Of a DNA stretch of 64,000 bases, positions 1-64,000 are shown piece after piece; position 1 is the stretch's first letter; each line of letters begins with the position of its first letter. The stretch is from positions 1,254,001 to 1,318,000 of the forward strand of contig JACJID010000002.1 of NCBI GenBank assembly GCA_014138725.1. Direction: 5' to 3'. The notes beneath the pieces are model-generated. The model was given only the letters and a program-made list of their open reading frames with translations, had not been told where the DNA came from and made no database searches. Both the position numbers and the translations under genes were made by a program. The stretch is from Kutzneria viridogrisea. GTDB taxonomy: Bacteria; Actinomycetota; Actinomycetes; Mycobacteriales; Pseudonocardiaceae.

Positions 1-268
1 CCAACGGAACCTCCGGGGCTCTGGCCTCCTTGCGGCGGTGGCCGGAGATGATGAGGTTGCGCGCGACCGTGTACAGCCACGGGCCAGCCTGTTCGGGTTC
101 CAGTGAGTCGGAGTGCCGCCACGCGCGCAGCAGCGTCTCCTGGACGATGTCCTCGGCGTACTGGTAGTCGCCGCGCACCGCCCTGAGCACGTACCCCAGC
201 AACGGCCGCCGATAGCGGCCGTAGAGCTGTCGTGCCAGTTCGTCGCTACGCTTCGCGCTTTGACCCAC
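1..268 (-). CDS. ECF sigma-70 family RNA polymerase sigma factor (N-terminal part, runs off the window)
   Basis: The reverse strand from a GTG at 268 encodes the start of an extracytoplasmic-function sigma factor. An in-frame TAG three codons upstream fixes that GTG as the first possible start. The visible 89 residues include region 2 motifs: RPLLGYVLRAV, then DYQYAEDIVQETLLRAW and GPWLYTVARNLIISGHRR, which are the core-binding and -10-recognition helices of sigma-70 region 2. Region 4 lies beyond position 1. Family membership is clear. Which ECF group it belongs to (SigL- or SigM-like, with an anti-sigma factor downstream) cannot be told from this fragment. It is host flank, not phage. Confidence 0.9.
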   Translation of the reverse strand, partial: MGQSAKRSDELARQLYGRYRRPLLGYVLRAVRGDYQYAEDIVQETLLRAWRHSDSLEPEQAGPWLYTVARNLIISGHRRKEARAPEVPL

Positions 269-301
269 GTCCCGCTACTACGGGGCCGGGCTCGGCGCGG
301 T

Positions 302-604
302 TCAACGCTCCACGAAACCCGTGGCGGACCCCTTCGCCTCGCCCCACAACTCGACCACCGCGTCCACCCTGCCGGGGGTCTGTCCCGAGCGCAGCGCGGC
401 CAGCAGCCGTCGACAGTCCTGCTCGGTGCCCTCGGCGACCACCTCGACGCGGCCGTCGGGCAGGTTGCCCGCGCTGCCGGTCAGGCCGAGTTCCAGTGCG
501 CGTGCCCGCGTCCACCAGCGGAAGCCCACTCCCTGCACCTGGCCGTGGACCCACGCGGTCAGCCGGACAGCACTGTTGTCATGCACGTGCCAATAGTCCC
601 GCAC
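302..604 (-). CDS. acyP: acylphosphatase
   Basis: A 100-residue acylphosphatase, a cytosolic enzyme that hydrolyses carboxyl-phosphate bonds. The phosphate-binding loop and catalytic Arg are in [13 protein letters not shown] at about residues 19-31, and the second signature [13 protein letters not shown] follows at about 47-59, which includes the catalytic Asn. Length matches the family of about 90-100 residues. No strong ribosome-binding site separates the GTG at 604 from a second in-frame GTG at 586, so the first six residues are uncertain. It is divergent from the CAP-domain gene and belongs to the host flank. Confidence 0.93.
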
Positions 605-668
605 GAGCCCGTATTCGGGTCGTACGACCCCACCACAGACTCACCCGTTAGTGGTACGGTCCGGCGCC

Positions 669-1412
669 GTGAGTCCCCGACGCACACCATCCTCGACCGT
701 CAGCGGAATGCTGGTCGGACTGACCCTGGGCGCGGTGGGCACCGCGGTCGCGTCCCTGGCAGTTGGCCCAACGGCGCTGGCCTCCGTCCTGCTCGGCGGT
801 GCCGCGGCACCGGCGCCGAGCACCGGGCAGCAGGTCGGCGTGGCCATGGGGGCGCCCAGCACGGCGACTACCGACCGCCCGACCGAGCGTCCCACGAACG
901 GGGGGCCAAGCCCGAGCGCGAGTACACCGACAGCGACGACGACCCCCGCCGCGACCAGCACCACCACCACTGCGGCGCCGCCCACCACGACGACGACCCA
1001 ACCGGTCAGCACGACGGTGCGGGCGCCGAGCACGAAGGCCACGGCGTCCGGCTCGGCCAGGGTGCTCGAACTGGTCAACCAGGCCAGGGCGAACGCGGGC
1101 TGCAAGGCGCTGCGCGAGGACAGCCGTCTGGACACGGCGGCGCAGAACCACAGCAGCGACATGTCCGATCACGACTACTTCTCGCACACCTCGCAGGACG
1201 GCAGGACCTTCGCCGACCGCGAGCGGCAGGCCGGGTACCCCAGCCCCGGTGGGGAGAACATCGCGCAGGGCTACCGGACCGCGGACGCGGTGATGGACGG
1301 CTGGATGCACTCCGAGGGCCACCGGCGCAACATCCTGGACTGCGGCTACGCGAGCATCGGCATCGGCATGGACAGCGACGGCTTCTACTGGACGCAGGAC
1401 TTCGGCCGGTAA
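669..1412 (+). CDS. CAP (SCP/PR1) domain secreted protein
   Basis: A 247-residue exported protein. Residues 1-40 form a signal peptide or membrane anchor (Arg-Arg followed by a Leu/Val/Ala-rich segment). Residues about 75-120 are a Thr/Pro-rich linker, and the rest is a CAP domain. CAP signatures visible are LELVNQARANAG at the start, a DYFSHTSQDG segment, PGGENIAQGY, and GWMHSEGHRRNIL near the end, which carries the conserved His and Glu. CAP proteins of actinomycetes act outside the cell, but their activity is usually unknown. An earlier in-frame GTG at 651 would add six residues. Host flank. Confidence 0.88.
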   Translation: MSPRRTPSSTVSGMLVGLTLGAVGTAVASLAVGPTALASVLLGGAAAPAPSTGQQVGVAMGAPSTATTDRPTERPTNGGPSPSASTPTATTTPAATSTTTTAAPPTTTTTQPVSTTVRAPSTKATASGSARVLELVNQARANAGCKALREDSRLDTAAQNHSSDMSDHDYFSHTSQDGRTFADRERQAGYPSPGGENIAQGYRTADAVMDGWMHSEGHRRNILDCGYASIGIGMDSDGFYWTQDFGR

Positions 1413-1441
1413 GCACCGGCCCGACAGCGCGGGAGTCTGCC

Positions 1442-1942
1442 ATGGGTTACGGGAGGCATCGGGACTTCGTGTACCGCACGGTCAGGCCCGCCCGCAGATC
1501 GCGCGCGCCCTTCCGGATGTCGCCGCTCGCGGTGTTCGGCGTGTCCTGCGTGCTGGGGGTCAGCGTGTTCACGGTGATCGTCAGCGCGCTGATGCCCCAG
1601 CAGCCCCAGCAGGCGCCCCTGCCCGCTCCCGGCGTGCCTACCGCGATCGCGATCCCGGACAGCCCCTGGCCCACGGTGGTGACCACCAGCCCGGTGGACA
1701 GCCAGGCCCCGACGCCCACCAGTGCCGGGCAGCCCACGCCCGGCGGCGGCACGGTCGCGGCACCGCCCCCGGCCGCGGACCGTCCGGGGCAGCCCGGCCG
1801 CCCGACCGGCCCGAACCGGCCCGTACCGGCACCGGCGCCGCCACCCGCACCGGCTCCGACCACCACCAGCAAGGACTTCTTCACGCAGTGGTCGGACAGC
1901 GGCACGGCCTTCTGCAAGGCCATGCACGGCTGGTGTGGCTGA
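1442..1942 (+). CDS. membrane-anchored proline-rich protein
   Basis: A 166-residue protein with a basic N-terminus, one membrane segment at about residues 27-48 (LAVFGVSCVLGVSVFTVIV), then a long Pro/Ala/Thr-rich extracytoplasmic part ending in a short Cys-containing tail (AFCKAMHGWCG). A GGGAG ribosome-binding site precedes the ATG. No enzymatic motif is visible. It follows the CAP-domain gene by 29 bp and may share its transcript. The much longer open frame upstream of this ATG is an out-of-phase read through neighbouring genes. Confidence 0.65.
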   Translation: MGYGRHRDFVYRTVRPARRSRAPFRMSPLAVFGVSCVLGVSVFTVIVSALMPQQPQQAPLPAPGVPTAIAIPDSPWPTVVTTSPVDSQAPTPTSAGQPTPGGGTVAAPPPAADRPGQPGRPTGPNRPVPAPAPPPAPAPTTTSKDFFTQWSDSGTAFCKAMHGWCG

Positions 1943-2043
1943 AGGCACCATCACCGGATGGCATGACCCCCGACAGCAGCCCTTTACGAACCGCCGGGCA
2001 CGCCCCGTATCCTTCAGCGCCGGGGCGGTCACGAGGAGGTCAC

Positions 2044-2556
2044 GTGAGTTCACCAGATCAGCCGACAGCCGCGCGGGAGGTGCTCAGCCCGCCACCGACC
2101 GGCGGCGCCACACCTCGCCAGTCGGCGAAGGTGGTCATGGCCGCGGTCGGCGTGCTGGTCGCCACCGTGTTCGCCTCGGTCGCCACGATGGCGGCCACCC
2201 AGGGCGGCACCGGTGACGCGCAGCCCAGGTCCAACGTGGACCCGGCCTCGCAGCACTACCTGCCCGACGGCAGCACGCAGACCCCGGACGGCGAGACCTC
2301 GGCCAACGGCACCACGAGTGCGAGCGCGACGAGCACGTCCAGTTCGAAGACCTCCACCAGCAAGCCGAGCTCCACCACGACCACCTCGTCCAAGCCGCAC
2401 CAGCCCAGCGACCCGCCCAGCGACGGCGGCAACCCGATCCCGAACCCGCCCACGGACAACTCACCGAACCCGACGACGACCACCACCACGCCGCCGACCA
2501 CGACGACGACCACTCCGCCGCCGACGACGACCACGGCGACCCCGCCGAAGAGCTGA
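2044..2556 (+). CDS. membrane-anchored Ser/Thr-rich protein
   Basis: A 170-residue protein starting at a GTG with an excellent ribosome-binding site (GAGGAGG). One membrane segment lies at about residues 29-52 (VVMAAVGVLVATVFASVA). The C-terminal 110 residues are almost entirely Ser, Thr, Pro and Gly, typical of a cell-wall-spanning linker with no folded cargo. No catalytic motif is seen. It converges on PhoU, with 1 bp between the stops. Confidence 0.65.
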   Translation: MSSPDQPTAAREVLSPPPTGGATPRQSAKVVMAAVGVLVATVFASVATMAATQGGTGDAQPRSNVDPASQHYLPDGSTQTPDGETSANGTTSASATSTSSSKTSTSKPSSTTTTSSKPHQPSDPPSDGGNPIPNPPTDNSPNPTTTTTTPPTTTTTTPPPTTTTATPPKS

Positions 2557-2557
2557 C

Positions 2558-3196
2558 TCAGGCGCTGGCGGCGAGCTTGCCGCCGGAGAGCACGCTGGTC
2601 CGCCGGGCCAGCGACACGGCGTGGTCGGCGAACCGCTCGTAGCACTGCCCGAGCAGGGCCACGTCCACGGCGGCGGCCACCCCGTGCGGCCAGTCCGCGG
2701 CGGTCACGGCGGTGGACACGGCCCGGTACAGGTCGTCCATGATGTCGTCGCAGGAGTCCAGGAAGTCGGTCAGCTCCGGGTCCCTGGTGCGCAGGACCTG
2801 CTCGGTGGTGTTGGCCAGGGTCACCGCGAGCTGCCCCAGGTCCGCGAAGGTGTCGCGCAGCAGCTCGGGCAACACCGGGGCGGGGTGCCTGCGGCGGGTG
2901 GTGCGGGCGATGTGCAGCGCGAGGTCGCCCATCTGCTCCAGGCGGTCGGCGGCGTGCAGCACCGTGAACACCGCGCGCAGGTCGGTGTGCGCGCTGAGCA
3001 GTTCGTGGGCGTGCTCCTCGCACTCGGCACGCGCTCTGACGATCTTCGCGTCGTCGGCGATGACCTTCTCGGCGATCACGAGGTCGGCGTCGAGCAGCGC
3101 CTGACTGGCGCGCTGCATGGCTTCGCCGACGAGTCCGCACATCGCGGCCAGCTCGTCGCCGAGCCTCCGCAGGTGCCGGTGGTGGACCTTGCGCAC
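2558..3196 (-). CDS. phoU: PhoU phosphate signalling/transport regulator
   Basis: A 212-residue all-helical PhoU protein. Two tandem PhoU three-helix repeats are visible. The first has LGDELAAMCGLVGEAMQRA, the second has ADLGQLAVTLANTTEQVL and the metal-binding DDIMDDLY segment, and YERFADHAVSLARR closes the second repeat. PhoU couples the Pst phosphate transporter to the phosphate two-component system. The start is a GTG overlapping a CAGGTAG sequence, so the transcript may have almost no leader. Host flank. Confidence 0.92.
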   Translation of the reverse strand: MRKVHHRHLRRLGDELAAMCGLVGEAMQRASQALLDADLVIAEKVIADDAKIVRARAECEEHAHELLSAHTDLRAVFTVLHAADRLEQMGDLALHIARTTRRRHPAPVLPELLRDTFADLGQLAVTLANTTEQVLRTRDPELTDFLDSCDDIMDDLYRAVSTAVTAADWPHGVAAAVDVALLGQCYERFADHAVSLARRTSVLSGGKLAASA

Positions 3197-3344
3197 CTAC
3201 CTGAGAGTAGGAGCGATGCCGGGATCAGGCTCCCAGCAGCGGCAAACCCTGACGCGACCCGAACGCGCCAAGCCGAGGGGCGGGTCGGCCGCTGGCGGAC
3301 GGCCGACCCGTCCCTCGCGCCGCCGCGCGGGCGACGGCGTGGTC

Positions 3345-3590
3345 TCAGGCGGCCCCGCCGCTGGAGGCGATCCACTGGGAGCCGGTCTGCCTGGCCTGCT
3401 TGCGGGCCTCCAGCAGGGCGGAGATGACCAGGTCGACCTCCTCCTCGGAGAGGAAGGCGACCTCGCCGGGCGGTGCCTGGAGCACCACCTTGTCCCCGGC
3501 CGACCAGACGCGCATCGACCGGCGCTTCTTGCCGAATCCGAGGCAGGACACTTCGTGGCCCTCTGCTGGACTGATCTGGGGTGAACTCAT
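3345..3590 (-). CDS. small conserved actinobacterial protein
   Basis: An 81-residue protein. The ATG at 3590 has a GGAGGAG ribosome-binding site eight bases upstream and is preferred over the 44-residue longer upstream start. The protein has a basic KKRRSMRVW segment, a VVLQAPPGEVAFLSEEEVD stretch and an amphipathic C-terminal helix. I recognise the general type, a short conserved protein of Pseudonocardiales-like genomes, but not a function. It is the last host gene before the phage. Confidence 0.6.
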   Translation of the reverse strand: MSSPQISPAEGHEVSCLGFGKKRRSMRVWSAGDKVVLQAPPGEVAFLSEEEVDLVISALLEARKQARQTGSQWIASSGGAA

Positions 3591-3951
3591 GGCCAACTCC
3601 TCCCAGCGAGAGTCGAGTCGCGGCCGGATCCTGGGGGTAGCCGCGTCTCTCGCACGATCACGTAGAACATAGGTGTACACACCGCAGTTGTTACGCACTC
3701 TAACGAGGAAGTTTGCGTCCATTCGAGTGATGGATGGTCACCGAGCGATCAAAGTCCTCACGATTCGTAAAGCTAGTAGCGCACTCAACTAACAGTTGAC
3801 GGCCTGTCGATCACCCATCTGGCGGCTGACGCCGAGCCCAGACGGCCGCTCGGACGGGGCAGCGGCGTGCCATGAAGGTGCCGTTCAGGACGTTCAACGT
3901 CGCGAAGGCGAAAACCTAGTTAGAACACCATAGCGACCGCACGGTGGAGGC
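3591..3951. other. intergenic region holding the left host-phage junction
   Basis: No gene is supported here. The stretch is AT-richer than its surroundings between about 3,690 and 3,800 and probably holds the promoter of the minus-strand gene to its left. It contains the inverted repeat CAACTAACAGTTG (3,786-3,798). At 3,871-3,908 there is a degenerate copy of the host repeat seen at the right flank (CATGAAGGTGCC core). The left attachment site should lie in this interval, because the integrase module begins right after it, but I could not fix the crossover point. Confidence 0.55.
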
Positions 3952-4281
3952 ATGGACAAAAACAGCCCCTCACCTGCGGAGAGCCCCGCACCCCGCCCCC
4001 GTACCCCGATCGTGGTCCCCGAGGCCACCGGGGTGCGGCCCGGCCACCCTCGCAGCAGTCTGCGCGGTGATGCCCACCCGAACAAGAACGGGGACACCGC
4101 CGTGAGACAGCCGCTCACCCAGGCCCAGGCCGACGGATTGGCCTGTGTCGCCTGCGGACGGGACTACCTCCACGACCCGGCCCGCACCCCCAGTAGCCCA
4201 GTTGGCCAGTCGGCCACGGGTTCGCAGATATTTGCCTGCGCCCCGGGGTGCGTCGACCAGGCCGCCGGGGGTGCGCGGTGA
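3952..4281 (+). CDS. small zinc-ribbon-like protein upstream of the integrase
   Basis: A 109-residue protein with a GGTGGAGG ribosome-binding site. The first 65 residues are low complexity. The C-terminal part has the conserved look CVACGRDY, then SPVGQSATGSQIFACAPGC, i.e. a C-x2-C plus C-x3-C pair that could bind zinc. Similar short zinc-ribbon proteins are widespread in actinobacterial genomes. The stop overlaps the integrase start (GTGA), so the two are translationally coupled and probably co-regulated. A role as recombination directionality factor is conceivable from position alone and is not shown by sequence. Confidence 0.6.
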   Translation: MDKNSPSPAESPAPRPRTPIVVPEATGVRPGHPRSSLRGDAHPNKNGDTAVRQPLTQAQADGLACVACGRDYLHDPARTPSSPVGQSATGSQIFACAPGCVDQAAGGAR

Positions 4282-5924
4282 CTGTCACCGAACTGTTCCC
4301 CGCGCACCCGTTGGTCACGCCGGAGGAGCAGCGCGGCACGCGTGCCGTTATCTACCTGCGCCTATCCGACCTCCGCGAAGACCAGTTGACAGCCGATGGC
4401 ACTGTCGAATCGTTCGAGGACCGTGAGCAGCAACTGCGGAAACTCGCCGCACGTCTCGGCTGGACCGTGGTCGACGTGGTCCAAGAGAACGATTTGGCCC
4501 GGGACAAGAACGGGAAGAGCCGGGGCGTGTCCGCATTCAAACGCAAGCGGATCACGTTGCCCGACGGGTCGACGGCGATGCGGGTAGTTCGTCCCGGATT
4601 CCGGAAGATCCTGGACGGGATGTCGGCGGGGCGCTGGAATGCCCTGCTCGCCGAAGACCTTGACCGTACGATGCGTGACCCGCGCGACCTGGAAGATTTC
4701 ATCGATATTGCCGAGTCGCGCAAGATCAATGCGCGATCAATGTCCGGATCGCTGAGTTTCACCGACGGCGGCACTGACGGTGAGATTTCCATGGCGCGCA
4801 TCATGGTTACCATGGCGAACAAGGACAGCCGGAACACCAGCCGCCGAGTGCGCGAGGGGAAACGGCGCCAAGCGCAGGCAGGGAGGCCTAACGGCGGTGT
4901 CCGCCGATTCGGTTTTGAGCCGGACGGGATCACCATCCGCCCGGCCGAGGCCGAGATCATCCGTGACTGCTCGATTCGGGTACTCCAGATCGATCAGCGC
5001 ACCAAGAAAATGACGTCGTTGCGCAGCCTGGCGGCCGAACTCCGTGCCGCGAACGTGCCGACCGTGACCGGAGCGAAATGGACGTCCATCGCACTGCGCG
5101 CGATCCTGCTCCGGCCCCGCAACGCCGGGATCATGGTGCACCAGGGCGAGGAGATCGGTCGGGCGCCGTGGGAGGCGATCGTCCCTGAGGACACGTTCCG
5201 GGCCGTGGTCGGTCTGCTCACCGACCCGTCACGGACCCACAACCCGGGTGCCCCCGCGACCTGGTTGGGTTCCGGGATCTACCTGTGCGGGGTATGCGAT
5301 GACGGCGAGACGACGTGCAACGTCAAGGGGGGCAGCGTCCAGGCCGAGGACGGCACCCGGTCCCGTGACTACCGGTGCAAGGAGCACGCGCACCTCAAGC
5401 GCAAGGCCGCGTTCGTGGATGCACTGGTGTGCGAAGCGGTGATCGCCGAACTGTCCCGCCCGGACGCGATCGACCTGATTCCGCAGATCGAAAGGTCCAC
5501 CGTGGATCTTCCCGCGCTGCGGGCGGAGGCCACACGAATCCGGGCCAACCTGGACGAGATGGCGGCCGACCGGGCGAGGGGCCTGATCGATCGTGCGCAG
5601 TTGATCGCGGGAACCGAGGCGGCCAACAAGCGGCTCGCCGAGATCAACGACCTGTTGAGCCTGCACACTGCCCCGTCTCCACTCACCCCATTGATCGGTG
5701 TCGAGGACGTAGCCGCGGAGTGGGCTGCGCAGCCGACGAGCGTCCAGCGGGCGATCCTGGACACCTTGTTCGAGGTGACGATCCTGCCGACCAGTCAACG
5801 CGGGCACGGGTTCGATCCGGAGAGCGTGCGCATCGTGCCGAAGGCCAAGCGGCAGGCCAAGCGGAAGGCGACGCCGCAACGACGGGGGTCGAAGACCACC
5901 CTCCCGGAGCCGCTCACCGCGTGA
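4278..5924 (+). CDS. int: large serine recombinase (phage integrase)
   Basis: A 548-residue serine integrase that would catalyse site-specific attP x attB recombination. The catalytic domain starts with AVIYLRLSDLR, placing the nucleophilic serine at residue 30. Further conserved catalytic-domain pieces are EDLDRTMRDPRDLEDFI and the long helix with GEISMARIMVTMANKDSR. The recombinase domain follows (GRPNGGVRRFGFEPDG). Then comes a zinc ribbon (YLCGVCDD, DYRCKEHAHL) with a predicted coiled-coil insertion, and a basic C-terminal tail. The GTG at 4,278 overlaps the previous stop and is preferred over the ATG ten codons earlier. Attachment sites should be next to this gene. Confidence 0.96.
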   Translation: MTVTELFPAHPLVTPEEQRGTRAVIYLRLSDLREDQLTADGTVESFEDREQQLRKLAARLGWTVVDVVQENDLARDKNGKSRGVSAFKRKRITLPDGSTAMRVVRPGFRKILDGMSAGRWNALLAEDLDRTMRDPRDLEDFIDIAESRKINARSMSGSLSFTDGGTDGEISMARIMVTMANKDSRNTSRRVREGKRRQAQAGRPNGGVRRFGFEPDGITIRPAEAEIIRDCSIRVLQIDQRTKKMTSLRSLAAELRAANVPTVTGAKWTSIALRAILLRPRNAGIMVHQGEEIGRAPWEAIVPEDTFRAVVGLLTDPSRTHNPGAPATWLGSGIYLCGVCDDGETTCNVKGGSVQAEDGTRSRDYRCKEHAHLKRKAAFVDALVCEAVIAELSRPDAIDLIPQIERSTVDLPALRAEATRIRANLDEMAADRARGLIDRAQLIAGTEAANKRLAEINDLLSLHTAPSPLTPLIGVEDVAAEWAAQPTSVQRAILDTLFEVTILPTSQRGHGFDPESVRIVPKAKRQAKRKATPQRRGSKTTLPEPLTA

Positions 5925-5994
5925 CCGACGCGAATTTTCGCGAATCCGGTCCACCCGATCAGGGGCCATGGGTGGAGGCTGGGCACGAACCAGG

Positions 5995-6022
5995 TTGCTG
6001 GCTCAGAAATCGTGCCTAGGTT
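5995..6022 (+). promoter_or_regulatory. leaderless-type promoter with TAGGTT -10
   Basis: TTGCTG (5,995-6,000) and TAGGTT (6,017-6,022) are separated by 16 bp, and the ATG of the next gene follows only six bases after TAGGTT, so transcription would start at or next to the start codon. The sequence CAGAAATC lies in the spacer. The same arrangement recurs at 8,125-8,130 (plus) and 8,020-8,025 (minus), in front of the two switch regulators. Confidence 0.55.
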
Positions 6023-6028
6023 CCATCC

Positions 6029-6208
6029 ATGGCCACACCACCCACCCCGGAATTCCTGCGCGACTACGCGCGCCAACTCGTCGCTACCCATCCGCCGCTC
6101 GAACAGTGGCAGCGCGACAGGATCGCACCGCTGTTGCGGCCCGCGCGCAGGCAGCCGCGGACGCCGCACGTGGTGGACGCCGCGCCCCACGGCGGTGCTG
6201 ACCGGTGA
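6029..6208 (+). CDS. small phage protein, 59 aa
   Basis: A short gene of 59 residues (MATPPTPEFLRDYAR at its start) that begins six bases after the TAGGTT promoter element and overlaps the next gene by GTGA. It is basic and Pro-rich with no recognisable domain. The promoter position and coupling argue that it is real. Function unknown. Confidence 0.55.
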   Translation: MATPPTPEFLRDYARQLVATHPPLEQWQRDRIAPLLRPARRQPRTPHVVDAAPHGGADR

Positions 6209-6936
6209 CGCGCCTCAACCAGATCATCGCGATTGAGAAGGGCATCAAGGGGGATACGGCGCGGCGCGTGACGGACCTGCATCACCTGGTGCAGCGCCCG
6301 GCGCCGCTGTCCGGGATCGCCCGCACCTACCAGCCCCGCGACGACGACGGCGACGCCCTGCCGCCGGAGTCCACTCAGGTTCAGGTCCGCGCCCATGAGG
6401 TGCTGGCGCAGGCCGCGGCGGCGATGACGCGCCTGTTCGATGTCGTCGCCACGAAGGACGAGGCGAACCGCTCTGCGTCCGCGGACGTGCTCATAGACGG
6501 TGAGACGCTGCTGGAGCGGGTCCCGGTAACCACGTTGCTGTTCCTGGAAAAGCAGCTTGACGACCTGCGCGCGTTCGTCGGGCGGCTCCCCGTGCTCGAT
6601 CCCGCCGAGGAGTGGGTCTATGACTCCGCGCGGGACTGCTACGCGACCGTACCGGCGAAGACGACGCGCACCCGGAAAATCCCGCGCAACCACGTGCTGG
6701 CCGAGGCGACGCCGCAGCACCCGGCGCAGGTGCAGGTGTGGACTGAAGACGTGATCGTCGGGACCTGGACCACGACCAAGCTGTCTGGCGCGCTGCCCGC
6801 GGCACGGGTCGCGGAACTGGTCGCCCGAGTCACCCAACTCCGTGAGGCTGTGCAGGTGGCACGCGAGGCGGCCAACACCAGCGAGGTACAGGACGTGCAG
6901 ATCGGCAAGGCAGTTTTTGACTTCCTGCTAACCTGA
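6205..6936 (+). CDS. conserved actinophage/plasmid protein (DUF7873-like)
   Basis: A 243-residue protein beginning TRLNQIIAIEKGIK and containing TYQPRDDDGDALPPES, a signature block of a conserved family often seen on actinobacterial mobile elements next to integrases or small regulators. The central part is acidic and helical (FLEKQLDDLRAFVGRLPVLD), and the end has a DVQIGKAVFDFLL helix. I recognise the family but not a biochemical role. The gene is followed at once by a hairpin at 6,940-6,961. The family name is from memory and should be checked against Pfam. Confidence 0.7.
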   Translation: MTRLNQIIAIEKGIKGDTARRVTDLHHLVQRPAPLSGIARTYQPRDDDGDALPPESTQVQVRAHEVLAQAAAAMTRLFDVVATKDEANRSASADVLIDGETLLERVPVTTLLFLEKQLDDLRAFVGRLPVLDPAEEWVYDSARDCYATVPAKTTRTRKIPRNHVLAEATPQHPAQVQVWTEDVIVGTWTTTKLSGALPAARVAELVARVTQLREAVQVAREAANTSEVQDVQIGKAVFDFLLT

Positions 6937-6939
6937 GAC

Positions 6940-6961
6940 TTCCCCACCGGAGCGTGGGGAA
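6940..6961 (+). terminator. hairpin after the 6,205-6,936 gene
   Basis: TTCCCCAC and GTGGGGAA form a perfect 8-bp stem with a 6-base loop starting four bases after the stop codon. There is no T-tract, so it may be a weak terminator or an RNA-stabilising stem. Its look resembles a single type I-E CRISPR repeat, but there is only one copy and no spacer series. Confidence 0.45.
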
Positions 6962-7104
6962 TGAGCACAAGCTCAGCATCACGATCACGCTGACATCGTG
7001 GCCACAGTGGAGGGTCAAACCCTTCTGGCGGTCGCGACTCACACTCAGATTCTTGCTCCAACTTCAGCATCGCCATCGATCGCTAGATCAACTGCACGCG
7101 GGCG

Positions 7105-7182
7105 ATACCGTCGAGGTTGCCGGTTCGAGTCCGGCCCGAGCCTCCACATGGCTCGGTGGCTCAATGGCAGAGCGTGACGCAT
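7105..7182 (+). tRNA. circularly permuted tRNA-like gene (3' half upstream of 5' half)
   Basis: The order of parts is reversed. First come anticodon-stem 3' strand CGTCG (7,109-7,113), variable loop AGGTT, T-arm GCCGG-TTCGAGT-CCGGC (7,119-7,135), acceptor 3' strand CCGAGCC (7,136-7,142), T and CCA (7,143-7,146). After a CAT linker come acceptor 5' strand GGCTCGG (7,150-7,156), TG, D-arm GCTC-AATGGCA-GAGC (7,159-7,173), G and anticodon-stem 5' strand TGACG (7,175-7,179). All four stems pair when the halves are rejoined: acceptor 7/7, D 4/4, T 5/5, anticodon 5/5 with one G-U. No matching 5' or 3' partner for either half is found in normal order nearby. The anticodon is uncertain: joining ...CAT to ATAC... 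would give a 7-base loop with anticodon TAT, but position 33 would be A instead of T. Remnants of two tandem tRNAs are the main alternative. Confidence 0.6.
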
Positions 7183-7236
7183 CGTTACGTTGACTCGTGT
7201 GCGCCTGTGCTGGCGTGTGTAACTGGTGGCACACAT

Positions 7237-7269
7237 GGACCCCGGGGACTGGATACCTCCCCGGGGTCC
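7237..7269. terminator. strong hairpin between the tRNA-like gene and the convergent small membrane gene
   Basis: GGACCCCGGGG (7,237-7,247) and CCCCGGGGTCC (7,259-7,269) form a perfect 11-bp stem with an 11-base loop. It lies downstream of the permuted tRNA-like transcript on the plus strand and 20 bp after the stop of the minus-strand gene at 7,290, so it could end transcription from both sides. Confidence 0.6.
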
Positions 7270-7289
7270 CCTTATGTCCTGAGCACGGC

Positions 7290-7475
7290 TCACACTGGGC
7301 TGTGGCCGTCTCGGTCGGCCAGGGTCTGCACCTGAACAGACAGGTCGTCGAGGCCTTCGCGAACGAGCACCTCCAGGCGATCAATGCGGCGGGTGATGGT
7401 GCCGACGGTGCAGGCCGTGACGAGGGCACCGGTAGCGGCGACCAGGAGGCCGAGCGCCGTGGTGTCTGTCGACAT
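7290..7475 (-). CDS. small single-span membrane protein
   Basis: A 61-residue protein. The ATG at 7,475 has a GAAGGGA ribosome-binding site and is chosen over the 40-residue upstream extension. One membrane helix (ALGLLVAATGALVTACTVGTI) is followed by a charged, coiled-coil-like tail (IDRLEVLVREGLDDLSVQVQ). It lies on the strand of the putative repressor and downstream of it, so it may be expressed in the lysogen. Superinfection exclusion would fit but is inference only. Confidence 0.55.
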   Translation of the reverse strand: MSTDTTALGLLVAATGALVTACTVGTITRRIDRLEVLVREGLDDLSVQVQTLADRDGHSPV

Positions 7476-7608
7476 GCGAGGTCCCTTCGTGTGCGCCGCC
7501 CGCCGGGTCGCGGGATGTTGAACAGGCAACCTGCCCATCTTCACCATGCATCCGGGATCGTGCATAACCAGGTAGCCCAGACGGCGTGTCACCACCCATT
7601 CGAGTGAG

Positions 7609-8013
7609 TCAGGGCGCGGTATCGTCCACTACGGACAGTACGTAATCCAGGTACGCGCCGCGGCTCCCTGTCGCCCGGTACACCTCCCGCAGCCAGCGCT
7701 CGTGAAACGTGGTCACGTCTGCTCCGGTCGTCCGGCCGGTGAGCATCTGTTCTAACGCTGTCGCCGCGTCCGGGCGCCCGGCCTCACGCAATTGATCCGG
7801 GGAGACGCCCACGACCAGCGCCATCCTCGCGATCGTCGCCGGTCGGCCCCCCTTCGCCTCGACACGTCGCCCCTCGACCGTCCAGTAACCGGTTTCGTTG
7901 GCTTGCCAGGTTCCTGAGTTGATCCCGGCGAGGTCCGCCGCCGCGTGCCAACTCAGTCCCTGCGCGTCGCGAGCTGCTGCCAGCAGCTGCCGCCAGGGCA
8001 TCGTGTCCACCAT
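7609..8013 (-). CDS. HTH regulator, probable prophage repressor
   Basis: A 134-residue protein with an N-terminal helix-turn-helix of the Cro/C1 type (WRQLLAAARDAQGLSWHAAADLAGINSGTWQANE at about residues 7-40, where a recognition helix would sit in INSGTWQANE). A second helical part (ARMALVVGVSPDQLREAGR) follows. It is divergent from the HTH gene at 8,138, the standard arrangement of a temperate switch, and it is the only regulator pointing back towards the integrase end. The start codon lies six bases after a TAGGCT -10-like element, so the message would be leaderless. Repressor identity is inferred from arrangement, not from sequence similarity. Confidence 0.65.
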   Translation of the reverse strand: MVDTMPWRQLLAAARDAQGLSWHAAADLAGINSGTWQANETGYWTVEGRRVEAKGGRPATIARMALVVGVSPDQLREAGRPDAATALEQMLTGRTTGADVTTFHERWLREVYRATGSRGAYLDYVLSVVDDTAP

Positions 8014-8137
8014 GGACGCAGCCTAGTGTGAATTTCTGTTAACGGGTGTGTCATGGGTCACCCGATCCAGCGTTCTGGGCGCGTATTGAGCACAACTCGC
8101 CTAGCGCCGCCCCGAATTTCTGCCTAGGTTCCGTTCC
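8014..8137. promoter_or_regulatory. divergent switch region with paired leaderless promoters and repeated operator-like sequence
   Basis: The 124 bp between the two HTH genes carry a minus-strand TAGGCT (8,020-8,025) six bases before the ATG at 8,013 and a plus-strand TAGGTT (8,125-8,130) seven bases before the ATG at 8,138. The 9-mer GAATTTCTG occurs twice, at 8,030-8,038 and 8,114-8,122, each next to a -10 element, and a close version (GATTTCTG on the opposite strand) sits in the 5,995-6,022 promoter. These are good operator candidates for one or both regulators. Confidence 0.55.
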
Positions 8138-8518
8138 ATGGCCACCACGAGCCGCGCCAGGCGAGCGCCCCTCCACCACGACCCTGAGGCCGTGCGCTGG
8201 GTGCGTGAGCGGTCCGGGTGGACGCAGGCATACACCGCGGAAATGCTCGACATCACGCCCGCGTACCTGTGCGAGATCGAGTCAGGCAAGCGCTCCGCGC
8301 CACCCCGGCTACTGCTCAAGCTCGCCGACCTCGTCAAGTGCCCCGTGGCGATCCTGGAGGCCCACCGCGACCCCACCGCCCACGCGGCGGCGCTCCACGC
8401 GCTCGCTGACCTCATCGTGGAACACCCCGCGCTGCTGACCGCGGACACCTACCTGCGGGCGCTGAGCCTGGACCTGCCGCGGCTACCCGAGCTGCCCCGG
8501 CAGGTGGTGGCCTCATGA
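8138..8518 (+). CDS. XRE-family HTH regulator, Cro-like candidate
   Basis: A 126-residue protein with a clear XRE helix-turn-helix at about residues 18-68: VRWVRERSGWTQAYTAEML, then ITPAYLCEIESGKR (recognition helix), then PPRLLLKLADLVKC. The C-terminal half is helical. It heads the rightward operon and is divergent from the other HTH gene. A Cro-like or early-activator role follows from that position. It starts seven bases after TAGGTT, so it is probably translated from a leaderless message. Confidence 0.8.
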   Translation: MATTSRARRAPLHHDPEAVRWVRERSGWTQAYTAEMLDITPAYLCEIESGKRSAPPRLLLKLADLVKCPVAILEAHRDPTAHAAALHALADLIVEHPALLTADTYLRALSLDLPRLPELPRQVVAS

Positions 8519-8575
8519 TCGGCCCGCACACGCGCGGCCTGTCGGCGAGTAACCCCTCTCCTCGCCCGGCCGCGC

Positions 8576-8619
8576 CACGGGGCGATGCCCTGGCCCCGAC
8601 CAGTTGGCATCGCCCCGTG
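8576..8619 (+). terminator. long GC-rich hairpin after the Cro-like gene
   Basis: CACGGGGCGATGCC (8,576-8,589) pairs perfectly with GGCATCGCCCCGTG (8,606-8,619), a 14-bp stem with a 16-base loop. No T-tract follows. It may attenuate transcription into the replication genes or be an RNA stability element. Confidence 0.5.
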
Positions 8620-8675
8620 TCCGCCATCCCCGTTTCCCGTGCCCTGCCAGGATGCCACATCTCAAGGCACGGACC

Positions 8676-8999
8676 GTGAGCACCCCGACAGATGATCCAG
8701 GGTGGTCCCCGGCCATGGCCGACCTCGTCGCCGAGGCACTGAAACTCGTTGCAGGACAGGGCATCCAGTTCTGGTTCGGGTGTCTCGGTGAAAATGAGGG
8801 TTTCACACGTGCAGGCGCGGGCCGACTCTCCGGAGCCGAGCGAACCGCGATCGAAAACGCTTGGCGCGCGGGCATGGTCACCGTTGAACCGCCGCCGCGT
8901 CCCTACACCCGGCCCCGAACTGCGCGACTAACCGCGCACGGCCGCCGCTGGATGCGCGCCCGAGCCAGTAGCGCCGTCGCCCCGCAGCCCGGTGCCTGA
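8676..8999 (+). CDS. small phage protein with winged-helix-like end
   Basis: A 107-residue protein. The GTG at 8,676 is chosen because CAAGG lies upstream; an ATG at 8,652 is possible. The middle has an alternating pattern (GAGRLSGAERTAIENAWRAGMVTVE) and the end TARLTAHGRRWMRARA resembles the last strand and helix of small winged-helix phage proteins. No firm function. Confidence 0.5.
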   Translation: MSTPTDDPGWSPAMADLVAEALKLVAGQGIQFWFGCLGENEGFTRAGAGRLSGAERTAIENAWRAGMVTVEPPPRPYTRPRTARLTAHGRRWMRARASSAVAPQPGA

Positions 9000-9042
9000 A
9001 TACCACTCCGATCCCCACGTCATCCCCGTGTGAGGAGTACCC

Positions 9043-9447
9043 GTGCCCCTAACTGACCCCCAACCGCCTCAGTCCACCGCCCAGGCCGCGGCATTCCGCA
9101 CCCTGGCAACGATGATCGAGACATGCCCCGAGGCCGCCGCGTCCCCCGGATACGCGTCCAACCTGTTTTTGTGGTGGGCCAGCCGCGGCGAGGAATTCGC
9201 GACGATCGCCCGCGCAGGACGCGAGCACGGCGCACACGTGGTGCTCACGGTCTACCCGGACACGTGCGTGCTCGGCCTGTCCTGGGGACCTGTCAGCGTG
9301 CACGCGATCACCGAGCGGTCCCGAGTGTGCGTGTGCGACCCGGAATCCCTTGTGGCAGTACCGATGCCGGAGATCACCGGGCATGTCGATCACGTCGCCT
9401 GGGAATGCCCCCCGGTGACCGCAGTACCCGCCGCGGCGAGCGCGTAA
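9043..9447 (+). CDS. hypothetical phage protein
   Basis: A 134-residue protein of unknown function starting at a GTG with GAGGAG upstream. The N-terminal half is helical, and the rest alternates short strands (HVVLTVYPDTCVLGLSWG). It forms a tight operon with the next gene through a TAATG overlap. Confidence 0.55.
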   Translation: MPLTDPQPPQSTAQAAAFRTLATMIETCPEAAASPGYASNLFLWWASRGEEFATIARAGREHGAHVVLTVYPDTCVLGLSWGPVSVHAITERSRVCVCDPESLVAVPMPEITGHVDHVAWECPPVTAVPAAASA

Positions 9448-9926
9448 TGGCGTCACGCCCCGACCCTGCCGCCGACGAGATCGAGTGCGCCGAGGTGTTC
9501 GCCAGACTCGGCGACGACCGGCGAGCCGGACGGTACAGGGATGCTGTCCGATCACTACTGGACTACCTGCACTCGGAGCCAGACAACAGCGCCGGACGCC
9601 GCCTCGAACTGCTCCTGTCGATCGGGTCCCTGGTGACCGCTGATGCGCTGCGTGCACGCATCCCCGCACGCAGCCCCGCGCCTGGCGAATTCTGGTCCCT
9701 GCAACCGGTCACGGTCGACGCCGAGGAAACCTCGTCCCCGGACGATGTCGCCGCGCTGCGGGCGCTGGTGGCCGAACTGAACGGCGATCACTCCGCCGCC
9801 CTGGACGTCATCGCCGCCCACCTAGCAGTGACCGGCCCTGAGGGAATCCTGCCCCTACTCGGGTCCATGGTGTCCCTGTACGTCGCCACAGTGGACGGTG
9901 ACCTTCCGTGCTCGCAACGCTCGTGA
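9447..9926 (+). CDS. hypothetical phage protein
   Basis: A 159-residue, largely helical protein whose ATG overlaps the previous stop (TAATG). Two helical repeats rich in Asp, Ala and Leu can be seen (DAVRSLLDYLHSEPDNSAGR and DDVAALRALVAELNGDHSAA). No known motif. Confidence 0.55.
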   Translation: MASRPDPAADEIECAEVFARLGDDRRAGRYRDAVRSLLDYLHSEPDNSAGRRLELLLSIGSLVTADALRARIPARSPAPGEFWSLQPVTVDAEETSSPDDVAALRALVAELNGDHSAALDVIAAHLAVTGPEGILPLLGSMVSLYVATVDGDLPCSQRS

Positions 9927-10096
9927 TCGTGTTCCTGGGTCTGGGAAATGTCGGCCTGTTCTGGTTCGCGCTGCGTGCGATGCGGCGGGCAGCGCGAACC
10001 GCAGACCAGATCCTCGCCGAGGAGCTGGGCCACCGCGGCGCACACGCACGCTACGACCGCGAGCTAGCGGAGTGGCGGCGCTCCCTCGGCCAGTAG
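9908..10096 (+). CDS. small membrane protein
   Basis: A 62-residue protein with one N-terminal membrane helix (MLATLVIVFLGLGNVGLFWF) followed by a basic, charged helix (RAMRRAARTADQILAEELG). It overlaps the previous gene by 19 bp. Function unknown; early-region membrane proteins of phages often act on host cell envelope or exclusion. Confidence 0.5.
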   Translation: MLATLVIVFLGLGNVGLFWFALRAMRRAARTADQILAEELGHRGAHARYDRELAEWRRSLGQ

Positions 10097-10148
10097 ACCG
10101 CGGTCACCGACCAGCATCATCGACCAGCGACACGAAGGAACCGCTTAC

Positions 10149-10511
10149 GTGACAGAGAACTGCGTTCAGGACAAGAACACTGAGGCGGTCACCGAGCCGC
10201 GTGACTTCGGAGCTTTCCTGCTCGATGTCAACCGCGGCGAATCCCATCGGGAACTCTCGCAGGGCCTCGCGGACCTCGTCGCGGCCGTGATCCGCACCGG
10301 CAAGCCAGGGACCCTCACCTACACCGTGCGAGTCGAGCCCGCCAGCGGCAACGACGCCATCGTCACGGTCACAGACAAGATCGGCGGCAAGACCCCCGAG
10401 GGGGAACGGCGAACGTCGATCTTCTACGTGGACAACAGCAGCAACTCGCTGGTGCGCCACAACCCATATCAGGAATCACTGTTCGGAATCAACGGAGACA
10501 ACAACTCATGA
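10149..10511 (+). CDS. hypothetical protein upstream of DUF2303 gene
   Basis: A 120-residue acidic protein starting at a GTG. The middle part is strand-rich (GTLTYTVRVEPASGNDAIV) and the end is Asn/Ser-rich. Its stop overlaps the DUF2303 start (ATGA), so the two products probably act together or are made in a fixed ratio. No known family recognised. Confidence 0.6.
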   Translation: MTENCVQDKNTEAVTEPRDFGAFLLDVNRGESHRELSQGLADLVAAVIRTGKPGTLTYTVRVEPASGNDAIVTVTDKIGGKTPEGERRTSIFYVDNSSNSLVRHNPYQESLFGINGDNNS

Positions 10512-11356
10512 CCACCACCACACACACCGACGCTGAGGCGATCGCGAACCTCGGGCGACGGGCCGCTGAGGTCACCCCCTACCCCCTCACCCCGGCAACC
10601 TCGCTGGCCGTCACGCGCACCCAGTACGAGGAGAACATCACCGTCCGGAACCTGGAAAAGTACCTGCCGCAGCCGACGCGGCCCCGCGGCTCGGTCACGC
10701 TCACCACCCCCGGCGACTTCGTGTCCTACGTCAACCGCCTCGCCGACGTGGACACGACGACCGTATGGGCCGACGAGGACAGGCAGCGGCTGACCGCCGT
10801 CCTCAACGACCACTCTGGCAAGGACATGGCAGGCTGGCGCGACCACACCGTCACCCTGTCGCTGCGCGCTGACGACGACTGGCGTCGCTGGATGAACAAC
10901 ACCGGGTGCCTGTACACGCAGCACGAATTCGCCGAGCTGATCGAGGAACTCTCGCACACGATCGTGTCCCCCACGGGGGCTGACCTCCTGGAGATCGTCA
11001 GCACGTTCCGGGCGACTCGGAGCAGCGAGTTCGCCTCTGGTGTCCGCCTCGACAACGGCGACGTACAACTGGCCTACACCACGGAAACGACCGCGTCCGC
11101 GGGCCGCAAGGGCACCATTGAGGTTCCCTCGGAATTCAGGTTGGCCGTCACCCCGTACGCGGGTATCGATGCGCGCATGGTCACCGCCCGGCTGCGGTAC
11201 CGGATCGAACACGGCACCCTGCGCATCGGCTACACCATCGTGAGGCCCGAACAGATGGCACACGCCGTGTTCGGTGAGATCGTGGACCAGGTCCGCGAGG
11301 CTCTCGATGGCATCACCGTGTATTCCGGTCACGCGCCGATCGCGTTGAACATCTGA
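10508..11356 (+). CDS. DUF2303 family (YfdQ-like) phage protein
   Basis: A 282-residue protein matching the DUF2303 layout: an early VRNLEKYLPQPTRPRG segment, then TTPGDFVSYVNRLAD, a central DDDWRRWMNNTG region, EFAELIEEL, and the C-terminal VTARLRYRIEHGTLRIGY part. The family is common in phage recombination/replication regions, but its biochemical role is not established. Position before nuclease and ssDNA-binding genes fits a recombination accessory. Confidence 0.8.
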   Translation: MTTTTHTDAEAIANLGRRAAEVTPYPLTPATSLAVTRTQYEENITVRNLEKYLPQPTRPRGSVTLTTPGDFVSYVNRLADVDTTTVWADEDRQRLTAVLNDHSGKDMAGWRDHTVTLSLRADDDWRRWMNNTGCLYTQHEFAELIEELSHTIVSPTGADLLEIVSTFRATRSSEFASGVRLDNGDVQLAYTTETTASAGRKGTIEVPSEFRLAVTPYAGIDARMVTARLRYRIEHGTLRIGYTIVRPEQMAHAVFGEIVDQVREALDGITVYSGHAPIALNI

Positions 11357-11358
11357 CC

Positions 11359-11829
11359 ATGACAGCACCTGGCCGCGATCAGGCGGCACGCGGCGCCGGG
11401 CACGGTACCCTCGCGGGCCGTGTCCGGCATCGTCGCGACAACACGCCGCCCTGCCCGGAATGCTGCGACGCACACAACGACCACCGCAGGGCGTGGCGAG
11501 TGTCCGCCGAACGAACGCGCGCCTTGCTCGTGCCCGTCGACACGCTGACCGCGCTGCTCGCCGGAGGGGATGCCGTGTCACTGCTGCCCGGGGTATTGGG
11601 GCAACAGACCGTTGCAGCGCTGCGGGCGCGCGGGAACCGATGCTCTGCAAGGGGCGGTGACGATGTCTCCGAAACGGCAGTGCAGCAAGAAGCGCTACGC
11701 GACGAAGGCGGCAGCGATGGCAGCGCTGCTGAGGATTCCATTGCGGCGGAACGAGGTTCGAGTGTACCGGTGCGGCAAACACTCACAGCAGACATGGCAC
11801 CTGACGAGCCGACCGAGGTTGGGGGGTAA
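11359..11829 (+). CDS. hypothetical protein with CPEC motif (C-terminal extent doubtful)
   Basis: The 156-residue frame starts with a conserved-looking segment (GRVRHRRDNTPPCPECCDAHNDHRR), similar to short phage proteins that carry a Cys cluster after a Gly/Arg-rich stretch. From about residue 100 it overlaps the zinc-ribbon gene at 11,663 in another frame. In that overlap the third-codon-position base choice favours the other frame, so the real C-terminus of this protein may be unselected read-through. Confidence 0.5.
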   Translation: MTAPGRDQAARGAGHGTLAGRVRHRRDNTPPCPECCDAHNDHRRAWRVSAERTRALLVPVDTLTALLAGGDAVSLLPGVLGQQTVAALRARGNRCSARGGDDVSETAVQQEALRDEGGSDGSAAEDSIAAERGSSVPVRQTLTADMAPDEPTEVGG

Positions 11830-11836
11830 CCGTTGA
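11663..11836 (+). CDS. small basic zinc-binding-like protein
   Basis: A 57-residue basic protein (MSPKRQCSKKRYATKAAAM, then VRVYRCGKHSQQTWHLTSR). The spaced Cys and His residues and the YRC...WHLTSR ending are typical of very small phage proteins with a zinc-ribbon-like fold. GGGGCGGTGACG precedes the ATG. It overlaps the frame at 11,359 and the TTG start of the next gene. Confidence 0.6.
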   Translation: MSPKRQCSKKRYATKAAAMAALLRIPLRRNEVRVYRCGKHSQQTWHLTSRPRLGGNR

Positions 11837-12213
11837 CCGCGACACACGTTGACGGCGTAGAGGTCATCGCGGACGAGCCGACGCGCTCCGCGTTCAACTC
11901 CCGCGATGGAGAACCCGTTTACTGGAAGCAAAACCGGACGTTGCTCCTCGCTGATGGGCGCACCGTGTACGGCTGCCTGCATTGTGACTACACCAGTCCC
12001 AACGTCCACAGCATCCGCCCCCACCTCAACCGGCACCGCGACCTGAAGCAGCGGCAGAGCGTGGGCGGGGCCGACGACACGCTGTCCCGGATGGTGCGCA
12101 AGCTCGCCGAGGCTGAGGAGATCGCCGACGACCGTGACCGGTGGAAGGCGCGCGCCGTGGCGGCCGAAAAGCAGTTGCGGACCCTGCGGCGTGCGCTGGG
12201 GAACATCTCGTGA
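11833..12213 (+). CDS. C2H2 zinc-finger-like phage protein
   Basis: A 126-residue protein that starts at a TTG overlapping the previous stop (TTGA). Residues about 48-69 read YGCLHCDYTSPNVHSIRPHL plus NRH, a C-x2-C-x12-H-x3-H pattern like a classical C2H2 finger. The C-terminal half is a charged coiled coil (KLAEAEEIADDRDRWKARAV). A DNA- or protein-binding role in the replication operon is plausible. Confidence 0.65.
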   Translation: MTATHVDGVEVIADEPTRSAFNSRDGEPVYWKQNRTLLLADGRTVYGCLHCDYTSPNVHSIRPHLNRHRDLKQRQSVGGADDTLSRMVRKLAEAEEIADDRDRWKARAVAAEKQLRTLRRALGNIS

Positions 12214-12524
12214 CCGCGGACAAGCTCACGACACCAGTGGACTCGGTAGCGGACTGGATCGCCGCCTATCGGCACGCGCACGCCAACGCCGAACAGTGGT
12301 CCGAACTGGCCAACCGCGCCAAGGAAAAGGTCACCGCGGCACTCGGTGACGCCGAGATCGGCACCATCGACGGCAAACCCGCTGTGCGGTACACGATCGT
12401 CCACAAGCGACGGCTCAACACCACCAAACTCCGCGAGCAACACCCCGACCTGGTAGACGCCTTCACTACGCCCGCCGCCGAACGCCGCTTCTCGTTGATC
12501 GACAAGGACAGCCCGGCATCATGA
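12210..12524 (+). CDS. YqaJ-nuclease-tail-like phage recombination accessory
   Basis: A 104-residue protein from a GTG overlapping the previous stop. A helix (WSELANRAKEKVTAALGDAE) is followed by IGTIDGKPAVRYTIVHKRR and LREQHPDLVDAF. This pattern matches the C-terminal subdomain often found after the nuclease domain of YqaJ-type phage exonucleases, here encoded separately. It probably works with the PD-(D/E)XK nuclease at 13,284. Confidence 0.65.
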   Translation: MTADKLTTPVDSVADWIAAYRHAHANAEQWSELANRAKEKVTAALGDAEIGTIDGKPAVRYTIVHKRRLNTTKLREQHPDLVDAFTTPAAERRFSLIDKDSPAS

Positions 12525-13090
12525 CCCACACCGCCCCGCGCGACAACCACGCGCCCCAGACACTGACCGCGCCACCGTTGGCGATGATCACGGTTACCCT
12601 CGCCGACCCCATCGGCTACCGTCAGGTCGACACCGGGGACGGCTACCGGGACGAACCGATCACCCTTGCCTCAGCACTACTTGACAGGCTCGAACACCGG
12701 TTCGCCGCCGACTTCGCCCGGTGGGGCAAGGAGTTGCTCGCTGAGAGGTTGTCCGCGCACATCGACTCGGTTGCCGCTGACATCGTCGCCACCGCCGTGG
12801 ACACCCCCGTACGCCGCACGAACACGTGGGGTGAACCGTGTGGCCCCGAGACCACGGTCCGAGACCTGATCCACAGCGAGGTTCGGTCCTGGCTCACCAC
12901 GACATCCAACGGTGCCGGGCGCCGCGCGGAAACCAACCTGGACACCCTGCTACAGCGGCACGTGCAGCGCGAACTCGGCGGCGAGATGCTCGCTGCCATC
13001 GCGGAGGGCAAAGCCACTGTCCTGGACAGCATCAGTGCTCACGCGTCCGAGGTGTTCACATCAGTGCTGCGTAAGGCGGTCAAGGGATAG
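12521..13090 (+). CDS. hypothetical phage protein
   Basis: A 189-residue helical protein coupled to its neighbours by ATGA-type overlaps on both sides. Visible segments include LDRLEHRFAADFARWGKELL and TTVRDLIHSEVRSWL. No known domain. Position suggests a replication/recombination accessory. Confidence 0.55.
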   Translation: MTHTAPRDNHAPQTLTAPPLAMITVTLADPIGYRQVDTGDGYRDEPITLASALLDRLEHRFAADFARWGKELLAERLSAHIDSVAADIVATAVDTPVRRTNTWGEPCGPETTVRDLIHSEVRSWLTTTSNGAGRRAETNLDTLLQRHVQRELGGEMLAAIAEGKATVLDSISAHASEVFTSVLRKAVKG

Positions 13091-13287
13091 TGATGGCCCG
13101 CACGCACTCTGCGGCTGACGCATGGTCCCGCCTCACTGGGTACATCGCTCTCATGGTCCGTGACGGATCCGACGATGCCGTACAGATCCTCACCTACGCG
13201 CACGAACTCCAGCCCGCAACACGCCTGTTCACGGGCACCGTGGAGCACCTCACCGGACAACGCAACGCAGGACCCACCGCTCCATGA
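13090..13287 (+). CDS. small hypothetical phage protein
   Basis: A 65-residue protein, GTG at 13,090 or ATG at 13,093, overlapping both neighbours. It is helical (AADAWSRLTGYIALMVRDGS) without known motifs. Its tight packing within the operon is the main support. Confidence 0.5.
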   Translation: MMARTHSAADAWSRLTGYIALMVRDGSDDAVQILTYAHELQPATRLFTGTVEHLTGQRNAGPTAP

Positions 13288-14045
13288 TCCTCACCTCGTA
13301 CACCCCCGCGCCCGCCCGCGGTGAACACCGTCTCGCCCCCAGTCTCCGGCAAGTGATCCGCGACGCTGACCGGTACGCCCCCCGCTCACAGCAGCGCGCC
13401 CTCGGCCCCTCAGAGGTGGGTGAGCCGTGCCCCCGGCGCCTGGCCTATCGCCTCCTTGACGCTGAGCGCACCAATTCGGACAGTGACCCGTGGGCCGCGA
13501 TCGTTGGTACAGCCGTACACGCCTGGCTCGCCGCGGCGTTCCTCGGCGCCAACGACCGGCTCGGCCGGATCCGGTACCTCGTGGAAACCCGCCTGGAAAT
13601 CAGGCCAGGGCTGACCGGCTCCTGCGACCTGTACGACGCCGACGAGGCAACCGTGATCGACCACAAGATCCTCGGGCCAACGACGATGAAGGCGTACAGC
13701 CAGAACGGGCCACCGCCCGCGTACCGGGCACAGGCACACCTCTACGGACTCGGCTGGACACGTCTCGGTGTCCCCGTCCGTGACGTGGCGTTGGCGTTCT
13801 ACCCGCGCTCCGGGCTGCTGTCCGGACTCCGAGTATGGTCCGAGCCCTACAACCCCGGCACTGCACAGGCAGCACTCGACCGGCACGATCAGATCCTGGC
13901 CCTCGCCGATGCCCTCGGATGCGAGCACAACCCGACCGCATACCAGCACATTCCGCGGATCCCAGGCCACTCCTGCACCTACTGCCCGTGGCTGCGGCCC
14001 GGACCTGACACCGGGACCGCCTGCCCCGGACACCTCGCCCCCTGA
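13284..14045 (+). CDS. PD-(D/E)XK nuclease, Cas4-like exonuclease
   Basis: A 253-residue nuclease of the Cas4/RecB type. Landmarks: LGPSEVGEPCPRRLAYRLL with the first Cys; AAIVGTAVHAWLAAAF with the motif I His; RPGLTGSCDLYDADEATVIDHKI, giving the D...(D)HK catalytic acid and Lys pair; YRAQAHLYGLGW (the QhxxY motif); and a C-terminal HSCTYCPWLRPG...TACPGH Cys cluster that with the first Cys could hold an iron-sulphur cluster. It would resect DNA ends for phage recombination or replication. Neighbouring YqaJ-tail-like and ssDNA-binding-like genes fit this. Confidence 0.88.
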   Translation: MILTSYTPAPARGEHRLAPSLRQVIRDADRYAPRSQQRALGPSEVGEPCPRRLAYRLLDAERTNSDSDPWAAIVGTAVHAWLAAAFLGANDRLGRIRYLVETRLEIRPGLTGSCDLYDADEATVIDHKILGPTTMKAYSQNGPPPAYRAQAHLYGLGWTRLGVPVRDVALAFYPRSGLLSGLRVWSEPYNPGTAQAALDRHDQILALADALGCEHNPTAYQHIPRIPGHSCTYCPWLRPGPDTGTACPGHLAP

Positions 14046-14063
14046 CACACAAGAGGAGCACTC

Positions 14064-14702
14064 ATGCAGTTGGGACAGTTCACCGAGCGCGAACCTGCAC
14101 AAGGGGATCGACTGTCAGCAAAGGAGAATCTCAACAAGCCGATGATCGTGCTCGTCCGCGAGCACCGGACCGGTATCAAGACTGCCCACAACAGCGACCC
14201 GAACGAGCGCGGCTACAAGCCCGACGGCGGCGACGGCGTACAGGTTGACGTGGCACTGGTCGGCACCAATGAGGTGTACCTCGATGTGCTGTGGATGGCC
14301 GGGGCGATCGTGGACAACCTCGCCCCCTACGTCGGCCAGGCGGTACCGGTCAAGCTCGCCACGGCCACCTCGGCGAAGGGCGCCGCGTACATCACCGTGA
14401 AGGGCCTCGACGGTGCACAGCTCGCGCAGGCACAGCAGTGGGCCGCCGCTAACCCGAACCGTTTCGAGCAGGAACGGGCACAGCGCGCCGCCCAGGCCGC
14501 CGCGGCACCCACCCCCCAGGTGCCCGGGGCACCAGCCGCCCCGCCCGCCTGGGCCGCACCTGCGCCCGCTGCGACACCTCCGCCAGCAGCCCCGGCGGCA
14601 CCCCCGGCGGCCACCGGTGCCCCTGCGGCGGCCCTCCAGGACCCGGCCGTGCAAGCACTGCTCGCGCAACTCGCGGGCGGGCAGCTCCCACCGGCCCAGT
14701 AG
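14064..14702 (+). CDS. probable single-stranded-DNA-binding-like phage protein
   Basis: A 212-residue protein preceded by AAGAGGAGC. The first 130 residues look like an OB-type fold with alternating strands (PMIVLVREHRTGIK, VQVDVALVGTNEVYLDVLW, VGQAVPVKLATATSAKG). The remaining 80 residues are a disordered Ala/Pro-rich tail. This organisation, between a Cas4-like nuclease and a primase-helicase, suggests an ssDNA-binding protein. I see no acidic SSB tip at the C-terminus, so the assignment stays tentative. Confidence 0.55.
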   Translation: MQLGQFTEREPAQGDRLSAKENLNKPMIVLVREHRTGIKTAHNSDPNERGYKPDGGDGVQVDVALVGTNEVYLDVLWMAGAIVDNLAPYVGQAVPVKLATATSAKGAAYITVKGLDGAQLAQAQQWAAANPNRFEQERAQRAAQAAAAPTPQVPGAPAAPPAWAAPAPAATPPPAAPAAPPAATGAPAAALQDPAVQALLAQLAGGQLPPAQ

Positions 14703-14710
14703 ACGGACAC

Positions 14711-14738
14711 GCCCGGTGCCAGCAGCACGGCACCGGGC
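14711..14738 (+). terminator. hairpin between ssDNA-binding-like gene and primase
   Basis: GCCCGGTGCC and GGCACCGGGC form a perfect 10-bp stem with an 8-base loop, starting eight bases after the stop codon. It has no T-tract. It may lower read-through into the primase-helicase gene. Confidence 0.5.
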
Positions 14739-14784
14739 GCACGCCGCGATGCACCCCTGACCCTGTGCACGATTGGGAGCCCTC

Positions 14785-17247
14785 GTGGACGCGAGCGAGA
14801 TGCAAGCCGCGGCGCTGGCATGGCATGACGCGGGCTGCTCCGTGCTCCGCGTCGCCCTCGACGGCAGCAAGTCGCCCATCGGATTGTGGCGGCAATACCA
14901 GGACATACCAGCAGACCGGGACACTGTTGACGCTTGGTACTGCGACGGCCACCCCGGTATCGGTGTCGTGTGCGGCGCGGTGTCCGGTGGCCTGGAGATG
15001 CTCGAACTGGAGGGGCGCGCTGTCGCAGGCGGCTACTGGGGGCGGCTCCTCGCCGGGCTCGCCGACCTCGGCGCCAGCGACCTCGTCACGCGCATCGCCG
15101 CCGGATACTGCGAGGCCACCCCCAGCGGGGGAATCCACCTCCTATACCGGGTCGCCGGGGGCGAGGTCGACGGCAACCTGAAACTCGCGCGGCGCCCCGC
15201 CTCCAGCGACCCGACCACCGGACGCCCCCGCGTGGACGTCCTGATCGAGACCCGAGGCGAAGGTGGCTTCGTTATCGTGGCCCCCTCCCACGGTCCCGTG
15301 CACCCCACCGGGGACCCGTGGCTCACCGTCAGCGGTGCACCCAGCAGCATCATCACGTTGACCGCCGCCGAGCGGGACACGCTCCACGTCGCCGCCCGCG
15401 CCCTCGATGAGATGCCCCCGCCCACCCCGATCCCCGACCCCCCGGTCCTCGACCGGGACCGGCGCCCCGGCGAGCTGACACCCGGGGACGACTACACCGC
15501 CCGCACCGGGTGGCCCGAGGTCCTCGAACCCCACGGGTGGACCGTCGCCCGGGTTTCCGGTGACCGCACCTACTGGACGCGCCCAGGCAAGGCGCACGGC
15601 ATCAGTGCGGTCACCGGGGGCGGGGCCGGTGACTACCTGTACGTGTGGTCCACCTCCACCGAGCTGCCCGCCGAGGAAGCCATGTCCCGGTGGCGCGTGT
15701 ACGCCCTCCTCAACCACGGCGGGGACTTCTCCGCCGCCGCATCCACGCTCCGCCGCCGCGGGTACGGGACCCCCATCCCAGAGCCGACACGGCCCGTGCT
15801 CACCGTCCTGCCCACCGCGTCCGGGTCGGTCGCTGTCATCGCGGAACCAGCCACCACACACGACCGCCCCGTCACCGCTGAAACGTTCGTGCACTCCGAC
15901 GACGGCAACGCCCTAGCCCTGGTCGACGCCTACGGCGACCGCATCCGGTATTGCCCCGAGCGGGGCCGCTGGCTGCACTGGACCGGGCAGCGCTGGGCCT
16001 GGTGCCCACCCGGCGGCGGGATCGTCCGCGAGCACCTGAAGGCCATCGCGCGGGCGTTGCCGTCAGAGTCCAGTGCGGACAACCGACACAAGCAACGCGC
16101 GCTCAGCGCGATCGGGACCACCGCGGCACTCACCCAGGCCGAAACCGACCCGCGCGTCACCGTCGCACTGTCCCAACTCGACGCCCACCCGTACGAACTC
16201 AACACGCCACACGGGACAGTGGACCTGCGCACCGGGGTGCTCACACCCGCAGACCCGGCCCGCCTACACACGCGGATGACCGCGGCGGCACCCGACCCTG
16301 ATGCGGATCCCACCCGGTGGCAGCGGTTCCTCGCCGACACTTTTGCCGGTCACCCCGAGCTGCCCGCCTACCTGCAACGCCTCGTCGGCTACTCCGCCAG
16401 CGGGATAGTGCGCGAACACGTGCTGCCCTTCCTGCATGGCAGCGGCGCGAACGGCAAGGGCGTGTTCCTGGAATCGATTCAACGGGTCCTCGGGGACTAC
16501 GCGACAACCGCGCCGTCAGGGTTCCTCATGGCGCAGACCTACGGCAGCCACGAGACCGAGATTGCCCGCCTGGCCGGAGCCCGCCTCGTCGTCTGTAGCG
16601 AAGTGAACGAACGCGACAAGTTTGACGAGGTCAAGGTCAAGATGTTGACCGGCGGGGACACAGTTACCGCCCGGTTCATGCGACAAGATCACTTCTCGTT
16701 CACGCCGTCACACACGCTGATTCTCATGGGCAACCACCAACCGGCCGTCCACAGTGGCGGCTACTCGTTCTGGCGACGGTTGCGGCTGATTCCCTTCGAA
16801 CACACCGTGCCCGAGGATCAGCGGGTGGACGACCTGCAAGGGATCCTCGCCGCCGAACACGGCCCCGCCGTCCTCGCCTGGATCGTCTCCGGCGCCGTCG
16901 CCTACTTCAGTGGAGGACTGGGCGAGCCCACAACGGTATCGGCGGCCACCGCCGAGTACGAGCACGAACAAGACAGCCTCGCCCGGTTCCTGGAGGAGTG
17001 CTGCCACCTCGGCGGCGGCGAACACGTGCGGATCCTCATGAGCAAGATGCGCGCCGCCTACGAACGCTGGTGCCACACCGAGGGTGTCTCACCGGTGTCG
17101 TCCACAGCGTTCGGGCGCACGCTCCGTAGTCGATACGGGGTCGGGGACGCCCGCACAGGAAGGGCGAAGAGCTACACGGGGATCGCGCTGATTGCCGAGG
17201 ACGACGCAGACGGGTCATCCCGCTACGAGCCCCGGAGCAATTCGTGA
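14785..17247 (+). CDS. primase-polymerase / SF3 replicative helicase fusion
   Basis: An 820-residue replication protein starting at a GTG with GGGAG upstream. The N-terminal 210 residues are an archaeo-eukaryotic-type primase-polymerase domain (HPGIGVVCGAVSGGLEMLELEG, ATPSGGIHLLYRV, RVDVLIETRGEGGFVIVAPS). The C-terminal half is a D5/P4-type superfamily 3 helicase with Walker A LHGSGANGKGVF, Walker B-like ARLVVCSEVNE, and the motif C region THTLILMGNHQP. A winged-helix tail with VSSTAFGRTLRSRYG closes the protein. It would unwind the phage origin and prime replication. The repeat array starting about 25 bp after its stop is a likely target. Confidence 0.93.
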   Translation: MDASEMQAAALAWHDAGCSVLRVALDGSKSPIGLWRQYQDIPADRDTVDAWYCDGHPGIGVVCGAVSGGLEMLELEGRAVAGGYWGRLLAGLADLGASDLVTRIAAGYCEATPSGGIHLLYRVAGGEVDGNLKLARRPASSDPTTGRPRVDVLIETRGEGGFVIVAPSHGPVHPTGDPWLTVSGAPSSIITLTAAERDTLHVAARALDEMPPPTPIPDPPVLDRDRRPGELTPGDDYTARTGWPEVLEPHGWTVARVSGDRTYWTRPGKAHGISAVTGGGAGDYLYVWSTSTELPAEEAMSRWRVYALLNHGGDFSAAASTLRRRGYGTPIPEPTRPVLTVLPTASGSVAVIAEPATTHDRPVTAETFVHSDDGNALALVDAYGDRIRYCPERGRWLHWTGQRWAWCPPGGGIVREHLKAIARALPSESSADNRHKQRALSAIGTTAALTQAETDPRVTVALSQLDAHPYELNTPHGTVDLRTGVLTPADPARLHTRMTAAAPDPDADPTRWQRFLADTFAGHPELPAYLQRLVGYSASGIVREHVLPFLHGSGANGKGVFLESIQRVLGDYATTAPSGFLMAQTYGSHETEIARLAGARLVVCSEVNERDKFDEVKVKMLTGGDTVTARFMRQDHFSFTPSHTLILMGNHQPAVHSGGYSFWRRLRLIPFEHTVPEDQRVDDLQGILAAEHGPAVLAWIVSGAVAYFSGGLGEPTTVSAATAEYEHEQDSLARFLEECCHLGGGEHVRILMSKMRAAYERWCHTEGVSPVSSTAFGRTLRSRYGVGDARTGRAKSYTGIALIAEDDADGSSRYEPRSNS

Positions 17248-17531
17248 ACGGCGACGTCTCGGAAGTGGTGACCGGTTCGCGGAAAACCGGTCACCACCAC
17301 CGTGACCGGTGTGACCGGTCATCTCAAGATCACGCCGTCATCGTCCAACTGGGACACGGGGTGATCTTGGGAGAACCGGTCACCGAGTGGATCATGGTGA
17401 CCGGTGTGACCGGTACTCAGGATTATCAGCCCTTGCGCGCACGCGCACACGCGCAATCGGGGCGAACAAGGCAACCGGTCACACCGGTCACACCGGTCAC
17501 CATGATCAACCTCGGGGAGGTGGCCACGTGA
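17244..17531 (+). CDS. possible small protein encoded within the origin-like repeats
   Basis: A 95-residue frame that overlaps the primase stop and the next start by GTGA at both ends, which argues that ribosomes pass through it. The protein is low complexity (VTGVTG, QPVTPVTPVT) because it is read from the ACCGGT repeats. It may be a real coupling peptide or simply an open frame across the origin. I cannot decide from sequence. Confidence 0.35.
   Translation: MNGDVSEVVTGSRKTGHHHRDRCDRSSQDHAVIVQLGHGVILGEPVTEWIMVTGVTGTQDYQPLRARAHAQSGRTRQPVTPVTPVTMINLGEVAT
17271..17507. repeat. ten ACCGGT-centred repeats with nested inverted repeats; origin candidate
   Basis: ACCGGT occurs ten times in 237 bp (17,271; 17,286; 17,305; 17,314; 17,375; 17,400; 17,409; 17,474; 17,483; 17,492), usually as GTGACCGGT or ACCGGTCAC and often in tandem nine bases apart. 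Two longer inverted repeats are nested: AAGATCAC (17,326-17,333) with GTGATCTT (17,361-17,368), and the 16-bp GATCATGGTGACCGGT (17,390-17,405) with its exact reverse complement at 17,492-17,507. Iteron-like arrays beside an SF3 primase-helicase gene are typical of origins; this is inference. Confidence 0.65.
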
Positions 17532-17959
17532 CCCACTTCGTCACCACCCGACCCCGCTGCGGCCCTTGTCCAAGCTGTCACTGTCTGCGACTAACCGGAA
17601 TCGATGAGGGCCTCCCCTATCGAGCCGACCCGGTGCCGCTGACCGTCCAGGCCGAACTGCGCGCCCGCCTCACCGGGCGAGGCTCCTTCGCGCTGCTCGC
17701 CGGGCGGCTCGTCCACCGCGACCGCGACCGCATCCGCGGAGACGTCCGTGGCCGCCCCCCAGTGTTCGCCTCGCACCGCTGCGGCGTACTGCCCGCCGCT
17801 GATGACGTCGAACCCCGGCACGTGCGCGCGGTCACCGAATACCTGTCCCGCCTGCACGCCGCCACACATGCCGACGAGGACCCGGTCCTCTGGCACATCG
17901 TCACCAGCCTCGGTGGACGCGTCATCGGACTCACCGACACCCAGACACCCCCGTACTAG
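17528..17959 (+). CDS. Cys-rich phage protein after the origin
   Basis: A 143-residue protein from a GTG overlapping the previous stop, with GGGGAGG upstream. It begins with CGPCPSCHCLRLTGIDEGLP, a tight Cys cluster that may bind zinc, and continues as a mainly helical protein. Function unknown. Position between helicase and RusA resolvase suggests DNA metabolism. Confidence 0.55.
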   Translation: MTHFVTTRPRCGPCPSCHCLRLTGIDEGLPYRADPVPLTVQAELRARLTGRGSFALLAGRLVHRDRDRIRGDVRGRPPVFASHRCGVLPAADDVEPRHVRAVTEYLSRLHAATHADEDPVLWHIVTSLGGRVIGLTDTQTPPY

Positions 17960-17996
17960 CGCCCAGCACGCCCGTACACGCACGAACGGACCGAGC

Positions 17997-18503
17997 ATGA
18001 CCGATCACCCGCCGGATACCGCCACGGCGACCTCAGAGGAGAAATCAGCCCGCACCGTCCTGGACGTCTTCGTGCCCGGTCACCCCGCGCCCCAAGGCAG
18101 CAAACGACACGTCGGCGGAGGGAAGCTCGTGGAGTCCTCCCGTGCGCTGCGGCCGTGGCGTCAGGACATCCGCGAGGCGTGCTTGTGCAACGGGCAACCG
18201 CGCGTGCGTTTCGCCAGGGACGAACCGGTCCACCTGATCTGTGATTTTGTGCTGCCCCGGCCTGTCCGCCTGCCCAAGCGCGCGACACCGCCGCACACCA
18301 AACGCCCGGATGGCGACAAGCTTCTGAGGGCGGTGTGCGACGCGCTCACCTCGGCGGGGGTTTACCAAGACGACGCCCAAGTGACCGACCACACTGGACG
18401 GAAGCGCTACGCGGCGCCCGGCGAGACGCCCGGCTGCCGCATCCGCCTCTTGCGGGCCACCTGCACGGACACCGCGGCGGGGTCAGGCAGGAGGAGCCAG
18501 TGA
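17997..18503 (+). CDS. rusA: RusA-like Holliday junction resolvase
   Basis: A 168-residue RusA-family endodeoxyribonuclease. The signature begins with VPGHPAPQGSKRHVGGG, then PPHTKRPDGDKLLRAVCDAL, which contains the conserved Lys, the RPDGDKL block and one catalytic Asp. AGVYQDDAQVTDH follows, with the paired catalytic Asp residues. RusA resolves four-way junctions made during recombination-dependent phage replication. The longer upstream frame is ignored because the ATG at 17,997 gives the standard N-terminus. Confidence 0.9.
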   Translation: MTDHPPDTATATSEEKSARTVLDVFVPGHPAPQGSKRHVGGGKLVESSRALRPWRQDIREACLCNGQPRVRFARDEPVHLICDFVLPRPVRLPKRATPPHTKRPDGDKLLRAVCDALTSAGVYQDDAQVTDHTGRKRYAAPGETPGCRIRLLRATCTDTAAGSGRRSQ

Positions 18504-18733
18504 CGACGACCTACGACGGAGACGACGAGACGTTTCGTTGGGACTCCACCGCTCTCCGGGATGCGGCACTGGATTGTCTGCACGGCCGGTACACCGCACT
18601 GCACGGGGATGACCGGACACAGGAGCTGCTGCGCGGGATCGGGCTGGCCCTGCTTGCCGCGCACGAGCAACGCACGGAGTGGGCAGGGGCGGTCCTGGAC
18701 CTGTTGCGCGACGCGAAGGAGGGGCGGACGTGA
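18500..18733 (+). CDS. small hypothetical phage protein
   Basis: A 77-residue acidic, helical protein starting at a GTG four bases before the RusA stop ends, preceded by AGGAG. It ends with a GTGA overlap into the next gene. No motif recognised; a chain of overlaps from RusA to 19,301 indicates one operon. Confidence 0.5.
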   Translation: MTTTYDGDDETFRWDSTALRDAALDCLHGRYTALHGDDRTQELLRGIGLALLAAHEQRTEWAGAVLDLLRDAKEGRT

Positions 18734-18960
18734 TGGCAATGCGGGTAACTGCGTCCGGGGTGTGGATCGCGCTCACGGTCCTGGTGTCCGTGGCGTGGGC
18801 GGCGAATTTCGTTGCACCGTGGCTGGTCTCGACCTACAAGCCGGATCCCTCGATTAACAACCTATTCATGATCATCGTCGGAGGTGTCGTCACTGTGGCG
18901 GTGGAACGCGCCGAGGCACGCCATCGCGACGACAGGTCCAAGGAGGAGACGCCCTCATGA
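18730..18960 (+). CDS. two-span membrane protein, holin-like topology
   Basis: A 76-residue protein with two membrane segments: VWIALTVLVSVAWAANFVAP and NNLFMIIVGGVVTVAVERA, joined by a short polar loop, and a charged C-terminus. The topology matches small class II holins, but the gene sits in the early region, far from the endolysin. A membrane role other than lysis is equally possible. Start GTG 18,730 overlaps the previous stop; ATG 18,733 is the alternative. Confidence 0.55.
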   Translation: MMAMRVTASGVWIALTVLVSVAWAANFVAPWLVSTYKPDPSINNLFMIIVGGVVTVAVERAEARHRDDRSKEETPS

Positions 18961-19301
18961 CCGAATCCACCCCAGTCCGCCCGCTGCGGCGGATCGGTGT
19001 CGCGCTGATCGTCCTCGCGGCACTGTCCACTGTGAGCGGAGTCATTGTGACCGTCAGGGAGCATCAGCAGATCGAGTGCCAGGCGGGCGTCAACGGCGCA
19101 CTGTCGAAGGCGCTGCGCGAGCGGTCCGACGCGGCATCGAAGGAACGCCAGGCGCAGCTCGCCCTCTTCAGCGCACTACTCGACCCAGGGGCGACGCCTG
19201 AGTCCAGGCGGGCCGCACTGGCCACCTACTACGAGCAGTACAAGGCGGCCGATAGCGCTCGTGACGCCAACCCGCTGCCGGACGCGAGCACTTGCCAGTG
19301 A
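18957..19301 (+). CDS. membrane-anchored protein with extracytoplasmic helix
   Basis: A 114-residue protein with an N-terminal membrane anchor (IGVALIVLAALSTVSGVIV) and an outward-facing helical part with two Cys residues (CQAGVNGALSKAL and a C-terminal STCQ) that could form a disulphide. It overlaps the two-span membrane gene by ATGA, so the two may form a membrane pair comparable to holin/accessory or Rz-type pairs. That reading is inference. Confidence 0.55.
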   Translation: MTESTPVRPLRRIGVALIVLAALSTVSGVIVTVREHQQIECQAGVNGALSKALRERSDAASKERQAQLALFSALLDPGATPESRRAALATYYEQYKAADSARDANPLPDASTCQ

Positions 19302-19853
19302 TGTGCATGAACGAGGCGGGCGTCCGGCCGTCCGGAGTGGACGGTTGCAAGTGGACGATTCGCGGATCTTCACCAGCGACCTGTCTCGGGGCCTCACCCC
19401 ACATGGGTGGGATAAGTTGTCGCGACAAATAGATAAGATTGATCACTGTCCGTGCATGACAGACGGGCGGCAAAGCGAATCTGCCCAGGTCAGGCCCCCA
19501 TTAAGGACATTACTCAATGTGACCATGGCTCACTTCCTGCCCGATCGCCCGGGGGGCGGCATTCGTTACCGCAAACAGGGGAAGTTTCGTCTAAACCACC
19601 CCGCCGAGTGACAGTAAGCGTTTTCGATGTCGTTCACCAGAGTTAACTCGAACGGCTGATGGAGCGGTGTCCGTGATTGACGGAACACACAGTCGGTGGT
19701 TCTGTCCCATCTCATGATTCGCAGACAGGCCAGTGCCTCGAATAGAACAACGCGATACTTGCGTTCAGCGTCGAACGCAAGGAGTCCGCCGAGGGCGCTA
19801 CCCCGTCAAGATCACTTCCCAGATGCACACTATGCATCAGAAAGAGCGCGACA
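19302..19853. other. 552-bp AT-richer intergenic region upstream of the Lsr2-like gene
   Basis: No convincing gene is seen; the open frames here have neither ribosome-binding sites nor recognisable protein character. The base composition is clearly less GC-rich than the rest of the phage. A perfect 12-bp palindrome TTGTCGCGACAA lies at 19,417-19,428, followed at once by an AT-rich AATAGATAAGATT stretch. The region probably holds promoters and operators, possibly autoregulatory targets of the Lsr2-like protein that follows. Confidence 0.55.
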
Positions 19854-20315
19854 ATGGCAACTCAGGTTCGCCTCGTGGACGACATCGACCGCGAAAGCGA
19901 TGCAACCAGGACCATTAGCTTCGGTCTCGGAAACCGATCCTATGTGATCGACGTGAACGACGCCCACGCGGAGCAGCTAGAAAACGAATTTGGGGCGTGG
20001 ATCAAGTTCGCCCGGCAGGAAGGTAAAGCACGTCCGTCCATACCCCGCCGCCCGGGTCCACCCACCGTCGTCCGTGGCGACTGGTGGGAGACGCCACCCG
20101 ACGCCACGCCCGAGGAGAAGAGGAAATACAAAAACCTCCGCGCGCAGATCAAGACATGGGGGAAGACGCGGGGGTGGCCCGCCGATCTGGGCCAGCGAGG
20201 ACGAGTGCCCCGAGCCCTGTGCGAGCGCTGGCTTGACGAGGTGTGCGACGGCAAGGTCCCGGACATCGGCGCCGTCACCTCTCGCGGCGTGGCAGTAGGG
20301 GACGATGACGAATGA
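19854..20315 (+). CDS. Lsr2-like nucleoid/xenogeneic silencer protein, phage-encoded
   Basis: A 153-residue protein with the Lsr2 plan. The N-terminal dimerisation part runs MATQVRLVDDIDRESDATR, TISFGLGNRSYVIDVND and AHAEQLENEF. A Pro/Arg-rich linker follows, and then a C-terminal DNA-binding part with IKTWGKTRGWPADLGQ and RGRVP. RGR is the minor-groove AT-hook-like core of Lsr2. Host Lsr2 is usually about 110 residues; this one has a longer linker. Phage copies could silence or counter-silence host and phage AT-rich DNA. It follows a 552-bp AT-richer leader, a typical Lsr2 target. Confidence 0.82.
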   Translation: MATQVRLVDDIDRESDATRTISFGLGNRSYVIDVNDAHAEQLENEFGAWIKFARQEGKARPSIPRRPGPPTVVRGDWWETPPDATPEEKRKYKNLRAQIKTWGKTRGWPADLGQRGRVPRALCERWLDEVCDGKVPDIGAVTSRGVAVGDDDE

Positions 20316-20656
20316 ACATCCCGGCTGACGACCCGACGGACATCGATGAGTATCTCTCGCAAACAGATTATTTCGAATGCCGGGCTTACGGCCACACGTT
20401 CCGCAGTAAAGATCTCTGGTGGGATATCGAGGGGAGCGGAACAACACTCATTTACACCAAGACTTTCGATTGCCCCAGTTGCGGAATGTCGCGAACCGAC
20501 ACCCGGGACAGGAGCCGAAGGCTCATCGCGCGTTCCTACGGGCGCATTCCGGGCTACGCGGTCAAGGGGCGACGCCTGTCCCGAGACGACGTGTGGGCGT
20601 GGCAGATCGAACAGCAACTCGCCCAGCAGCGAGGCAGGCGCAGGAGGGCAGCATGA
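20312..20656 (+). CDS. zinc-ribbon-like conserved actinophage protein
   Basis: A 114-residue protein with FECRAYGHTFRSKDLWWD early, then KTFDCPSCGMSRTDTRDRS and RSYGRIPGYAVKGRRLSRDD. The C...GH plus C-x2-C spacing and the SYGxxPGYxxKG ending are characteristic of a common small actinophage family. Function is not known. It overlaps the Lsr2-like gene (ATGA) and the next gene, giving one operon. Confidence 0.65.
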   Translation: MNIPADDPTDIDEYLSQTDYFECRAYGHTFRSKDLWWDIEGSGTTLIYTKTFDCPSCGMSRTDTRDRSRRLIARSYGRIPGYAVKGRRLSRDDVWAWQIEQQLAQQRGRRRRAA

Positions 20657-21213
20657 CCCTCCTATCCTCCGGGCGGCACGCCGTCGCCCGCTGCCTCCAG
20701 GAGCACGAGGACACGATCACCGCGTGCCCCTGGCGTCGGGACCACGACGCATACGTCACCGTTGACGCCGTGCGCGCCGTCCTGGCCCTGTGCGACCGTG
20801 ATGACTACGACCTCGGCGGCACCGGAACCCTCCAGGTCCGCGAAATCAGAGAAGCCATCGCCGAGGCACTCGACGGTGACGGGGGTGACCGTGTTACCGC
20901 GACCGACCGCCGCTGGGGACCCTGGCCCCTGGACCCGGCGGACGTGACACTCGACTGTCCAACATGGGGCGGCACCCCGCACCGTGTCGACCTCAGGGCG
21001 TGCCGCACCTCCGCGCACGTCCTGGACGAGGTGATCAGAGTCGCCGCCCAGCCCTGGGCAGAGGACACCGTCATAGCCGGGCTCGTGCGCGCACTGGACG
21101 CAGTGCTACGGCTGAGTGTCCACCTGTGCCCGCAAGGGAGATCCCGCACCATCACCCGGCGCAGGTGCGAGACGCTGGCGGACCTGGCGACCCGGAGGCC
21201 CCCCGATGCCTGA
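20653..21213 (+). CDS. hypothetical phage protein
   Basis: A 186-residue protein overlapping the previous stop (ATGA). It has a helical N-terminus (GRHAVARCLQEHEDTITACPW) and several Cys and His residues spread along the chain. No domain recognised. Confidence 0.5.
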   Translation: MTLLSSGRHAVARCLQEHEDTITACPWRRDHDAYVTVDAVRAVLALCDRDDYDLGGTGTLQVREIREAIAEALDGDGGDRVTATDRRWGPWPLDPADVTLDCPTWGGTPHRVDLRACRTSAHVLDEVIRVAAQPWAEDTVIAGLVRALDAVLRLSVHLCPQGRSRTITRRRCETLADLATRRPPDA

Positions 21214-21379
21214 CGAGGATCCCGACCCGTGGCGAGGTGACACGCTCTCCGAGCCGCGTACCGTCATCGTGGTCTACCCCGACGGGCGCGAACTCCGTGT
21301 GGTGATCACGTCCACGGCTGAACTGCCCTACCTGATCGATGCCCTGTGGGACCGCTGTGAACGGCGGGCAGCAGGGTGA
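21206..21379 (+). CDS. small hypothetical phage protein
   Basis: A 57-residue acidic protein, ATG eight bases before the previous stop ends. A strand-rich centre (RTVIVVYPDGRELRVVIT) and a C-terminal helix are visible. Its end overlaps the next small gene by GTGA. Confidence 0.5.
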   Translation: MPDEDPDPWRGDTLSEPRTVIVVYPDGRELRVVITSTAELPYLIDALWDRCERRAAG

Positions 21380-21513
21380 ACCGCGCGATCCTGGCGATGA
21401 CGGTGGTAGTCGGTATCGGTGCCGCGGTTGTCGGTGCACTGCGGCTCGGTGCCCTGCTGACACCTCAGGCGCGGCGGCCAGGGGTCGAGCAGGGTAGCGC
21501 GCGCGACGAGTAG
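21376..21513 (+). CDS. very small membrane protein, 45 aa
   Basis: A 45-residue protein from a GTG overlapping the previous stop. Nearly half is one membrane helix (AILAMTVVVGIGAAVVGALRL) and the rest is a polar tail. It is short enough to be missed by automatic calling. Overlap and membrane character are the support. Confidence 0.5.
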   Translation: MNRAILAMTVVVGIGAAVVGALRLGALLTPQARRPGVEQGSARDE

Positions 21514-21676
21514 CCGACCCCGCGCGGGGCGGTCGCCATGCCCGAGAGGAGGCAGCATCGTGTTACCTGAGTGAGTGTCGCGAGTAGACCGCCCCGCTGT
21601 TGGCGCCCAGCCAGTGCGACGAATAGTGTGGGCATCTCGCGACACGGACACCCCGTCTCAGTCGGAACAGCACGAT

Positions 21677-21752
21677 TCCGGTGTAGCTCAAGCGGTAGAG
21701 CGGCGACACGTGCCACGTGCCGCACTTGCAGGTTCGACCCCCGCCACCGGAG
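21677..21752 (+). tRNA. tRNA-Gly(GCC)-like gene with lengthened anticodon stem
   Basis: Acceptor strands TCCGGTG (21,677-21,683) and CACCGGA (21,745-21,751) pair perfectly. The D-arm GCTC-AAGCGGTA-GAGC and the T-arm GCAGG-TTCGACC-CCCGC (21,728-21,744; one A-C mismatch) are canonical. Between them the best anticodon arm is GCGACAC-GTGCCAC-GTGCCGC, a stem of seven base pairs with one A-C mismatch instead of five. Its loop has T33, anticodon GCC and A37. The discriminator base is G and CCA is not encoded. Both are unusual for glycine tRNA. It may be a functional tRNA, a decaying one or a tRNA-like decoy. Confidence 0.6.
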
Positions 21753-21800
21753 CGAGGCCGGGCACATCTGGCACGCCCCGTCTTGGCAGACGAAAGCCCC

Positions 21801-21827
21801 CCGCATCACCGTGGGCACCTGATGCGG
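21801..21827 (+). terminator. hairpin downstream of the tRNA-Gly-like gene
   Basis: CCGCATCA and TGATGCGG form a perfect 8-bp stem with an 11-base loop about 50 bp after the tRNA-like gene. No T-tract follows; a weak terminator or processing signal is likely. Confidence 0.45.
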
Positions 21828-21912
21828 ATAGTGCCCGGCCCACCAGCCCACAGACGTGGCCCAGCAAGGAAACCACCCATGACAGCGGCCACGGCGAACT
21901 GAGGAGCAGCCT

Positions 21913-22107
21913 GTGGCCAGTGACGCACCGATCTGCGGACGCCAACTCACCCGCATCCCTCACAGCGATGACAACACCAGGGAACGCCGTCGCGCGGCCC
22001 GACGGATCGCCGCCGTATCCGCCACCCCTGACGAGTGCCTGGAGCTGCTCGCCGCGCTCGGCCTGACCGTTGCCGATGCGCTGGCACAGGTCGACGGACA
22101 GCCGTGA
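21913..22107 (+). CDS. small hypothetical phage protein
   Basis: A 64-residue protein starting at a GTG with GAGGAG upstream. It is basic near the middle (NTRERRRAARRIAAVSATP) and ends in a short helix. It overlaps the next start (GTGA). Confidence 0.5.
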   Translation: MASDAPICGRQLTRIPHSDDNTRERRRAARRIAAVSATPDECLELLAALGLTVADALAQVDGQP

Positions 22108-22478
22108 CAACCGACGCTGCCGACATCCTCACCCGTGCCGCTGATGTCCTGACCTCCCTCGGGGCACGCGCCACCTACGGGACCTGGTCGGCCACCGACC
22201 TCACCGAGCACGGACACACCGGGGTGTGGTGGGTGCAGCACGAGACCCACGACGACGACGGCACCACCTACGGGGTGATCGCGGAACTGGACACGATGAA
22301 CTGTGCTGCCAATGCGGCGTGGATTGCGGCGATGGAGCCCGAGGCCGTGACAGTGCACCTCGCGCAGGCGCTCCGCCTCACCGCCGCAGCCCTCGCCGAT
22401 CCCGCCCTGGCCACGCAGCAGGCCACCGTGTCACCGCTGCTCGCACTCGCACGACATATCCTGTCTGTGCACCCGTGA
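22104..22478 (+). CDS. conserved actinophage hypothetical protein
   Basis: A 124-residue protein with the recurring actinophage pattern: an N-terminal helix, a Trp/His-rich middle (GVWWVQHETHDDDGTTYGV), then NCAANAAWIAAMEPEAVTVHL, and a C-terminal helix. The AAWIAAMxPE segment is seen in many phage proteins of unknown role. Coupled on both sides by GTGA. Confidence 0.6.
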   Translation: MTTDAADILTRAADVLTSLGARATYGTWSATDLTEHGHTGVWWVQHETHDDDGTTYGVIAELDTMNCAANAAWIAAMEPEAVTVHLAQALRLTAAALADPALATQQATVSPLLALARHILSVHP

Positions 22479-22834
22479 GCCGTGACCGCGGAAGGCGCCA
22501 GGTGAGCATCCCTCGACAGTCCACACCTCTCGCAGCGTGCAGCGTCATGGTCTGCCTCGCAGGAGTCATCGCGTGGACATGGACAGCGGATTGGCGCTGG
22601 GCCGCTACAGGGCTCGGCGGAATGCTCGCTGGCGGCGTCCTCGGCGCGGTATTCAACCAGCGCGCCCAGCGAGATGACCAGATGAGCATCAGTGACGTGG
22701 TGTCCACAGACGACTGCTGGCACGAGGAGGACACTGTCCACTGTGGCTGCGGGTTCTGGGCCTTCACCGATCCCGATCCACGGCGCCGGTTCGCGTCCTG
22801 GATGCGGCACCGCGACCACGACCACCACCTGTAG
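22475..22834 (+). CDS. membrane protein with Cys/His-rich tail
   Basis: A 119-residue protein with two membrane segments (AACSVMVCLAGVIAWTW and WAATGLGGMLAGGVLGAVF), followed by a cytoplasmic part with DDCWHEEDTVHCGCGFWAF, which has Cys and His in a zinc-binding-like arrangement. Start GTG 22,475 overlaps the previous stop; GTG 22,502 with GGAAGG upstream is the alternative. Confidence 0.55.
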   Translation: MSRDRGRRQVSIPRQSTPLAACSVMVCLAGVIAWTWTADWRWAATGLGGMLAGGVLGAVFNQRAQRDDQMSISDVVSTDDCWHEEDTVHCGCGFWAFTDPDPRRRFASWMRHRDHDHHL

Positions 22835-22848
22835 ATCGGAGCGGCCCA

Positions 22849-23553
22849 GTGACCACCCCCTGCACCGTAGCCCGGTGCAACGCTGGCGACGGACAACCCC
22901 GCGAGGCCGGGCATGGGCGGTGGGCCTGTGAGCCGTGCGTCCGCACTGCCCAACGCCACCTCCGCGAGATCGAGCACTATGTGACCGTGCTGCGGATCAT
23001 GCTCGGCCCGCTCCGGGGCCGCGGCGAACGCCGGGCACCGGGATTCGGCAGCCGGTCCCCGGGACGTGACAACGTCATCGTCGCCATGGACTACCGCAGC
23101 ACCTCGGACGTGTGCGGCCCCGATGACGAGGACAACCCGCCCCGCAGCATCCTGCGGACCCTGCACCACCTCAGCCGCCGCATCCGCGTTGAGCAGGATG
23201 TTCGGGAGCCTCTGAGCGAACCGACGATCGTGTCAGAGGTGGGCTACCTGCTCGGCGGAGTCGAGTGGTGCTCGCATCAGCCATGGGTGGCGGCGATCGT
23301 GGATGACATTCGCGAACTGCACGCACAGTGCCGACGCCTCGCAGGAGACCAGCCCGGACGCCCCATCGGTCGATGCCCCACCCTGCTGCCCACCGGCGAA
23401 TGCAGGATGCCACTCTACGTGCCCTCAGTCGGAGACTCGATCATCTGCCACAACCCGCGCTGCGGCCGAACGTGGCGGCGACCGGAATGGGAGCGGCTCG
23501 CGCTGCTGCTCACCACCCGGGCAACACCCACCCACGTGCGCCGCGCCGCGTGA
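22849..23553 (+). CDS. actinophage protein with two zinc-ribbon-like Cys clusters
   Basis: A 234-residue protein. The N-terminus has CTVARCNAGDGQ and WACEPCVRTAQRHLREIE, giving a four-Cys cluster. The C-terminus has GRCPTLLPTGECRMPLYVP, IICHNPRCGRTWRRPEW, a second cluster. This architecture is common in actinophage genomes and has no assigned activity. It precedes a small HTH gene by GTGA overlap. Confidence 0.65.
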   Translation: MTTPCTVARCNAGDGQPREAGHGRWACEPCVRTAQRHLREIEHYVTVLRIMLGPLRGRGERRAPGFGSRSPGRDNVIVAMDYRSTSDVCGPDDEDNPPRSILRTLHHLSRRIRVEQDVREPLSEPTIVSEVGYLLGGVEWCSHQPWVAAIVDDIRELHAQCRRLAGDQPGRPIGRCPTLLPTGECRMPLYVPSVGDSIICHNPRCGRTWRRPEWERLALLLTTRATPTHVRRAA

Positions 23554-23756
23554 CCAGCGAAGTCCGGCACTTGTTCACCCCGAGCGAAGCCGAGCGCGTG
23601 TTGCGGATCAAGGCATCCACGGTCCGTTCCTGGGCGCGGCGACGCCTGATCTGGTCCTACGGCATCAGCGACACCGGCAAACCCATGTACGACCGGGACG
23701 ACCTGATCAGGCTCCGTGACCGTGGCTGGCGCGCGCGCTCCCGGTCGGCAACTTGA
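23550..23756 (+). CDS. small MerR/excisionase-type HTH protein
   Basis: A 68-residue single-domain protein: LFTPSEAERVLRIKASTVRSWARRRLI, then ISDTGKPMYDRDDLIRLRDR. This is the winged-helix-like DNA-binding fold shared by MerR N-termini, helix_turn_helix_17 and phage excisionases. It could be a recombination directionality factor or a gene regulator. Distance from the integrase (19 kb) makes the excisionase idea open. Confidence 0.7.
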   Translation: MTSEVRHLFTPSEAERVLRIKASTVRSWARRRLIWSYGISDTGKPMYDRDDLIRLRDRGWRARSRSAT

Positions 23757-23904
23757 CAGGTCAGGTAACACGTGCAACGCTCACGATCATTGTGGCAGTC
23801 GTGTGTGGACACTCCCGCGGCAAGCCCGCAGTGATTCCGTGATCCCCTCGCCGTTCCTGCCGGATGCGTGCGTGCCCCCGTCGTGAGCCTTGCGAGGAGG
23901 CGGT

Positions 23905-25788
23905 GTGCGGCGCGTCATCTACGCTGGACTTACTGCCACCAACGCAGACGCCCGATATCAACTCCGGTCCAGTAGCCGTGTGGTCAACCTGCTCACCCGT
24001 GGAGCCGTCGCCGACGGGGTCACCGACGACCAGCCCGCGATCCAGGCAGCCGTCAACGCCGCCACCCCGGGCACCGTGCTGTACGCACCTGCCGGAACCT
24101 ACCTCCTGCGTGCTGGGATCAAGTGGAAGACAGGTGTCTCCCTGCTCGGTGACGGCGCCGGAGCCACGATCCTCAAGGGCAACAACGGCGGTCCGCTCGC
24201 CTCCGGGTTCTCGATCATCTACAACTACACCGACGGCTCCACCTCGGCGCCCTTGTCCGATATCACGTTCGCGAATTTCGAGGTCGACGGCGCCAACGTC
24301 ACTACGACGAGCTACGACGTCGGTTCCAAGGGGATCAACATCCTCTATATGAGGCGGGCACGGTTCCTGAACCTGTACGTCCATGACACCCTGGCCTCTG
24401 GTATTGGGTGTGATCAGCTGCTCGAATCGGTGATCGACGGGTGCGTGGTCGACCGTGCCGGGCGACAGAACTCCGGAACCCAGATCGGTGGCGCCGGGTT
24501 CGGCATCGGCACCGGGGCGTTCCAGGACATGCAACTGTCCATTACCAACTGTGTCGCCCGCGACTGCGGCACTCACGGCATCTTTTTCGAGCACCAGTTC
24601 TCCGGCACGCCGACCCTGTCCCGCGGCATCAGGGTCGCCCACTGCTACGTCTCGGGCAACCAGTACGGCATCAGCGACTGGGGCACAGAGGGACTGATCG
24701 TCACCGGCTGCCAGATGATCGCCAACCGCCGACACGGGTTCTACGTCTCCGGCGAAGGCGTCGCCGGGATCGCCGGACACAGCGGCATCGTCGCCTCATG
24801 CGTGATCGACTCCAACACGCTCGACGGCGTGTCCATCGGGGACAGTGCAACCGGGCGCTACACGTTGCGCGGCAACCGGATCAGCAGCAACGGACAGTAC
24901 GGCGTGCACTACATCAACGTCACGCAGGCCAGTACCGTCGCGCTGCTGGAGCACGTGGTGTCCGAGAACGATGTCCAACTCAACGCCCTGGACGGTATTC
25001 GCGTGGACGCGCCGCTCACGGACGCGCACGTGAACCAGAATCGCTTGCGTAACAACGGGCTTCAGAGCGCCGCTGCGGACTCGGGTACTGCCTCCGCTGT
25101 CACCGCGATCACGCTCACTGACTCCGCTAAAACGTGGCTTCTGGACGCTCACAAGGGAAAGACAGTCACTGTCGGCGCGGTCACCGCCACTGTGGTCAGC
25201 AACACCGCCACCACGCTCACTCTCGCCGCGGCACGCAGCGGCTCCGCCTGGTCTGGTGCCACACCGAGCGCTGGCGCGAGCTACACCCTGCCCGCCGCGG
25301 CGTCCCGTCGATGCGGCATCCAGATCACCGCGGGCACCAGCCATCTACTGGTGCGGGGGAACCGTGTTCACGACAACCTGAACAACAACAGCTCGTACGG
25401 ATCCGCGCGGCGCCAGCAGTACGCGCTGTCCACCACCAGCACCGGGACGTTGTCCGCGTGCCAGATCGAGGGCAATGACGTCCTCGGCAACCTCTCGGGC
25501 ACGTTCCTGTTCGACACCGCACCGAGCGGCGGCTACTACGTGCGCTGGAATTCGAACTACAACCCGCGCGGCATCGTCACCCCGCCCAGCGTCCCGGCGT
25601 CCGGTGTCGCGACGTCGAACACCTTCGGCGCTGACGCAACAGTGTTCGTGACCGGCGGTGCCGTGACCTCGATCGCAGTCAACAGCACCGCCACGGGCCT
25701 CACCAGCGGCGCGATTCCCTTGGGACCGAACGCATCCATCACGATCACGTACAGTTCAGCGCCCTCATGGCAGTGGTACATAGGGTGA
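23905..25788 (+). CDS. parallel beta-helix tailspike / pectate-lyase-like receptor-binding protein
   Basis: A 627-residue protein starting at a GTG with AGGAGG four bases upstream. The N-terminal VVNLLTRGAVADGVTDDQPAIQAAVNA block is the head of the pectate-lyase-3 type fold. Successive beta-helix coils follow, each with N-rich turns (GNQYGISDWGTEGLIVTGCQ, NRRHGFYVSGE, NSNTLDGVSIGD-like, NRISSNGQYGVHYI). Residues about 395-465 contain an inserted strand-rich module (SAVTAITLTDSAKTWLL...). Such proteins bind or cleave cell-surface glycans. It is displaced about 25 kb from the tail operon. Confidence 0.8.
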   Translation: MRRVIYAGLTATNADARYQLRSSSRVVNLLTRGAVADGVTDDQPAIQAAVNAATPGTVLYAPAGTYLLRAGIKWKTGVSLLGDGAGATILKGNNGGPLASGFSIIYNYTDGSTSAPLSDITFANFEVDGANVTTTSYDVGSKGINILYMRRARFLNLYVHDTLASGIGCDQLLESVIDGCVVDRAGRQNSGTQIGGAGFGIGTGAFQDMQLSITNCVARDCGTHGIFFEHQFSGTPTLSRGIRVAHCYVSGNQYGISDWGTEGLIVTGCQMIANRRHGFYVSGEGVAGIAGHSGIVASCVIDSNTLDGVSIGDSATGRYTLRGNRISSNGQYGVHYINVTQASTVALLEHVVSENDVQLNALDGIRVDAPLTDAHVNQNRLRNNGLQSAAADSGTASAVTAITLTDSAKTWLLDAHKGKTVTVGAVTATVVSNTATTLTLAAARSGSAWSGATPSAGASYTLPAAASRRCGIQITAGTSHLLVRGNRVHDNLNNNSSYGSARRQQYALSTTSTGTLSACQIEGNDVLGNLSGTFLFDTAPSGGYYVRWNSNYNPRGIVTPPSVPASGVATSNTFGADATVFVTGGAVTSIAVNSTATGLTSGAIPLGPNASITITYSSAPSWQWYIG

Positions 25789-25798
25789 GGGGGAGCCG

Positions 25799-26200
25799 GT
25801 GAGACGCGTCCTCTACGCCCCGCCCACGCCGGTCATCCGCAACCAAACCAGTGGGATCCTTACACCCGCAGCCGCGGCGGGCACTCCCGGATCCCCGCGC
25901 ACCATCACCGCGAGCGGACACGGCTACAGCATCGCCCACCAAATCGCCGTGACCTTCAATGGGGCTTTCAACGCCGAGACGGTGACGGCACTAGTAACTC
26001 TCACGTTCACTGATGGGACAACCACCGCACCGTTCGGGCTCGCTGCGTCCGCCCCTGGCACCTCCGGCGTTTCCAGCAACGACATCGCGTATCTGATGCC
26101 GGACAAGTGCCTTATCGCCAGTGTCACCGCGACCGTGCAGTCCACCCGCGACACCAGCGCCGTCACGGCCACGATGCGCGTCACTGCCACCCAGGTCTAG
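25799..26200 (+). CDS. beta-rich virion-associated-type protein
   Basis: A 133-residue protein, GTG start ten bases after the tailspike stop. It is strand-rich with Thr, Ala and Val (ETVTALVTLTFTDGTTTAPF, ASVTATVQSTRDTSAVTATM). It starts RRVLYAPPTP, and its opening resembles the tailspike's first residues (RRVIYAGLT), hinting at a shared attachment motif. Probably a minor virion or tail-decoration protein. Confidence 0.5.
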   Translation: MRRVLYAPPTPVIRNQTSGILTPAAAAGTPGSPRTITASGHGYSIAHQIAVTFNGAFNAETVTALVTLTFTDGTTTAPFGLAASAPGTSGVSSNDIAYLMPDKCLIASVTATVQSTRDTSAVTATMRVTATQV

Positions 26201-26237
26201 ACCGCCACGTCCGGCCCGAACGGAACGAGGAGCCCTC

Positions 26238-26528
26238 ATGCCCACCGTCCCCGCCGGACAGATCGGCGCCCACAACCTGACGCTCACCGCAAACACCGTG
26301 ACCGAAGTGGACTTCGCAGACGACGTGGACACGGTCGAAGTGCTCAGCGACGGTACCGCGCCCGTGTACGTCACCGTGGACGGCTCCAGCCCCACCGTGG
26401 GCGGCGCGAACTGCTACCTCCTCCCCGCCGCCATCGGCGCCAAGGAGCTCCACCCGCCGACCGCGGGCGGAACCGTGGTCAAGCTCATCTCTGCCGGGAC
26501 TCCAACCGTGTCGGTCGCCAAGGTGTGA
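26238..26528 (+). CDS. small beta-rich virion-associated-type protein
   Basis: A 96-residue protein with GAGGAG upstream of the ATG. It consists of short strands (VDTVEVLSDGTAPVYVTVDG) and a VVKLISAGTPTVSVAK ending, like small decoration proteins found next to capsid or tail genes. Function inferred only from composition and neighbours. Confidence 0.5.
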   Translation: MPTVPAGQIGAHNLTLTANTVTEVDFADDVDTVEVLSDGTAPVYVTVDGSSPTVGGANCYLLPAAIGAKELHPPTAGGTVVKLISAGTPTVSVAKV

Positions 26529-26749
26529 CCGTGGGAACGACTGTGCTCAACGTCCCGCTCCGCCCAGTACACGTCCCGTGCCCCTGCTGCGGGCTGCCAA
26601 TCGAGGTCCGACTCATCGCCGCGATGACAGGCATGGACGCGTCTACCGCGCTGCCCACCGTCCGCGGCCGGGTGGAAACCGAGTACAGCCACGCGTGCCG
26701 GGCCACCGTCGGCGCCGGGGAGGCGATGCCCAATGGTCGCCGGACGTGA
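26525..26749 (+). CDS. small CxxC protein
   Basis: A 74-residue protein from a GTG overlapping the previous stop. It holds HVPCPCCGLPIEVRL near the N-terminus and one later Cys and His (YSHACRATV), a minimal zinc-ribbon pattern. Overlaps the next gene by 17 bp. Confidence 0.5.
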   Translation: MTVGTTVLNVPLRPVHVPCPCCGLPIEVRLIAAMTGMDASTALPTVRGRVETEYSHACRATVGAGEAMPNGRRT

Positions 26750-27002
26750 GGCCACCCCACAAGACGCGGCGAACACCGCGCGCCTGATGCACTACTGGGC
26801 GCACGGGGAAGGCGCCGACGAGATCGATTGGGACACCCCTGGCGACTACAACCGGTGCCTGGTGGCTCTCGGCCGCTACGTGGGTCCCGGCCAGGTCCAC
26901 GGGCTGTGCCAGCACCTGCACATCATGGCCACCGGGGCACCCGCCGGACACGCGCCGGGCGAGCAGGCAGCAGCAGGAGCCAAGCACAAGGGGAAGACAT
27001 GA
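26733..27002 (+). CDS. conserved actinophage hypothetical protein
   Basis: An 89-residue protein of a widely conserved actinophage type: TPQDAANTARLMHYWAHGEG, then DWDTPGDYNRCLVALGRYV and GLCQHLHIMATGAPAGH. It is commonly found shortly before HNH and terminase genes. Role unknown. Confidence 0.65.
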   Translation: MVAGREATPQDAANTARLMHYWAHGEGADEIDWDTPGDYNRCLVALGRYVGPGQVHGLCQHLHIMATGAPAGHAPGEQAAAGAKHKGKT

Positions 27003-27223
27003 CCACCGACCGCGACGAGCCCCGCCTCTTCTGGCTCGACCGACGCCAGGACGTCTCGGGCATCAGCGGCACCGGGCGAATTGCCGACGGCGTCCAGTGG
27101 CCCGATGGGACCGTGACGCTCCGCTGGCGCGGCCCACACGCGTCCGTGGCGCACTGGTCCAGCCTCGCCGACGTGGACGCCATCCACGGCCACAACGGCG
27201 CCACACGGATCGTCTGGGCCTGA
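26999..27223 (+). CDS. conserved actinophage hypothetical protein
   Basis: A 74-residue protein with the recurring motif FWLDRRQDVSGISGTGRIAD and VTLRWRGPHASVAHWSSL. It is a small beta-rich protein often found near terminase regions. Overlaps the previous stop by ATGA. Confidence 0.65.
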   Translation: MTTDRDEPRLFWLDRRQDVSGISGTGRIADGVQWPDGTVTLRWRGPHASVAHWSSLADVDAIHGHNGATRIVWA

Positions 27224-27243
27224 CTACGGGGGGAGGTGCCGCG

Positions 27244-27555
27244 ATGTCCGGTCACTGGACAGGCAGCACACGCGGGGCACGACTCCCCGCTGACTGGCGC
27301 TCAGCGGTCCGTCCGCGGATCCTCGCCCGAGACTGCGGCATCTGCTACTTGTGCGGGCAGCCTGGGGCCGACACGGTCGACCACGTACACCACGGCGATG
27401 ACCACCGTGACGAGAACCTCGCCGCCGTGCACGACGCCGCGTGGCCGCACTGCCACCGATACAAGTCGAGCGGGGAAGGCAACGCCGCGCGCTGGCGAGT
27501 CAGGGAACGCCGCGCCGCCGAGCCGCACCCCGGAACCGTACGCGCCCGCGAGTAG
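27244..27555 (+). CDS. HNH endonuclease
   Basis: A 103-residue HNH nuclease. Visible elements: WRSAVRPRILARDCGICYLC (first zinc CxxC), DTVDHVHHGDDHRDENLAAV (HNH His and the DDHxxxNL block), and HCHRYKSSGEG (final His). In tailed phages such proteins sit beside terminase and help the packaging motor cut or resolve DNA. The minus-strand gene's C-terminal tail overlaps its last 56 bp. Confidence 0.88.
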   Translation: MSGHWTGSTRGARLPADWRSAVRPRILARDCGICYLCGQPGADTVDHVHHGDDHRDENLAAVHDAAWPHCHRYKSSGEGNAARWRVRERRAAEPHPGTVRARE

Positions 27556-28201
27556 AACGCCCCCGCTGCTGCGAGCACGGCCGCTGCGAACGAACCCGGA
27601 CAACAGGCCGGATCCGCACCACAGTTGAACAGCGGGACACAGTCACCTGGCGGCGAGGCGCAGGCATGACGACGGCCAGCTTCCCTAACGACGCCGCAAC
27701 CTGCTTCTGGTAGCCGATACCAGGAGCCGCCTCGTACACGTCATGGACCAGCAGCCACCCCGTGACCACGTCCCAATCGTTGACCAGGTCCACCGCCGCC
27801 GATAACCGGGCCAGGTAGGCGCGCGGCAGGAAGCCGAACAACTCCCACTCGCCACCCTCTGACACGAGCGCAGCGACCTGCGCCGCCAGCTCGGCGGCCG
27901 TGATCGAGTCCGGCGAGGTCATCGTGACGTCGTACGGGGACAGCACCTGGTCGAGGTCCACCAGCCCGTAACGTGCCGACAAGATCATGACACGCGTCGT
28001 GACAGCACACTCCAGTGCAGTGGCCTCCGCTTCCAGCCGCACCGCCGCCAGCACCTGACGAAACGCAGACCCGGTGTAGAGGTCACGCGCCGGGGCAGCG
28101 TGGTCCAGCTTCGCGCCGCCACACGGCACGATGAACAACTTGACCTCCGCGCCCATATCCCGGATCCCTTGAATCGGTGGAATCAGCTTCACTCTGTCCA
28201 T
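27500..28201 (-). CDS. DUF6884-like protein, lone minus-strand gene in the late region
   Basis: A 233-residue frame. The first about 175 residues match the DUF6884 look: VKLFIVPCGGAKLDHAAPAR, DLYTGSAFRQVLAAV, RVMILSARYGLVDLDQVL, PYDVTM, and GIGYQKQVAASLG. This family is frequent on mobile elements and may be nucleic-acid or nucleotide related. The last about 50 residues are Arg-rich low complexity and run into the convergent HNH gene, as if the normal stop was lost. Start candidates are 28,255, 28,201 and 28,156; none has a strong ribosome-binding site. It could be lysogen-expressed. The DUF number is from memory. Confidence 0.65.
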   Translation of the reverse strand: MDRVKLIPPIQGIRDMGAEVKLFIVPCGGAKLDHAAPARDLYTGSAFRQVLAAVRLEAEATALECAVTTRVMILSARYGLVDLDQVLSPYDVTMTSPDSITAAELAAQVAALVSEGGEWELFGFLPRAYLARLSAAVDLVNDWDVVTGWLLVHDVYEAAPGIGYQKQVAASLGKLAVVMPAPRRQVTVSRCSTVVRIRPVVRVRSQRPCSQQRGRSTRGRVRFRGAARRRGVP

Positions 28202-28343
28202 CGTTCTGACACCAAGATGTGTTACACACCAACCGAATCCGGTCGCTGGTGACATGAAACCAACGGATACTCACCTTCCGTTGACGACACCAGTCGACCC
28301 GGCCCAATCACCCAACTGCCCGACAAAAATCCCACCCAGGGAG

Positions 28344-28372
28344 TTGCCTTCTTCGGTTGGATGGCATATAAT
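28344..28372 (+). promoter_or_regulatory. consensus sigma-70 promoter for the late operon
   Basis: TTGCCT (28,344-28,349) and a perfect TATAAT (28,367-28,372) are separated by exactly 17 bp. Nothing else in the window matches the vegetative consensus this well. It points rightwards into the primase-like, terminase and modification genes, with a leader of about 240 bases before the ATG at 28,622. Confidence 0.7.
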
Positions 28373-28621
28373 GCGCCCACCCTCAACCCCCCTTGGCGGG
28401 GTCTCCGCCTACCGGGAGATGCTGCCGACGAGGCTGCGTAGGAAACGGATTTGAACCCCGCTGGCGAACGCTGAGGTCCGCGCTGCGCGCCGAGCGGTGG
28501 ATATCCGGGGTGTTGGGACCCCTGTTTTGCCGAGGGCGATCTGAGCGCTTCGCCGGATCGTGACAAAGCATTTCCGCAGGTCAGCGCCCTATTCGCGTTG
28601 CATCGGGCGTAAACTGGGGTC
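28373..28621 (+). other. long untranslated leader of the late operon
   Basis: About 240 bases lie between the consensus promoter and the first late gene. The leader contains GC-rich pairing segments such as CCCC-TTGGC-GGGG (near 28,388) and no supported gene. A leader this long between a strong promoter and late genes could host antitermination or attenuation. I found no riboswitch signature that I recognise. Confidence 0.45.
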
Positions 28622-29230
28622 ATGGCGGTTTTGGTGTGTGAGCAGTGCGACCGGCCGTTGCCGATCATGTCGCGCAAGGGCACCCGGTTCTGTGGGAGCA
28701 CGTGCCGCAGCCGCGTTCACCGGGCGCAGCGCGCCGCCGCGGCGGCCGAGCACCAGCGCGAGCTGCCCGCCGAGCTGACCGAGCTGCGCCGCTGGATCAC
28801 GCACACGCCCGGCAGGGTCCCGCTCACCTCGTCGGGGCGGCTTGCCTCAGCGACAGACCCGGCCACCTGGGGCAAGTTCGCCGATGTGGCCCAGCTCGAC
28901 CGCCGCGGGTTCGTGCTCACCGCGGGGGACGGCATCGTGTGTGTGGACCTGGATCACTGCCTGTCCGGCGGCGTGCTGGCCCCGTGGGCGGCCGAGATCC
29001 TCGCCCACTGTCCCCGGACCTACGTTGAGGTGTCCGCCAGTGGGACGGGGCTGCACATCTGGGGACGGGGCAGGGTGCTGTCAGGGCGCCGTATCCGCCG
29101 CGGTGGGCGGCACATCGAGGTGTACGGGCACGCTCGGTACATCGCAGTGACCGGAAACCGATTCCGTCGGTCTCCGAGCAGTCTCGCTGATCTGTCCGGG
29201 CTGGTGCCGGAGTTGCTCGCCGCCTGTTGA
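28622..29230 (+). CDS. small primase-polymerase (AEP/PriPol)-like protein with zinc-ribbon N-terminus
   Basis: A 202-residue protein. The N-terminus has CEQCDRPLPIMSRKG and FCGSTCRSRVHRAQR, a four-Cys zinc ribbon. The rest has the AEP primase core: FVLTAGDGIVCVDLDHCL (catalytic D-x-D), TYVEVSASGTGLHIWGRG (SxSGxGxH) and HIEVYGHARYIAVTGNR. A helicase domain is missing. It is the second AEP domain in this phage, after the fusion at 14,785, and sits at the start of the late operon next to terminase, where its job is unknown. Confidence 0.78.
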   Translation: MAVLVCEQCDRPLPIMSRKGTRFCGSTCRSRVHRAQRAAAAAEHQRELPAELTELRRWITHTPGRVPLTSSGRLASATDPATWGKFADVAQLDRRGFVLTAGDGIVCVDLDHCLSGGVLAPWAAEILAHCPRTYVEVSASGTGLHIWGRGRVLSGRRIRRGGRHIEVYGHARYIAVTGNRFRRSPSSLADLSGLVPELLAAC

Positions 29231-29276
29231 CGAGGCGTTCTCTGTCGGTTCGCTCGCGTCGTACCGGGGGTGAGTC

Positions 29277-29987
29277 GTGCCTGTCACCGGCCGCAAGCCC
29301 AAGCCCGAGGGGCAGCGACGCAACCGCGTTAAGCCGACATACCAATGGGTCGAGGTCGTTGACGAGCCCTACAGCGGCGAGGTCCCCGAACTGCCCGCGC
29401 AACCGCGCTGCTCCGATGGGCCACCGCCCCCGGCGCCGTCCCGCCCGCTCGGACGGATGGGAACCGCGCTGTGGGAACGCACCTGGCGCACCGCGGGATC
29501 CGTGCCGGTCGACGCTGAAGCCCTGTTGGTGCTGTGTGAACAGATGGACGAACGTGTTGCGCTCCGTGTGAAGGTGTTGCAGGAAGGAGACTGGCGTACC
29601 CGGGCGGCGTTGCGCGCCGTTGATCAACAGGTCGTTGCCGGGCTGAACGCCCTCGGGCTGGTCGCGTCCCGGTCAATTCCCCCGGAGTGGCCGGAGGAAA
29701 CGCTGCGCTGGTGGGACGAGGTGTCGCGTATGCCGCACTGTGTGCTGTGGACGCCCAGCGATTGGCAGTTCGCGCTCGACACGGCACGGGTTGCCGCGGC
29801 GTTCCACGCTGGAGATGTGAGGGTCGCGACCGAACTGCGGCAGCGTGAACGGATCCTCGGGACGACCGCGGATGCGCGCCGGGATCTCCGGATCCGCTAC
29901 ACCGAGCCTCCCTCGGAAACTTCGGAGTCGGCGACGGTGACCGCGATGGACGCATACCGGCGGATGGCCGCGGGCGAGCACGCGTGA
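29277..29987 (+). CDS. terS: terminase small subunit
   Basis: A 236-residue protein starting with a GTG: VTGRKPKPEGQRRNR, a basic N-terminus typical of P27-like small terminases, then RPLGRMGTALWERTWRT, and a helical oligomerisation part with ALLVLCEQMDERVALR. The small subunit recognises the packaging site and recruits the large subunit. In this phage the large subunit is 5 kb further on, with the modification cassette inserted between them. Confidence 0.75.
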   Translation: MPVTGRKPKPEGQRRNRVKPTYQWVEVVDEPYSGEVPELPAQPRCSDGPPPPAPSRPLGRMGTALWERTWRTAGSVPVDAEALLVLCEQMDERVALRVKVLQEGDWRTRAALRAVDQQVVAGLNALGLVASRSIPPEWPEETLRWWDEVSRMPHCVLWTPSDWQFALDTARVAAAFHAGDVRVATELRQRERILGTTADARRDLRIRYTEPPSETSESATVTAMDAYRRMAAGEHA

Positions 29988-30991
29988 CGTTCCGATTCCT
30001 GGTGTCGTACCACTACCACCGTGACACCGACCTCACCAAGATCACCGACGCCTATCCTGGGCGCTGCGAGGTGTTCGCCGACTCTGGCGCGTTCAGCGCG
30101 TACACCACGGGCGCGCGAATCGATCTGGCCGACTACGCGGCATGGCTGCGACACTGGCAAGGACTGATCACAACAGCGTCCACTTTGGACGTGATCGGCG
30201 ATTCGGCGGCAACGGAACGGAACACGATCCGACTGGAAGGTATGGGGCTTCGTGTTCTTCCGGTGTTCCACACGGGTTCTCCCTGGGGGCGGTTGGAGCA
30301 CCTGTGTGCCCGGTACCCGTATGTGGCACTCGGAGGCATGGTGCCGTATAGCCGCCGTGCCCCCGAAGTAATGCGATGGTTGATCCGATGCTTCCGCACG
30401 GCGCAGGATCACGGGACCGTGTTCCACGGTTTCGGGTTGACGCGCGTCGAATCACTGCGCGCGTTGCCGTTCTACTCCGTTGACTCGTCTTCGTGGGCAG
30501 CGGGGGCGAGGTACGGATCCCTCAATTTGTGGGACAATTCCCGTGCGCGCATTGTTCAGGTTCGGACTGGTGTGCCTTCCGAAGCACGTCGGCACTCAAA
30601 GCTGATCAGTGCGCACGGGGCGAACCCTGTAGTCGTTGGCCGTCCGGGTTTTGCTGTGCTCTCGCGGCGTACACCGGCCGAATTTGCCGCCGAAATTGCA
30701 CAGATGCGCGGTGTACCGGCCCTCGCGTACAGCAGGCTTGGCGAGTGTTTGCAGGCCCGTCACCGTGTGCCCGCTCCGAACGGGTGGACTGAGGCGGGCA
30801 CTGTCTTGTACCTCGCTGACGCGGTTGCGAGCCACCTTGTTGACGCAGCCCGAGCTATCACCACAGACCAGCCACTGTGTGCCGCGGCGCATACGACTTC
30901 AACGGGTCAGGAGGTGCCGCGTGCTCCTGAATCAGGGCTACGAACTCGTGCCCGTCGAGGATCTCGTCACGCATCCGAACAATCCTCGTAG
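29984..30991 (+). CDS. dpdA: DpdA-like DNA 7-deazaguanine transglycosylase, copy 1
   Basis: A 335-residue tRNA-guanine-transglycosylase-related protein of the small phage DpdA type. Landmarks: VFADSGAFSA (TGT DSGGFQ motif, Asp33), TTASTLDVIGD, YPYVALGGMVPY (base-recognition glycines), FHGFGLTR and FYSVDSSSWAAGARYG (nucleophilic Asp region of TGT). In phages DpdA exchanges guanine in DNA for a 7-deazaguanine such as preQ0. QueC, QueD, QueE and FolE follow within 5 kb and would supply the base. The last about 35 residues are Arg/Ser-rich and overlap the ParB-like gene by 71 bp, absent from copy 2, so they look like read-through after a lost stop. Confidence 0.85.
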   Translation: MTFRFLVSYHYHRDTDLTKITDAYPGRCEVFADSGAFSAYTTGARIDLADYAAWLRHWQGLITTASTLDVIGDSAATERNTIRLEGMGLRVLPVFHTGSPWGRLEHLCARYPYVALGGMVPYSRRAPEVMRWLIRCFRTAQDHGTVFHGFGLTRVESLRALPFYSVDSSSWAAGARYGSLNLWDNSRARIVQVRTGVPSEARRHSKLISAHGANPVVVGRPGFAVLSRRTPAEFAAEIAQMRGVPALAYSRLGECLQARHRVPAPNGWTEAGTVLYLADAVASHLVDAARAITTDQPLCAAAHTTSTGQEVPRAPESGLRTRARRGSRHASEQSS

Positions 30992-31499
30992 TGGCAACGT
31001 TGAACTCATCAGCGATTCGTTGCACCACAACGGCTTCTATGGCGCACTAGTAGCGCAACGCTCCACGCGTCACGTGCTGGCGGGGAATCACCGGCTCCTC
31101 GCCGCGCGGGCACAGGGCATGACGCACGTGCCGGTGACGTGGGTGGATGTGGACGACGCGCAGGCGCTGCGGATTCTGTTGGTGGACAACCGATCCAACG
31201 ATGTGGCGTCCTACGACACTGCCGCGTTGGCTGATCTGCTGCGCGGACTGGACGATCCCACTGGGACCGGTTACACCGCCGCGGACATTGAAGCCCTCGT
31301 CGCCCTGCCGCCTGGGTTGGATGAACTCGCCGCACAGTACGGTGAACCGGCTGAGGGTGACCTGTGGCCGGTCCTGCGGTTCAAGGTCCCGCCCCCTGTG
31401 CGGGACGACTTCTATGCGCTCACCGAGGGTTGCTCGGATCCGAATGACGACAGCGCGCGATTCCAGCACCTGATCCAGCGGATGCGCGCCGAGTCGTGA
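30921..31499 (+). CDS. ParB-like nuclease/partition-fold protein between the two DpdA genes
   Basis: A 192-residue protein from a GTG with a consensus AGGAGG. ParB N-terminal-domain motifs are LVPVEDLVTHPNNPRSGN, then HNGFYGALVAQR, VLAGNHRLLAARAQG and VTWVDVDDAQALRILLVDN. ParB-fold proteins bind CTP or act as nucleases/adaptors. Phage DpdA genes are often next to one, so it may guide or license DNA modification. The stop overlaps the second DpdA start (GTGA), so the three are one translational unit. Confidence 0.83.
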   Translation: MLLNQGYELVPVEDLVTHPNNPRSGNVELISDSLHHNGFYGALVAQRSTRHVLAGNHRLLAARAQGMTHVPVTWVDVDDAQALRILLVDNRSNDVASYDTAALADLLRGLDDPTGTGYTAADIEALVALPPGLDELAAQYGEPAEGDLWPVLRFKVPPPVRDDFYALTEGCSDPNDDSARFQHLIQRMRAES

Positions 31500-32383
31500 C
31501 GCTGCGACTGCTGCTTTCCTACTACTCTCACCGCAACACCGATATAACAAAGATCATCACCGCGTATCGGGGGCGGTGTGAGGTATTCGCCGATTCTGGG
31601 GCGTACTCCGCGCACACGGTGGGAGCGCGGATCGACCTTGCCGACTACGCGGGCTGGCTGCGCAACTGGCAAGGGTTGATCACAACAGCGTCCACATTGG
31701 ACGTGATCGGCGATCCGGCAGCGACAGAACGAAACACCAGCAGGCTTGAGGGGATGGGGCTTCGTGTTCTACCCGTGTTCCACACGGGAGGCCCGTGGGA
31801 GAGGCTTGAGCAACTGTGTGTGCAGTACCCGTACGTTGCACTAGGCGGCATGGTGCCGTATCGCTTTCGCGTACCTGAGGTAATGCGATGGTTGATCCGA
31901 TGTTTCCAGATTGGCAGGGAATGCGGCACGCGGTTTCACGGCTTTGGCCTCACTCGGGTTGAAATGCTTCGGCGATTGCCTTTTTACTCGGTCGACTCGT
32001 CTACATGCGCCGCGGGATCCAGGTACGGGAGATTGGTTTTTTGGGATCGGGTACGGAGCAATCTAGTTACGGTTCATGCGGGTGTTCCCGCCGAGGCGCA
32101 TCGCCACGCACAATTGATAACAGCACATGGCTTGAACCCGGACTCTGTCGGCCGCCCGGGATTCGCGGTGTCCTCGCAACGAGCACCGGCACAGTATGCC
32201 GTTGAACAGCAACAGATGTTAAGAATTCCCGCACTCGCCCTTACTCGCATGGGCGAATGGTTGGCCAGCGTCCACAAGGTGCCTGCCCCGTCCGGATGGA
32301 CTGCGACAGGAACTGTTCTGTATCTCGCTGAAGGTGACCCCCGACGGGTTATTGCGCTAGCTCGAAGCATCACCAACGACTAG
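31496..32383 (+). CDS. dpdA: DpdA-like DNA 7-deazaguanine transglycosylase, copy 2
   Basis: A 295-residue paralogue of copy 1, very similar over its whole length (VFADSGAYSAHTVGARIDLA, TTASTLDVIGDPAATERN, VALGGMVPY, FHGFGLTRVE, FYSVDSSTCAAGSRYG). All the TGT-type catalytic blocks are kept. Differences cluster in the middle and C-terminal third (for example SSSWAA to SSTCAA, and IFQVRT-like to LVTVHAGVP). It ends cleanly at ALARSITND, which shows where copy 1 probably used to end. Two catalytically complete copies around a ParB-like gene suggest division of labour, such as two recognition sequences. Confidence 0.85.
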   Translation: MTLRLLLSYYSHRNTDITKIITAYRGRCEVFADSGAYSAHTVGARIDLADYAGWLRNWQGLITTASTLDVIGDPAATERNTSRLEGMGLRVLPVFHTGGPWERLEQLCVQYPYVALGGMVPYRFRVPEVMRWLIRCFQIGRECGTRFHGFGLTRVEMLRRLPFYSVDSSTCAAGSRYGRLVFWDRVRSNLVTVHAGVPAEAHRHAQLITAHGLNPDSVGRPGFAVSSQRAPAQYAVEQQQMLRIPALALTRMGEWLASVHKVPAPSGWTATGTVLYLAEGDPRRVIALARSITND

Positions 32384-32409
32384 TTTTTGTGCGCCAAGGA
32401 GACCACCTC

Positions 32410-33120
32410 ATGACCACCCCTACCGCGGTGCTCGCGTTCTCCGGCGGCATGGACTCCACCACGCTTGCCGCCCACTACGCGCGCACACACCGCCTCGTGC
32501 TGCTGTCCGTCGACTACGGCCAGCGCCACCGCCGGGAACTCGACGCCGCCCGCCAGGTCGCCGGGCTCCTCGGCGCCGACGAACACCACGTGATCGACCT
32601 CCGGCACCTGGGCCCACTGCTCGCCGGGTCCGCGCTCACCGACCCCAGCGTCACCGTCCCCGATGGGCACTACGAGGACGAGACGATGCGGGCCACCGTG
32701 GTCCCCAACCGCAACGCGATCCTCGCGAACATCGCCGTAGGGGCCGCAGCAGCCCGCGGCGCTGAGGTGGTGGCCCTCGGGATCCACGCCGGAGATCACA
32801 CCATCTACCCGGACTGTCGCCCCGAATTCCTGGACGCGCTCCGCGACTGTGTCCGCGTGGCACTCGCTGGGCTCCCGATCCCGGATGTCGAGGCGCCGTT
32901 CTTGACGTGGACCAAGGACCGGATCGCCCAGTACGCGCGGGACATCGACGCCCCGTTGCACGCGTCGTGGTCGTGCTACAAGGGCGGCACCGTCCACTGT
33001 GGCACGTGCGGCACCTGCGTGGAACGAGCCGAGGCGTTCACGCTGGCAGGGGTCCCCGACCCCACCGAGTACCTGACTCCGCCGCCCCTGGTCGAGTCCA
33101 CCGCGGCGGCCCGCCGGTGA
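32410..33120 (+). CDS. queC: 7-cyano-7-deazaguanine (preQ0) synthase QueC
   Basis: A 236-residue QueC, which converts 7-carboxy-7-deazaguanine to preQ0 using ATP and ammonia. The ATP pyrophosphatase loop SGGMDST is at residues 11-17, with DYGQRHRREL after it, TVVPNRNAILANIAV in the middle, GIHAGDHTIYPDCRPEF as the substrate loop, and the zinc-binding SCYKGGTVHCGTCGTC at the end. AAGGAGACC precedes the ATG; an upstream GTG adds seven residues. No fused amidotransferase domain is present, so preQ0, not an amide derivative, is the expected product. Confidence 0.95.
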   Translation: MTTPTAVLAFSGGMDSTTLAAHYARTHRLVLLSVDYGQRHRRELDAARQVAGLLGADEHHVIDLRHLGPLLAGSALTDPSVTVPDGHYEDETMRATVVPNRNAILANIAVGAAAARGAEVVALGIHAGDHTIYPDCRPEFLDALRDCVRVALAGLPIPDVEAPFLTWTKDRIAQYARDIDAPLHASWSCYKGGTVHCGTCGTCVERAEAFTLAGVPDPTEYLTPPPLVESTAAARR

Positions 33121-33545
33121 GCCACTGCATCAGCGTCGCCCACAGTTTCGAGACCGCTCACCGGCTCCCGCACCTGCCAGGCAAGTGTGAGTCGCTTCAT
33201 GGGCATTCGTGGTGGGCCGAGGTCACCGTCACCGCGCCTCGCCTGGCTGCGGGCATGGTCGTGGAGTTCGGTCCGTTCAAGTCGGCCCTGCGACGGTGGA
33301 TTGATGATCACCTGGACCACGGTGTCATGCTCGGGCCTGATGATCCGCTGGTGGGGGTCCTGCGCCAGCACGGGACGAAGCTCTACGAGGTCACCGGGTG
33401 GCCAACGGTGGAAAACGTGGCCGCGATGCTCGCTGAGGTGGCCGCAGAGCAGCTCGCCGACATCGTCCGTGCACCGGGCTCGTTCGTGAGTTCTGTGGTG
33501 GTTCGGGAAACCGCTGTGAACCGGGCTGCGTGGACAGCACCGTGA
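33117..33545 (+). CDS. queD: 6-carboxy-5,6,7,8-tetrahydropterin synthase QueD
   Basis: A 142-residue member of the 6-pyruvoyl-tetrahydropterin synthase family. Zinc ligands are His15, His28 and His30 in TAHRLPHLPGKCESLHGHSW, and Cys24 is the catalytic thiol. MVVEFGPFKSALRRWIDD and DHGVML follow, then PTVENVAAML and the conserved C-terminal VVVRET with its Glu. It converts dihydroneopterin triphosphate (from FolE) to 6-carboxytetrahydropterin. GTGA overlaps link it to QueC and QueE. Confidence 0.94.
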   Translation: MSHCISVAHSFETAHRLPHLPGKCESLHGHSWWAEVTVTAPRLAAGMVVEFGPFKSALRRWIDDHLDHGVMLGPDDPLVGVLRQHGTKLYEVTGWPTVENVAAMLAEVAAEQLADIVRAPGSFVSSVVVRETAVNRAAWTAP

Positions 33546-34255
33546 GCGACGGCGCCACGCTGCCGGTTGCTGAGGTGTTCGGGCCGACTGTCCAGGGTGA
33601 GGGACCCGCGGCGGGCACGCTGGCCACGTTCATCCGGCTGTCCGGGTGCAACCTGTCGTGTGGCTGGTGCGATACCCCGTACACGTGGGACGCGACCCGG
33701 TATGACCTGCGCGCAACTACCCGACACGTCACGCCGCGGGACCTCGCGGAGCAGGCCCTTGCGGTGACGCCTGGGGGCATCGTCGTGGTTACCGGGGGCG
33801 AGCCGCTGTTGCAGCAGGACCGGCCTCCGTGGGCGGAGCTGCTGCGTGAGCTGGCCGCGGCGCGGCCCGTGCACATCGAGACCAACGGGACGCTCGTCCC
33901 CAACTCTGTGACCCTCGCCGCGGCGTCGTGCATTGTGGTGTCCCCGAAGCTCCCGAACGCCGGTGGGCACCGCGGCCATCAGGATCCGGCGATGCCGCCC
34001 GCCTGGCGCGAGATCATCACCGACACCGTGCACCTGAAGGTGGTGTGTCACGGGGCTGACGATGTCCGCCAGGCGGTCACGCTCGCCGAGTCTTTGGGGT
34101 GCCCGCCTGCCCGCGTGTGGGTCATGCCTGAGGGACGCGATCAGACCACCCTGGCATCCCGGTGGCCGGTGATCGCCGACGCCGCCGCACGGCACGGGAT
34201 CAACGCCACACACCGACTACACGTCCTCGCATGGGGCGATGCGAGGGGGCACTGA
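33542..34255 (+). CDS. queE: 7-carboxy-7-deazaguanine synthase QueE (radical SAM)
   Basis: A 237-residue radical SAM enzyme that contracts carboxytetrahydropterin to 7-carboxy-7-deazaguanine. It has the N-terminal VFGPTVQGEGPAAGTLATF substrate block. The iron-sulphur cluster cysteines are at residues 36, 40 and 43 in SGCNLSCGWCDTPYTW. VVVTGGEPLLQ is the SAM-binding GGE motif, and VHIETNGT follows. The GTG at 33,542 overlaps the QueD stop and is preferred over the GTG at 33,530. Confidence 0.94.
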   Translation: MSDGATLPVAEVFGPTVQGEGPAAGTLATFIRLSGCNLSCGWCDTPYTWDATRYDLRATTRHVTPRDLAEQALAVTPGGIVVVTGGEPLLQQDRPPWAELLRELAAARPVHIETNGTLVPNSVTLAAASCIVVSPKLPNAGGHRGHQDPAMPPAWREIITDTVHLKVVCHGADDVRQAVTLAESLGCPPARVWVMPEGRDQTTLASRWPVIADAAARHGINATHRLHVLAWGDARGH

Positions 34256-34827
34256 TGGACGTTGACAAGGCCGCCGCTGCTGTCGCTGATCTCCTGACCG
34301 CCCTGGAGGTGGACGAGGGCGAGCACAGCGCCCGGACCCCGGAACGAGTCGCGCGAGCGTGGGCCGATGCGCTCACCGGGTACGGGGTCGACCCCGCGCG
34401 GCACCTGGCGGTGACGTTCCCTGCCCCCTCTGATCCGGGCGTGGTGATCCTGTCCGGGATCCGATTCCGCTCAACCTGCGCCCACCACCTGCTGCCGATC
34501 ACCGGTACCGCTACCGTCGCCTACCAGCCGCGGCGCACCCATGGCGCCCGGATCGTCGGACTGTCCAAGCTGGCGCGCGTGTTCGCTGACTTCGCCGCCC
34601 GCTTGCAGGTGCAGGAGCGCCTCGGCTTCCAGGTCGCCAGCACGATTCAGGATGTCCTCAACCCCATCGGGGCCGCGGTGCTCATCAGCGCCGCTCACGG
34701 CTGCATCTCCCTGCGGGGGGTCGAGCAGCCCACCACAGTGACGACCACGCAGGCGATCACCGGCCAGTGGGATGTGGCAAGCCCCGAGGTGCGCACCGTC
34801 CACACCGAACACGACCGGCACCGGTAG
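34255..34827 (+). CDS. folE: GTP cyclohydrolase I FolE
   Basis: A 190-residue FolE, committing GTP to the preQ0 pathway. Zinc ligands are Cys75 and His78 in STCAHHLLP and Cys150 in AAHGCISLRG. Also visible are RTPERVARAWADAL at the start, ARIVGLSKLARVFADFA, RLQVQERLG and QVAST. The ATG overlaps the QueE stop, completing a four-gene preQ0 set (FolE, QueD, QueE, QueC) beside the two DpdA genes. Confidence 0.95.
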   Translation: MDVDKAAAAVADLLTALEVDEGEHSARTPERVARAWADALTGYGVDPARHLAVTFPAPSDPGVVILSGIRFRSTCAHHLLPITGTATVAYQPRRTHGARIVGLSKLARVFADFAARLQVQERLGFQVASTIQDVLNPIGAAVLISAAHGCISLRGVEQPTTVTTTQAITGQWDVASPEVRTVHTEHDRHR

Positions 34828-34851
34828 ACCTGGGCGAGGGGGTGAGGCTGT

Positions 34852-36477
34852 GTGCCTGCCCTGCTCGATCCACCGACAGCGCAACCAGTCCGCATCGGCC
34901 CAGACGGCTACCCGCCATGGGATCGCACCCTCGCCGAGCCGATCCTGCAATGGCAACTGACCTACCTCCGCCAACCTGACGGTCCCAACTCCGGCGACCC
35001 GTGGCGGATGACGGCCGAACAACTGCGGTTCGTCTGCTGGTGGTATGCGATCGATGAGTTCGGTCGGTTCGTGTACCGGCGGGCTGTGCTGAGGAGGATG
35101 AAGGGCTGGGGGAAAGACCCATTGGCCGCGGCCTTGGCGTGCACGGAGTTTGTGGGGCCGTGCAGGTTCGGCGGGTGGGACTCAGCCGGGAACCCTGTAG
35201 CTGTACCGCATCCCGCGCCGTGGGTGCAGGTGGCCGCCGTGTCGATGGACCAGACCCGCAACACGATGACGCTCATGCCGGGGATGCTGTCGGACGAGGC
35301 GGTAGACGAATACGGCATCGACCTCGGGAAAACGATCATCTACTCACGAGGCGGGGGCCGCATCGAGGCCGTGACCTCCTCGCCCCGCGCACTCGAAGGC
35401 GGTCGTCCGAGCTACATCATTATCAACGAGTCGCATCACTGGTTGCACAACAACGAAGGTATCGAGATGGCGCGGGCCATCGCCCGCAACCTGGCCAAGT
35501 CACGTGACGGTTCAGCCCGTAGCTTGGCGATCACCAACGCCCATGACCCTGGAGAGGGCAGTGTTGCCGAACAGGACTGGGACGCGTGGCAGGCAATCCA
35601 GAGTGGACAGTCACGCGCGACCGGGTTTCTGTATGACTCCTTGGAAGCACCTGCCGACACGATCTTGGCGGATCGGGATTCGTTGCGTGCTGGGCTGATC
35701 GCGGCCCGAGGTGACTCCCACTGGCTCGACGTCGACCGGCTGATTGAGGAAATCTACGACCCGGCGACACCGCCGAGCATGAGCCGCCGCTACTACCTCA
35801 ACCAACTGACCGCCAGTGAAGACGCGTGGCTTGCCCCTCACGAGTGGAACGCCTGCACCTCACACAAGCCACTGCTACCGGGTGATCAGGTCACCCTAGG
35901 ATTCGACGGCAGTGTCCGCGATGACTCCACCGCCCTGGTTGCGTGCCGCGTCTCCGATGGACACCTGACCCTGTTGGGGTGCTGGGAACGGCCGGAAGGA
36001 CCCGCCGCGGAGGGCTGGCAAGTCGACCGTGAAGCCGTTGACGCAGCGGTGTTCGCCGCGTTCGAGTGCTACTCGGTGCTTGGGATGTACGCCGACCCCG
36101 CACACTGGCAGGACTACCTAGACCGATGGTCCCGTGAGTTCGCTGACCGTGTCACGGTACGCGCCACACCGGGCAGGCCCCTGGAGTGGTGGACGAACCG
36201 CCCGCGCCTCATGGTGGAGTCTCTCGCACGTTTTCACGATGCTGTTGTGGAGCAACGACTTTCTCACGATGGCGGGCACGTGTTGACTCGGCACGCGCTG
36301 AACGCTCGACGCCGCGTCGGACGCACGGGCGTCACCATCGCGAAGGAAAACCCCAGCAGCGCAAGGAAAATCGATGCCGTGATGGCCGCGGTGCTCGCCT
36401 ACGAAGCGCGTGCTGACGCGGTGGCGACCGGAGCAACCGACACCCGAACACGCTCGAAGAGGCTCTACCGTTTCTGA
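34852..36477 (+). CDS. terL: terminase large subunit
   Basis: A 541-residue packaging ATPase-nuclease. The N-terminal ATPase half has RRAVLRRMKGWGKDPLAAAL (Walker A region), WVQVAAVSMDQTRNTM and PSYIIINESHHW (Walker B: hydrophobic strand then acidic residue). The nuclease half has VTLGFDGSVRDDSTALVA (RNase-H-like first Asp), GMYADPAHWQDY (middle acid) and KIDAVMAAVLAYEA (final Asp). Length and motif order fit actinophage terminases. Confidence 0.92.
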   Translation: MPALLDPPTAQPVRIGPDGYPPWDRTLAEPILQWQLTYLRQPDGPNSGDPWRMTAEQLRFVCWWYAIDEFGRFVYRRAVLRRMKGWGKDPLAAALACTEFVGPCRFGGWDSAGNPVAVPHPAPWVQVAAVSMDQTRNTMTLMPGMLSDEAVDEYGIDLGKTIIYSRGGGRIEAVTSSPRALEGGRPSYIIINESHHWLHNNEGIEMARAIARNLAKSRDGSARSLAITNAHDPGEGSVAEQDWDAWQAIQSGQSRATGFLYDSLEAPADTILADRDSLRAGLIAARGDSHWLDVDRLIEEIYDPATPPSMSRRYYLNQLTASEDAWLAPHEWNACTSHKPLLPGDQVTLGFDGSVRDDSTALVACRVSDGHLTLLGCWERPEGPAAEGWQVDREAVDAAVFAAFECYSVLGMYADPAHWQDYLDRWSREFADRVTVRATPGRPLEWWTNRPRLMVESLARFHDAVVEQRLSHDGGHVLTRHALNARRRVGRTGVTIAKENPSSARKIDAVMAAVLAYEARADAVATGATDTRTRSKRLYRF

Positions 36478-36491
36478 AGTCTGGGGGTACC

Positions 36492-38066
36492 GTGCTCGCC
36501 GACGCCACAACCCCCGGCTCCCCGGACTGGTGGCTCCTGCGCCTGGGGCGCGCGCTCGCCGAGGACCGCCCCCGCCTGGACACGCTGCACTCGTACTGGG
36601 TGGGCGATCACCCTCTGCCGTACGGCAACCGCAAAATGCGGGAGGCATACAAGCGACTCCAGCGCCAGGCGCGCAGCAACTACGCGGGGCTCGTCGCGGA
36701 AACGATCCTCGAACGCATCAAGGTTCTGGGGTTCCGTTCCGGCAGTTCCTCGGGTAGTCGGTTGATCGGAGCGTCGAATGCCGCCGCGGTCGCGGACCAG
36801 ACCGACCAGGACGCGTGGCGCTGGTGGCAACACAACAGGATGGACGCCAACTCGGGGCTCGTGCACCGCGCCGCGGTAGTGATGTCCCGGGCTTACGTCA
36901 TCGTGTGGCCGCAACCGCGCACCGCCGCCGACCAGGAGCCCATGCCGCTGGTGACAGGTGAGGATCCCCGGTACGTGATCCACGAATCGGACCCGACCGA
37001 CCGCTACAAGGTGCGAGCAGCACTCAAGGTCTGGCGCGATGACGTGGAACAACGGGACCTCGCGGTCGTCTCCCTGCCGGACTCGATCCACTACTACCGG
37101 TCTACGCAGGCGATGACGCACGATCAGCGCCCGTGGCAGCCGCAAAAGTGGATGACGGACACGCCCGATTACGCGCCAGACGGCACCGCGGACAACCCTT
37201 TCGGGGAAGTCCCTGTCGTGCCGTTCCTGTGTCGGCCTGACCTCTACGGCCGTGCGCTCGGCGAGTTCGAAGACGTCACGGACATCCAGGACCGGATCAA
37301 CACCGTGGTTCTTGATCGTCTCGTGATCTCCGCGATGCAGGCGTACCGGCAACGCTGGGCCAAGGGCGTTGATCTGGAGGACGAGAACGGCAACGTTCAG
37401 TCGGTATTCGATCCGGGGGCCGATCTGTTGTGGGCCGTGCCCAGCGAAAACGCGGCGTTCGGTGAGTTCAACGCGACCGACCTCACACCGTTGATCAAGG
37501 CGATTGAGTCTGACGTGACTCACCTTGCCGCGATCACGAGGACCCCACCGCACTACCTCATCGGGGCAATGGTCAATGTGTCCGGGGATGCGTTGGCAGC
37601 GGCAGAAACCGGGCTCGTCAGCAAGGTGCAGGAGCGTGAACAGGAGTTCGGCGAGTCCTGGGAAGCGGTCTACCGGCTCGCGGGGAAGGTCCAGGGGCGC
37701 GAGGTTCCCGACGACGCCGAAGTGATCTGGCGTGATCCTCAGTTCCGGACGTTGACCGAGCTGGCCTCAGCGAGCGTGCAACTGATGACGGCCGGTGTCC
37801 CCTGGCGCACCCGGATGGAGATGCTCGGCAAGACGCCCACCGAGATTGACCGGATGGAAACCGAGCGCGCCCACGACGCCCTCCTGTCCTCCTCTCTCGC
37901 GTCACTGTCGGTCGCGGAGGGTGGCGAGCTGGGAAGCCGCGGTGTGGCGTTCGCCCCGAAGGGCGGCCCGGTCGATTCCGGCGCCACTCCGGCATCGATC
38001 CCGGGCGCGGGGCGTCCAGGTGGGAAACCGAAGACGTCACCCCCGGCGCTCCCCTCGGGACAGTGA
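36492..38066 (+). CDS. portal protein (SPP1 gp6-like)
   Basis: A 524-residue portal protein, directly after the terminase as expected. Visible blocks are YWVGDHPLPYGNRKMREAYK, ILERIKVLGFRSG, PVVPFLCRPDLYGRALGEFE, DIQDRINTVVLDRLVISAMQA and RTPPHYLIGAMVNVSGDALA, the last being the clip/wing region of Gp6-type portals. It forms the dodecameric DNA channel at a capsid vertex. GTG start. Confidence 0.92.
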   Translation: MLADATTPGSPDWWLLRLGRALAEDRPRLDTLHSYWVGDHPLPYGNRKMREAYKRLQRQARSNYAGLVAETILERIKVLGFRSGSSSGSRLIGASNAAAVADQTDQDAWRWWQHNRMDANSGLVHRAAVVMSRAYVIVWPQPRTAADQEPMPLVTGEDPRYVIHESDPTDRYKVRAALKVWRDDVEQRDLAVVSLPDSIHYYRSTQAMTHDQRPWQPQKWMTDTPDYAPDGTADNPFGEVPVVPFLCRPDLYGRALGEFEDVTDIQDRINTVVLDRLVISAMQAYRQRWAKGVDLEDENGNVQSVFDPGADLLWAVPSENAAFGEFNATDLTPLIKAIESDVTHLAAITRTPPHYLIGAMVNVSGDALAAAETGLVSKVQEREQEFGESWEAVYRLAGKVQGREVPDDAEVIWRDPQFRTLTELASASVQLMTAGVPWRTRMEMLGKTPTEIDRMETERAHDALLSSSLASLSVAEGGELGSRGVAFAPKGGPVDSGATPASIPGAGRPGGKPKTSPPALPSGQ

Positions 38067-38069
38067 GCA

Positions 38070-38918
38070 GTGTCCACACCGGACTACACGGAAGCCATTG
38101 CCGCCCAGTACATCGCGTCACAGGCGGCGATACGTGCCCGACTGCTGGCGTGGCTCGCGCACCTGTGGGCCTCGCTCACCGCCTACCGAGACGCCGACGC
38201 CGCCGCGTTCGTCCGGACGGTACTCCCGATGGTCACCGGGGCGCAGCGTGCAACCGCGACACTCGCGCAGGCACACCTGACACGGCTGGACGCCGCACGG
38301 ACCGGTGCCCCGCTCCGGATCCCCAGCAACCCACCGGACGCCTTCACGGGCTCGGCGGTACGGAACGCCGATCCCGTCACCGTCTACACGCGACCGTTCG
38401 TCCAGGTCCGAACTGCCCTGTCGCAGGGGAGGTCACTTGATGCCGCCGCACAGGCAGGGGGACGGCGTCTCCAGGTGATCGCTGCGACCGACGTGCAACT
38501 TGCGAAGACCCACGCGTCACGGGCCACAGTGTCTGAAATGGACGGTGTCACCGCGTATCGGCGGGTGCTCGTCGGCACGGCGAGTTGCGGACTGTGCATC
38601 GTCGCCTCAACCCAGCGGTACCACAAAGGCCAACTGATGGACATCCACCCGGGCTGTGACTGCGAGGTTGAGCCGATCCACGGGACAGAGGACCCTGGTC
38701 AGATCATCGACGCCGAGTCCCTCGCCGGAGCGCACGCGGCGATTCGCGAACGGTTCGGGACCGTCAATTGGGGCGCACGGGAGATCGGCGACGAGTTGCG
38801 CAGCGACGGGGAACCGTTGCTGTACAAGGATGTGCTGATCTCACACGAGCACGGCGAGATTGGACCTGTGATCGCCGTGAGGGGCCAGCACTTCACCGGC
38901 CCCAGCGACATTCCCTGA
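38070..38918 (+). CDS. MuF-like minor capsid / head morphogenesis protein
   Basis: A 282-residue protein after the portal. The N-terminal 130 residues are helical. The C-terminal part has RRVLVGTASCGLCIVASTQ, YHKGQLMDIHPGCDCEVEPI, the Cys/His pattern of MuF-type capsid maturation proteins of actinophages. It is packaged in small numbers inside the head. GTG start three bases after the portal stop. Confidence 0.82.
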   Translation: MSTPDYTEAIAAQYIASQAAIRARLLAWLAHLWASLTAYRDADAAAFVRTVLPMVTGAQRATATLAQAHLTRLDAARTGAPLRIPSNPPDAFTGSAVRNADPVTVYTRPFVQVRTALSQGRSLDAAAQAGGRRLQVIAATDVQLAKTHASRATVSEMDGVTAYRRVLVGTASCGLCIVASTQRYHKGQLMDIHPGCDCEVEPIHGTEDPGQIIDAESLAGAHAAIRERFGTVNWGAREIGDELRSDGEPLLYKDVLISHEHGEIGPVIAVRGQHFTGPSDIP

Positions 38919-39010
38919 TCTGCTACCGGCCGCCGACACGGTGTCCGGAACTCACTACCCACCCACTGCGCCCCGACATGGGACGCCATCCCGACACGGG
39001 AGCAAACACC

Positions 39011-39529
39011 ATGGCCGAACAGAACGAGGACAGCACCGCGCCGCAGGTGCCCGCCGACCCCACCGAGGACGGACAGGGCAAGCAGCCCGAGCCCACCGGA
39101 ACCGACACGGCCCCGGACTACAAGGCGGAGGCGGAGAAGTGGAAGACGCTATCTCGCCGCCACGAGGCGACAGCTAAGGCGAACGCAGCCGCGGCGCAGG
39201 AGCTCGCCTCGATCAAGGAACAGCAGAAGACCGCCGAGCAGAAGCTCAACGATCGGCTGGCCGCCGTGCAGGTTGAACTCGCCACGTACAAGACGCGAGA
39301 GACCCGCACGAACGCGGTGGTTGCCGCCGGTCTGCCGCCTGAGATGGCCGAGTACCTGACCGAGGTTGAGCCGGATTCCGCTCTAGAGCAGGCAAAGCGG
39401 CTCGCAAAGCACCTCAAGGCGTCCGAGCCCAAGCCTCCCGCTGACCTCCGCCAGGGGGCGCGCGGCGCCCAGGTGCAGGCGGCCGACGACCCGAACGCGT
39501 GGATCCGGCGCATGGCCGGACGCGCCTGA
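39011..39529 (+). CDS. capsid scaffolding protein
   Basis: A 172-residue, highly charged protein preceding the capsid gene. Residues 1-45 are acidic and disordered. The middle is a long coiled coil (KAEAEKWKTLSRRHEATAKA, QQKTAEQKLNDRLAAV). A helical end with PPEMAEYLTEVEPDSALEQA and NAWIRRM follows. This is the standard look of actinophage scaffolds. Confidence 0.88.
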   Translation: MAEQNEDSTAPQVPADPTEDGQGKQPEPTGTDTAPDYKAEAEKWKTLSRRHEATAKANAAAAQELASIKEQQKTAEQKLNDRLAAVQVELATYKTRETRTNAVVAAGLPPEMAEYLTEVEPDSALEQAKRLAKHLKASEPKPPADLRQGARGAQVQAADDPNAWIRRMAGRA

Positions 39530-39593
39530 TACGCAGCAGCCGTGACGTAGCCACTCCGGCCCCTGCTGCCTGAGCAACACGAAGGAGCACAAC

Positions 39594-40562
39594 GTGGCTA
39601 CCTACAATCAGGGTGTTTTCCGCACTGGCACGTACGGCGGCGGTTCGGGATCGGATCCGCTCGTACCTGAGCCGGTGTCGGCGCAGATCATCCAGGAACT
39701 GCCGACTCAGAGTGTGCTGTTGCAGCGCGCGAAGTCCGTTCCGATGAGCACCAAGACGAACCGCTTGCCGGTGCTCGATGTCCTGCCGGTCGCGTACTTC
39801 GTGTCCGGTGACACCGGGCTCAAGCAGACCAGCCAGCAGAAGTGGAAGGGTGTCACCCTCGTAGCTGAGGAAATCGCGTGCATCGTCCCGATTCCTGAGG
39901 CGTACCTGGATGACGCGCAGGTCCCGATCTGGGACGAGGTCCGGCCCCGCATGACCGAGGCCATTGGCGCACTCATCGACGGCGCCGGGCTGTTCGGTGT
40001 CAACCGGCCTTCGACGTGGTCCACCGACATCTACTCTGCGGCTGTCGCTGCGGGCAACGTGCAGGTGATGGGCAACGGTGTCGACATCGCCCAGGACGTG
40101 GCTTTCCTCGGTGAAAAGCTTGCCCGGCAAGGTTTCTCTATCGACGGGTTCGCGAGCCGTCCCGGGTTCAACTGGCGCCTGACCTCGCTGCGCAACTCGC
40201 AGAACACCCCGATCTACGTCCCCAACTTGCAGGGCACGCCGGGCGGAACCCTGTACGGCTACGCGCTGGGCGAGGTCGATAACGGGGCATGGGACGCGAC
40301 AAAGGCCCAGTTGATCGCCGGTGACTGGGATGACGCCCTCGTCGGAATGCGCGCCGACATCAGTTTCAAAATGTTCACTGAGGGAGTCATTTCCGATGAT
40401 TCCGGCAAGGTCGTCCTGAACCTGATGCAGCAGGACGCGCAGGCCATGCGCGTGACGATGAGGATCGCGTTCGCTACGGCGAACCCGGTCACCACGCTCC
40501 AGCCGACCAGCACGGCCCGGTACCCGTTCTACGTGCTCCAGTCCGCCGGATCCGCTAGCTGA
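39594..40562 (+). CDS. major capsid protein (HK97 fold)
   Basis: A 322-residue major capsid protein, GTG start with GAAGGAG upstream. Landmarks are the EPVSAQIIQELPTQSVLLQ segment, VPMSTKTNRLPVLDVLPVAYFV, QTSQQKWKGVTLVAEEIACI, VPIPEAYLDD, and the C-terminal ALVGMRADISFKMFTEGVI part. These correspond to the N-arm, E-loop and P-domain of HK97-type capsids. A hairpin follows the stop. Confidence 0.93.
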   Translation: MATYNQGVFRTGTYGGGSGSDPLVPEPVSAQIIQELPTQSVLLQRAKSVPMSTKTNRLPVLDVLPVAYFVSGDTGLKQTSQQKWKGVTLVAEEIACIVPIPEAYLDDAQVPIWDEVRPRMTEAIGALIDGAGLFGVNRPSTWSTDIYSAAVAAGNVQVMGNGVDIAQDVAFLGEKLARQGFSIDGFASRPGFNWRLTSLRNSQNTPIYVPNLQGTPGGTLYGYALGEVDNGAWDATKAQLIAGDWDDALVGMRADISFKMFTEGVISDDSGKVVLNLMQQDAQAMRVTMRIAFATANPVTTLQPTSTARYPFYVLQSAGSAS

Positions 40563-40570
40563 TGACCTGC

Positions 40571-40597
40571 GGGGGCCGTGTCCGCTCCCCGGCCCCC
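40571..40597 (+). terminator. hairpin after the capsid gene
   Basis: GGGGGCCG and CGGCCCCC form a perfect 8-bp stem with an 11-base loop starting nine bases after the capsid stop. It may reduce transcription into the glycosyltransferase and tail genes so that capsid message is most abundant. Confidence 0.55.
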
Positions 40598-40623
40598 GCA
40601 CCCCTATCGACAGGAGGTCAGTT

Positions 40624-41640
40624 GTGCGCGTCCTGGCGATGCTTCACCTCTACACGCCGCACCACAACGCGGGTGCGGAGATGATGACTCACGCGCTGCT
40701 GCGCGCACTGGTCGACTCCGGGCACGAGGTCGACGTCCTCCTGTCTCGCGACCACCACCAGATCACAGACCCCTATACACACCAAGGGGTTCGAGTGTTT
40801 CCACACCAGGACAACGGAGACCCGTTCGCCTGGTTCGCTGATCCGGCGCGCCGTCCTCACCTTGTCGTGACGCACCTGGAGAACACGGAGCGCGCGAGCA
40901 TCCTCGGCGCACAGTACGGCGTCCCCGTTGTCCACCTGGCCCACAACACATTTGACGACACCAAGTGGGCGTTGGCACGTCAGCCCGCGCTCGTCGTGGT
41001 GAACTCCGAGTGGATGGCGGAAGACTTCACCGCCTGGTGGCTCTACGAGCACGGAGCCACGCCGATGCCGCCGATGCTCACCGTTCACCCTCCGGTGCGC
41101 GCCGAGGAGTACGCGACGAAGCCCGGCAGCCGCGTGACCCTGATCAACCTGTGTCTCGACAAGGGCGCGGATATCTTCTATGCCCTCGCGAAGCGGTTTC
41201 CAGACAGGCAGTTCCTTGGTGTAGCAGGCGCCTACGGCACACAGCATCGTCTCGACCTGCCGAACGTCGAGTTCCTCGATCACGTGCCGGGCAACGAGAT
41301 GCGTGACCGCGTGTACGCCCGGACCAAGGTGTTGCTGATGCCCAGCGTCTACGAGAGCTGGGGCCGTGTGGGGATCGAGGCCGCGTGCTCCGGTATCCCT
41401 ACGATCGCGCACCCCACTGCCGGTCTCCGGGAGTCCCTCGGGGACAGCGGCACCTTCGCTGACCGGGACGACATCGACGCGTGGGAGACGCACCTGGCGC
41501 GGCTGCTGACTCCACGCGGGTGGTCCGCGGCATCGCGCCGTGCCCTCGCGCGCGCCACCGAGCTGGACCCGTGCACACAACTGGCCCATTGGGTTCGGAC
41601 AGCGGAGGTGCTCGGTGGATCCGCTCGCGTCGCTGACTGA
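40624..41640 (+). CDS. family 4 glycosyltransferase inserted between head and connector genes
   Basis: A 338-residue GT-B glycosyltransferase (GT4 type). It starts RVLAMLHLYTPHHNAGAEMM, where the GGAE-like loop is HNAGAEMM, continues with DVLLSRDHHQ, and has the C-terminal nucleotide-sugar half VTLINLCLDKGADIFYALAK and LMPSVYESWGRVGIEAACSG, the E-x7-E motif. AGGAGG precedes the GTG. In actinophages, glycosyltransferases next to the capsid gene can glycosylate virion proteins, which is the most likely role here. Its place within the structural operon argues against host lipid or wall modification. Confidence 0.88.
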   Translation: MRVLAMLHLYTPHHNAGAEMMTHALLRALVDSGHEVDVLLSRDHHQITDPYTHQGVRVFPHQDNGDPFAWFADPARRPHLVVTHLENTERASILGAQYGVPVVHLAHNTFDDTKWALARQPALVVVNSEWMAEDFTAWWLYEHGATPMPPMLTVHPPVRAEEYATKPGSRVTLINLCLDKGADIFYALAKRFPDRQFLGVAGAYGTQHRLDLPNVEFLDHVPGNEMRDRVYARTKVLLMPSVYESWGRVGIEAACSGIPTIAHPTAGLRESLGDSGTFADRDDIDAWETHLARLLTPRGWSAASRRALARATELDPCTQLAHWVRTAEVLGGSARVAD

Positions 41641-42235
41641 CGTCCAAGCCCGGTACCCGGTGGCGCTGTCCCCGGGGGATCAGGAGCGCGTGCAGGTGCT
41701 GCTCGGCGACGCGTCCGCAGTCATCCGCCAGCACACCCGGCAGGCGTTCACCCGAGCGCAGACGACTGAGCGGATCCGGCCCATCGGCGACAAGGCCGTC
41801 CTGCCTCAGCATCCAGTCATCTCAGTGGACAGTGTCGCCGTTGTGGATCCGTTGCAGGCCAACAACTTGCTTCCGATCCCGCTGGCCGCGTGGCTGTGGG
41901 ACGGCGGACAAGAGCTGTGGCTCGGGCAGATGGGTACCGTGATCAATTTGCCGGAGGACACCCTGGACCTGTTCCAGTTCGCCACACCGCTCCTCCAGGT
42001 CACCTACACCCACGGGTGGGACACGATCCCGGACATCGTCAAGGCCGTCACGTGTTCCATGGTTCTGCGATCCCTCGACCTCCCCGGCCCCGGCGGTATC
42101 GCGTCGCAGACCGTCGGCCCCTTCGGCTACCGGCTGTCCAGTGTGGCGCAAGACGGGATCCTGGCCCTGTCCACAAGCGAACAGGCCATGCTCGCCCCGT
42201 ACCGGCGGCAGGCGGTCAGTGTGGAGTTGCGGTGA
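41615..42235 (+). CDS. head-tail connector protein (gp6/gp15-like)
   Basis: A 206-residue protein, GTG 41,615 with GGAGG upstream, overlapping the glycosyltransferase end by 26 bp. The N-terminal half has LTDVQARYPVALSPGDQERVQVLLGDAS-type helices, and a strand-rich middle has ISVDSVAVVD and LLQVTYTHGWDTIP. This matches the small helical connector that docks under the portal. Confidence 0.72.
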   Translation: MDPLASLTDVQARYPVALSPGDQERVQVLLGDASAVIRQHTRQAFTRAQTTERIRPIGDKAVLPQHPVISVDSVAVVDPLQANNLLPIPLAAWLWDGGQELWLGQMGTVINLPEDTLDLFQFATPLLQVTYTHGWDTIPDIVKAVTCSMVLRSLDLPGPGGIASQTVGPFGYRLSSVAQDGILALSTSEQAMLAPYRRQAVSVELR

Positions 42236-42567
42236 GGCTGCCCCACGGCGAAACGGTCACTGTGCGGCGACCGTCCAGCCCCTCGGCCATGAGCCCCCGC
42301 GGTGATCCCCTCCCGTTCACCACGCACACCGTTGAGGGCTGTGGGTTCGCGCCCCGCACCGCCACCGAGGACGTCGACCGGCGCGACACCGTCATCACCG
42401 GTCTGACCCTGTACGCCCCAGCAGGCGCAGACATCCGGCCCACGGATCGGATTGTGCGCGTCGATGGCACTGTGTGGGAGATCGCTGGGGAGCCGGGCGA
42501 CTGGTGGACGCCGCTGACCGGCTGGCACCCAGGGCTGGAGATCGCCGTGACACGGGTGACGGGCTGA
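42232..42567 (+). CDS. head-tail stopper / head closure protein
   Basis: A 111-residue beta-barrel-like protein: a short charged N-terminus, CGFAPRTATEDVDRRDTVI, TGLTLYAPAGADIRPTDRIV and TVWEIAGEPGDWWTP. Both its size and its position (second connector gene) fit the stopper of siphophages. Overlaps on both sides. Confidence 0.68.
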   Translation: MRLPHGETVTVRRPSSPSAMSPRGDPLPFTTHTVEGCGFAPRTATEDVDRRDTVITGLTLYAPAGADIRPTDRIVRVDGTVWEIAGEPGDWWTPLTGWHPGLEIAVTRVTG

Positions 42568-42902
42568 TGGCCGCAATCCCGTACCTGCCCAACTTTACGG
42601 GGCTGCGAGGCTGGCTCGTCGGCGACGAGGCACGCGCACTGTGCACCGAAGCCGCAGAGGCTGGAGTCGAATACGCCCGTGCTATCGCCCCGGTGGGTAC
42701 GCCACCGGACGACCGGCACCCGGGCGCCTACCGGGACTCGATCCGTGTCGTACAGGCCGGGCTCGGCGGGCGCAACCGTGACAGGGTCCAGGTGGACATC
42801 GTCGCTGACGTCGTATACGCCGCGGCACTGGAGGTTCAACGCGGACACCACACCCTGTCTCTCACGGCCGACATGCTGATGGGTATCGAGGAGGCGGGGT
42901 GA
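42567..42902 (+). CDS. HK97 gp10-like head-tail joining protein
   Basis: A 111-residue protein with TEAAEAGVEYARAIAPVGT, HPGAYRDSIRV and VDIVADVVYAAALEVQRGH. These segments fit the HK97 gp10 family between stopper and tail terminator. ATG overlaps the previous stop. Confidence 0.72.
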   Translation: MAAIPYLPNFTGLRGWLVGDEARALCTEAAEAGVEYARAIAPVGTPPDDRHPGAYRDSIRVVQAGLGGRNRDRVQVDIVADVVYAAALEVQRGHHTLSLTADMLMGIEEAG

Positions 42903-42905
42903 GTC

Positions 42906-43301
42906 GTGCAGCAGCTCCCTCCGTACCCCGACGCTGAAGCCGTGGTGATGGCGATGCTCGCCGGTATCGCACCCACCGTCACCGCGACCCCTGCGGACAT
43001 CTCCACCCCACTCATCCGCGTGCAGCGCGTGGGCGGCAGCGACGACCGCGTGACCGACTATCCGCGGATCGAGGTCTGCGTCTTCTACCCCGTGGCTCAG
43101 GACGGTGACACCGCGGCGGCGTGGGCGATGGCTGAGCAGTGCCGTCAGACGATCCTCGCCGCGCGGTGCACTGTCGTCGCGGGTGCCCTGTGCGACAACG
43201 CAACCACCGCGACGCCGCCCCAACTTTTGCCGTGGGATAACCCGAATCTACGCCGCATCGCCGCAACTTTTGTGCTGGCGTTCCGCCGCCCGCGCGTTTG
43301 A
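42906..43301 (+). CDS. tail terminator protein
   Basis: A 131-residue protein with DAEAVVMAMLAGIAPTVT, STPLIRVQRVGGSDDRVTDY and PRIEVCVFYPVAQDG, WAMAEQCRQTIL. This arrangement, and its place just before the major tail protein, fits the ring that ends the tail tube. Confidence 0.75.
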   Translation: MQQLPPYPDAEAVVMAMLAGIAPTVTATPADISTPLIRVQRVGGSDDRVTDYPRIEVCVFYPVAQDGDTAAAWAMAEQCRQTILAARCTVVAGALCDNATTATPPQLLPWDNPNLRRIAATFVLAFRRPRV

Positions 43302-43325
43302 CCACCGCTCATCTGGTCCCGCCTC

Positions 43326-43347
43326 GGGGCCACTTTCCGTTGGCCCC
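43326..43347 (+). terminator. small hairpin upstream of the major tail gene
   Basis: GGGGCCA and TGGCCCC form a 7-bp stem with an 8-base loop between tail terminator and major tail protein genes, followed by CC and TT. It may partly terminate the head transcript. Confidence 0.4.
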
Positions 43348-43361
43348 CTTGAGGAGGAGCT

Positions 43362-44018
43362 GTGCCGACCGTCGCAAACTATGAGGCACTCGCCAACCGC
43401 CACACCGACCTGATCCGCAAGGCACTGGAAGGCAGTGTCTTCTTTGCGCCTGCTACCGAGCCGTTGCCGACCGCGCTCACCAGCGCCAGCGGAGCCCTGA
43501 ACGCCCTGACGAGCAACTGGGTCGATGTGGGCTGGTGTGACCAGAAGACTGGCGCTAGCTGGGGATCCAAGGTCACGACGTCTGATGTGGACTCGTGGGG
43601 CGCGGTGGAGCCGACCCGGCGGGACATCGTCCGTGTGGACAGGACCCTGAAGTTCCTCAGCCAGGAGACGAACAAGACTTCGTTGGCTCTCAAGTTGGGT
43701 GTGGATCCGGCGAGCATGACCCTGGACTCCAGCACCAAGGAACTTCAAGTCACCTCGCCGCAGCGACCCGCACTGATCTACTGGCGCGCACTCGGAATCT
43801 TCCAGGACGGCAGCGGTTCTGACGCGATCTACATTGCGCGACTCTGTCCACGAGTGACGGTGACCGACATCGGCGACGAGGTCTGGTCCCCGGATAACGT
43901 CGCCGCGAGTGAAATCACCATGACTGCGTTCACCGACAACACCGCCGGGTATGCGATGCGCTCGTTCTTCGGCGGCCCCGGGTGGATCTCGCGCGCTACC
44001 GAGATGGGTTTCTCCTGA
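43362..44018 (+). CDS. major tail tube protein
   Basis: A 218-residue protein from a GTG with GAGGAGG upstream. Typical major-tail features are DVGWCDQKTGASWGSKVT, an early disulphide-free beta sandwich; VRVDRTLKFLSQETNKTSLA; SPQRPALIYWRALGIFQDGS; and an ending with FFGGPGWISRATEMGF. A strong hairpin follows the gene, as expected for an abundant structural message. Confidence 0.85.
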   Translation: MPTVANYEALANRHTDLIRKALEGSVFFAPATEPLPTALTSASGALNALTSNWVDVGWCDQKTGASWGSKVTTSDVDSWGAVEPTRRDIVRVDRTLKFLSQETNKTSLALKLGVDPASMTLDSSTKELQVTSPQRPALIYWRALGIFQDGSGSDAIYIARLCPRVTVTDIGDEVWSPDNVAASEITMTAFTDNTAGYAMRSFFGGPGWISRATEMGFS

Positions 44019-44041
44019 TCGGCGCGGATCACCCCCTAGAC

Positions 44042-44078
44042 GTGGGGCGGCGGCACTGGGTGGTCACCGCCGCCCCAC
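44042..44078 (+). terminator. strong hairpin after the major tail gene
   Basis: GTGGGGCGGCGG (44,042-44,053) and CCGCCGCCCCAC (44,067-44,078) form a perfect 12-bp stem with a 13-base loop. It lies between the major tail protein and the tail chaperones, where a drop in transcript level is common. Confidence 0.6.
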
Positions 44079-44113
44079 ACCCCACGACCACCCGAGATCA
44101 CCCAGGGAGCAGA

Positions 44114-44431
44114 ATGTCCAAGCAGCTCAAGGCGTGGGACGCCTACGTGGCTGAGGCCGCGGTGGCGCCGGTCGAGTTGCCGCTCAGTGACGGTACGGTC
44201 CTCACGATCCATCAGCCGTCCTATGGCGCGATCCTCGCGTTGAACGCGGCGCGTGCGTCCGGTGACGTGGATGCACAACTCACACACCTGTGCGGAGAGG
44301 ACAACGCCGCACGGCTGCGTGAGTTGTTCGCCGCCGCGCCGATCGGTGCCGTGCAAGCGTTCCTGAGGGACGTCACGGCAGGGCTCGGGCTGAGCGAGGA
44401 TCCGGGGGAAGCCTCCGCCTCGCCGAGCTGA
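44114..44431 (+). CDS. tail assembly chaperone, short form (gpG)
   Basis: A 105-residue acidic protein (KAWDAYVAEAAVAPVELPLS, TVLTIHQPSYGAILALNAAR) just upstream of the tape measure gene. It corresponds to lambda gpG. Its last codons overlap the slippery sequence that yields the long form. A GGGAGC precedes the ATG. Confidence 0.85.
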   Translation: MSKQLKAWDAYVAEAAVAPVELPLSDGTVLTIHQPSYGAILALNAARASGDVDAQLTHLCGEDNAARLRELFAAAPIGAVQAFLRDVTAGLGLSEDPGEASASPS

Positions 44432-44838
44432 TCAACCAGTTCGGTGGGGCGATCGAGTATGACCTGCAACGGTTCCTCGGCGTCGATCTCCGGGAGTACT
44501 TCCGCGGGTGTCGTCCGTGGGCGCAGTTGCTGCGGTTCCTCGCGCGGTTGCCCGCACACAGCGAGTACAAGGCGGCCCTTGCCGATGACGAGGAGTACGC
44601 GCGCCTGACTACTGGGCTGGAGCCAGTCCGGGCACACATGACGATGGCGGGGTATGACCCGGTTGTGTCCCGTTTGGACACGGTGATTGATGTCCTGATC
44701 TCGGCGCACTCCACCGGCACCAACACTCCTACGATGCCGCGTCCTGTGACCGCACGCGATCGTCTGGCGGCACGCTCGGCCCGTAGCAGGCACCTCGCGC
44801 GGGTCACGATGCTCCGCGGCCACGACCACCCCGGATAG
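44114..44838 (+). CDS. tail assembly chaperone, -1 frameshift product (gpGT)
   Basis: The second part is read from the -1 frame, beginning SLRLAELINQFGGAIEYDLQ, VDLREYFRG, RPWAQLLRFLARLPAHSEYK, the standard gpT-like sequence. It has no start codon of its own near its beginning. The likely slip site is G-GGG-GAA (44,404-44,410), six codons before the stop of the short form is reached at 44,429-44,431. Ribosomes moving back one base here join the two frames to give a 241-residue protein that binds tape measure and tail-tube subunits. An independent start (44,527) would lose the conserved segment. Confidence 0.85.
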
Positions 44839-44856
44839 CCCCTGCGGGGAGGTGCC

Positions 44857-47800
44857 GTGGCGTACGAGGCCGGTACCGCGTATATCAGCGTTATCCCGAG
44901 TCTCAAGGGATTTCAGAACAAGATCGATTCTGAGCTCAAGGGGATCCGCGCCGAGGTGCTGGTGCCCATCAAGCCGGAACTTGACCCGGCTGCCAAGCAG
45001 AAGACGCAGCGGGAGGGCGCGCAGGCGGGGGGCGCGTTTGCCGATGCGTTCAAGGCCAGGGTGTCCGCCGCGTTGCGATCCCTGCCCAAGGTCGACATCA
45101 CTGCGGAATCCTCCGACGCTGACCGGAAGGTCGCCGAGGTGCGCGCGGCACTGGAAGACCTTTCCCAGCAGCGGGTTGGGATCGACATTGAGGAGGCGTC
45201 GGCCCTCGCGAAGATCAGTGCACTTCAGGCCGAACTCAAGGCCGTTGCGCAGGCCGACAACCGCGTTTCGGTGCAGATCGACACCGCAGCCGCGATGTCC
45301 ACACTGGACGGTCTCCACGACGACATCGTCAAGGCTCTGGAACCGATTTCGGCGCCAGCTGGCGAACGGTCGGCCGGGGCGTGGGCTGAGGCCGTGCGGA
45401 CACGGATCACAGCCGCGATCAACGCGTTGCCAGACATCGAGATTCACGCGAACTCCAGCCAAGCAGAAGTCGCCATCGCTGGGATTCGGCAGCGCCTGGA
45501 CGCTCTGTCGAGCAAGCGCGTCGGTGTGGACGTCGATGAAGGAACCGCGCTCGCAGAACTGGAACAGTTGCGGGTCGCGCTCGCTGACATCAACGCACAG
45601 CACCCCAGCGTCCAAGTGCGCGCCGACACCGCCGCGGCGATGGCGCAACTCGCGCTCGTCAAGGAGGAAGTCGACAAGCTCAACGGGCGCTCAGCCGAGA
45701 TCGACGTCAGCGACCAGGGCACCGCCGCGCAGGCCACAGAGGGAATCAGCCTACTGCGAGGTGGCCTGCTCGCCCTCGCGCCGACCGCACTCCCGATCAG
45801 CGCCGCCCTGGTGCCCGCTATCGCGGGAGTCGGCACCGCCGCCGTGTCCGCTGTGGCCGGTGTCGCCGTGCTCAAGCTCGGCCTAGACGGCATCTCGGAT
45901 GCCCTGACCGCGTTCGACCAGGCCGACACAGCATCAAGCTCCAACGCGTCCAAGAACGCCCAGCAGGTTGCCAGTGCCGAGCGGTCCCTTGCCCAGGCTC
46001 GGGCATCCGCAGCGGACCAGGCCATTAGCGCCGCCGAACGCGTCGACACCGCGTTGCAGCAGCAGCGCAGCGCCGAGCAGTCCCTTGCCGACGCCCAGCG
46101 CCAGGCACTGCGTGCACAGCAGGATCTCACCACCGCCCGCCAGGCCGCGGCGCGCAATCTCCAGGACCTTCAGCTCGCTTCTATTCAGGCGGACCTAGAC
46201 CAGCGGTCGGCGACGTTGCAGCTAGCACAGGCGCAGCAGACCCTTGCCGCGGTCCGTGCGAACCCGTCGGCGGCGCCGGGGCAGCTCGATCAGGCACAGC
46301 TCGCCCTCGATCAGGCGCAGCTCGCCGCGCAACGCAGCGCGATTCAGAAGTCCCGTGCAGGCGAGGATCTCGTGACGGCCCAACAGCAGGGCGTCGAAGG
46401 CTCACCCGGGGTGGTGTCCGCTCAGGATGCGGTACTGCGGTCTAACGAGCAGGTGAGCAACGCTCAACAGGGCGTCGCGAACGCCGCGCGGGCCGTCACG
46501 GATGCCTACCGGGCGCAGGCGGCGGCGGCACGTCAGGCCGCCGACTCGATTCTCTCGGCACAGGAAGCGGTTGCCAACGCGCAGAACGCCGACGCCGCCG
46601 CCGTCGACAAGGTGTCGCAGGCGATGGCGAAGCTGACACCGGCAGGGCAGTCGTTCGTCCTCTTCCTGCGCGAAGTCAAGCCGTTGTTTGACTCCATCGG
46701 CCAGGCCGCGCAGACCGCGCTCCTACCGGGCATCCAGGCTGGGATCCAAGCGTTTTTGCCTGTGGTACCGGTGATCCGGGACGTGGTGTCGCAGATCGCC
46801 GCTGTGGTCGGTGACCTCGTGCGCCAGCTCGGCGAGGCGCTCGCCAGTCCATTTTGGACTGGTTTCGTCAAGACGATTGGCTCGGCGATCGTTCCCGCGC
46901 TCAAGATCATGGCCGAGGTTTTTGGGAACTTCGCGATGGGAGCCGCGAACGTCTTCGTCGCGCTTCTCCCGCTGGCAAACGCTTTCGCTCAAGCTATTTT
47001 GCAGGTTTCGCAAAGGTTTCTGGCGTGGACGCAGTCGCCCGCGCTCGGCCAGTTCGTTGACTACGTCACCCGGTCCGTTGCCGTCGTCTGGCCGCTGTTC
47101 GAGTCGATCGGTAACGCGGTGCTCGGAATCCTGCCGCCGCTAGCCGAGCTTGGTCTGTCTTTGCTGAGGGTTCTCGCCCCTGTGGTCGAGAAGCTGCTGC
47201 CCCCCTTGGTGCAGCTCGTTGGCGTGGTAGGGACGGCGCTGGCGAGGGCGCTGGACGCCTGCGCGGGTCCCCTTGGCGATCTCGCGGGCGTTCTGGGAGA
47301 TGTCCTCACGCAGGCGATTCAGGCTGTAGCGCCACTGATCGAGGGACCACTGCTCGACGTTTTCCGCATTTTCGTCAATGAGGGACTCAAGCCCTGGTTG
47401 CAGCTGCTCGGCTCGCTGATTAAGGAAATCCTGCCACCGTTCCTGAGTCTGATTCCGCTTTTTGTTCCGTTGATCAAGATGGTGGGTGAGAGTTTCGCTC
47501 AGATTCTCCCGCCCCTCATGGACGTCGCGCGGGAATTGGCCGAAGCTCTGATTCCGGTGATTGTCGACCTGGTTCCGATCATAAAGCCGTTGCTTGAGTC
47601 CCTCGTGACGATCTTCGATGCAACTTTGAAGTACAGCGTAGTGCCACTGCTGGTGGACATCGTGATTCCCGCGATCAAGCTGCTCGCGGACGGGATCACG
47701 TTCCTCGTGAAAAACGTTGTCGGGCCGATGATGCGCGCTTACGGCGAGTACTCCCAGGCCGCCTATGACTACGTGATCAAGCCCGTGTACGATTCCCTGT

Positions 47801-48996
47801 CTACGGGAATTGACGGCGTCGGCAAAGCGTTTGATTCTGCGGTAAAATTCATTAAAGATGTCTGGGGTACCCTCGAAAAGGCTATTGGGACGCCAATCAA
47901 GGCGGCGATTGATTTTGCCTACAATGAGGGGCTGGTCCCCTTCTGGAATCGCATTGCCGTCCTGGTCAACGCGCCGCAATTGTTGAAGGTCGACACCAGC
48001 AGTATCCCGCATTTTGCGGGCGGTGGAGTCCTCGCGGGATTCGCCCCGGGCCACGATGTCGTGCCCGCGTTGCTCTCACCCGGTGAAGCCGTGATCGTGC
48101 CGGGGGCCGTGCGCGCTCTGGGCGCGGACACGATCCACGCACTGAATGCCGCTTACTCGCGGCCCGGTGGGGCCAGTTCCGTTGGTGTGCAACGGTTTGC
48201 CTCCGGCGGCATAGTGGACAGTCTCCTCGGTATCGCCGGGATCGGTGACGCTGCGCAGTACCTCACCGGCAAGGACGCGTTCAAGTCGAAGTTCGGTGAC
48301 TCCGGGTTTGTCGACATGATCGCGACGCTACCCACGTTGCTGTTCAAGGCGATCGGCGATTACGTGTCTTCGCAAATCGCCAACCTCGGTGGTCTGCTGA
48401 GCGGCGGCAGCGCCAGCAGCGGGAGCGCCGACCTGGACCAGTGGATCGCGCAGGCAATCCTCATCGCCGGAGTACCCGCCTCGTGGTCGGCAGGACTACA
48501 CACCCTGATCATGAGGGAGAGTGGCGGCAACCCGCGGGCGATCAACCTGTGGGACTCCAACGCCATCGCCGGGCACCCGTCACAGGGCCTCATGCAGACG
48601 ATCCCGGCCACATTCGAGGCGTACCGGGATAAGTCTCTCCCGGACGACATCCTCAACCCCGTCGCCAACGTCGTTGCGGGTATCCACTACATCCAAGCCC
48701 GCTACGGCGACATTTCCCGCGTACAGCAAGCAAACGCGAGCCTTCCCCCGCTCGGCTACGACTCCGGCGGCTGGCTCCCGCCCGGGTACTCCACCGTGTT
48801 CAACGGCACGGGACGCCCCGAGCCTGTCTTTACACAGCAACAGTTCTCGGCGATCACGTCCGGTGCCGCAGGTGGCGGCGAGTTCACAGGCACGCTCTAC
48901 CTCGACTCGGGCGAGTTGCTCGGCGTGGTGCGCGGGGAAATCCAGCAGGCGCAGCAGGCGACGGCAACGGCCATCGCGCAGCGGTCACGAGGTTAG
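44857..48996 (+). CDS. tape measure protein with lytic transglycosylase domain
   Basis: A 1,379-residue protein, the longest gene, GTG start with GGGGAGG upstream. It begins YEAGTAYISVIPSLKGFQNK, the typical tape measure start. Long coiled-coil stretches rich in Ala and Gln follow, then several membrane-type segments between about residues 620 and 960. A C-terminal SLT-type transglycosylase domain has LHTLIMRESGGNPRAIN with the catalytic Glu, GLMQTIPATFEAY and NPVANVVAGIHYI. The protein sets tail length and its enzyme part helps locally open peptidoglycan on DNA entry. Predicted tail length from protein length would be about 200 nm (about 0.15 nm per residue). Confidence 0.95.
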   Translation: MAYEAGTAYISVIPSLKGFQNKIDSELKGIRAEVLVPIKPELDPAAKQKTQREGAQAGGAFADAFKARVSAALRSLPKVDITAESSDADRKVAEVRAALEDLSQQRVGIDIEEASALAKISALQAELKAVAQADNRVSVQIDTAAAMSTLDGLHDDIVKALEPISAPAGERSAGAWAEAVRTRITAAINALPDIEIHANSSQAEVAIAGIRQRLDALSSKRVGVDVDEGTALAELEQLRVALADINAQHPSVQVRADTAAAMAQLALVKEEVDKLNGRSAEIDVSDQGTAAQATEGISLLRGGLLALAPTALPISAALVPAIAGVGTAAVSAVAGVAVLKLGLDGISDALTAFDQADTASSSNASKNAQQVASAERSLAQARASAADQAISAAERVDTALQQQRSAEQSLADAQRQALRAQQDLTTARQAAARNLQDLQLASIQADLDQRSATLQLAQAQQTLAAVRANPSAAPGQLDQAQLALDQAQLAAQRSAIQKSRAGEDLVTAQQQGVEGSPGVVSAQDAVLRSNEQVSNAQQGVANAARAVTDAYRAQAAAARQAADSILSAQEAVANAQNADAAAVDKVSQAMAKLTPAGQSFVLFLREVKPLFDSIGQAAQTALLPGIQAGIQAFLPVVPVIRDVVSQIAAVVGDLVRQLGEALASPFWTGFVKTIGSAIVPALKIMAEVFGNFAMGAANVFVALLPLANAFAQAILQVSQRFLAWTQSPALGQFVDYVTRSVAVVWPLFESIGNAVLGILPPLAELGLSLLRVLAPVVEKLLPPLVQLVGVVGTALARALDACAGPLGDLAGVLGDVLTQAIQAVAPLIEGPLLDVFRIFVNEGLKPWLQLLGSLIKEILPPFLSLIPLFVPLIKMVGESFAQILPPLMDVARELAEALIPVIVDLVPIIKPLLESLVTIFDATLKYSVVPLLVDIVIPAIKLLADGITFLVKNVVGPMMRAYGEYSQAAYDYVIKPVYDSLSTGIDGVGKAFDSAVKFIKDVWGTLEKAIGTPIKAAIDFAYNEGLVPFWNRIAVLVNAPQLLKVDTSSIPHFAGGGVLAGFAPGHDVVPALLSPGEAVIVPGAVRALGADTIHALNAAYSRPGGASSVGVQRFASGGIVDSLLGIAGIGDAAQYLTGKDAFKSKFGDSGFVDMIATLPTLLFKAIGDYVSSQIANLGGLLSGGSASSGSADLDQWIAQAILIAGVPASWSAGLHTLIMRESGGNPRAINLWDSNAIAGHPSQGLMQTIPATFEAYRDKSLPDDILNPVANVVAGIHYIQARYGDISRVQQANASLPPLGYDSGGWLPPGYSTVFNGTGRPEPVFTQQQFSAITSGAAGGGEFTGTLYLDSGELLGVVRGEIQQAQQATATAIAQRSRG

Positions 48997-49006
48997 GAGT
49001 CTAGGC

Positions 49007-49747
49007 ATGGTGTTGTACCGTGCGCCCGGCGATTTCCTGTTCGGGACGCTGTCGGTTGCCGCGGCCCTCGGAGACACCACAATCCAGAGCAGCGCCTTCG
49101 CGTCCCTGGGGACCGGTTACAGCACGTCCATTGTGCTGCCGATCGTGCTCCTCAACACGTCCGCTGGCACCCGGGAGGTTGTGTGGATCACCGGTCACAC
49201 CTCGGCTTCCACCAGCGTGACCGTGATACGTGGCAAGGAAAATACGACGGCGCAGGCATGGGCGTCAGGTACACAGTGGATCTGCGCCCCGACCGCTGCC
49301 CGAGACACCCTCGGTTACTACAGTGCCGCCCAGGTGTCGGCCATGACCGATCAGCACGTGGGGATGGAAGTCCTAGAATCTGACACGGGGTTGCTCAAGA
49401 AGGCGACGTTCGGGGCGGGATGGGTCTCCAGTGCGGGAATGTGCCTGCCCGCTGAGGTCGGCAAGACACAAGCCAACGGCACTGTGCCCTCTACGGCAAC
49501 GATCCTCAAGCGGGTGGGGTGCGTGATCTCCGCGACCCCATCCAGCGGCAACGTGGGCGTCACGTTCTCGGTGCCCTTTCCCAACGGGATCATCGGCGCC
49601 GTGGCTGGCAGCATCGACACGAACTTGTTCGTCGGTGTCGTCACATGTCAAACCCTTGCCACGACAGGGTTTACGGCCCGGCCCGTTCAGCTCAACAACA
49701 CCGCACCCGGGCTGTGCAGCCTCTACTACGAAGCTACCGGCTGGTGA
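49007..49747 (+). CDS. minor tail protein
   Basis: A 246-residue protein right after the tape measure gene. It starts MVLYRAPGDFLFGTLSVAAA and is strand- and Thr-rich throughout (TREVVWITGHTSASTSVTVI). It lacks a known catalytic motif. Position suggests a distal tail or baseplate component. Confidence 0.65.
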   Translation: MVLYRAPGDFLFGTLSVAAALGDTTIQSSAFASLGTGYSTSIVLPIVLLNTSAGTREVVWITGHTSASTSVTVIRGKENTTAQAWASGTQWICAPTAARDTLGYYSAAQVSAMTDQHVGMEVLESDTGLLKKATFGAGWVSSAGMCLPAEVGKTQANGTVPSTATILKRVGCVISATPSSGNVGVTFSVPFPNGIIGAVAGSIDTNLFVGVVTCQTLATTGFTARPVQLNNTAPGLCSLYYEATGW

Positions 49748-49750
49748 GCA

Positions 49751-51169
49751 ATGTGGAGCCAGGCTCCCTACTCTGATGGCCCGTGGTGCGGGCCGATGCT
49801 CCCTGCGTCCGTGCCGGGCCAGGTGCTGCCCCCGCCGATCCCCGGTGCAACCACTAGCTACATCGCCGGAGTACAGCAAGGCACCTACCCGTGGTCCTAC
49901 CTCGGGTGGTCCGGTGCAACGCCCGCGATCGTCGCGCAACTCGGCGGCATCCAAGCCACACCAGACCCTGTGACAGGAACCGTCCGGCTCGTCTGCTGGT
50001 GGCCGTATACGAGCGCGTTGCAGGTGGTCCGCACCGGGCCGGACGGGGTCCGCACTGCTGTACGTGGCGCCTACCCGATCACCCCATCAACCGCCACGCT
50101 CGTGAACTACGCGACGAATCCGAACAGCGTCTCCACCGCGGGCTACGTGCCGGGCACGGGCTCCCCGACGCTGTCACTGATCACCCGCACGGATTCGGTT
50201 GGTGGGCAGGCAGTTCGGGCGACGATTGCCAGCAGCGGCACGTGTGAGGTCACTGTCCCCCAGTCCCTACCCGGCGGCCAACAGGTGACCGTTGCCGTTG
50301 ACATGCAGTTCTCGGCGCGGCCGTCCGGGTGCACGATTACGTTGGCGTGGAACGATTCCACTGGAGCCGCGCTCACCCCCACCGCGGTCAACCTGTCCGC
50401 CAACGCGATCAACGCCAGCGTCGGCCAGTTCGGACGCCAGGTCGTGCAGATCACGCCACCGACCGGGGCGGCCACGTGCGCGACACTCAAGGTTGCCGCG
50501 ACCGGGCTCCCCGCATCCGGCAAGGTCGATCTTGACCGGTGGATGCTCGTGCAGGCTCTGACAGATGGCACCTACGGGGACGGGGACAGCACGGGCGGAC
50601 AATGGACCGGCACGGCCGGACTGTCCACCAGCATCCTTGCCCCCGTACAAACCGCAGTGGACGGCGAATGTCCGCTGGACGTCGCGTGTTACTACACGGT
50701 GTACGCGCCGCAGCTCACCGGAGGCTACGCGTCAACACCCACGATCACGCTGGCCAGTAATGGGGGTGCGTGGCTCACTCACCCGGCGTCGCCGTCAACA
50801 CCAGTGGCGTGCAGGCCGTACGCGACGCCCACGCTCACACGGAAGATCAGTCAGGGCGTTTTCGCTGTCCTTGGCCGCAACAACCCGGTCGTGGTCTCCG
50901 CATCCACGCGCCTCGCGCCGAGTGGTTCCCTGACGTTCGATGCCGCGTCGTTCAGTGAGCGGGATACCCTCCTCGGCCTGTTCGGGGACGGCTCGGCGGT
51001 GCTGTTGCGTGCTCCTGCCGATTTCGGTCTGGGGCAGGGAATGTGGCTCGCGCTGGGGGACGTCACGGAGGAGCCCGGAGGTCGTCCCGCGTGGAGCCAG
51101 TCCCGGTCACTGGTGTGCCCGTTCCAAGTGGTGGATTCCCCGGCAGGTGCCAACAGCTTGATCGCGTGA
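49751..51169 (+). CDS. minor tail protein, probable distal-tail/receptor component
   Basis: A 472-residue protein with a Trp/Pro-rich start (WSQAPYSDGPWCGP), a distal-tail-like first domain, and an inserted module at about residues 115-290 resembling a carbohydrate-binding beta sandwich (VPQSLPGGQQVTVAVDMQFS, CTITLAWNDSTGAALTP, LDRWMLVQALTDGTYGDGD). The C-terminal part has FGLGQGMWLALGDVTEEPGG. The inserted module suggests sugar binding at the tail tip; that is inference from pattern. Confidence 0.7.
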   Translation: MWSQAPYSDGPWCGPMLPASVPGQVLPPPIPGATTSYIAGVQQGTYPWSYLGWSGATPAIVAQLGGIQATPDPVTGTVRLVCWWPYTSALQVVRTGPDGVRTAVRGAYPITPSTATLVNYATNPNSVSTAGYVPGTGSPTLSLITRTDSVGGQAVRATIASSGTCEVTVPQSLPGGQQVTVAVDMQFSARPSGCTITLAWNDSTGAALTPTAVNLSANAINASVGQFGRQVVQITPPTGAATCATLKVAATGLPASGKVDLDRWMLVQALTDGTYGDGDSTGGQWTGTAGLSTSILAPVQTAVDGECPLDVACYYTVYAPQLTGGYASTPTITLASNGGAWLTHPASPSTPVACRPYATPTLTRKISQGVFAVLGRNNPVVVSASTRLAPSGSLTFDAASFSERDTLLGLFGDGSAVLLRAPADFGLGQGMWLALGDVTEEPGGRPAWSQSRSLVCPFQVVDSPAGANSLIA

Positions 51170-51179
51170 GGAGGTCCAC

Positions 51180-52286
51180 GTGTGGCCTATTTCCGCGACA
51201 GCGCAACAGGTTCTCGCAGGCTCGCACACCATCTCAGTGCGCGCTACGGCCTACACTGCGGTTCTCGGTGTGGTCACCGGGCTCCCGTTGACCGGCGGCA
51301 CGGTCACCGCGGACGCGACGAGCCAGGTTCGTAGGACGGCATCGGTCACGTTCGCTGATCCCACGTACTGGCCCGCGAGCCCCACGGATGTCCTGTCACC
51401 GCTCGGCTCTGAGCTGTTGATTGAGTACGGGATCACGATCCCGAGCGTGGGCACGGAGTGGATCCCGCTCATTACCGGTGTTGTCACTGATGTGAGCAGG
51501 ACGATTCCTTTTGGTGGCAGCGGGATCCAGGTCACCTTGGCGGATCGCTCCTCGAAAGTGGCCGAGGACAAGCTCACCTCACCGGCTCAGGTCGGCGGTG
51601 GCACAACCACTGTGGTGCAAGCGATCACGAGTCTCGTGCAACACCTGTACCCGTCTGTGACAGTCCTGGACCAGACCGGCGACGCCACGGTCGCCCCGGT
51701 GCTGGACATCCAGCAGGACCGGTGGGCAGACGGGTGTGAGAAGTTCGCCGACTCGATCGGCGCTGAGGTCTACTTTGATCAACGCGGGCGGCTTGTTGTC
51801 CGTCCACAGCCGACACTCGCTGGCCCCGGGGTGTGGCAAGTCAGCACGGGCGCTCGTGGTGTCCTGGTCGGCAAGAACGAGCGCAAGACGCGTAGCGACG
51901 TCTACAACCAGGTGATCGCAAGCGGAATGCGGACGGACGGCACGAGTCCGGTGTACGTCATCGTGTCCGACCTGGACCCCAGCTCACCGACCTATTACGG
52001 CGGCCCGTTCGGGATCAAGCCACGCCGCTACACCAACTCGTTGTTGACCACGACGGCACAGGCGACGACGGCGGCGACGGCACTGCTTGAACGGGCACGA
52101 GGCTTGCAGGCGTCCGTGACCTTGTCCGCACTCGCCAATCCGGCGCTCGAACCTGGCGACGTGATCAAGGTGTCCACGTCCGGGGCACCACAAGCGCACA
52201 TCATCGACCAGGTTGTGACCGCGCTCGATCCCGGAACAGCGCAGCAGATCACGACCAGGTCGAAGCAACTTCCTGCGGAGTCATGA
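51180..52286 (+). CDS. minor tail protein (DUF5047-like baseplate hub)
   Basis: A 368-residue protein from a GTG with GAGGAGG upstream. It has GLPLTGGTVTADATSQVRRT, the DUF5047-type front, ITGVVTDVSRTIPFGGSGIQ, and a hub-like C-terminal half (DRWADGCEKFADSIGAEVYF, GRLVVRPQPTL, ALANPALEPGDVIKVST). This organisation resembles gp27-like hub domains. It overlaps the next small gene. Confidence 0.78.
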   Translation: MWPISATAQQVLAGSHTISVRATAYTAVLGVVTGLPLTGGTVTADATSQVRRTASVTFADPTYWPASPTDVLSPLGSELLIEYGITIPSVGTEWIPLITGVVTDVSRTIPFGGSGIQVTLADRSSKVAEDKLTSPAQVGGGTTTVVQAITSLVQHLYPSVTVLDQTGDATVAPVLDIQQDRWADGCEKFADSIGAEVYFDQRGRLVVRPQPTLAGPGVWQVSTGARGVLVGKNERKTRSDVYNQVIASGMRTDGTSPVYVIVSDLDPSSPTYYGGPFGIKPRRYTNSLLTTTAQATTAATALLERARGLQASVTLSALANPALEPGDVIKVSTSGAPQAHIIDQVVTALDPGTAQQITTRSKQLPAES

Positions 52287-52525
52287 TGGATCCCGCACCG
52301 GTAGCGGCGCAGATCGAGACGATGCGTCAGCAGATCCTCGCGAGTCTCTGGCAGGTCGGGACCGTCACCGGCTCAAGCACGTCACCGGCCCGAGTCACCG
52401 TCACTGTCCAAGGCGGATCGATGACGGTTCCGCGCCTGGCCAGCTACACCACTCCAGCCGTTGGCAGAGCAGTGCTCATCGCCTCCACGCCGGTCGGCTG
52501 GATCGCACTGCATGAAATCGCCTGA
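52283..52525 (+). CDS. small tail-associated protein
   Basis: An 80-residue protein overlapping the previous stop by ATGA. N-terminal helix (AAQIETMRQQILASLW) then a small OB-like beta part (VTVTVQGGSMTVPRLASY, GRAVLIASTPVGWIALHEI). Such proteins often follow the hub gene in actinophages. No specific role known. Confidence 0.55.
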   Translation: MMDPAPVAAQIETMRQQILASLWQVGTVTGSSTSPARVTVTVQGGSMTVPRLASYTTPAVGRAVLIASTPVGWIALHEIA

Positions 52526-52537
52526 GGAGAGATCCGT

Positions 52538-52849
52538 TTGGCTGCAACACTTTCCGACTCCGCCGATCTAGCGGTCAATCCCACGTTCACGAGGAAGGTT
52601 CGGGTAGCCCTGGTCACCGCGGCGCTCGCTGTGGGGCAGGAAACCTCAGACATCACCCTCGATTACTACCGCCTGCGCCGGGCGCTCGCGACGAACGTGT
52701 TGGCGAACACTGAGGCGTGGACCACGCAGTTCTGTTGGATCGTCGCCTCGGTCTCCACGATCACCAACACCAGCACCGACTCAGATATCCAGCTCTACGT
52801 CAATGCGAACTGGTCAAGCGTCGCTGGCGCCGGACCAGCCCCCGCGTGA
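52538..52849 (+). CDS. small structural-type protein
   Basis: A 103-residue protein from a TTG preceded by GAGGAGAG. It is Thr/Ala-rich with alternating strands (VRVALVTAALAVGQETSDIT, WIVASVSTITNTSTDSDI). Located between tail genes and the endolysin. Probably a virion protein. Confidence 0.5.
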   Translation: MAATLSDSADLAVNPTFTRKVRVALVTAALAVGQETSDITLDYYRLRRALATNVLANTEAWTTQFCWIVASVSTITNTSTDSDIQLYVNANWSSVAGAGPAPA

Positions 52850-52887
52850 CCGTCCACATGCGTCCCGCGAGTCCGTGAGGAGTGAGC

Positions 52888-53844
52888 ATGGACTACGGCG
52901 TCGATGTCTCCAACCACAACGCAGTCAACGACTGGGCCGCGGTCCGCGGCAACGGGATCACATTCGCGTCCATCCTGCTGACACAAGGCGACTACTTCGC
53001 CTCGCCCGATGCCGCGGCACAAGTGTCCGCTGCGCGTGCGGCGGGGATCACCCCGGGTGGCTACCATTTCGGTGACCCCAACGTCTCGGTGGCTGCGAAC
53101 GTGTCCGCGTTCGTCACCCGGGCGACCGCCCTCGGTGTCCTGAGCCCCGGCAGTTTCCTTCCCATGCTTGATGTTGAACAGTCCTCAGCTGACGGCATCA
53201 CCTGGACCGCCGACACCGCCGACGCGTTCGTTCGAGACTGGATCGCTGGTGTGCGCGCAGCGACAGGGGTTCGACGGATCGCGGTGTACGCGAATCTCTC
53301 GTTTTGGCAAGGACTGTTGCATCCGGACGCCTGGGCTGATGGTGACACCTACTTGTGGTTGGCGCTCTACAACGGGAGTCCCGGCGACACTGGCGGCTAC
53401 ACACATCCGCGGCTCGCGCTACACCAGCACACCGATCAGGGAAACGTCCCCGGTGTCGCGGGCTCACTGGACCGTGACGTGACGGTCGGCTCCTTCACGT
53501 TGTCGGACCTCACCCTCACCCCCGCAGCCGACACTGGAGGCGATCTCCTCGTGGCCCTGGAGCAGTGGAAGCAAGATCGTATTTTCGAGCGGATCCTGAG
53601 CATGTCTCAGGGCGTTGCCGGTCAGAACTTCGATGGCGACCAGTTCGCGCGGGAGGAGCAGGAGCGCCAGGCGCTCGCGAAGCAGGTTACCGACCTGGCC
53701 ACTGCTGTCGCTGATCTCGCTGCGAAGGTCGACAAGATCAGTGCTGGAGGCGTGGACACTGCGGACCTTGCCGCTCAGGTCGCCGCCAAGATCACCGTCA
53801 CCGGCACCGTGCAAGCCACCGGCGCCGCGCCCGTCGTCGGCTGA
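52888..53844 (+). CDS. endolysin, GH25 (Chalaropsis-type) lysozyme
   Basis: A 318-residue muramidase. The GH25 barrel has DYGVDVSNHNAVNDW with the first catalytic-face Asp, GITPGGYHFGDPNVS, FLPMLDVEQSSADG with the catalytic Asp/Glu pair, and LALYNGSPGDT. After about residue 215 comes a helical, charged tail (EEQERQALAKQVTDLATAVA) with no known wall-binding repeat. The ATG at 52,888 with GGAG six bases upstream is preferred over the GTG at 52,882. No obvious holin sits next to it. Confidence 0.92.
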   Translation: MDYGVDVSNHNAVNDWAAVRGNGITFASILLTQGDYFASPDAAAQVSAARAAGITPGGYHFGDPNVSVAANVSAFVTRATALGVLSPGSFLPMLDVEQSSADGITWTADTADAFVRDWIAGVRAATGVRRIAVYANLSFWQGLLHPDAWADGDTYLWLALYNGSPGDTGGYTHPRLALHQHTDQGNVPGVAGSLDRDVTVGSFTLSDLTLTPAADTGGDLLVALEQWKQDRIFERILSMSQGVAGQNFDGDQFAREEQERQALAKQVTDLATAVADLAAKVDKISAGGVDTADLAAQVAAKITVTGTVQATGAAPVVG

Positions 53845-53885
53845 CAAACGCTCCTGCGCCGGTCGCACTGGCGATGGGACACGAT

Positions 53886-53931
53886 GCGCTCTCTTCTCAC
53901 TGCGTTGTCGCAGTGGGAAGGGAGCGCTTTT
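53886..53931 (+). terminator. rho-independent terminator of the late operon
   Basis: A 19-bp stem (53,886-53,904 with 53,909-53,927; two G-T pairs) with a 4-base loop is followed by TTTT (53,928-53,931). This is the best classical terminator in the window and closes the structural/lysis operon. Confidence 0.85.
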
Positions 53932-54103
53932 GCATGTCCGGGATCGGGGCCGTGGGGCGAATCGAACGCAGCCGCCACAACGCGATTCTTGCTTTCGAGC
54001 CGCCAAACGGGGCGTTCCCTGTGTCCTGTCGGACAAGGCAGGTAATGAGGGACGCGGGAACCTCGATACCCTGGGCACAGCGACCACCAATGAAGGAGTC
54101 CCC

Positions 54104-54670
54104 GTGGCACGGCGCACAGAGCCCACCGCCCCGAGTGTGGGCAGGATTAATGACGGGTGGAGAGTTACCGAGGAGTGGAAGGTCGAGGTTAAGGACGTCG
54201 GCCGCATCGGGACCGTACACAAGGTCAAGGGGTCGCGCCCGGAGGCATACACCGGGCACCTGGTGGGACAGACCGCGGCCCTGCACACGGTGTTGACCGC
54301 CGAGCAGCTCGCCGCAACGGAGGGGTACAGCACTGGGCGCCCGGGCTGGGTGATACCCGAATACGCTGCGGCTGCACTCGTGCAGGCATGGCACGACAAG
54401 ATGGTGAAGCCCGAAGTGGACGGCGGCTACCATCTGATCGGACATTACGACGTGCAGCGCCGCGGCGATCGTGCCCCGCTCGGCACCGTCCGCAGGGTCG
54501 GTTCCAGGTACGTCGCGTTTCCGCACGGCGCCACGGTCGCGTTGCACGAGCAGTTGACCCCCGAGCAGCTTCAGGCTTACCCGAGCTACCGCACCAGCCC
54601 GCCGGGATGGATCGACCCTGACGAGGCTGCTCGCGCGCTGGTCGACTGGGACACGGCACACGTCGACTGA
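54104..54670 (+). CDS. hypothetical protein with an internal tandem duplication
   Basis: A 188-residue protein, GTG with AAGGAG upstream. Two related segments follow each other: IGTVHKVKGSRPEAYTGHL...TVLTAEQLAATEGYST..GWVIPEYAAAALVQAW and LGTVRRVGSRYVAFPHGA...EQLTPEQLQAYPSYRT..GWIDPDEAARALVDW. Each has a short beta part followed by an L-T-x-E-Q-L-x-A helix and a P-x-x-A-A-x-A-L-V end. It sits alone between the late terminator and a 29-bp hairpin, so it is a separate transcription unit. It could be lysogen-expressed. Confidence 0.7.
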   Translation: MARRTEPTAPSVGRINDGWRVTEEWKVEVKDVGRIGTVHKVKGSRPEAYTGHLVGQTAALHTVLTAEQLAATEGYSTGRPGWVIPEYAAAALVQAWHDKMVKPEVDGGYHLIGHYDVQRRGDRAPLGTVRRVGSRYVAFPHGATVALHEQLTPEQLQAYPSYRTSPPGWIDPDEAARALVDWDTAHVD

Positions 54671-54681
54671 CCGCCCCAACC

Positions 54682-54750
54682 GGTCCCCAGACAGACGGAA
54701 ACGCTCCTCTTCACTGATCAGAGAGGAGCGTTTCCGTCTGTCTGGGGACC
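54682..54750. terminator. perfect 29-bp inverted repeat, bidirectional terminator
   Basis: The arms 54,682-54,710 and 54,722-54,750 are exact reverse complements over 29 bp with an 11-base loop. The hairpin separates the rightward gene ending at 54,670 from the leftward operon ending at 54,875, so a two-way terminator is the simplest role. The length and perfection are well beyond what termination needs. Confidence 0.75.
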
Positions 54751-54874
54751 AGGACGGCCGCACGGTGCCTGCCGATCCGCTGCCGTCAACTCGCCTCCGC
54801 CGACGTGATCCGGCTCCCCACGGCACCGAGCCCCCGCGCTCGCGGTCAGCACAGGAGCCACGTCACGAGGTCGA

Positions 54875-55789
54875 CTACCCGGGGGCGCGTCGGAGCAGTA
54901 TCGGCACAGCACCCGGCGAGTCCGATGGCAGGAGTAGGACACTGGTCTCGGTCACCGCGGCGGGAGCGTACCCCGGCAAGCCGAACACTGGATGTGTCAG
55001 CACGCGTGGATCCAGCGCGCGCGCCGTGGGATGCAGGGTCACGACCACTGTGTTGTACCTCGCCGTGATCGTCGGCAGGTGTTGCGCGGCAGTCAGTGCC
55101 CCGACCCGGCGGGCCAGAATGCTCAATGCTCGGTCACCCTGGGCGGCGGGCGACGCGGCCCCGGTCCGCGCCTCCTCCTCGGCGACGTGCGGGTGTCCGC
55201 GGAGGAACGTGTCGCGGTCGTGCACGGTGTGCGCGTAGGCCAGGCACGCCACCCAGCCCGCACGGCCGACGGCTTGGAACGTCACCTCGGGCACTGGGTC
55301 ACCGGCTCCGTAGAGGCGCGCGACCAGGGTCCGGCGCACTAGACGCAGACGCAACCCGGGCAACCCGTGCACCGTGCCATCGACCAACCGCGGCATCAGC
55401 TCGGTCAACAGGCGTGTCAGCAGGTGCGGGTGTAGCCCCAGCGAGAGCCGTTCAGGCAGTGGTGTCACGCGGACCACTGGCCGATTGTCGGGTGGGAGGC
55501 GCAGCGGCCGACCCGAGGTGAGGCCACGCAGGACAGCGGCCTCCAGCTGCTGCTGCCCGGGCGTAGTGGCATCGGGGAACAGACATTGGCGCATTGCGTC
55601 CGGTAGCGGTATCGGTGTGGTCGTCGCGTTGCGCGCCCCTTCAATGACATCTGTCAGGACCTGACGCTCAGGGACAGTGAGCGTGTACCGGTTACGGGCC
55701 ACCGCCTCTGAGGCGGCATGGACCGGCTCGGCGGTGTAGACCCGGCGGCTCGCGGTCAAGCGCCGCGTGTGGGATGTCTGGTGGGCCAA
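54875..55789 (-). CDS. hypothetical phage protein, last gene of the leftward operon
   Basis: A 304-residue protein with no family recognised. The N-terminus is basic. The rest alternates strands and helices, for example VVRVTPLPERLSLGLHPHLL, VHGLPGLRLRLVRRTLVARL, and NTVVVTLHPTARALDPR. There are no Cys clusters, unlike its upstream neighbours. It is 11 bp downstream of the HTH gene and probably co-transcribed with it. Confidence 0.6.
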   Translation of the reverse strand: MAHQTSHTRRLTASRRVYTAEPVHAASEAVARNRYTLTVPERQVLTDVIEGARNATTTPIPLPDAMRQCLFPDATTPGQQQLEAAVLRGLTSGRPLRLPPDNRPVVRVTPLPERLSLGLHPHLLTRLLTELMPRLVDGTVHGLPGLRLRLVRRTLVARLYGAGDPVPEVTFQAVGRAGWVACLAYAHTVHDRDTFLRGHPHVAEEEARTGAASPAAQGDRALSILARRVGALTAAQHLPTITARYNTVVVTLHPTARALDPRVLTHPVFGLPGYAPAAVTETSVLLLPSDSPGAVPILLRRAPG

Positions 55790-55800
55790 CGGTCAGTGTC

Positions 55801-56460
55801 CTACTCAGTGGCGTTGACGGGGACGCTGGGAGCCGAGGACTCCGCATCGGTGACGATGGGCACGCGGGCGTCCAGGCCGAGCTGTTCCAACGCCTCTCGG
55901 AGGCGGGTAGGCGGGTTCGCGCTCAGCTTTGCCCCGAGGTCGCGCCCCTGGTCTGTCAGCGTGACCAAACGGCGGGCAGCGCGCATGGTGTCGCCAGGCG
56001 CCCGTTCCGCGTGCTTCTCCATCCGTGACCGGGTCAGGCCGAGTGTCCCCGCGTGGTCAACGGCGCGCAGAATCGTGCGGTCCGGCATGTCGAGTAGTTC
56101 GGCTAGATCCGGCCTGGAGTACATCCGATGGGGGTCACGAACCATCGCGACGAGCACGAGTTGCACGGAGTGCCAGGGCAACGTTTGCTCTTGTGCCATC
56201 TGCGTCTCGCTCTCGCGGACCTCGGCCGCGGCGGCAGCGAGCACCTCGGCCGCGGGCACGTCCAGTGCGCGGCAGATCAGCAGCAGGTGCCGCACAGTCA
56301 GGGCTCCATGTCCGATGAGGGTGCCGACCCGCTCAGCGTCGATCCAGCAGTCAGTGCGCCGCATCATGTCGGCCCCGGACACCCCCGCACTGGCCTCGTG
56401 CAGCCGAGCGCGGATCGCGGGCAGCATCGCAGTCAGATACCGGTCAGTGGCGGTGCTCAT
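55801..56460 (-). CDS. HTH plus winged-helix regulator
   Basis: A 219-residue protein from an ATG overlapping the previous (RbpA-like) stop. The first half has an XRE-like helical part (WIDAERVGTLIGHGALTVRH, LLLICRALDVPAAEVL). The second half has a winged-helix domain (VQLVLVAMVRDPHRMYSRPD, LAELLDMPDRTILRAVDHAG, RRLVTLTDQGRDLG) of the PadR/MarR-like kind. It is likely a transcription regulator of the right arm. Confidence 0.7.
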   Translation of the reverse strand: MSTATDRYLTAMLPAIRARLHEASAGVSGADMMRRTDCWIDAERVGTLIGHGALTVRHLLLICRALDVPAAEVLAAAAAEVRESETQMAQEQTLPWHSVQLVLVAMVRDPHRMYSRPDLAELLDMPDRTILRAVDHAGTLGLTRSRMEKHAERAPGDTMRAARRLVTLTDQGRDLGAKLSANPPTRLREALEQLGLDARVPIVTDAESSAPSVPVNATE

Positions 56461-56933
56461 GGGTGTCCATCCCGTCCGTAAATCCACGCGTCGCCGTGGG
56501 TGGTGCCGTATTTCGGTACAGCAATCCGGTTGCGTGACCGCAGGTCCGCCAGAATTTGCGTCAACTGCTCCTCCAGCTCGGCCACCGTGCGCCGTGCGAG
56601 CACATCGTCATAATTCGACCGAGTCGGGCGCGGCGCTCGGTCACGAGGCCCCAGGCGGCGCCGTGTGGGCAGTTTTTTCAGGTCGGCGCGGCGGGCTGGG
56701 ACACCGTGCTGTGGGCAGTCCCATTCCTCGGGCACGCCGTCCAGCGAGTTGCCCGGATCAGTGATCTCGACGGCGAAGGTCCGCCTAAACTCGTGGCCCC
56801 CACCCTCGCGCAGCCCGGGACAGCGATAGACCTGTTGGAATCGGTCCGCCTGGTTATTGGGGTCGTCGCGTTGCAGTGCGAACAGGCCGCGCCCCTGCCC
56901 CTGCACGGCCGGTGCGGTACGGATGATCGTCAC
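56457..56933 (-). CDS. RbpA-like RNA polymerase-binding protein, phage-encoded
   Basis: A 158-residue protein that follows the RbpA plan. VYRCPGLREGGGHEFRRTFAVE and EEWDCPQHGVPARRAD match the zinc-binding core domain (Cys and His in the YRCPxGHEF...WECRxHG pattern). RSNYDDVLARRTVAELEEQL, TQILADLR match the sigma-interaction helix of RbpA (THWDMLLERRSxxELExLL). The basic linker (KKLPTRRRLGPRDRAP) is also in place. RbpA binds RNA polymerase and sigma and stabilises open complexes. A phage version could redirect host polymerase. It lies between winged-helix genes in one operon. Confidence 0.82.
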   Translation of the reverse strand: MTIIRTAPAVQGQGRGLFALQRDDPNNQADRFQQVYRCPGLREGGGHEFRRTFAVEITDPGNSLDGVPEEWDCPQHGVPARRADLKKLPTRRRLGPRDRAPRPTRSNYDDVLARRTVAELEEQLTQILADLRSRNRIAVPKYGTTHGDAWIYGRDGHP

Positions 56934-57310
56934 GTTGTCCTCCTATTCGTCACCGGAGGGAAACCCAATTCGGTGAGGCGCTTTTCGATCCGCCGGTTAT
57001 CCACCGGCCTATCCAGCCGCTCACGAACCTGTCGCAGGCCAGCGGTAGTGATGTTGAAGAAATAGTTCTGGTTTCGGTTGACCACCTCCACCAGTCCTAC
57101 GCCAATCAGTGTTCTGATAATCTCGCCGATCACGGGGCGGCGCATTCGCGTCTTGGTGGTCAGGTTGTCCATGCCAGCCATGTCGTAACCCATCCTGTGA
57201 ACGACAGCGAGGATCACCTCAGCGTCATCTGACAGGGCCATGCCCGCTCCGTTGGGGATTCGTGTGGTGAGTGTGGGACTTGTTGTGCTGTAGGCAGTTC
57301 GGACGTTCAT
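56930..57310 (-). CDS. winged-helix protein
   Basis: A 126-residue protein, ATG at 57,310 overlapping the previous stop. A winged-helix core is visible: DAEVILAVVHRMGYDMAGM, NLTTKTRMRRPVIGEIIRTL and VGLVEVVNRNQNYFFNITTA, then GLRQVRERL. It resembles small MarR/ArsR-type DNA-binding domains. The longer reading upstream to 57,400 is ignored. Confidence 0.6.
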   Translation of the reverse strand: MNVRTAYSTTSPTLTTRIPNGAGMALSDDAEVILAVVHRMGYDMAGMDNLTTKTRMRRPVIGEIIRTLIGVGLVEVVNRNQNYFFNITTAGLRQVRERLDRPVDNRRIEKRLTELGFPPVTNRRTT

Positions 57311-57687
57311 GGCCAGTCCGCGGGAGGTTCGCGAGGTAGGCCGTACTCCAGGACCGTCCAGTGCTCGCCGCCACCGTGGACCATGTCGACGCGCAGGCAC
57401 CCGGTCATCTCCAGTGCCACCGCCGCCTCTTGGATGCGCTCCATGCTGGACAGCTCGTAATACTCCAGATTATCGATTATTTTCTGAAATTCGACGTCAC
57501 GAACGTCAAGGTCGGCCATTGTCGCCAAATCGCGGTATAGCGTCAGCGCGGCCGGTGGATGCTCGGGCTGGCATAGCATTTGGTAAATGGTGCCCAATAT
57601 CGTCCCTGGCGGGAATCGCCTGAGGTGGTTGGGTGTGGGCTCCAGCGTCACTCTGTCCGGTAGTGGCGCACGCTCAGGGTTGGCCAT
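57307..57687 (-). CDS. hypothetical protein, possible winged-helix partner
   Basis: A 126-residue protein with helices typical of a small regulatory fold (RDLATMADLDVRDVEFQKII, SSMERIQEAAVALEMTGCLR) and a final strand pair (HWTVLEYGLP) that could be a wing. No firm family. ATGA overlaps join it to both neighbours. Confidence 0.55.
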   Translation of the reverse strand: MANPERAPLPDRVTLEPTPNHLRRFPPGTILGTIYQMLCQPEHPPAALTLYRDLATMADLDVRDVEFQKIIDNLEYYELSSMERIQEAAVALEMTGCLRVDMVHGGGEHWTVLEYGLPREPPADWP

Positions 57688-57690
57688 TGC

Positions 57691-57942
57691 TTACATCCTC
57701 GCGATCTTGTCGCGGTACTCGTCAACAGCGTAATTTATGGACGGAAGCCACTTCGTGTAGAGGGTGACGAAATGCTCGAAAATGGTGCCGCTCATTTGCG
57801 CTGTCAGACCGTAGCCGAGCACCTGGTCGCACCCGCGAAGAATCTTCTCCAACTCGAATGCGCGATCCTCGAATTGACTGAGGCCAATTGTCAATTCGGC
57901 TAGGTGGCCGAGTGCCACCCCTTTGACTTCCTCAATCGACAA
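57691..57942 (-). CDS. small helical protein
   Basis: An 83-residue helical protein: VKGVALGHLAELTIGLSQFE, DRAFELEKILRGCDQVLG and FEHFVTLYTKWLPSINYAVD. It may form a helical bundle. No function known. Its AT-richer sequence differs from the structural genes. Confidence 0.55.
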   Translation of the reverse strand: MSIEEVKGVALGHLAELTIGLSQFEDRAFELEKILRGCDQVLGYGLTAQMSGTIFEHFVTLYTKWLPSINYAVDEYRDKIARM

Positions 57943-58159
57943 GTTCGCCCCGTTCGGCTTTCTGGGCCTCCAGTTCCCTCATGGCTGCGAGCGCTAATCC
58001 TGAGACGGCAATCAGCTTGCGAAACTGGTCGGGCGTATAGAGCAGCACGGTCGGGTATTCGCCGCTCCCGATGCGCAATTCGGCCTGATCGTGACTGATT
58101 GCCTTGAATGTGATATCTCTCATTTCCCCGCTCATTTCTAACTTATTTTCATCTGGCAT
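57932..58159 (-). CDS. small acidic phage protein
   Basis: A 75-residue protein starting MPDENKLEMSGEMRDITFKA, with a beta part (AELRIGSGEYPTVLLYTPDQ) and a C-terminal helix (SGLALAAMRELEAQKAERG). The upstream extension to 58,351 lies in another gene's frame and is ignored. Overlaps both neighbours. Confidence 0.6.
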   Translation of the reverse strand: MPDENKLEMSGEMRDITFKAISHDQAELRIGSGEYPTVLLYTPDQFRKLIAVSGLALAAMRELEAQKAERGELVD

Positions 58160-58371
58160 TCGAGGCACACGCGGTGGGCCAGCACCGTCACGGGCGACAC
58201 AACACCGGGCCAGGTCTCCGGATCGTGCGCCGGGCCAGCCGCAGCCATACCGCACCCTGAGCGCCACAGGGCGCCCCCACCGACCGAGCGAGGGGCATCC
58301 GTGTCGGGTACCGCGTGGAGGATGTGCCGCGCGTACATGCCCGTCCGCCACGTCACCTCGGTCTGCTGCAC
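58138..58371 (-). CDS. small zinc-binding-like protein
   Basis: A 77-residue protein with HILHAVPDTDAPRSVGGG early, a central GCG and HRVCLECQMKIS at the end. The HAV...D..APRS opening and a final C-x2-C are typical of a family of short actinophage proteins with a zinc-finger-like fold, several of which occur in this operon. Overlaps the next gene's start by 22 bp. Confidence 0.55.
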   Translation of the reverse strand: MQQTEVTWRTGMYARHILHAVPDTDAPRSVGGGALWRSGCGMAAAGPAHDPETWPGVVSPVTVLAHRVCLECQMKIS

Positions 58372-58390
58372 GGACGCCCCCTCAATCGGG

Positions 58391-58735
58391 CTAGATCAGG
58401 TCCTGGGCCTTGATCACCCGGATTCCCAGCGACTTGAACAAGCGCGCGGCCACGAGGCACAGCGCGCACGCCGGTAAGACCTCACGAAGCGCAGTGAGGG
58501 CGCACGGGTGCGGGCGGGTGCGTCTCAGCTTGCACGCGCACGTGTGCTCGGCGGTGGCCGCGGGCGGACGATCCACGCTGCCACGCGCCAGGTGATACAC
58601 GAGGTCTTCGCCACGGACGAACTTCGGCCGGAACCACCACCACGCCACAGGGTCTACAGGGTCGCAGTCGTGCTCGTCCTCTACCGGGTAGCCGAGCTTC
58701 CACTCAACCCTGTGAAGGTGTCGCAAACGGGTCAC
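58391..58735 (-). CDS. Cys/Trp-rich phage protein
   Basis: A 114-residue protein from a GTG overlapping the previous stop (GTGA). It has VEWKLGYPVEDEHDCDPVDP, then AWWWFRPKFVRGED, TCACKLRRTRPHPCALTALR and LPACALCLVAARL. The WWWFRP block recurs in modified form in the gene at 59,269 (GWYWFAPDRPHG) and 58,732 (YHWWVPTLP), so these genes are distant relatives. Confidence 0.6.
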   Translation of the reverse strand: MTRLRHLHRVEWKLGYPVEDEHDCDPVDPVAWWWFRPKFVRGEDLVYHLARGSVDRPPAATAEHTCACKLRRTRPHPCALTALREVLPACALCLVAARLFKSLGIRVIKAQDLI

Positions 58736-58980
58736 GGCAGCGGCATGTCGAGCCGTTGCAGGCACGTGGGACAACGTGAGTTTTCCTCGGTGGCGTCCAT
58801 ACTGATGAATGTGCTTATCCTGCAATGGGGTGTGGCGAAGTCGCCCTGTTTCGGCGGGGTGTCCATCCTGTACGCGTGCGCGACACCCGCGACAGCGTGC
58901 GCAACAGGAAGCGTCGGGACCCACCAGTGATAGCCCTCGTCAGGCGCGGGCTGCGGGGATTCGGACTGCGGTACGGCCAT
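58732..58980 (-). CDS. small His/Cys phage protein
   Basis: An 82-residue protein with EGYHWWVPTLPVAHAVAGVA, HAYRMDTPPKQGDFATPHC and SRCPTCLQRLDMP at the end. A single C-x2-C plus several His suggests zinc binding. Overlaps the next gene by GTGA and the previous by 41 bp. Confidence 0.55.
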   Translation of the reverse strand: MAVPQSESPQPAPDEGYHWWVPTLPVAHAVAGVAHAYRMDTPPKQGDFATPHCRISTFISMDATEENSRCPTCLQRLDMPLP

Positions 58981-59272
58981 GAGGATCACTCCGAAATGTC
59001 GAGGTTGCAACGGAAAGCGAGATGCTGGAGGTGCAGACAACAGGGATGCCGTGCCCCCGTCTCTCCAGGATCGTCAGGCAGGGCGCGCAGAACTCGTGTG
59101 GCCCGACCACGTGCTGATCTTCGGCGCGCAGGTACTCCTCGCCGCACACCGCGTCATAGATCAGGTACAGGTCACTGCTCACCTGCTCCCACGGTGCCGC
59201 GTGCACTGGGAGCCAGTCTGTGTGTCGGGGCAGCAGCGGCTGAGCCCGGAACCACGTCCAGCGGCCCCTCAC
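58940..59272 (-). CDS. small Cys-containing phage protein
   Basis: A 110-residue protein from a GTG overlapping the previous stop. It has WTWFRAQPLLPRHTDWLPVH, DLYLIYDAVCGEEYLRAEDQ and EFCAPCLTILERRG. The C-terminal 25 residues overlap the following gene. It resembles its neighbours in Trp-rich start and C-x2-C end. Confidence 0.55.
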   Translation of the reverse strand: MRGRWTWFRAQPLLPRHTDWLPVHAAPWEQVSSDLYLIYDAVCGEEYLRAEDQHVVGPHEFCAPCLTILERRGHGIPVVCTSSISLSVATSTFRSDPHGRTAVRIPAARA

Positions 59273-59535
59273 AGCAACACGCCCTCACCCGAGAACACGA
59301 AATCAAGGCACACCGGGCACGGCTTGATCTTCCGAGACAGGGACTGATCGATGTCCGGACCCAGCACGCGCTTGCACCCGGTGAAATACCCGAGGACCGG
59401 CTCAGGATCCCGCACATAGAAGATCGTCGTCACGTGCAGGAGTCGGTACACCGGGTCATAGATCCCGTGTGGACGATCCGGGGCGAACCAATACCACCCG
59501 ATCGGGCTGGCAGGGACGTGCAGGGGTTCGGTCAT
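59269..59535 (-). CDS. small Cys-containing phage protein
   Basis: An 88-residue protein with a consensus GGAGG before the ATG at 59,535. It has SPIGWYWFAPDRPHGIYDPV, a beta-rich middle (LHVTTIFYVRDPEPVLGYFT), and KIKPCPVCLDFVF at the end. It is probably the first well-translated gene of the Cys-rich group of the leftward operon. Confidence 0.6.
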   Translation of the reverse strand: MTEPLHVPASPIGWYWFAPDRPHGIYDPVYRLLHVTTIFYVRDPEPVLGYFTGCKRVLGPDIDQSLSRKIKPCPVCLDFVFSGEGVLL

Positions 59536-60587
59536 ACCGCCCTCCGATACTGGGACACGGCGACGGCGCGGGCCGGGTGCACCATGCGCGCCGCCGCCGT
59601 GAGCTGAGCACCCCGTCGGACACCCGGACACCCCGCTACCAGCGTCACGGGAGCCCGACGGGGCACGGAGCCACCTACGCGCACGCCAGGAGCCGAAGCG
59701 GCGCACACGCGGGCAGCGGATCGGCGCACAGGAACTCCCGCTGCCGATCGAAACGGGCCGCCGCCCCGTCGCCGGGAGCTACCGGCGTGTCGATCACCGG
59801 ACCCTCGACCTGACGCGAGCGGGACGGCGGCGTCCACGGTGCAATCCGCACCCTGACCAACAGGTGCGCCGTGGACAGGTCGACCGGGGGACAGCCCGAT
59901 CGACGTTAGGGGGCTGCCCGTGCCCCGGGCGCCCGACACTGCGTCACTAGTGGCGGACATGACACGGGCAGCCGGACCGGAGGTAAAGGACGGAAAGCCT
60001 CCGGCAGACCTGGAGGAGCTGCCCCGGGGAACGCTGGGGGAGGGCGGTATCGCGTCCCCCGGGACAGCCCGGTGCCGACCGCAGGGCATGGGGGTCGTAA
60101 CTGCGGCCGACATCTGAGGGACCCTGCGACCGGGGCACACCGCGCCCCGCCCCGGTCGCAGGGTCAGGCCAGGTACCGCCGTACCTGACCGGTGGCTGCC
60201 CATATCGGGGTTGGTCACCGCGGCGGTGGCGACCTGGACAGCCAGGGCAGGGGGCCGCTGACGGGACGCGCGGCGGCGCATCCGGGCCAGTTGTCCCCGG
60301 TGGTTGAGGGTGCAGCACGCGCGACGCCGCGGATCAGCCTCGCGGGGGTGGGGCTGCTCGCACAGCGGGGGGACGTCGCCGGGGACTGTGCCGCTCAGGA
60401 GCACGAGGAGCAGCGCGAGGGCTGCGGCGCACACAGCGGGGCGGCCTCCGCGGATGTGTGCTCGGCAGGTGCCCTGTTCGCCGTAGATCAGGTGCACGTT
60501 GGTCACGGCTGCACCGACCAGGACCACCAGGAACAGTGCGGCGGTTGCGATGCACAGGGCCGCGACCAGCGGGGGCGGGTTACGCAT
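59532..60587 (-). CDS. two-span membrane protein with long doubtful C-terminal extension
   Basis: The 351-residue frame starts with an ATG that overlaps the previous stop. Residues 1-75 look genuine: two membrane segments (LVAALCIATAALFLVVLVGA and VCAAALALLLVLLSG) around a short loop with a Cys. Beyond about residue 110 the sequence is Arg/Ser/Pro-rich low complexity that runs through two hairpins and an opposing small gene. The true protein is probably much shorter, its stop lost or the frame shifted. The membrane part could be holin-like. Confidence 0.45.
   Translation of the reverse strand: MRNPPPLVAALCIATAALFLVVLVGAAVTNVHLIYGEQGTCRAHIRGGRPAVCAAALALLLVLLSGTVPGDVPPLCEQPHPREADPRRRACCTLNHRGQLARMRRRASRQRPPALAVQVATAAVTNPDMGSHRSGTAVPGLTLRPGRGAVCPGRRVPQMSAAVTTPMPCGRHRAVPGDAIPPSPSVPRGSSSRSAGGFPSFTSGPAARVMSATSDAVSGARGTGSPLTSIGLSPGRPVHGAPVGQGADCTVDAAVPLASGRGSGDRHAGSSRRRGGGPFRSAAGVPVRRSAARVCAASAPGVRVGGSVPRRAPVTLVAGCPGVRRGAQLTAAARMVHPARAVAVSQYRRAV
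59675..59860 (-). CDS. possible small phage protein
   Basis: A 61-residue frame with IAPWTPPSRSRQVEGPVIDT and a C-terminal FLCADPLPACAPLRLLACA. The start would be a TTG or an internal GTG, without a strong ribosome-binding site. It reads like a short conserved actinophage protein, but the evidence is limited. The rest of 59,536-59,919 holds no other supported feature. Confidence 0.4.
   Translation of the reverse strand: MVRVRIAPWTPPSRSRQVEGPVIDTPVAPGDGAAARFDRQREFLCADPLPACAPLRLLACA
59920..60117 (+). CDS. possible small phage protein on the plus strand
   Basis: A 65-residue protein from a GTG with AGGGGG upstream, acidic, with the stop directly followed by a 17-bp hairpin. It points against the surrounding leftward genes. 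The ribosome-binding site and the terminator are the support; the protein has no known motif. Confidence 0.45.
   Translation: MPRAPDTASLVADMTRAAGPEVKDGKPPADLEELPRGTLGEGGIASPGTARCRPQGMGVVTAADI
60120..60165. terminator. strong hairpin after the small plus-strand gene
   Basis: GACCCTGCGACCGGGGC (60,120-60,136) pairs perfectly with 60,149-60,165, a 17-bp stem with a 12-base loop. A second small hairpin CAGGTAC-CGCC-GTACCTG follows at about 60,170-60,187. Together they could stop transcription from either direction. Confidence 0.6.
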
Positions 60588-60759
60588 CGCCGTCACGCTC
60601 CTCGACAAGGGCAGCGTCCACCGTGCTGATGGTCTGACGGAGTCGTGTGCGCCGTGCTCGCCACTGGGCGACGACGTAGCCGACCAGGTCCACCGTCCAC
60701 AGCACGGCCACTAGCCACAACGCGCAGATGTATAGGGGCACGAGCGGATCACTGGCCAC
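60580..60759 (-). CDS. small single-span membrane protein, 59 aa
   Basis: A 59-residue protein with a consensus GGAGG before the GTG at 60,759. One membrane helix (VPLYICALWLVAVLWTVDLVG) is followed by a charged amphipathic helix (AQWRARRTRLRQTISTVDAA). Its stop overlaps the ATG of the next membrane gene, so the two are a coupled membrane pair at the head of the leftward operon. Confidence 0.6.
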   Translation of the reverse strand: MASDPLVPLYICALWLVAVLWTVDLVGYVVAQWRARRTRLRQTISTVDAALVEERDGDA

Positions 60760-61014
60760 GGTGCACCTCCCCGGTTGCTGATGTTGCTGATGACCTGTCC
60801 CGCGCCGCGTGGGCCTGTGACAGCGAGCAACGCGGGACAGGCCCCCGGTCTAGCATGTGTCCTGAGGACACAGACCTGAGCGACCGGGCACGAGGAAACT
60901 ACCCCAGGAAGTTTCCTGAAGGCGATGCCTCAACCGGGGGAATCTGGTCGCTACTCCTCAAGACGGCAGGGCACACTGTCCGTGACAGGCACCGTGACGG
61001 AAGGACTCACTCAG
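60760..61014. promoter_or_regulatory. divergent regulatory region with three inverted repeats
   Basis: Between the leftward membrane genes and the rightward DUF5753 gene lie CCTGTCCCGCG/CGCGGGACAGG (60,794-60,804 and 60,831-60,841), the palindrome TGTGTCCT-G-AGGACACA (60,856-60,872) next to a TAGCAT -10-like element, and AGGAAACT/AGTTTCCT (60,893-60,900 and 60,910-60,917). These are likely operators for the XRE-DUF5753 protein encoded next to them. Confidence 0.55.
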
Positions 61015-61908
61015 ATGGCCCACTCTCCCGGCCGCACTGTCCTGCGGCGGCAACTCGGGCGTGAGCTGAGGCGGCTGCGGGAGGCCGCTGGCAAGACTGT
61101 TGAAGACGCTGCCGAGTGGGCAGGAGTCCAGAAGCCGACCATCAGCAAGATGGAGAATGGCCGTCAGGCGATCCGGCCGACGAACGTCCGATTGCTGGCC
61201 CAGCTTTACGGCGCCTCGGAGGAGTTGACTGCTGACCTTCTCAAGCGTGCGGCAGAGTCTACTGAGCCAAGTCCGTGGGCCGCATATGCAGACACCATGC
61301 CTGACTCGTTCACTCGCTACGCAGAGCTTGAAGCCGATACGGTCAGAATCGACGGCTACGACACCGAGCTTGTACCTGGACTGCTCCAGTCAGAGGGCTA
61401 CATCGAGGCGGTAGTCCGCGCGGCCAGGCCAGGGATCACTGATGCTGCCTTGGCTAAATCGGTCAACTTTCGACTCGCTCGACAACACCGCCTGTTGGAC
61501 AAGAACCCGCCTCGGCTGCGGTTTGTCCTCAATGAGGGTGTGTTGCTGCGCCGAGTCGGAGGTTTGGAGACCTACAGCGAACAGTTGCGGGCGCTGATCG
61601 AGGCCAACGAGCGCAGCTACGTTGATCTTCACGTCCTGCCGTTCGCGGTTGGCGAGCACCCGGCCATGGGCTCTTCGTTCAAGGTCTTGGAGTTCACTGA
61701 TCATGAACTGGACTTCGTGTACCTGGAGAACAACTCCGGAGCTACCTATCTCGAAGGCGTGGAGGACCGTGACGAGTACCGCCACATCATGGACCGGCTC
61801 GTCGGGCTCTCGGATGACAGTCAGGCAACGAGCGAGCGGCTCGCTAAGCTTGTAGAGACCTGTGACAGCGAGCGAAAGGGGTACGGGGATGACTCCGGAC
61901 CTCATTGA
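61015..61908 (+). CDS. XRE HTH regulator with DUF5753 domain (Scr1/WhiJ-like)
   Basis: A 297-residue protein. The N-terminal XRE domain has LGRELRRLREAAGKTVEDAA, WAGVQKPTISKMENGRQA and VRLLAQLYGASEEL. The C-terminal DUF5753 domain has DTELVPGLLQSEGYIEAVVR, LDKNPPRLRFVLNEGVLLRR, LHVLPFAVGEHPAMGSSFKV and FVYLENNSGATYLE. In actinomycetes such proteins pair with a DUF397 protein and act as developmental regulators or toxin-antitoxin-like modules. The DUF397 gene follows with a 20-bp overlap. The ATG at 61,015 gives the standard N-terminus. Confidence 0.9.
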   Translation: MAHSPGRTVLRRQLGRELRRLREAAGKTVEDAAEWAGVQKPTISKMENGRQAIRPTNVRLLAQLYGASEELTADLLKRAAESTEPSPWAAYADTMPDSFTRYAELEADTVRIDGYDTELVPGLLQSEGYIEAVVRAARPGITDAALAKSVNFRLARQHRLLDKNPPRLRFVLNEGVLLRRVGGLETYSEQLRALIEANERSYVDLHVLPFAVGEHPAMGSSFKVLEFTDHELDFVYLENNSGATYLEGVEDRDEYRHIMDRLVGLSDDSQATSERLAKLVETCDSERKGYGDDSGPH

Positions 61909-62107
61909 GGAACTATCAAATGCCGTGTGGGTCAAATCGACACAAAGCAACGGCCAAGGTGCCGAATGTGTCGAGACGGCGCGTTTAACGCACGCGAAGG
62001 CAATCCGTGATTCCAAGAACAAGAGCGGCGGAGTGCTGATCTTCAGTGACCGCGCGTTCGACACCTTCATTCAGGGTGCTAAGGCTGGAGATTTCGGGCC
62101 AGCCTGA
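61889..62107 (+). CDS. DUF397 protein, partner of the DUF5753 regulator
   Basis: A 72-residue DUF397 protein: NAVWVKSTQSNGQGAECVET, then AIRDSKNKSGGVLIFSDRAF and DTFIQGAKAGDFG, i.e. the WxKSxxS, RDSK and W/F-xxF-xxGxKxGxF blocks. AAAGGGG lies upstream of the ATG. It is thought to bind and modulate its DUF5753 partner. Confidence 0.88.
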   Translation: MTPDLIEELSNAVWVKSTQSNGQGAECVETARLTHAKAIRDSKNKSGGVLIFSDRAFDTFIQGAKAGDFGPA

Positions 62108-62119
62108 CCGATCGACGAC

Positions 62120-62152
62120 GCGGCCCCCGGCAGAGCTGTTGCCGGGGGCCGC
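62120..62152 (+). terminator. terminator-like hairpin after DUF397
   Basis: GCGGCCCCCGGCA (62,120-62,132) and TGCCGGGGGCCGC (62,140-62,152) form a perfect 13-bp stem with a 7-base loop, thirteen bases after the DUF397 stop. Confidence 0.65.
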
Positions 62153-62253
62153 TCCATGTCCATCTTGCACTCGTTCGGCGGCTGCCACCCGACGCCGCGC
62201 CGCGCCACGATCAGACCGGGGAGGGCACCCCACACACAGAGAGAGCTACGACC

Positions 62254-62496
62254 ATGAGCGACCTCTACAAGATCGACCTCACGGCAACCGCGAGCCGGTA
62301 CTGCGGCGGCAACACCGGCGACCAGTCGGGCGACGGTCAGGAGTCGTGCGTGATGTTCGCGCCGGTCCCGGGCGTGGACGGCGCGCTGGCACTGACCGAC
62401 AGCAAGCGCCCAGAGGCGGGCGAGCTGCGGTTCACCGCGGCTGAGTTGGACGCGTTCGTGACCGGCTACGTGCGTGAGCGTGGCCTCGCGCTCTGA
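62254..62496 (+). CDS. second DUF397-type protein
   Basis: An 80-residue protein with CVMFAPVPGVDGALALTDSK, RPEAGELRFTAAELDAF and VTGYVRERGLAL. It keeps the DUF397 skeleton (Cys-Val, DSK, F-T-x-x-E-x-x-A-F) but lacks the WxKSxxS start, having TATASRYCGGNTGDQSG in its place. It has its own hairpin-bounded transcription unit. It might compete with the first DUF397 for the DUF5753 protein. Confidence 0.72.
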   Translation: MSDLYKIDLTATASRYCGGNTGDQSGDGQESCVMFAPVPGVDGALALTDSKRPEAGELRFTAAELDAFVTGYVRERGLAL

Positions 62497-62519
62497 CGCC
62501 TGAGCGTTAGCTAGGGTGG

Positions 62520-62549
62520 CCCCGCACCTGCAACCGTGGGTGCGGGGTC
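62520..62549 (+). terminator. hairpin after the second DUF397 gene
   Basis: CCCCGCACC and GGTGCGGGG form a 9-bp stem about 25 bp downstream of the stop. It marks the end of the small unit and lies just before the gene at 62,571. Confidence 0.5.
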
Positions 62550-62570
62550 GTCTCACACGTGGGGTAGCGC

Positions 62571-62990
62571 ATGGCAGAGCTGCACTGGCACGGATTTTAT
62601 TCGGCTGTCGACGGAAACACCATCAAACCCGGCGGTCAGCCTGAACGCAGCTATGGCGACCCCAGTTTCCAGTCAAACGAAATCGTGCCGAACGTCACGC
62701 ACCATTGGCTGTATCGCTCTCGGCAAGTCAAGGGCACATTTCGCGAGGTCAGCAAGGCTACGGAATGGCTGGCCCAGCAATACGCCCAGAACGTTGCGCC
62801 GTTGCTCCCGCGGGAACCAGTGGTCGCACCGTTGGATGTCCGTCTCGACTACGCATCCAAAATGCTGCCTGCCGGGACAGACGTCGTGTGGGGTTTCTGG
62901 CTGTCCACCGGGCGGTTTGCGTCCGTCAACATGATCTGTTGCCCGAACCGCGACGGTGACGCCCCGTGCCCGACGGGCGGGCGTGTGTGA
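62571..62990 (+). CDS. hypothetical phage protein
   Basis: A 139-residue protein with HWHGFYSAVDGNTIKPGG, HHWLYRSRQVKGTFREVSKA, WLAQQYAQNVAPLLPREP and VVWGFWLSTGRFASVNMICC. It is rich in Trp and Tyr, and has two late Cys residues. No family recognised. It overlaps a ribbon-helix-helix gene by GTGA, an arrangement shared with toxin-antitoxin pairs, but no toxin motif is visible. Confidence 0.6.
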   Translation: MAELHWHGFYSAVDGNTIKPGGQPERSYGDPSFQSNEIVPNVTHHWLYRSRQVKGTFREVSKATEWLAQQYAQNVAPLLPREPVVAPLDVRLDYASKMLPAGTDVVWGFWLSTGRFASVNMICCPNRDGDAPCPTGGRV

Positions 62991-63202
62991 GCGCCGACGT
63001 CCAGCGGCTCACCGTCAACATCCCGGCGTCCACGAAGGCCGCCCTTGACCGGGTGGTCGAGCACGAGACCGTGACGACGACCGAGGCGCTACGGCGGCTG
63101 GTCGCGCTGGGCGACCTCGTTTACGGCACCGTGTGCGGTGACGGCGAGTTGGTGGTTCGCCGCCGCGGCACGGACGACCTAGAGCGTCTGAGGATCATCT
63201 GA
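62987..63202 (+). CDS. ribbon-helix-helix protein
   Basis: A 71-residue protein: DVQRLTVNIPASTKAALDRV, VEHETVTTTEALRRLVALGD, then a strand pair. The first strand (RLTVNIP) and two helices are the ribbon-helix-helix DNA-binding fold of CopG/Arc/antitoxin type. It likely regulates its own operon. GTG start overlaps the previous stop. Confidence 0.75.
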   Translation: MSADVQRLTVNIPASTKAALDRVVEHETVTTTEALRRLVALGDLVYGTVCGDGELVVRRRGTDDLERLRII

Positions 63203-63252
63203 GCCCCCAACTGGCACGGTTTGGCGTGTCCGCTGCCGCTACCGTGACTGGC

Positions 63253-63588
63253 ATGGCCGAGTCCCGTAGCTACGCGTTTCGCCAGTACTTTGACCGCTCC
63301 GGGCAGCGCATCACTGGCCCTCAGTGGCTGGAACTGTTTGGGAACCCTGACTATGTGATCTTGGCGAAGATCACGATCCCTGGGGACGGCGATGTGCCGG
63401 ACACCGTGATCAGCACAGTGTGGTTCGGGCACAACCAGTGGAGCAAGTTCGGCGAACAGCCGTTGATCTTCGAGACGGACGTGTTCGAGGACGGGGCGCT
63501 CGTCAAGGTGATCAGGACTGCTACGGAGGCCGCCGCGCTGGCCGAGCACGAAGCGCAGTGGGACGCGGCCCAGGAGCGGCACGGGTAG
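63253..63588 (+). CDS. hypothetical phage protein, last gene of the prophage
   Basis: A 111-residue protein with SYAFRQYFDRSGQRITGPQW, ELFGNPDYVILAKITIPGDG and VISTVWFGHNQWSKFGEQPL, then FETDVFEDG. This compact alpha-beta protein resembles short proteins seen at actinophage genome ends. Function unknown. The ATG at 63,253 is chosen; an upstream GTG would add nine residues. Confidence 0.55.
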   Translation: MAESRSYAFRQYFDRSGQRITGPQWLELFGNPDYVILAKITIPGDGDVPDTVISTVWFGHNQWSKFGEQPLIFETDVFEDGALVKVIRTATEAAALAEHEAQWDAAQERHG

Positions 63589-63716
63589 CCGCCGCCCCTG
63601 GGCCTGCGCGGATCCATGGTGCTGACCAGCGCCAACAGTCCATTGATGATCAATTAGTCCGTGTGGAGCAACCCCGTGCCCTCAGGTCACTAGTGTGTCA
63701 CAACCCGGTTGCAGCT
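63589..63716. other. right junction interval
   Basis: No gene is visible between the last phage gene and the host repeats, so attR should lie here. The AT-rich ATTGATGATCAATTAGTCC (63,642-63,660; contains TTGATGATCAA) and CTAGTGTGTCACAACCCGGTTG (63,690-63,711) are the notable sequences. The second resembles a segment in the left interval, but the match is too short to define an attachment site. Confidence 0.45.
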
Positions 63717-63858
63717 AAGGGCACCTTCATGACGCTTGGGTCACGGCGGCCCAGTCACGGATCCAGCGCCCCGCCCCATCAGTCGCCCGCGTCCCAAAGG
63801 TGCCTCTCACGACACTAAACGCCCCAAAGGGCACCTTCATGACGCTTGGGTCACGGCG
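63717..63858. repeat. host intergenic repeat, two 32-bp direct copies with inverted part
   Basis: A 32-bp sequence (core GGCACCTTCATGACGCTTGG) occurs at 63,717-63,748 and again exactly at 63,827-63,858. The second copy is preceded by an inverted partner, AAGGTGCC (63,797-63,804) against GGCACCTT (63,830-63,837). A degenerate, inverted relative sits at 3,871-3,908 on the other side of the prophage. It looks like a dispersed chromosomal repeat found between host genes. Confidence 0.7.
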
Positions 63859-63873
63859 TTCGGACCGGGCGGC

Positions 63874-64000
63874 TCAGCACTCGAACCGGTAGCCCATGCC
63901 GGGTTCGGTCAGCAGGTGGCGCGGGCGTGAGGGTTCGGGCTCCAGCTTGCGGCGCAACTGGGCGAGGTAGACGCGCAGGTAGTGCGACTCGGTGGCGTAC
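63874..64000 (-). CDS. kdpE: KdpE-type response regulator, C-terminal end (runs off the window)
   Basis: The last 41 codons on the reverse strand read YATESHYLRVYLAQLRRKLE, then RPRHLLTEPGMGYRFEC. This is the winged-helix DNA-binding end of an OmpR-family response regulator, and HYLRVYxAQLRRKLE with LLTEPGxGYR is characteristic of KdpE, which controls the Kdp potassium transporter with KdpD. Host flank. Confidence 0.88.
   Translation of the reverse strand, partial: YATESHYLRVYLAQLRRKLEPEPSRPRHLLTEPGMGYRFEC

Follow-up and report, generated by a model that had tools for sequence, protein, structure and literature searches.

A permuted tRNA-like sequence in the actinobacterium Kutzneria viridogrisea is probably part of a structured noncoding RNA of approximately 340 nt that is related to bacterial Y RNAs and partnered with a DUF7873 protein. 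Comparison with homologs shows that the full element consists of two predicted Y-RNA-like hairpins in tandem, modules A and B, and the permuted sequence corresponds to module B. In the copy found in the window (the whole 64,000-nucleotide stretch of DNA that was analyzed), module B is intact and module A decayed. The linkage of the RNA to DUF7873 across many bacteria and phages speaks for a partnership between the protein and the RNA that is related to Y RNAs, and ties an uncharacterized, widespread protein family to one specific noncoding RNA. The features of the window copy are listed in Table 1.

Table 1. Coordinates of the DUF7873 gene, the RNA element and its parts in the window, and of recurrent R1 matches in other genomes
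Feature	Position	Strand	Basis
DUF7873 gene, 243 aa, proposed protein partner	6205-6936	+	Pfam PF25283, 344.2 bits, residues 1-242
Whole RNA element, ~340 nt	6937-7277, edges approximate	+	Homolog comparison, folding
5' hairpin immediately past the DUF7873 stop codon	6940-6961	+	Predicted fold; like hairpins by eye in homologs
Decayed module A and spacer	6993-7081	+	R1 model 1-126, 41 bits, 89 nt against 126 positions
Conserved spacer (ACTCAGATTCTTGCTCC...TTCAGCATC)	7043-7071	+	Comparison with alignment A5
Y-RNA-like unit containing module B	7088-7196	+	RF02553 YrlA match
Anticodon-side stem, strand 1, CGTCG	7109-7113	+	Read from sequence, family test
Variable loop, AGGTT	7114-7118	+	Read from sequence
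Module B T-arm	7119-7135	+	Read from sequence, alignments
Module B acceptor 3' strand, CCGAGCC	7136-7142	+	Sequence, covariation alignment
Module B acceptor linker, TCCACAT (discriminator, CCA, CAT)	7143-7149	+	Sequence, family linker survey
T and CCA, then CAT, inside the acceptor linker	7143-7146, then 7147-7149	+	
Module B acceptor 5' strand, GGCTCGG	7150-7156	+	Sequence, covariation alignment
Module B D-arm	7159-7173	+	Sequence, covariation alignment
Anticodon-side stem, strand 2, TGACG	7175-7179	+	Read from sequence, family test
G+C-rich 3'-end hairpin, terminator-like by position only, without T-run	7237-7269	+	Sequence, predicted fold
Recurrent R1 matches away from DUF7873 (similar others exist)	G487:C2:474526-474646; G459:C2:445546-445666; G353:C1:6523114-6523233		R1 search

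The initial annotation described a tRNA-like sequence in which the 3' half precedes the 5' half and all four stems pair when the halves are rejoined. Reading of positions 7109-7179 of the forward strand confirmed the four stems, with one G-U on the anticodon side, together with TTCGA, the D-loop GG and an encoded CCA. A permuted-module scan of both strands returned this module (7119, score 20) as the single match in the window at a score of at least 18, and 20 dinucleotide-shuffled windows gave a mean of 0.35 matches per window at that threshold and 0.00 at a score of at least 19. On folding, the 6936-7277 region has a z-score of −3.87, none of 100 shuffles being equally stable. The minimum-energy fold contains the T-arm, acceptor and D-arm of module B, and the centroid retains the acceptor alone. 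The remnant of module A consists, by eye, of a T-arm-like hairpin at ~7010-7025, with the acceptor and D-arm unrecognizable. A terminator scan found none at the 3' end of the element, and the TTAAACG motif of relatives was not seen by eye in the window copy. An antisense frame across the module (7088-7429, reverse strand) reads RAGLEPATSTVSP; strings of this type are common among database proteins and may arise from frames that run antisense to T-arms.

The element lies between a serine recombinase gene (4248-5924) and HTH genes in a prophage-like region, and the proximity of the module to the HTH genes bears out the phage-region setting that was first proposed for it. A 47.8-kb virus contig of IMG/VR (L104), which starts 176 bases before the gene for a protein identical to the window DUF7873 protein, seems to be the provirus of the window itself. 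Within the prophage-like region, module B has been kept and module A has decayed. We rejected an att site or integration remnant, since the sequence is present in one copy in its own genome and is conserved elsewhere.

The YrlA model of Rfam (RF02553) aligns over its full length, positions 1-114 of 114, to 7088-7196 of the window with 38.5 bits (E 4e-7 for 381 bases), a score below the Rfam gathering score of 69. Full-length matches were also obtained in three relatives, with 37.1 (L021), 36.3 (L002) and 32.9 bits (L020). The cut-off is harsh here because the TROVE (Ro60) loci of the class reach just 30 to 50 bits: seven of the 10 such loci (L195, L196, L197, L200-L203) have a YrlA match, all in that range, and curated annotation of Y RNAs is thus probably incomplete for this class. 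Weak YrlA matches are unspecific, with ordinary adjacent tRNA and tmRNA genes of L021 scoring 25.7 and 19.3 bits, and the scores of two other loci (L003 and L005, 24-26 bits) are approximately level with this background. The weak outer pairing of GGCGAT with ATCGTT, noticed at the outset, maps to the basal stem in the YrlA alignment. Two TROVE loci match RF01656 (ceN72-3_ceN74-2, a nematode sRNA), with 36.2 bits at L194:2123-2186 and 37.7 bits at L196:2219-2327 (reverse strand), against a cut-off of 38; we take this family to be a relative of animal Y RNAs.

Structural conservation was assessed in 85 non-redundant tandem elements, obtained from 125 two-module loci (L104 left out) by removing near-duplicates and loci with short flanks. 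The acceptor stems form on average 6.93 of 7 pairs in module A and 6.95 of 7 in module B, compared with 4.86 and 4.22 for swapped partners, although counts for the T-arm, acceptor and D-arm derive in part from sequences selected by the scanner for pairing. The covariation score of module B was 0.600 versus 0.185 when shuffled (alignment A4, hand-picked: 45 sequences, comprising the window, L002 and 43 of 67 references), and that of module A was 0.486 versus 0.131 (alignment A5, hand-picked: 41 of 80 sequences); in neither case did any of 500 shuffles reach the observed score. The acceptor stems thus covary strongly, and the two halves covary across homologs, the check by which the initial annotation had proposed to judge the pairing. 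The anticodon-side stem, which was not used in selection, scores 5.06 versus 4.28 for swapped partners (sd 0.09) in module A and 5.28 versus 4.14 (sd 0.12) in module B, and basal helix 2, likewise unused, scores 6.78 versus 5.66 (0.10). Basal helix 1 scarcely exceeds swapped partners (6.01 versus 5.73, best control 5.96). On alignment A4, 49% of the cells in the anticodon-side columns are paired, which we attribute to the stem being misaligned, as its position varies.

The linker that closes the acceptor stem ranges from 4 to 47 nt in the 85 elements, and reaches ~118 nt in a relaxed scan. NCCA is present in the linker of 34/85 A modules and 35/85 B modules. The base following the acceptor is A in 73/85 A modules and T in 65/85 B modules, and the next base is C in 77/85 and 82/85, respectively. 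With its discriminator and C bases and its variable linker, this end resembles a tRNA end yet is closed by the linker. Since linker length is variable and NCCA is found in a minority, no single precise excision product is conserved.

The genomic association was examined in 169 loci, which are the 172 loci with DUF7873 (tblastn, E ≤ 1e-10) minus the window, L001 and L008, and which include the likely provirus L104 and some near-identical copies. At least one module is found within 800 nt downstream of DUF7873 in 158 of the 169 loci and at least two in 125, and there are none upstream (0/169) or on the reverse strand on either side (0/169 each). Modules with a score of at least 19 number 259 in the 133 kb of sense downstream sequence versus 13 in the other 3138 kb. 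Of the 11 loci missed by the scan, four are explained by longer linkers (L032, L084, L137 and L146), two have modules farther downstream of DUF7873 (L108 and L183), three yielded the RNA to covariance model R1 (L160, L161 and L182), and one carries it on the opposite strand (L060). No RNA was found in L024 by the module scan or R1. By eye, the extra sequence between DUF7873 and its RNA in L108, L160, L161 and L183 is an inserted gene.

Model R1, which represents module A and the spacer and was built solely from elements behind DUF7873, was searched against 296 genomes of the class with 11 first-look candidates per genome and stricter filters, under which weak copies elsewhere may escape. There were 19 hits of at least 87 bits in 19 genomes, all 19 within ~310 nt behind DUF7873 on the same strand, and the best hit away from DUF7873 had 48 bits. 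Four further DUF7873 genomes (G385, G449, G469 and G556) and the K. viridogrisea genome itself have R1 matches of 26-41 bits at the same place; R1 has no hit in G493, a genome whose DUF7873 match is fragmentary. Full-length R1 matches of ~43-47 bits and ~120 nt recur away from DUF7873 in many genomes of one genus, and either a tRNA pair or a further tRNA-like RNA may lie behind them.

More distant BLASTN matches placed the module in Microbacterium phages and two tandem modules in Streptomyces and Nonomuraea replicons, and the same module was later found in Arthrobacter and Gordonia phages. Within the window's own family, the RNA is apparently uncommon as judged by DNA similarity: 11 of 297 genomes have a DNA match, and by eye the RNA is present only in K. 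viridogrisea itself, G123 and G289. In Microbacterium phage Percival, the module (L002:3986-4102, R1 49 bits) stands right after tRNA-Lys, and an annotated RtcB-like RNA ligase gene is found ~1.8 kb upstream; DUF7873 was not detected in the stretch of this phage that was examined. With the Percival module as query, BLASTN also returned hits in hundreds of phage records; among the matches listed, the weak ones that carry annotation fall on ordinary tRNA genes, in many cases neighboring pairs. A match in a Pseudomonas plasmid was likewise discarded as an ordinary tRNA-Leu. Two further observations concern relatives. Gordonia phage Phendrix has a tmRNA match (L021:1208-1736, RF00023, 89 bits) with no counterpart in its listed annotation, and L011 (G272:C24:506297-506332) contains, by eye, a normal-order tRNA-like sequence with a long abnormal anticodon region.

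The window protein is a clear member of DUF7873 (PF25283), a Pfam family of unknown function, with 344.2 bits against a cut-off of 27, and is 51-61% identical to six relatives. PHROG, NCBIfam and PADLOC searches returned no match and no defense-family match. An AlphaFold model is a confident alpha/beta structure (pLDDT 92.3, pTM 0.69), and a PDB search with it found nothing at E < 0.001 and thus no tie to a known RNA-binding fold; Ro60 is not named among the best 50 of its 289 matches. A sequence search against solved structures gave no convincing match. One viral structure, BFVD A0A514TZW7, matched at E < 0.001 (E 3.5e-4) with a poor TM of 0.22/0.20, and the Vibrio phage Vp_R1 protein A0A2H5BQ40 matched weakly (E 1.5e-2, probability 0.99, TM 0.41/0.55). 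Relatives were taken from the best 80 of at least 490 bacterial loci and the best 80 of 90 viral loci. By record titles, the bacterial loci are mostly Actinomycetota, with others from Chloroflexi, Armatimonadota, Acidobacteria and Polyangiaceae; several of the non-Actinomycetota records come from metagenome bins and may be misbinned, and Ktedonospora formicarum SOSP1-1 (Chloroflexi) is a named strain. The profile also matches Deinobacterium chartae, a control genome. Ten neighboring frames picked by script at five chromosomal loci are unrelated or without a family, one being a transposase-type integrase core, which suggests that the gene and the RNA are a self-contained pair.

An unlikely reading is that the element is an ordinary bacterial Y RNA on which Ro60 acts from elsewhere, with DUF7873 as an accessory protein. 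It is favored by the tRNA-like module shared with YrlA and by the distribution of the Ro60 (TROVE) domain: in a sample of 296 genomes of the class, DUF7873 is found in 25, TROVE in 36 and both in 16, so that TROVE occurs in 16/25 genomes with DUF7873 versus 20/271 others, a co-occurrence confounded by lineage. In four of the 16 genomes (G335, G353, G478 and G556) both genes are on one contig, at least 68 kb apart, and the remaining twelve have them on separate contigs. A Ro60-like gene is present in the same locus in 6/169 cases by tblastn with the longest stop-to-stop frames of TROVE loci, although two queries (L199 and L203) lie on the strand opposite the TROVE match and are probably not TROVE; five of the six are confirmed by Pfam (L094, L137, L141, L148 and L176), the sixth being L004, and in L137 a PNKP-phosphatase gene lies between the Ro60-like gene and DUF7873. 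Against this reading, TROVE was not found in the K. viridogrisea genome, and a search of 15 phage or virus records, some of them fragments, found it in just one. A Ro60-stem signature, GGCGASGGNTACTTC, which we picked out by eye in TROVE loci and which is not a validated binding site, occurs with up to two mismatches in 7/11 TROVE loci (six of which were used to derive it), behind 0/169 DUF7873 genes, and anywhere in 49/169 loci. Allowing a single mismatch leaves five occurrences, one in each of five loci, and the six loci that have a Ro60-like gene show none. Its absence from the Ro60-like loci and its chance matches elsewhere make it neither universal nor chance-free.

Distinctly improbable is a cis-acting element in the 3' untranslated region of the DUF7873 mRNA, serving autoregulation, stability or processing and yielding no free RNA. 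The position directly behind the gene would fit (in the 125 two-module loci, the first T-arm starts a median of 92 nt past the DUF7873 protein match), as would the result of a promoter scan of 6100-7400, which covered the sigma-70-like type and found none. The large size, the two tRNA mimics, the displaced copies (L108, L160, L161 and L183) and the opposite-strand copy (L060) instead suggest an independently working RNA. There is very little probability left for the permuted tRNA gene, yielding a functional, spliced or two-piece tRNA, that the initial annotation put forward on the strength of the tRNA stems, TTCGA, D-loop GG and encoded CCA of the window copy. The rejoined halves lack an anticodon loop, the strands continuing into the longer stem of the YrlA alignment; the linkers vary and mostly lack NCCA; and most relatives hold two modules in one element behind DUF7873. 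What stands of that description is a genuine permuted tRNA-like structure, and its alternative suggestion, a tRNA-like RNA with another job, is supported by the YrlA match and the DUF7873-linked family. A search with ARAGORN, without permuted mode, found only a tRNA-Gly at 21677-21753 in the window, and Rfam at curated cut-offs, which is not a permuted-tRNA search, found nothing there; the ARAGORN tRNA-Gly(gcc) accordingly has no Rfam tRNA family match at gathering score. A chimeric tRNA of the 5' half of module A and the 3' half of module B was rejected (mean 4.36 of 7 acceptor pairs, 7/7 in 3/85), as was a tmRNA, the tmRNA models giving no match to 6920-7300 up to E 10. Barely credible, finally, is an origin by chance or by deletion within a tandem of tRNA genes. 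The decayed module A of the window copy would suit such a deletion remnant, which the initial annotation had itself named as a case against its reading, but modules that covary and follow DUF7873 at 158 of the 169 loci, with no shuffle matching at a score of at least 19, do not fit such an origin for the family.

We therefore return to the DUF7873-linked tandem relative of Y RNAs. By comparison with homologs, each hairpin ends in an inside-out tRNA mimic, composed of a T-arm, an acceptor stem closed by the linker, and a D-arm, and the "anticodon" end of the mimic opens into a longer stem. We infer that DUF7873 binds the RNA and that both act as a ribonucleoprotein. More tentatively, by analogy with Ro60 and Y RNA, the mimics might dock tRNA-binding enzymes or RNA-decay or repair machinery, or serve as tRNA decoys. 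We give roughly even chances to the broader proposal of a second class of Y-RNA-type ribonucleoprotein that does without Ro60. It would be a self-contained pair of DUF7873 and its tandem RNA, maintained both in large phages and in the chromosomes of several phyla, and the double tRNA mimic would give each RNA two tRNA-shaped docking heads. The pair offers a two-component system for testing the roles of tRNA-mimic RNAs without Ro60 in bacteria and phages, and may help account for the tRNA look-alikes of certain phages that carry tRNA sets or RNA-repair genes.

Permuted gene order is known from other RNAs. Permuted tRNA genes occur in algae and archaea, and the window module resembles them in having the 3' half before the 5' half, but differs in having no anticodon loop to rejoin. 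In two-piece tmRNA genes (RF04321), the T-arm side comes first; here, too, the T-arm and acceptor 3' strand precede the acceptor 5' strand, with a possibly removable linker, whereas the window module has a full D-arm and no match to tmRNA models. The closest likeness is to YrlA, in which the permuted T-arm, acceptor and D-arm are likewise set inside a hairpin with a basal stem, as reflected in the full-length model match. A review (PMC8394870) describes the tRNA-like domain of YrlA, its modification by DusA and TruB and the tethering of PNPase, with YrlA joining Rsr and PNPase, and a paper on the Salmonella RNA-repair operon (PMC7790460) suggests that this domain could competitively inhibit an anticodon nuclease. 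Both describe bacterial Y RNAs as partners of Ro60. The name DUF7873 was not found in the literature searched, which lay outside the primary bacterial Y RNA papers, and within that literature the tandem, DUF7873-linked form of Y RNA is, as far as shown, new. In contrast to the Ro60-partner Y RNAs, the element usually consists of two tandem modules, so that the mimic is doubled, follows the DUF7873 gene rather than standing beside Ro60, and, at up to two mismatches, lacks the putative stem signature seen in actinobacterial Ro60 loci.
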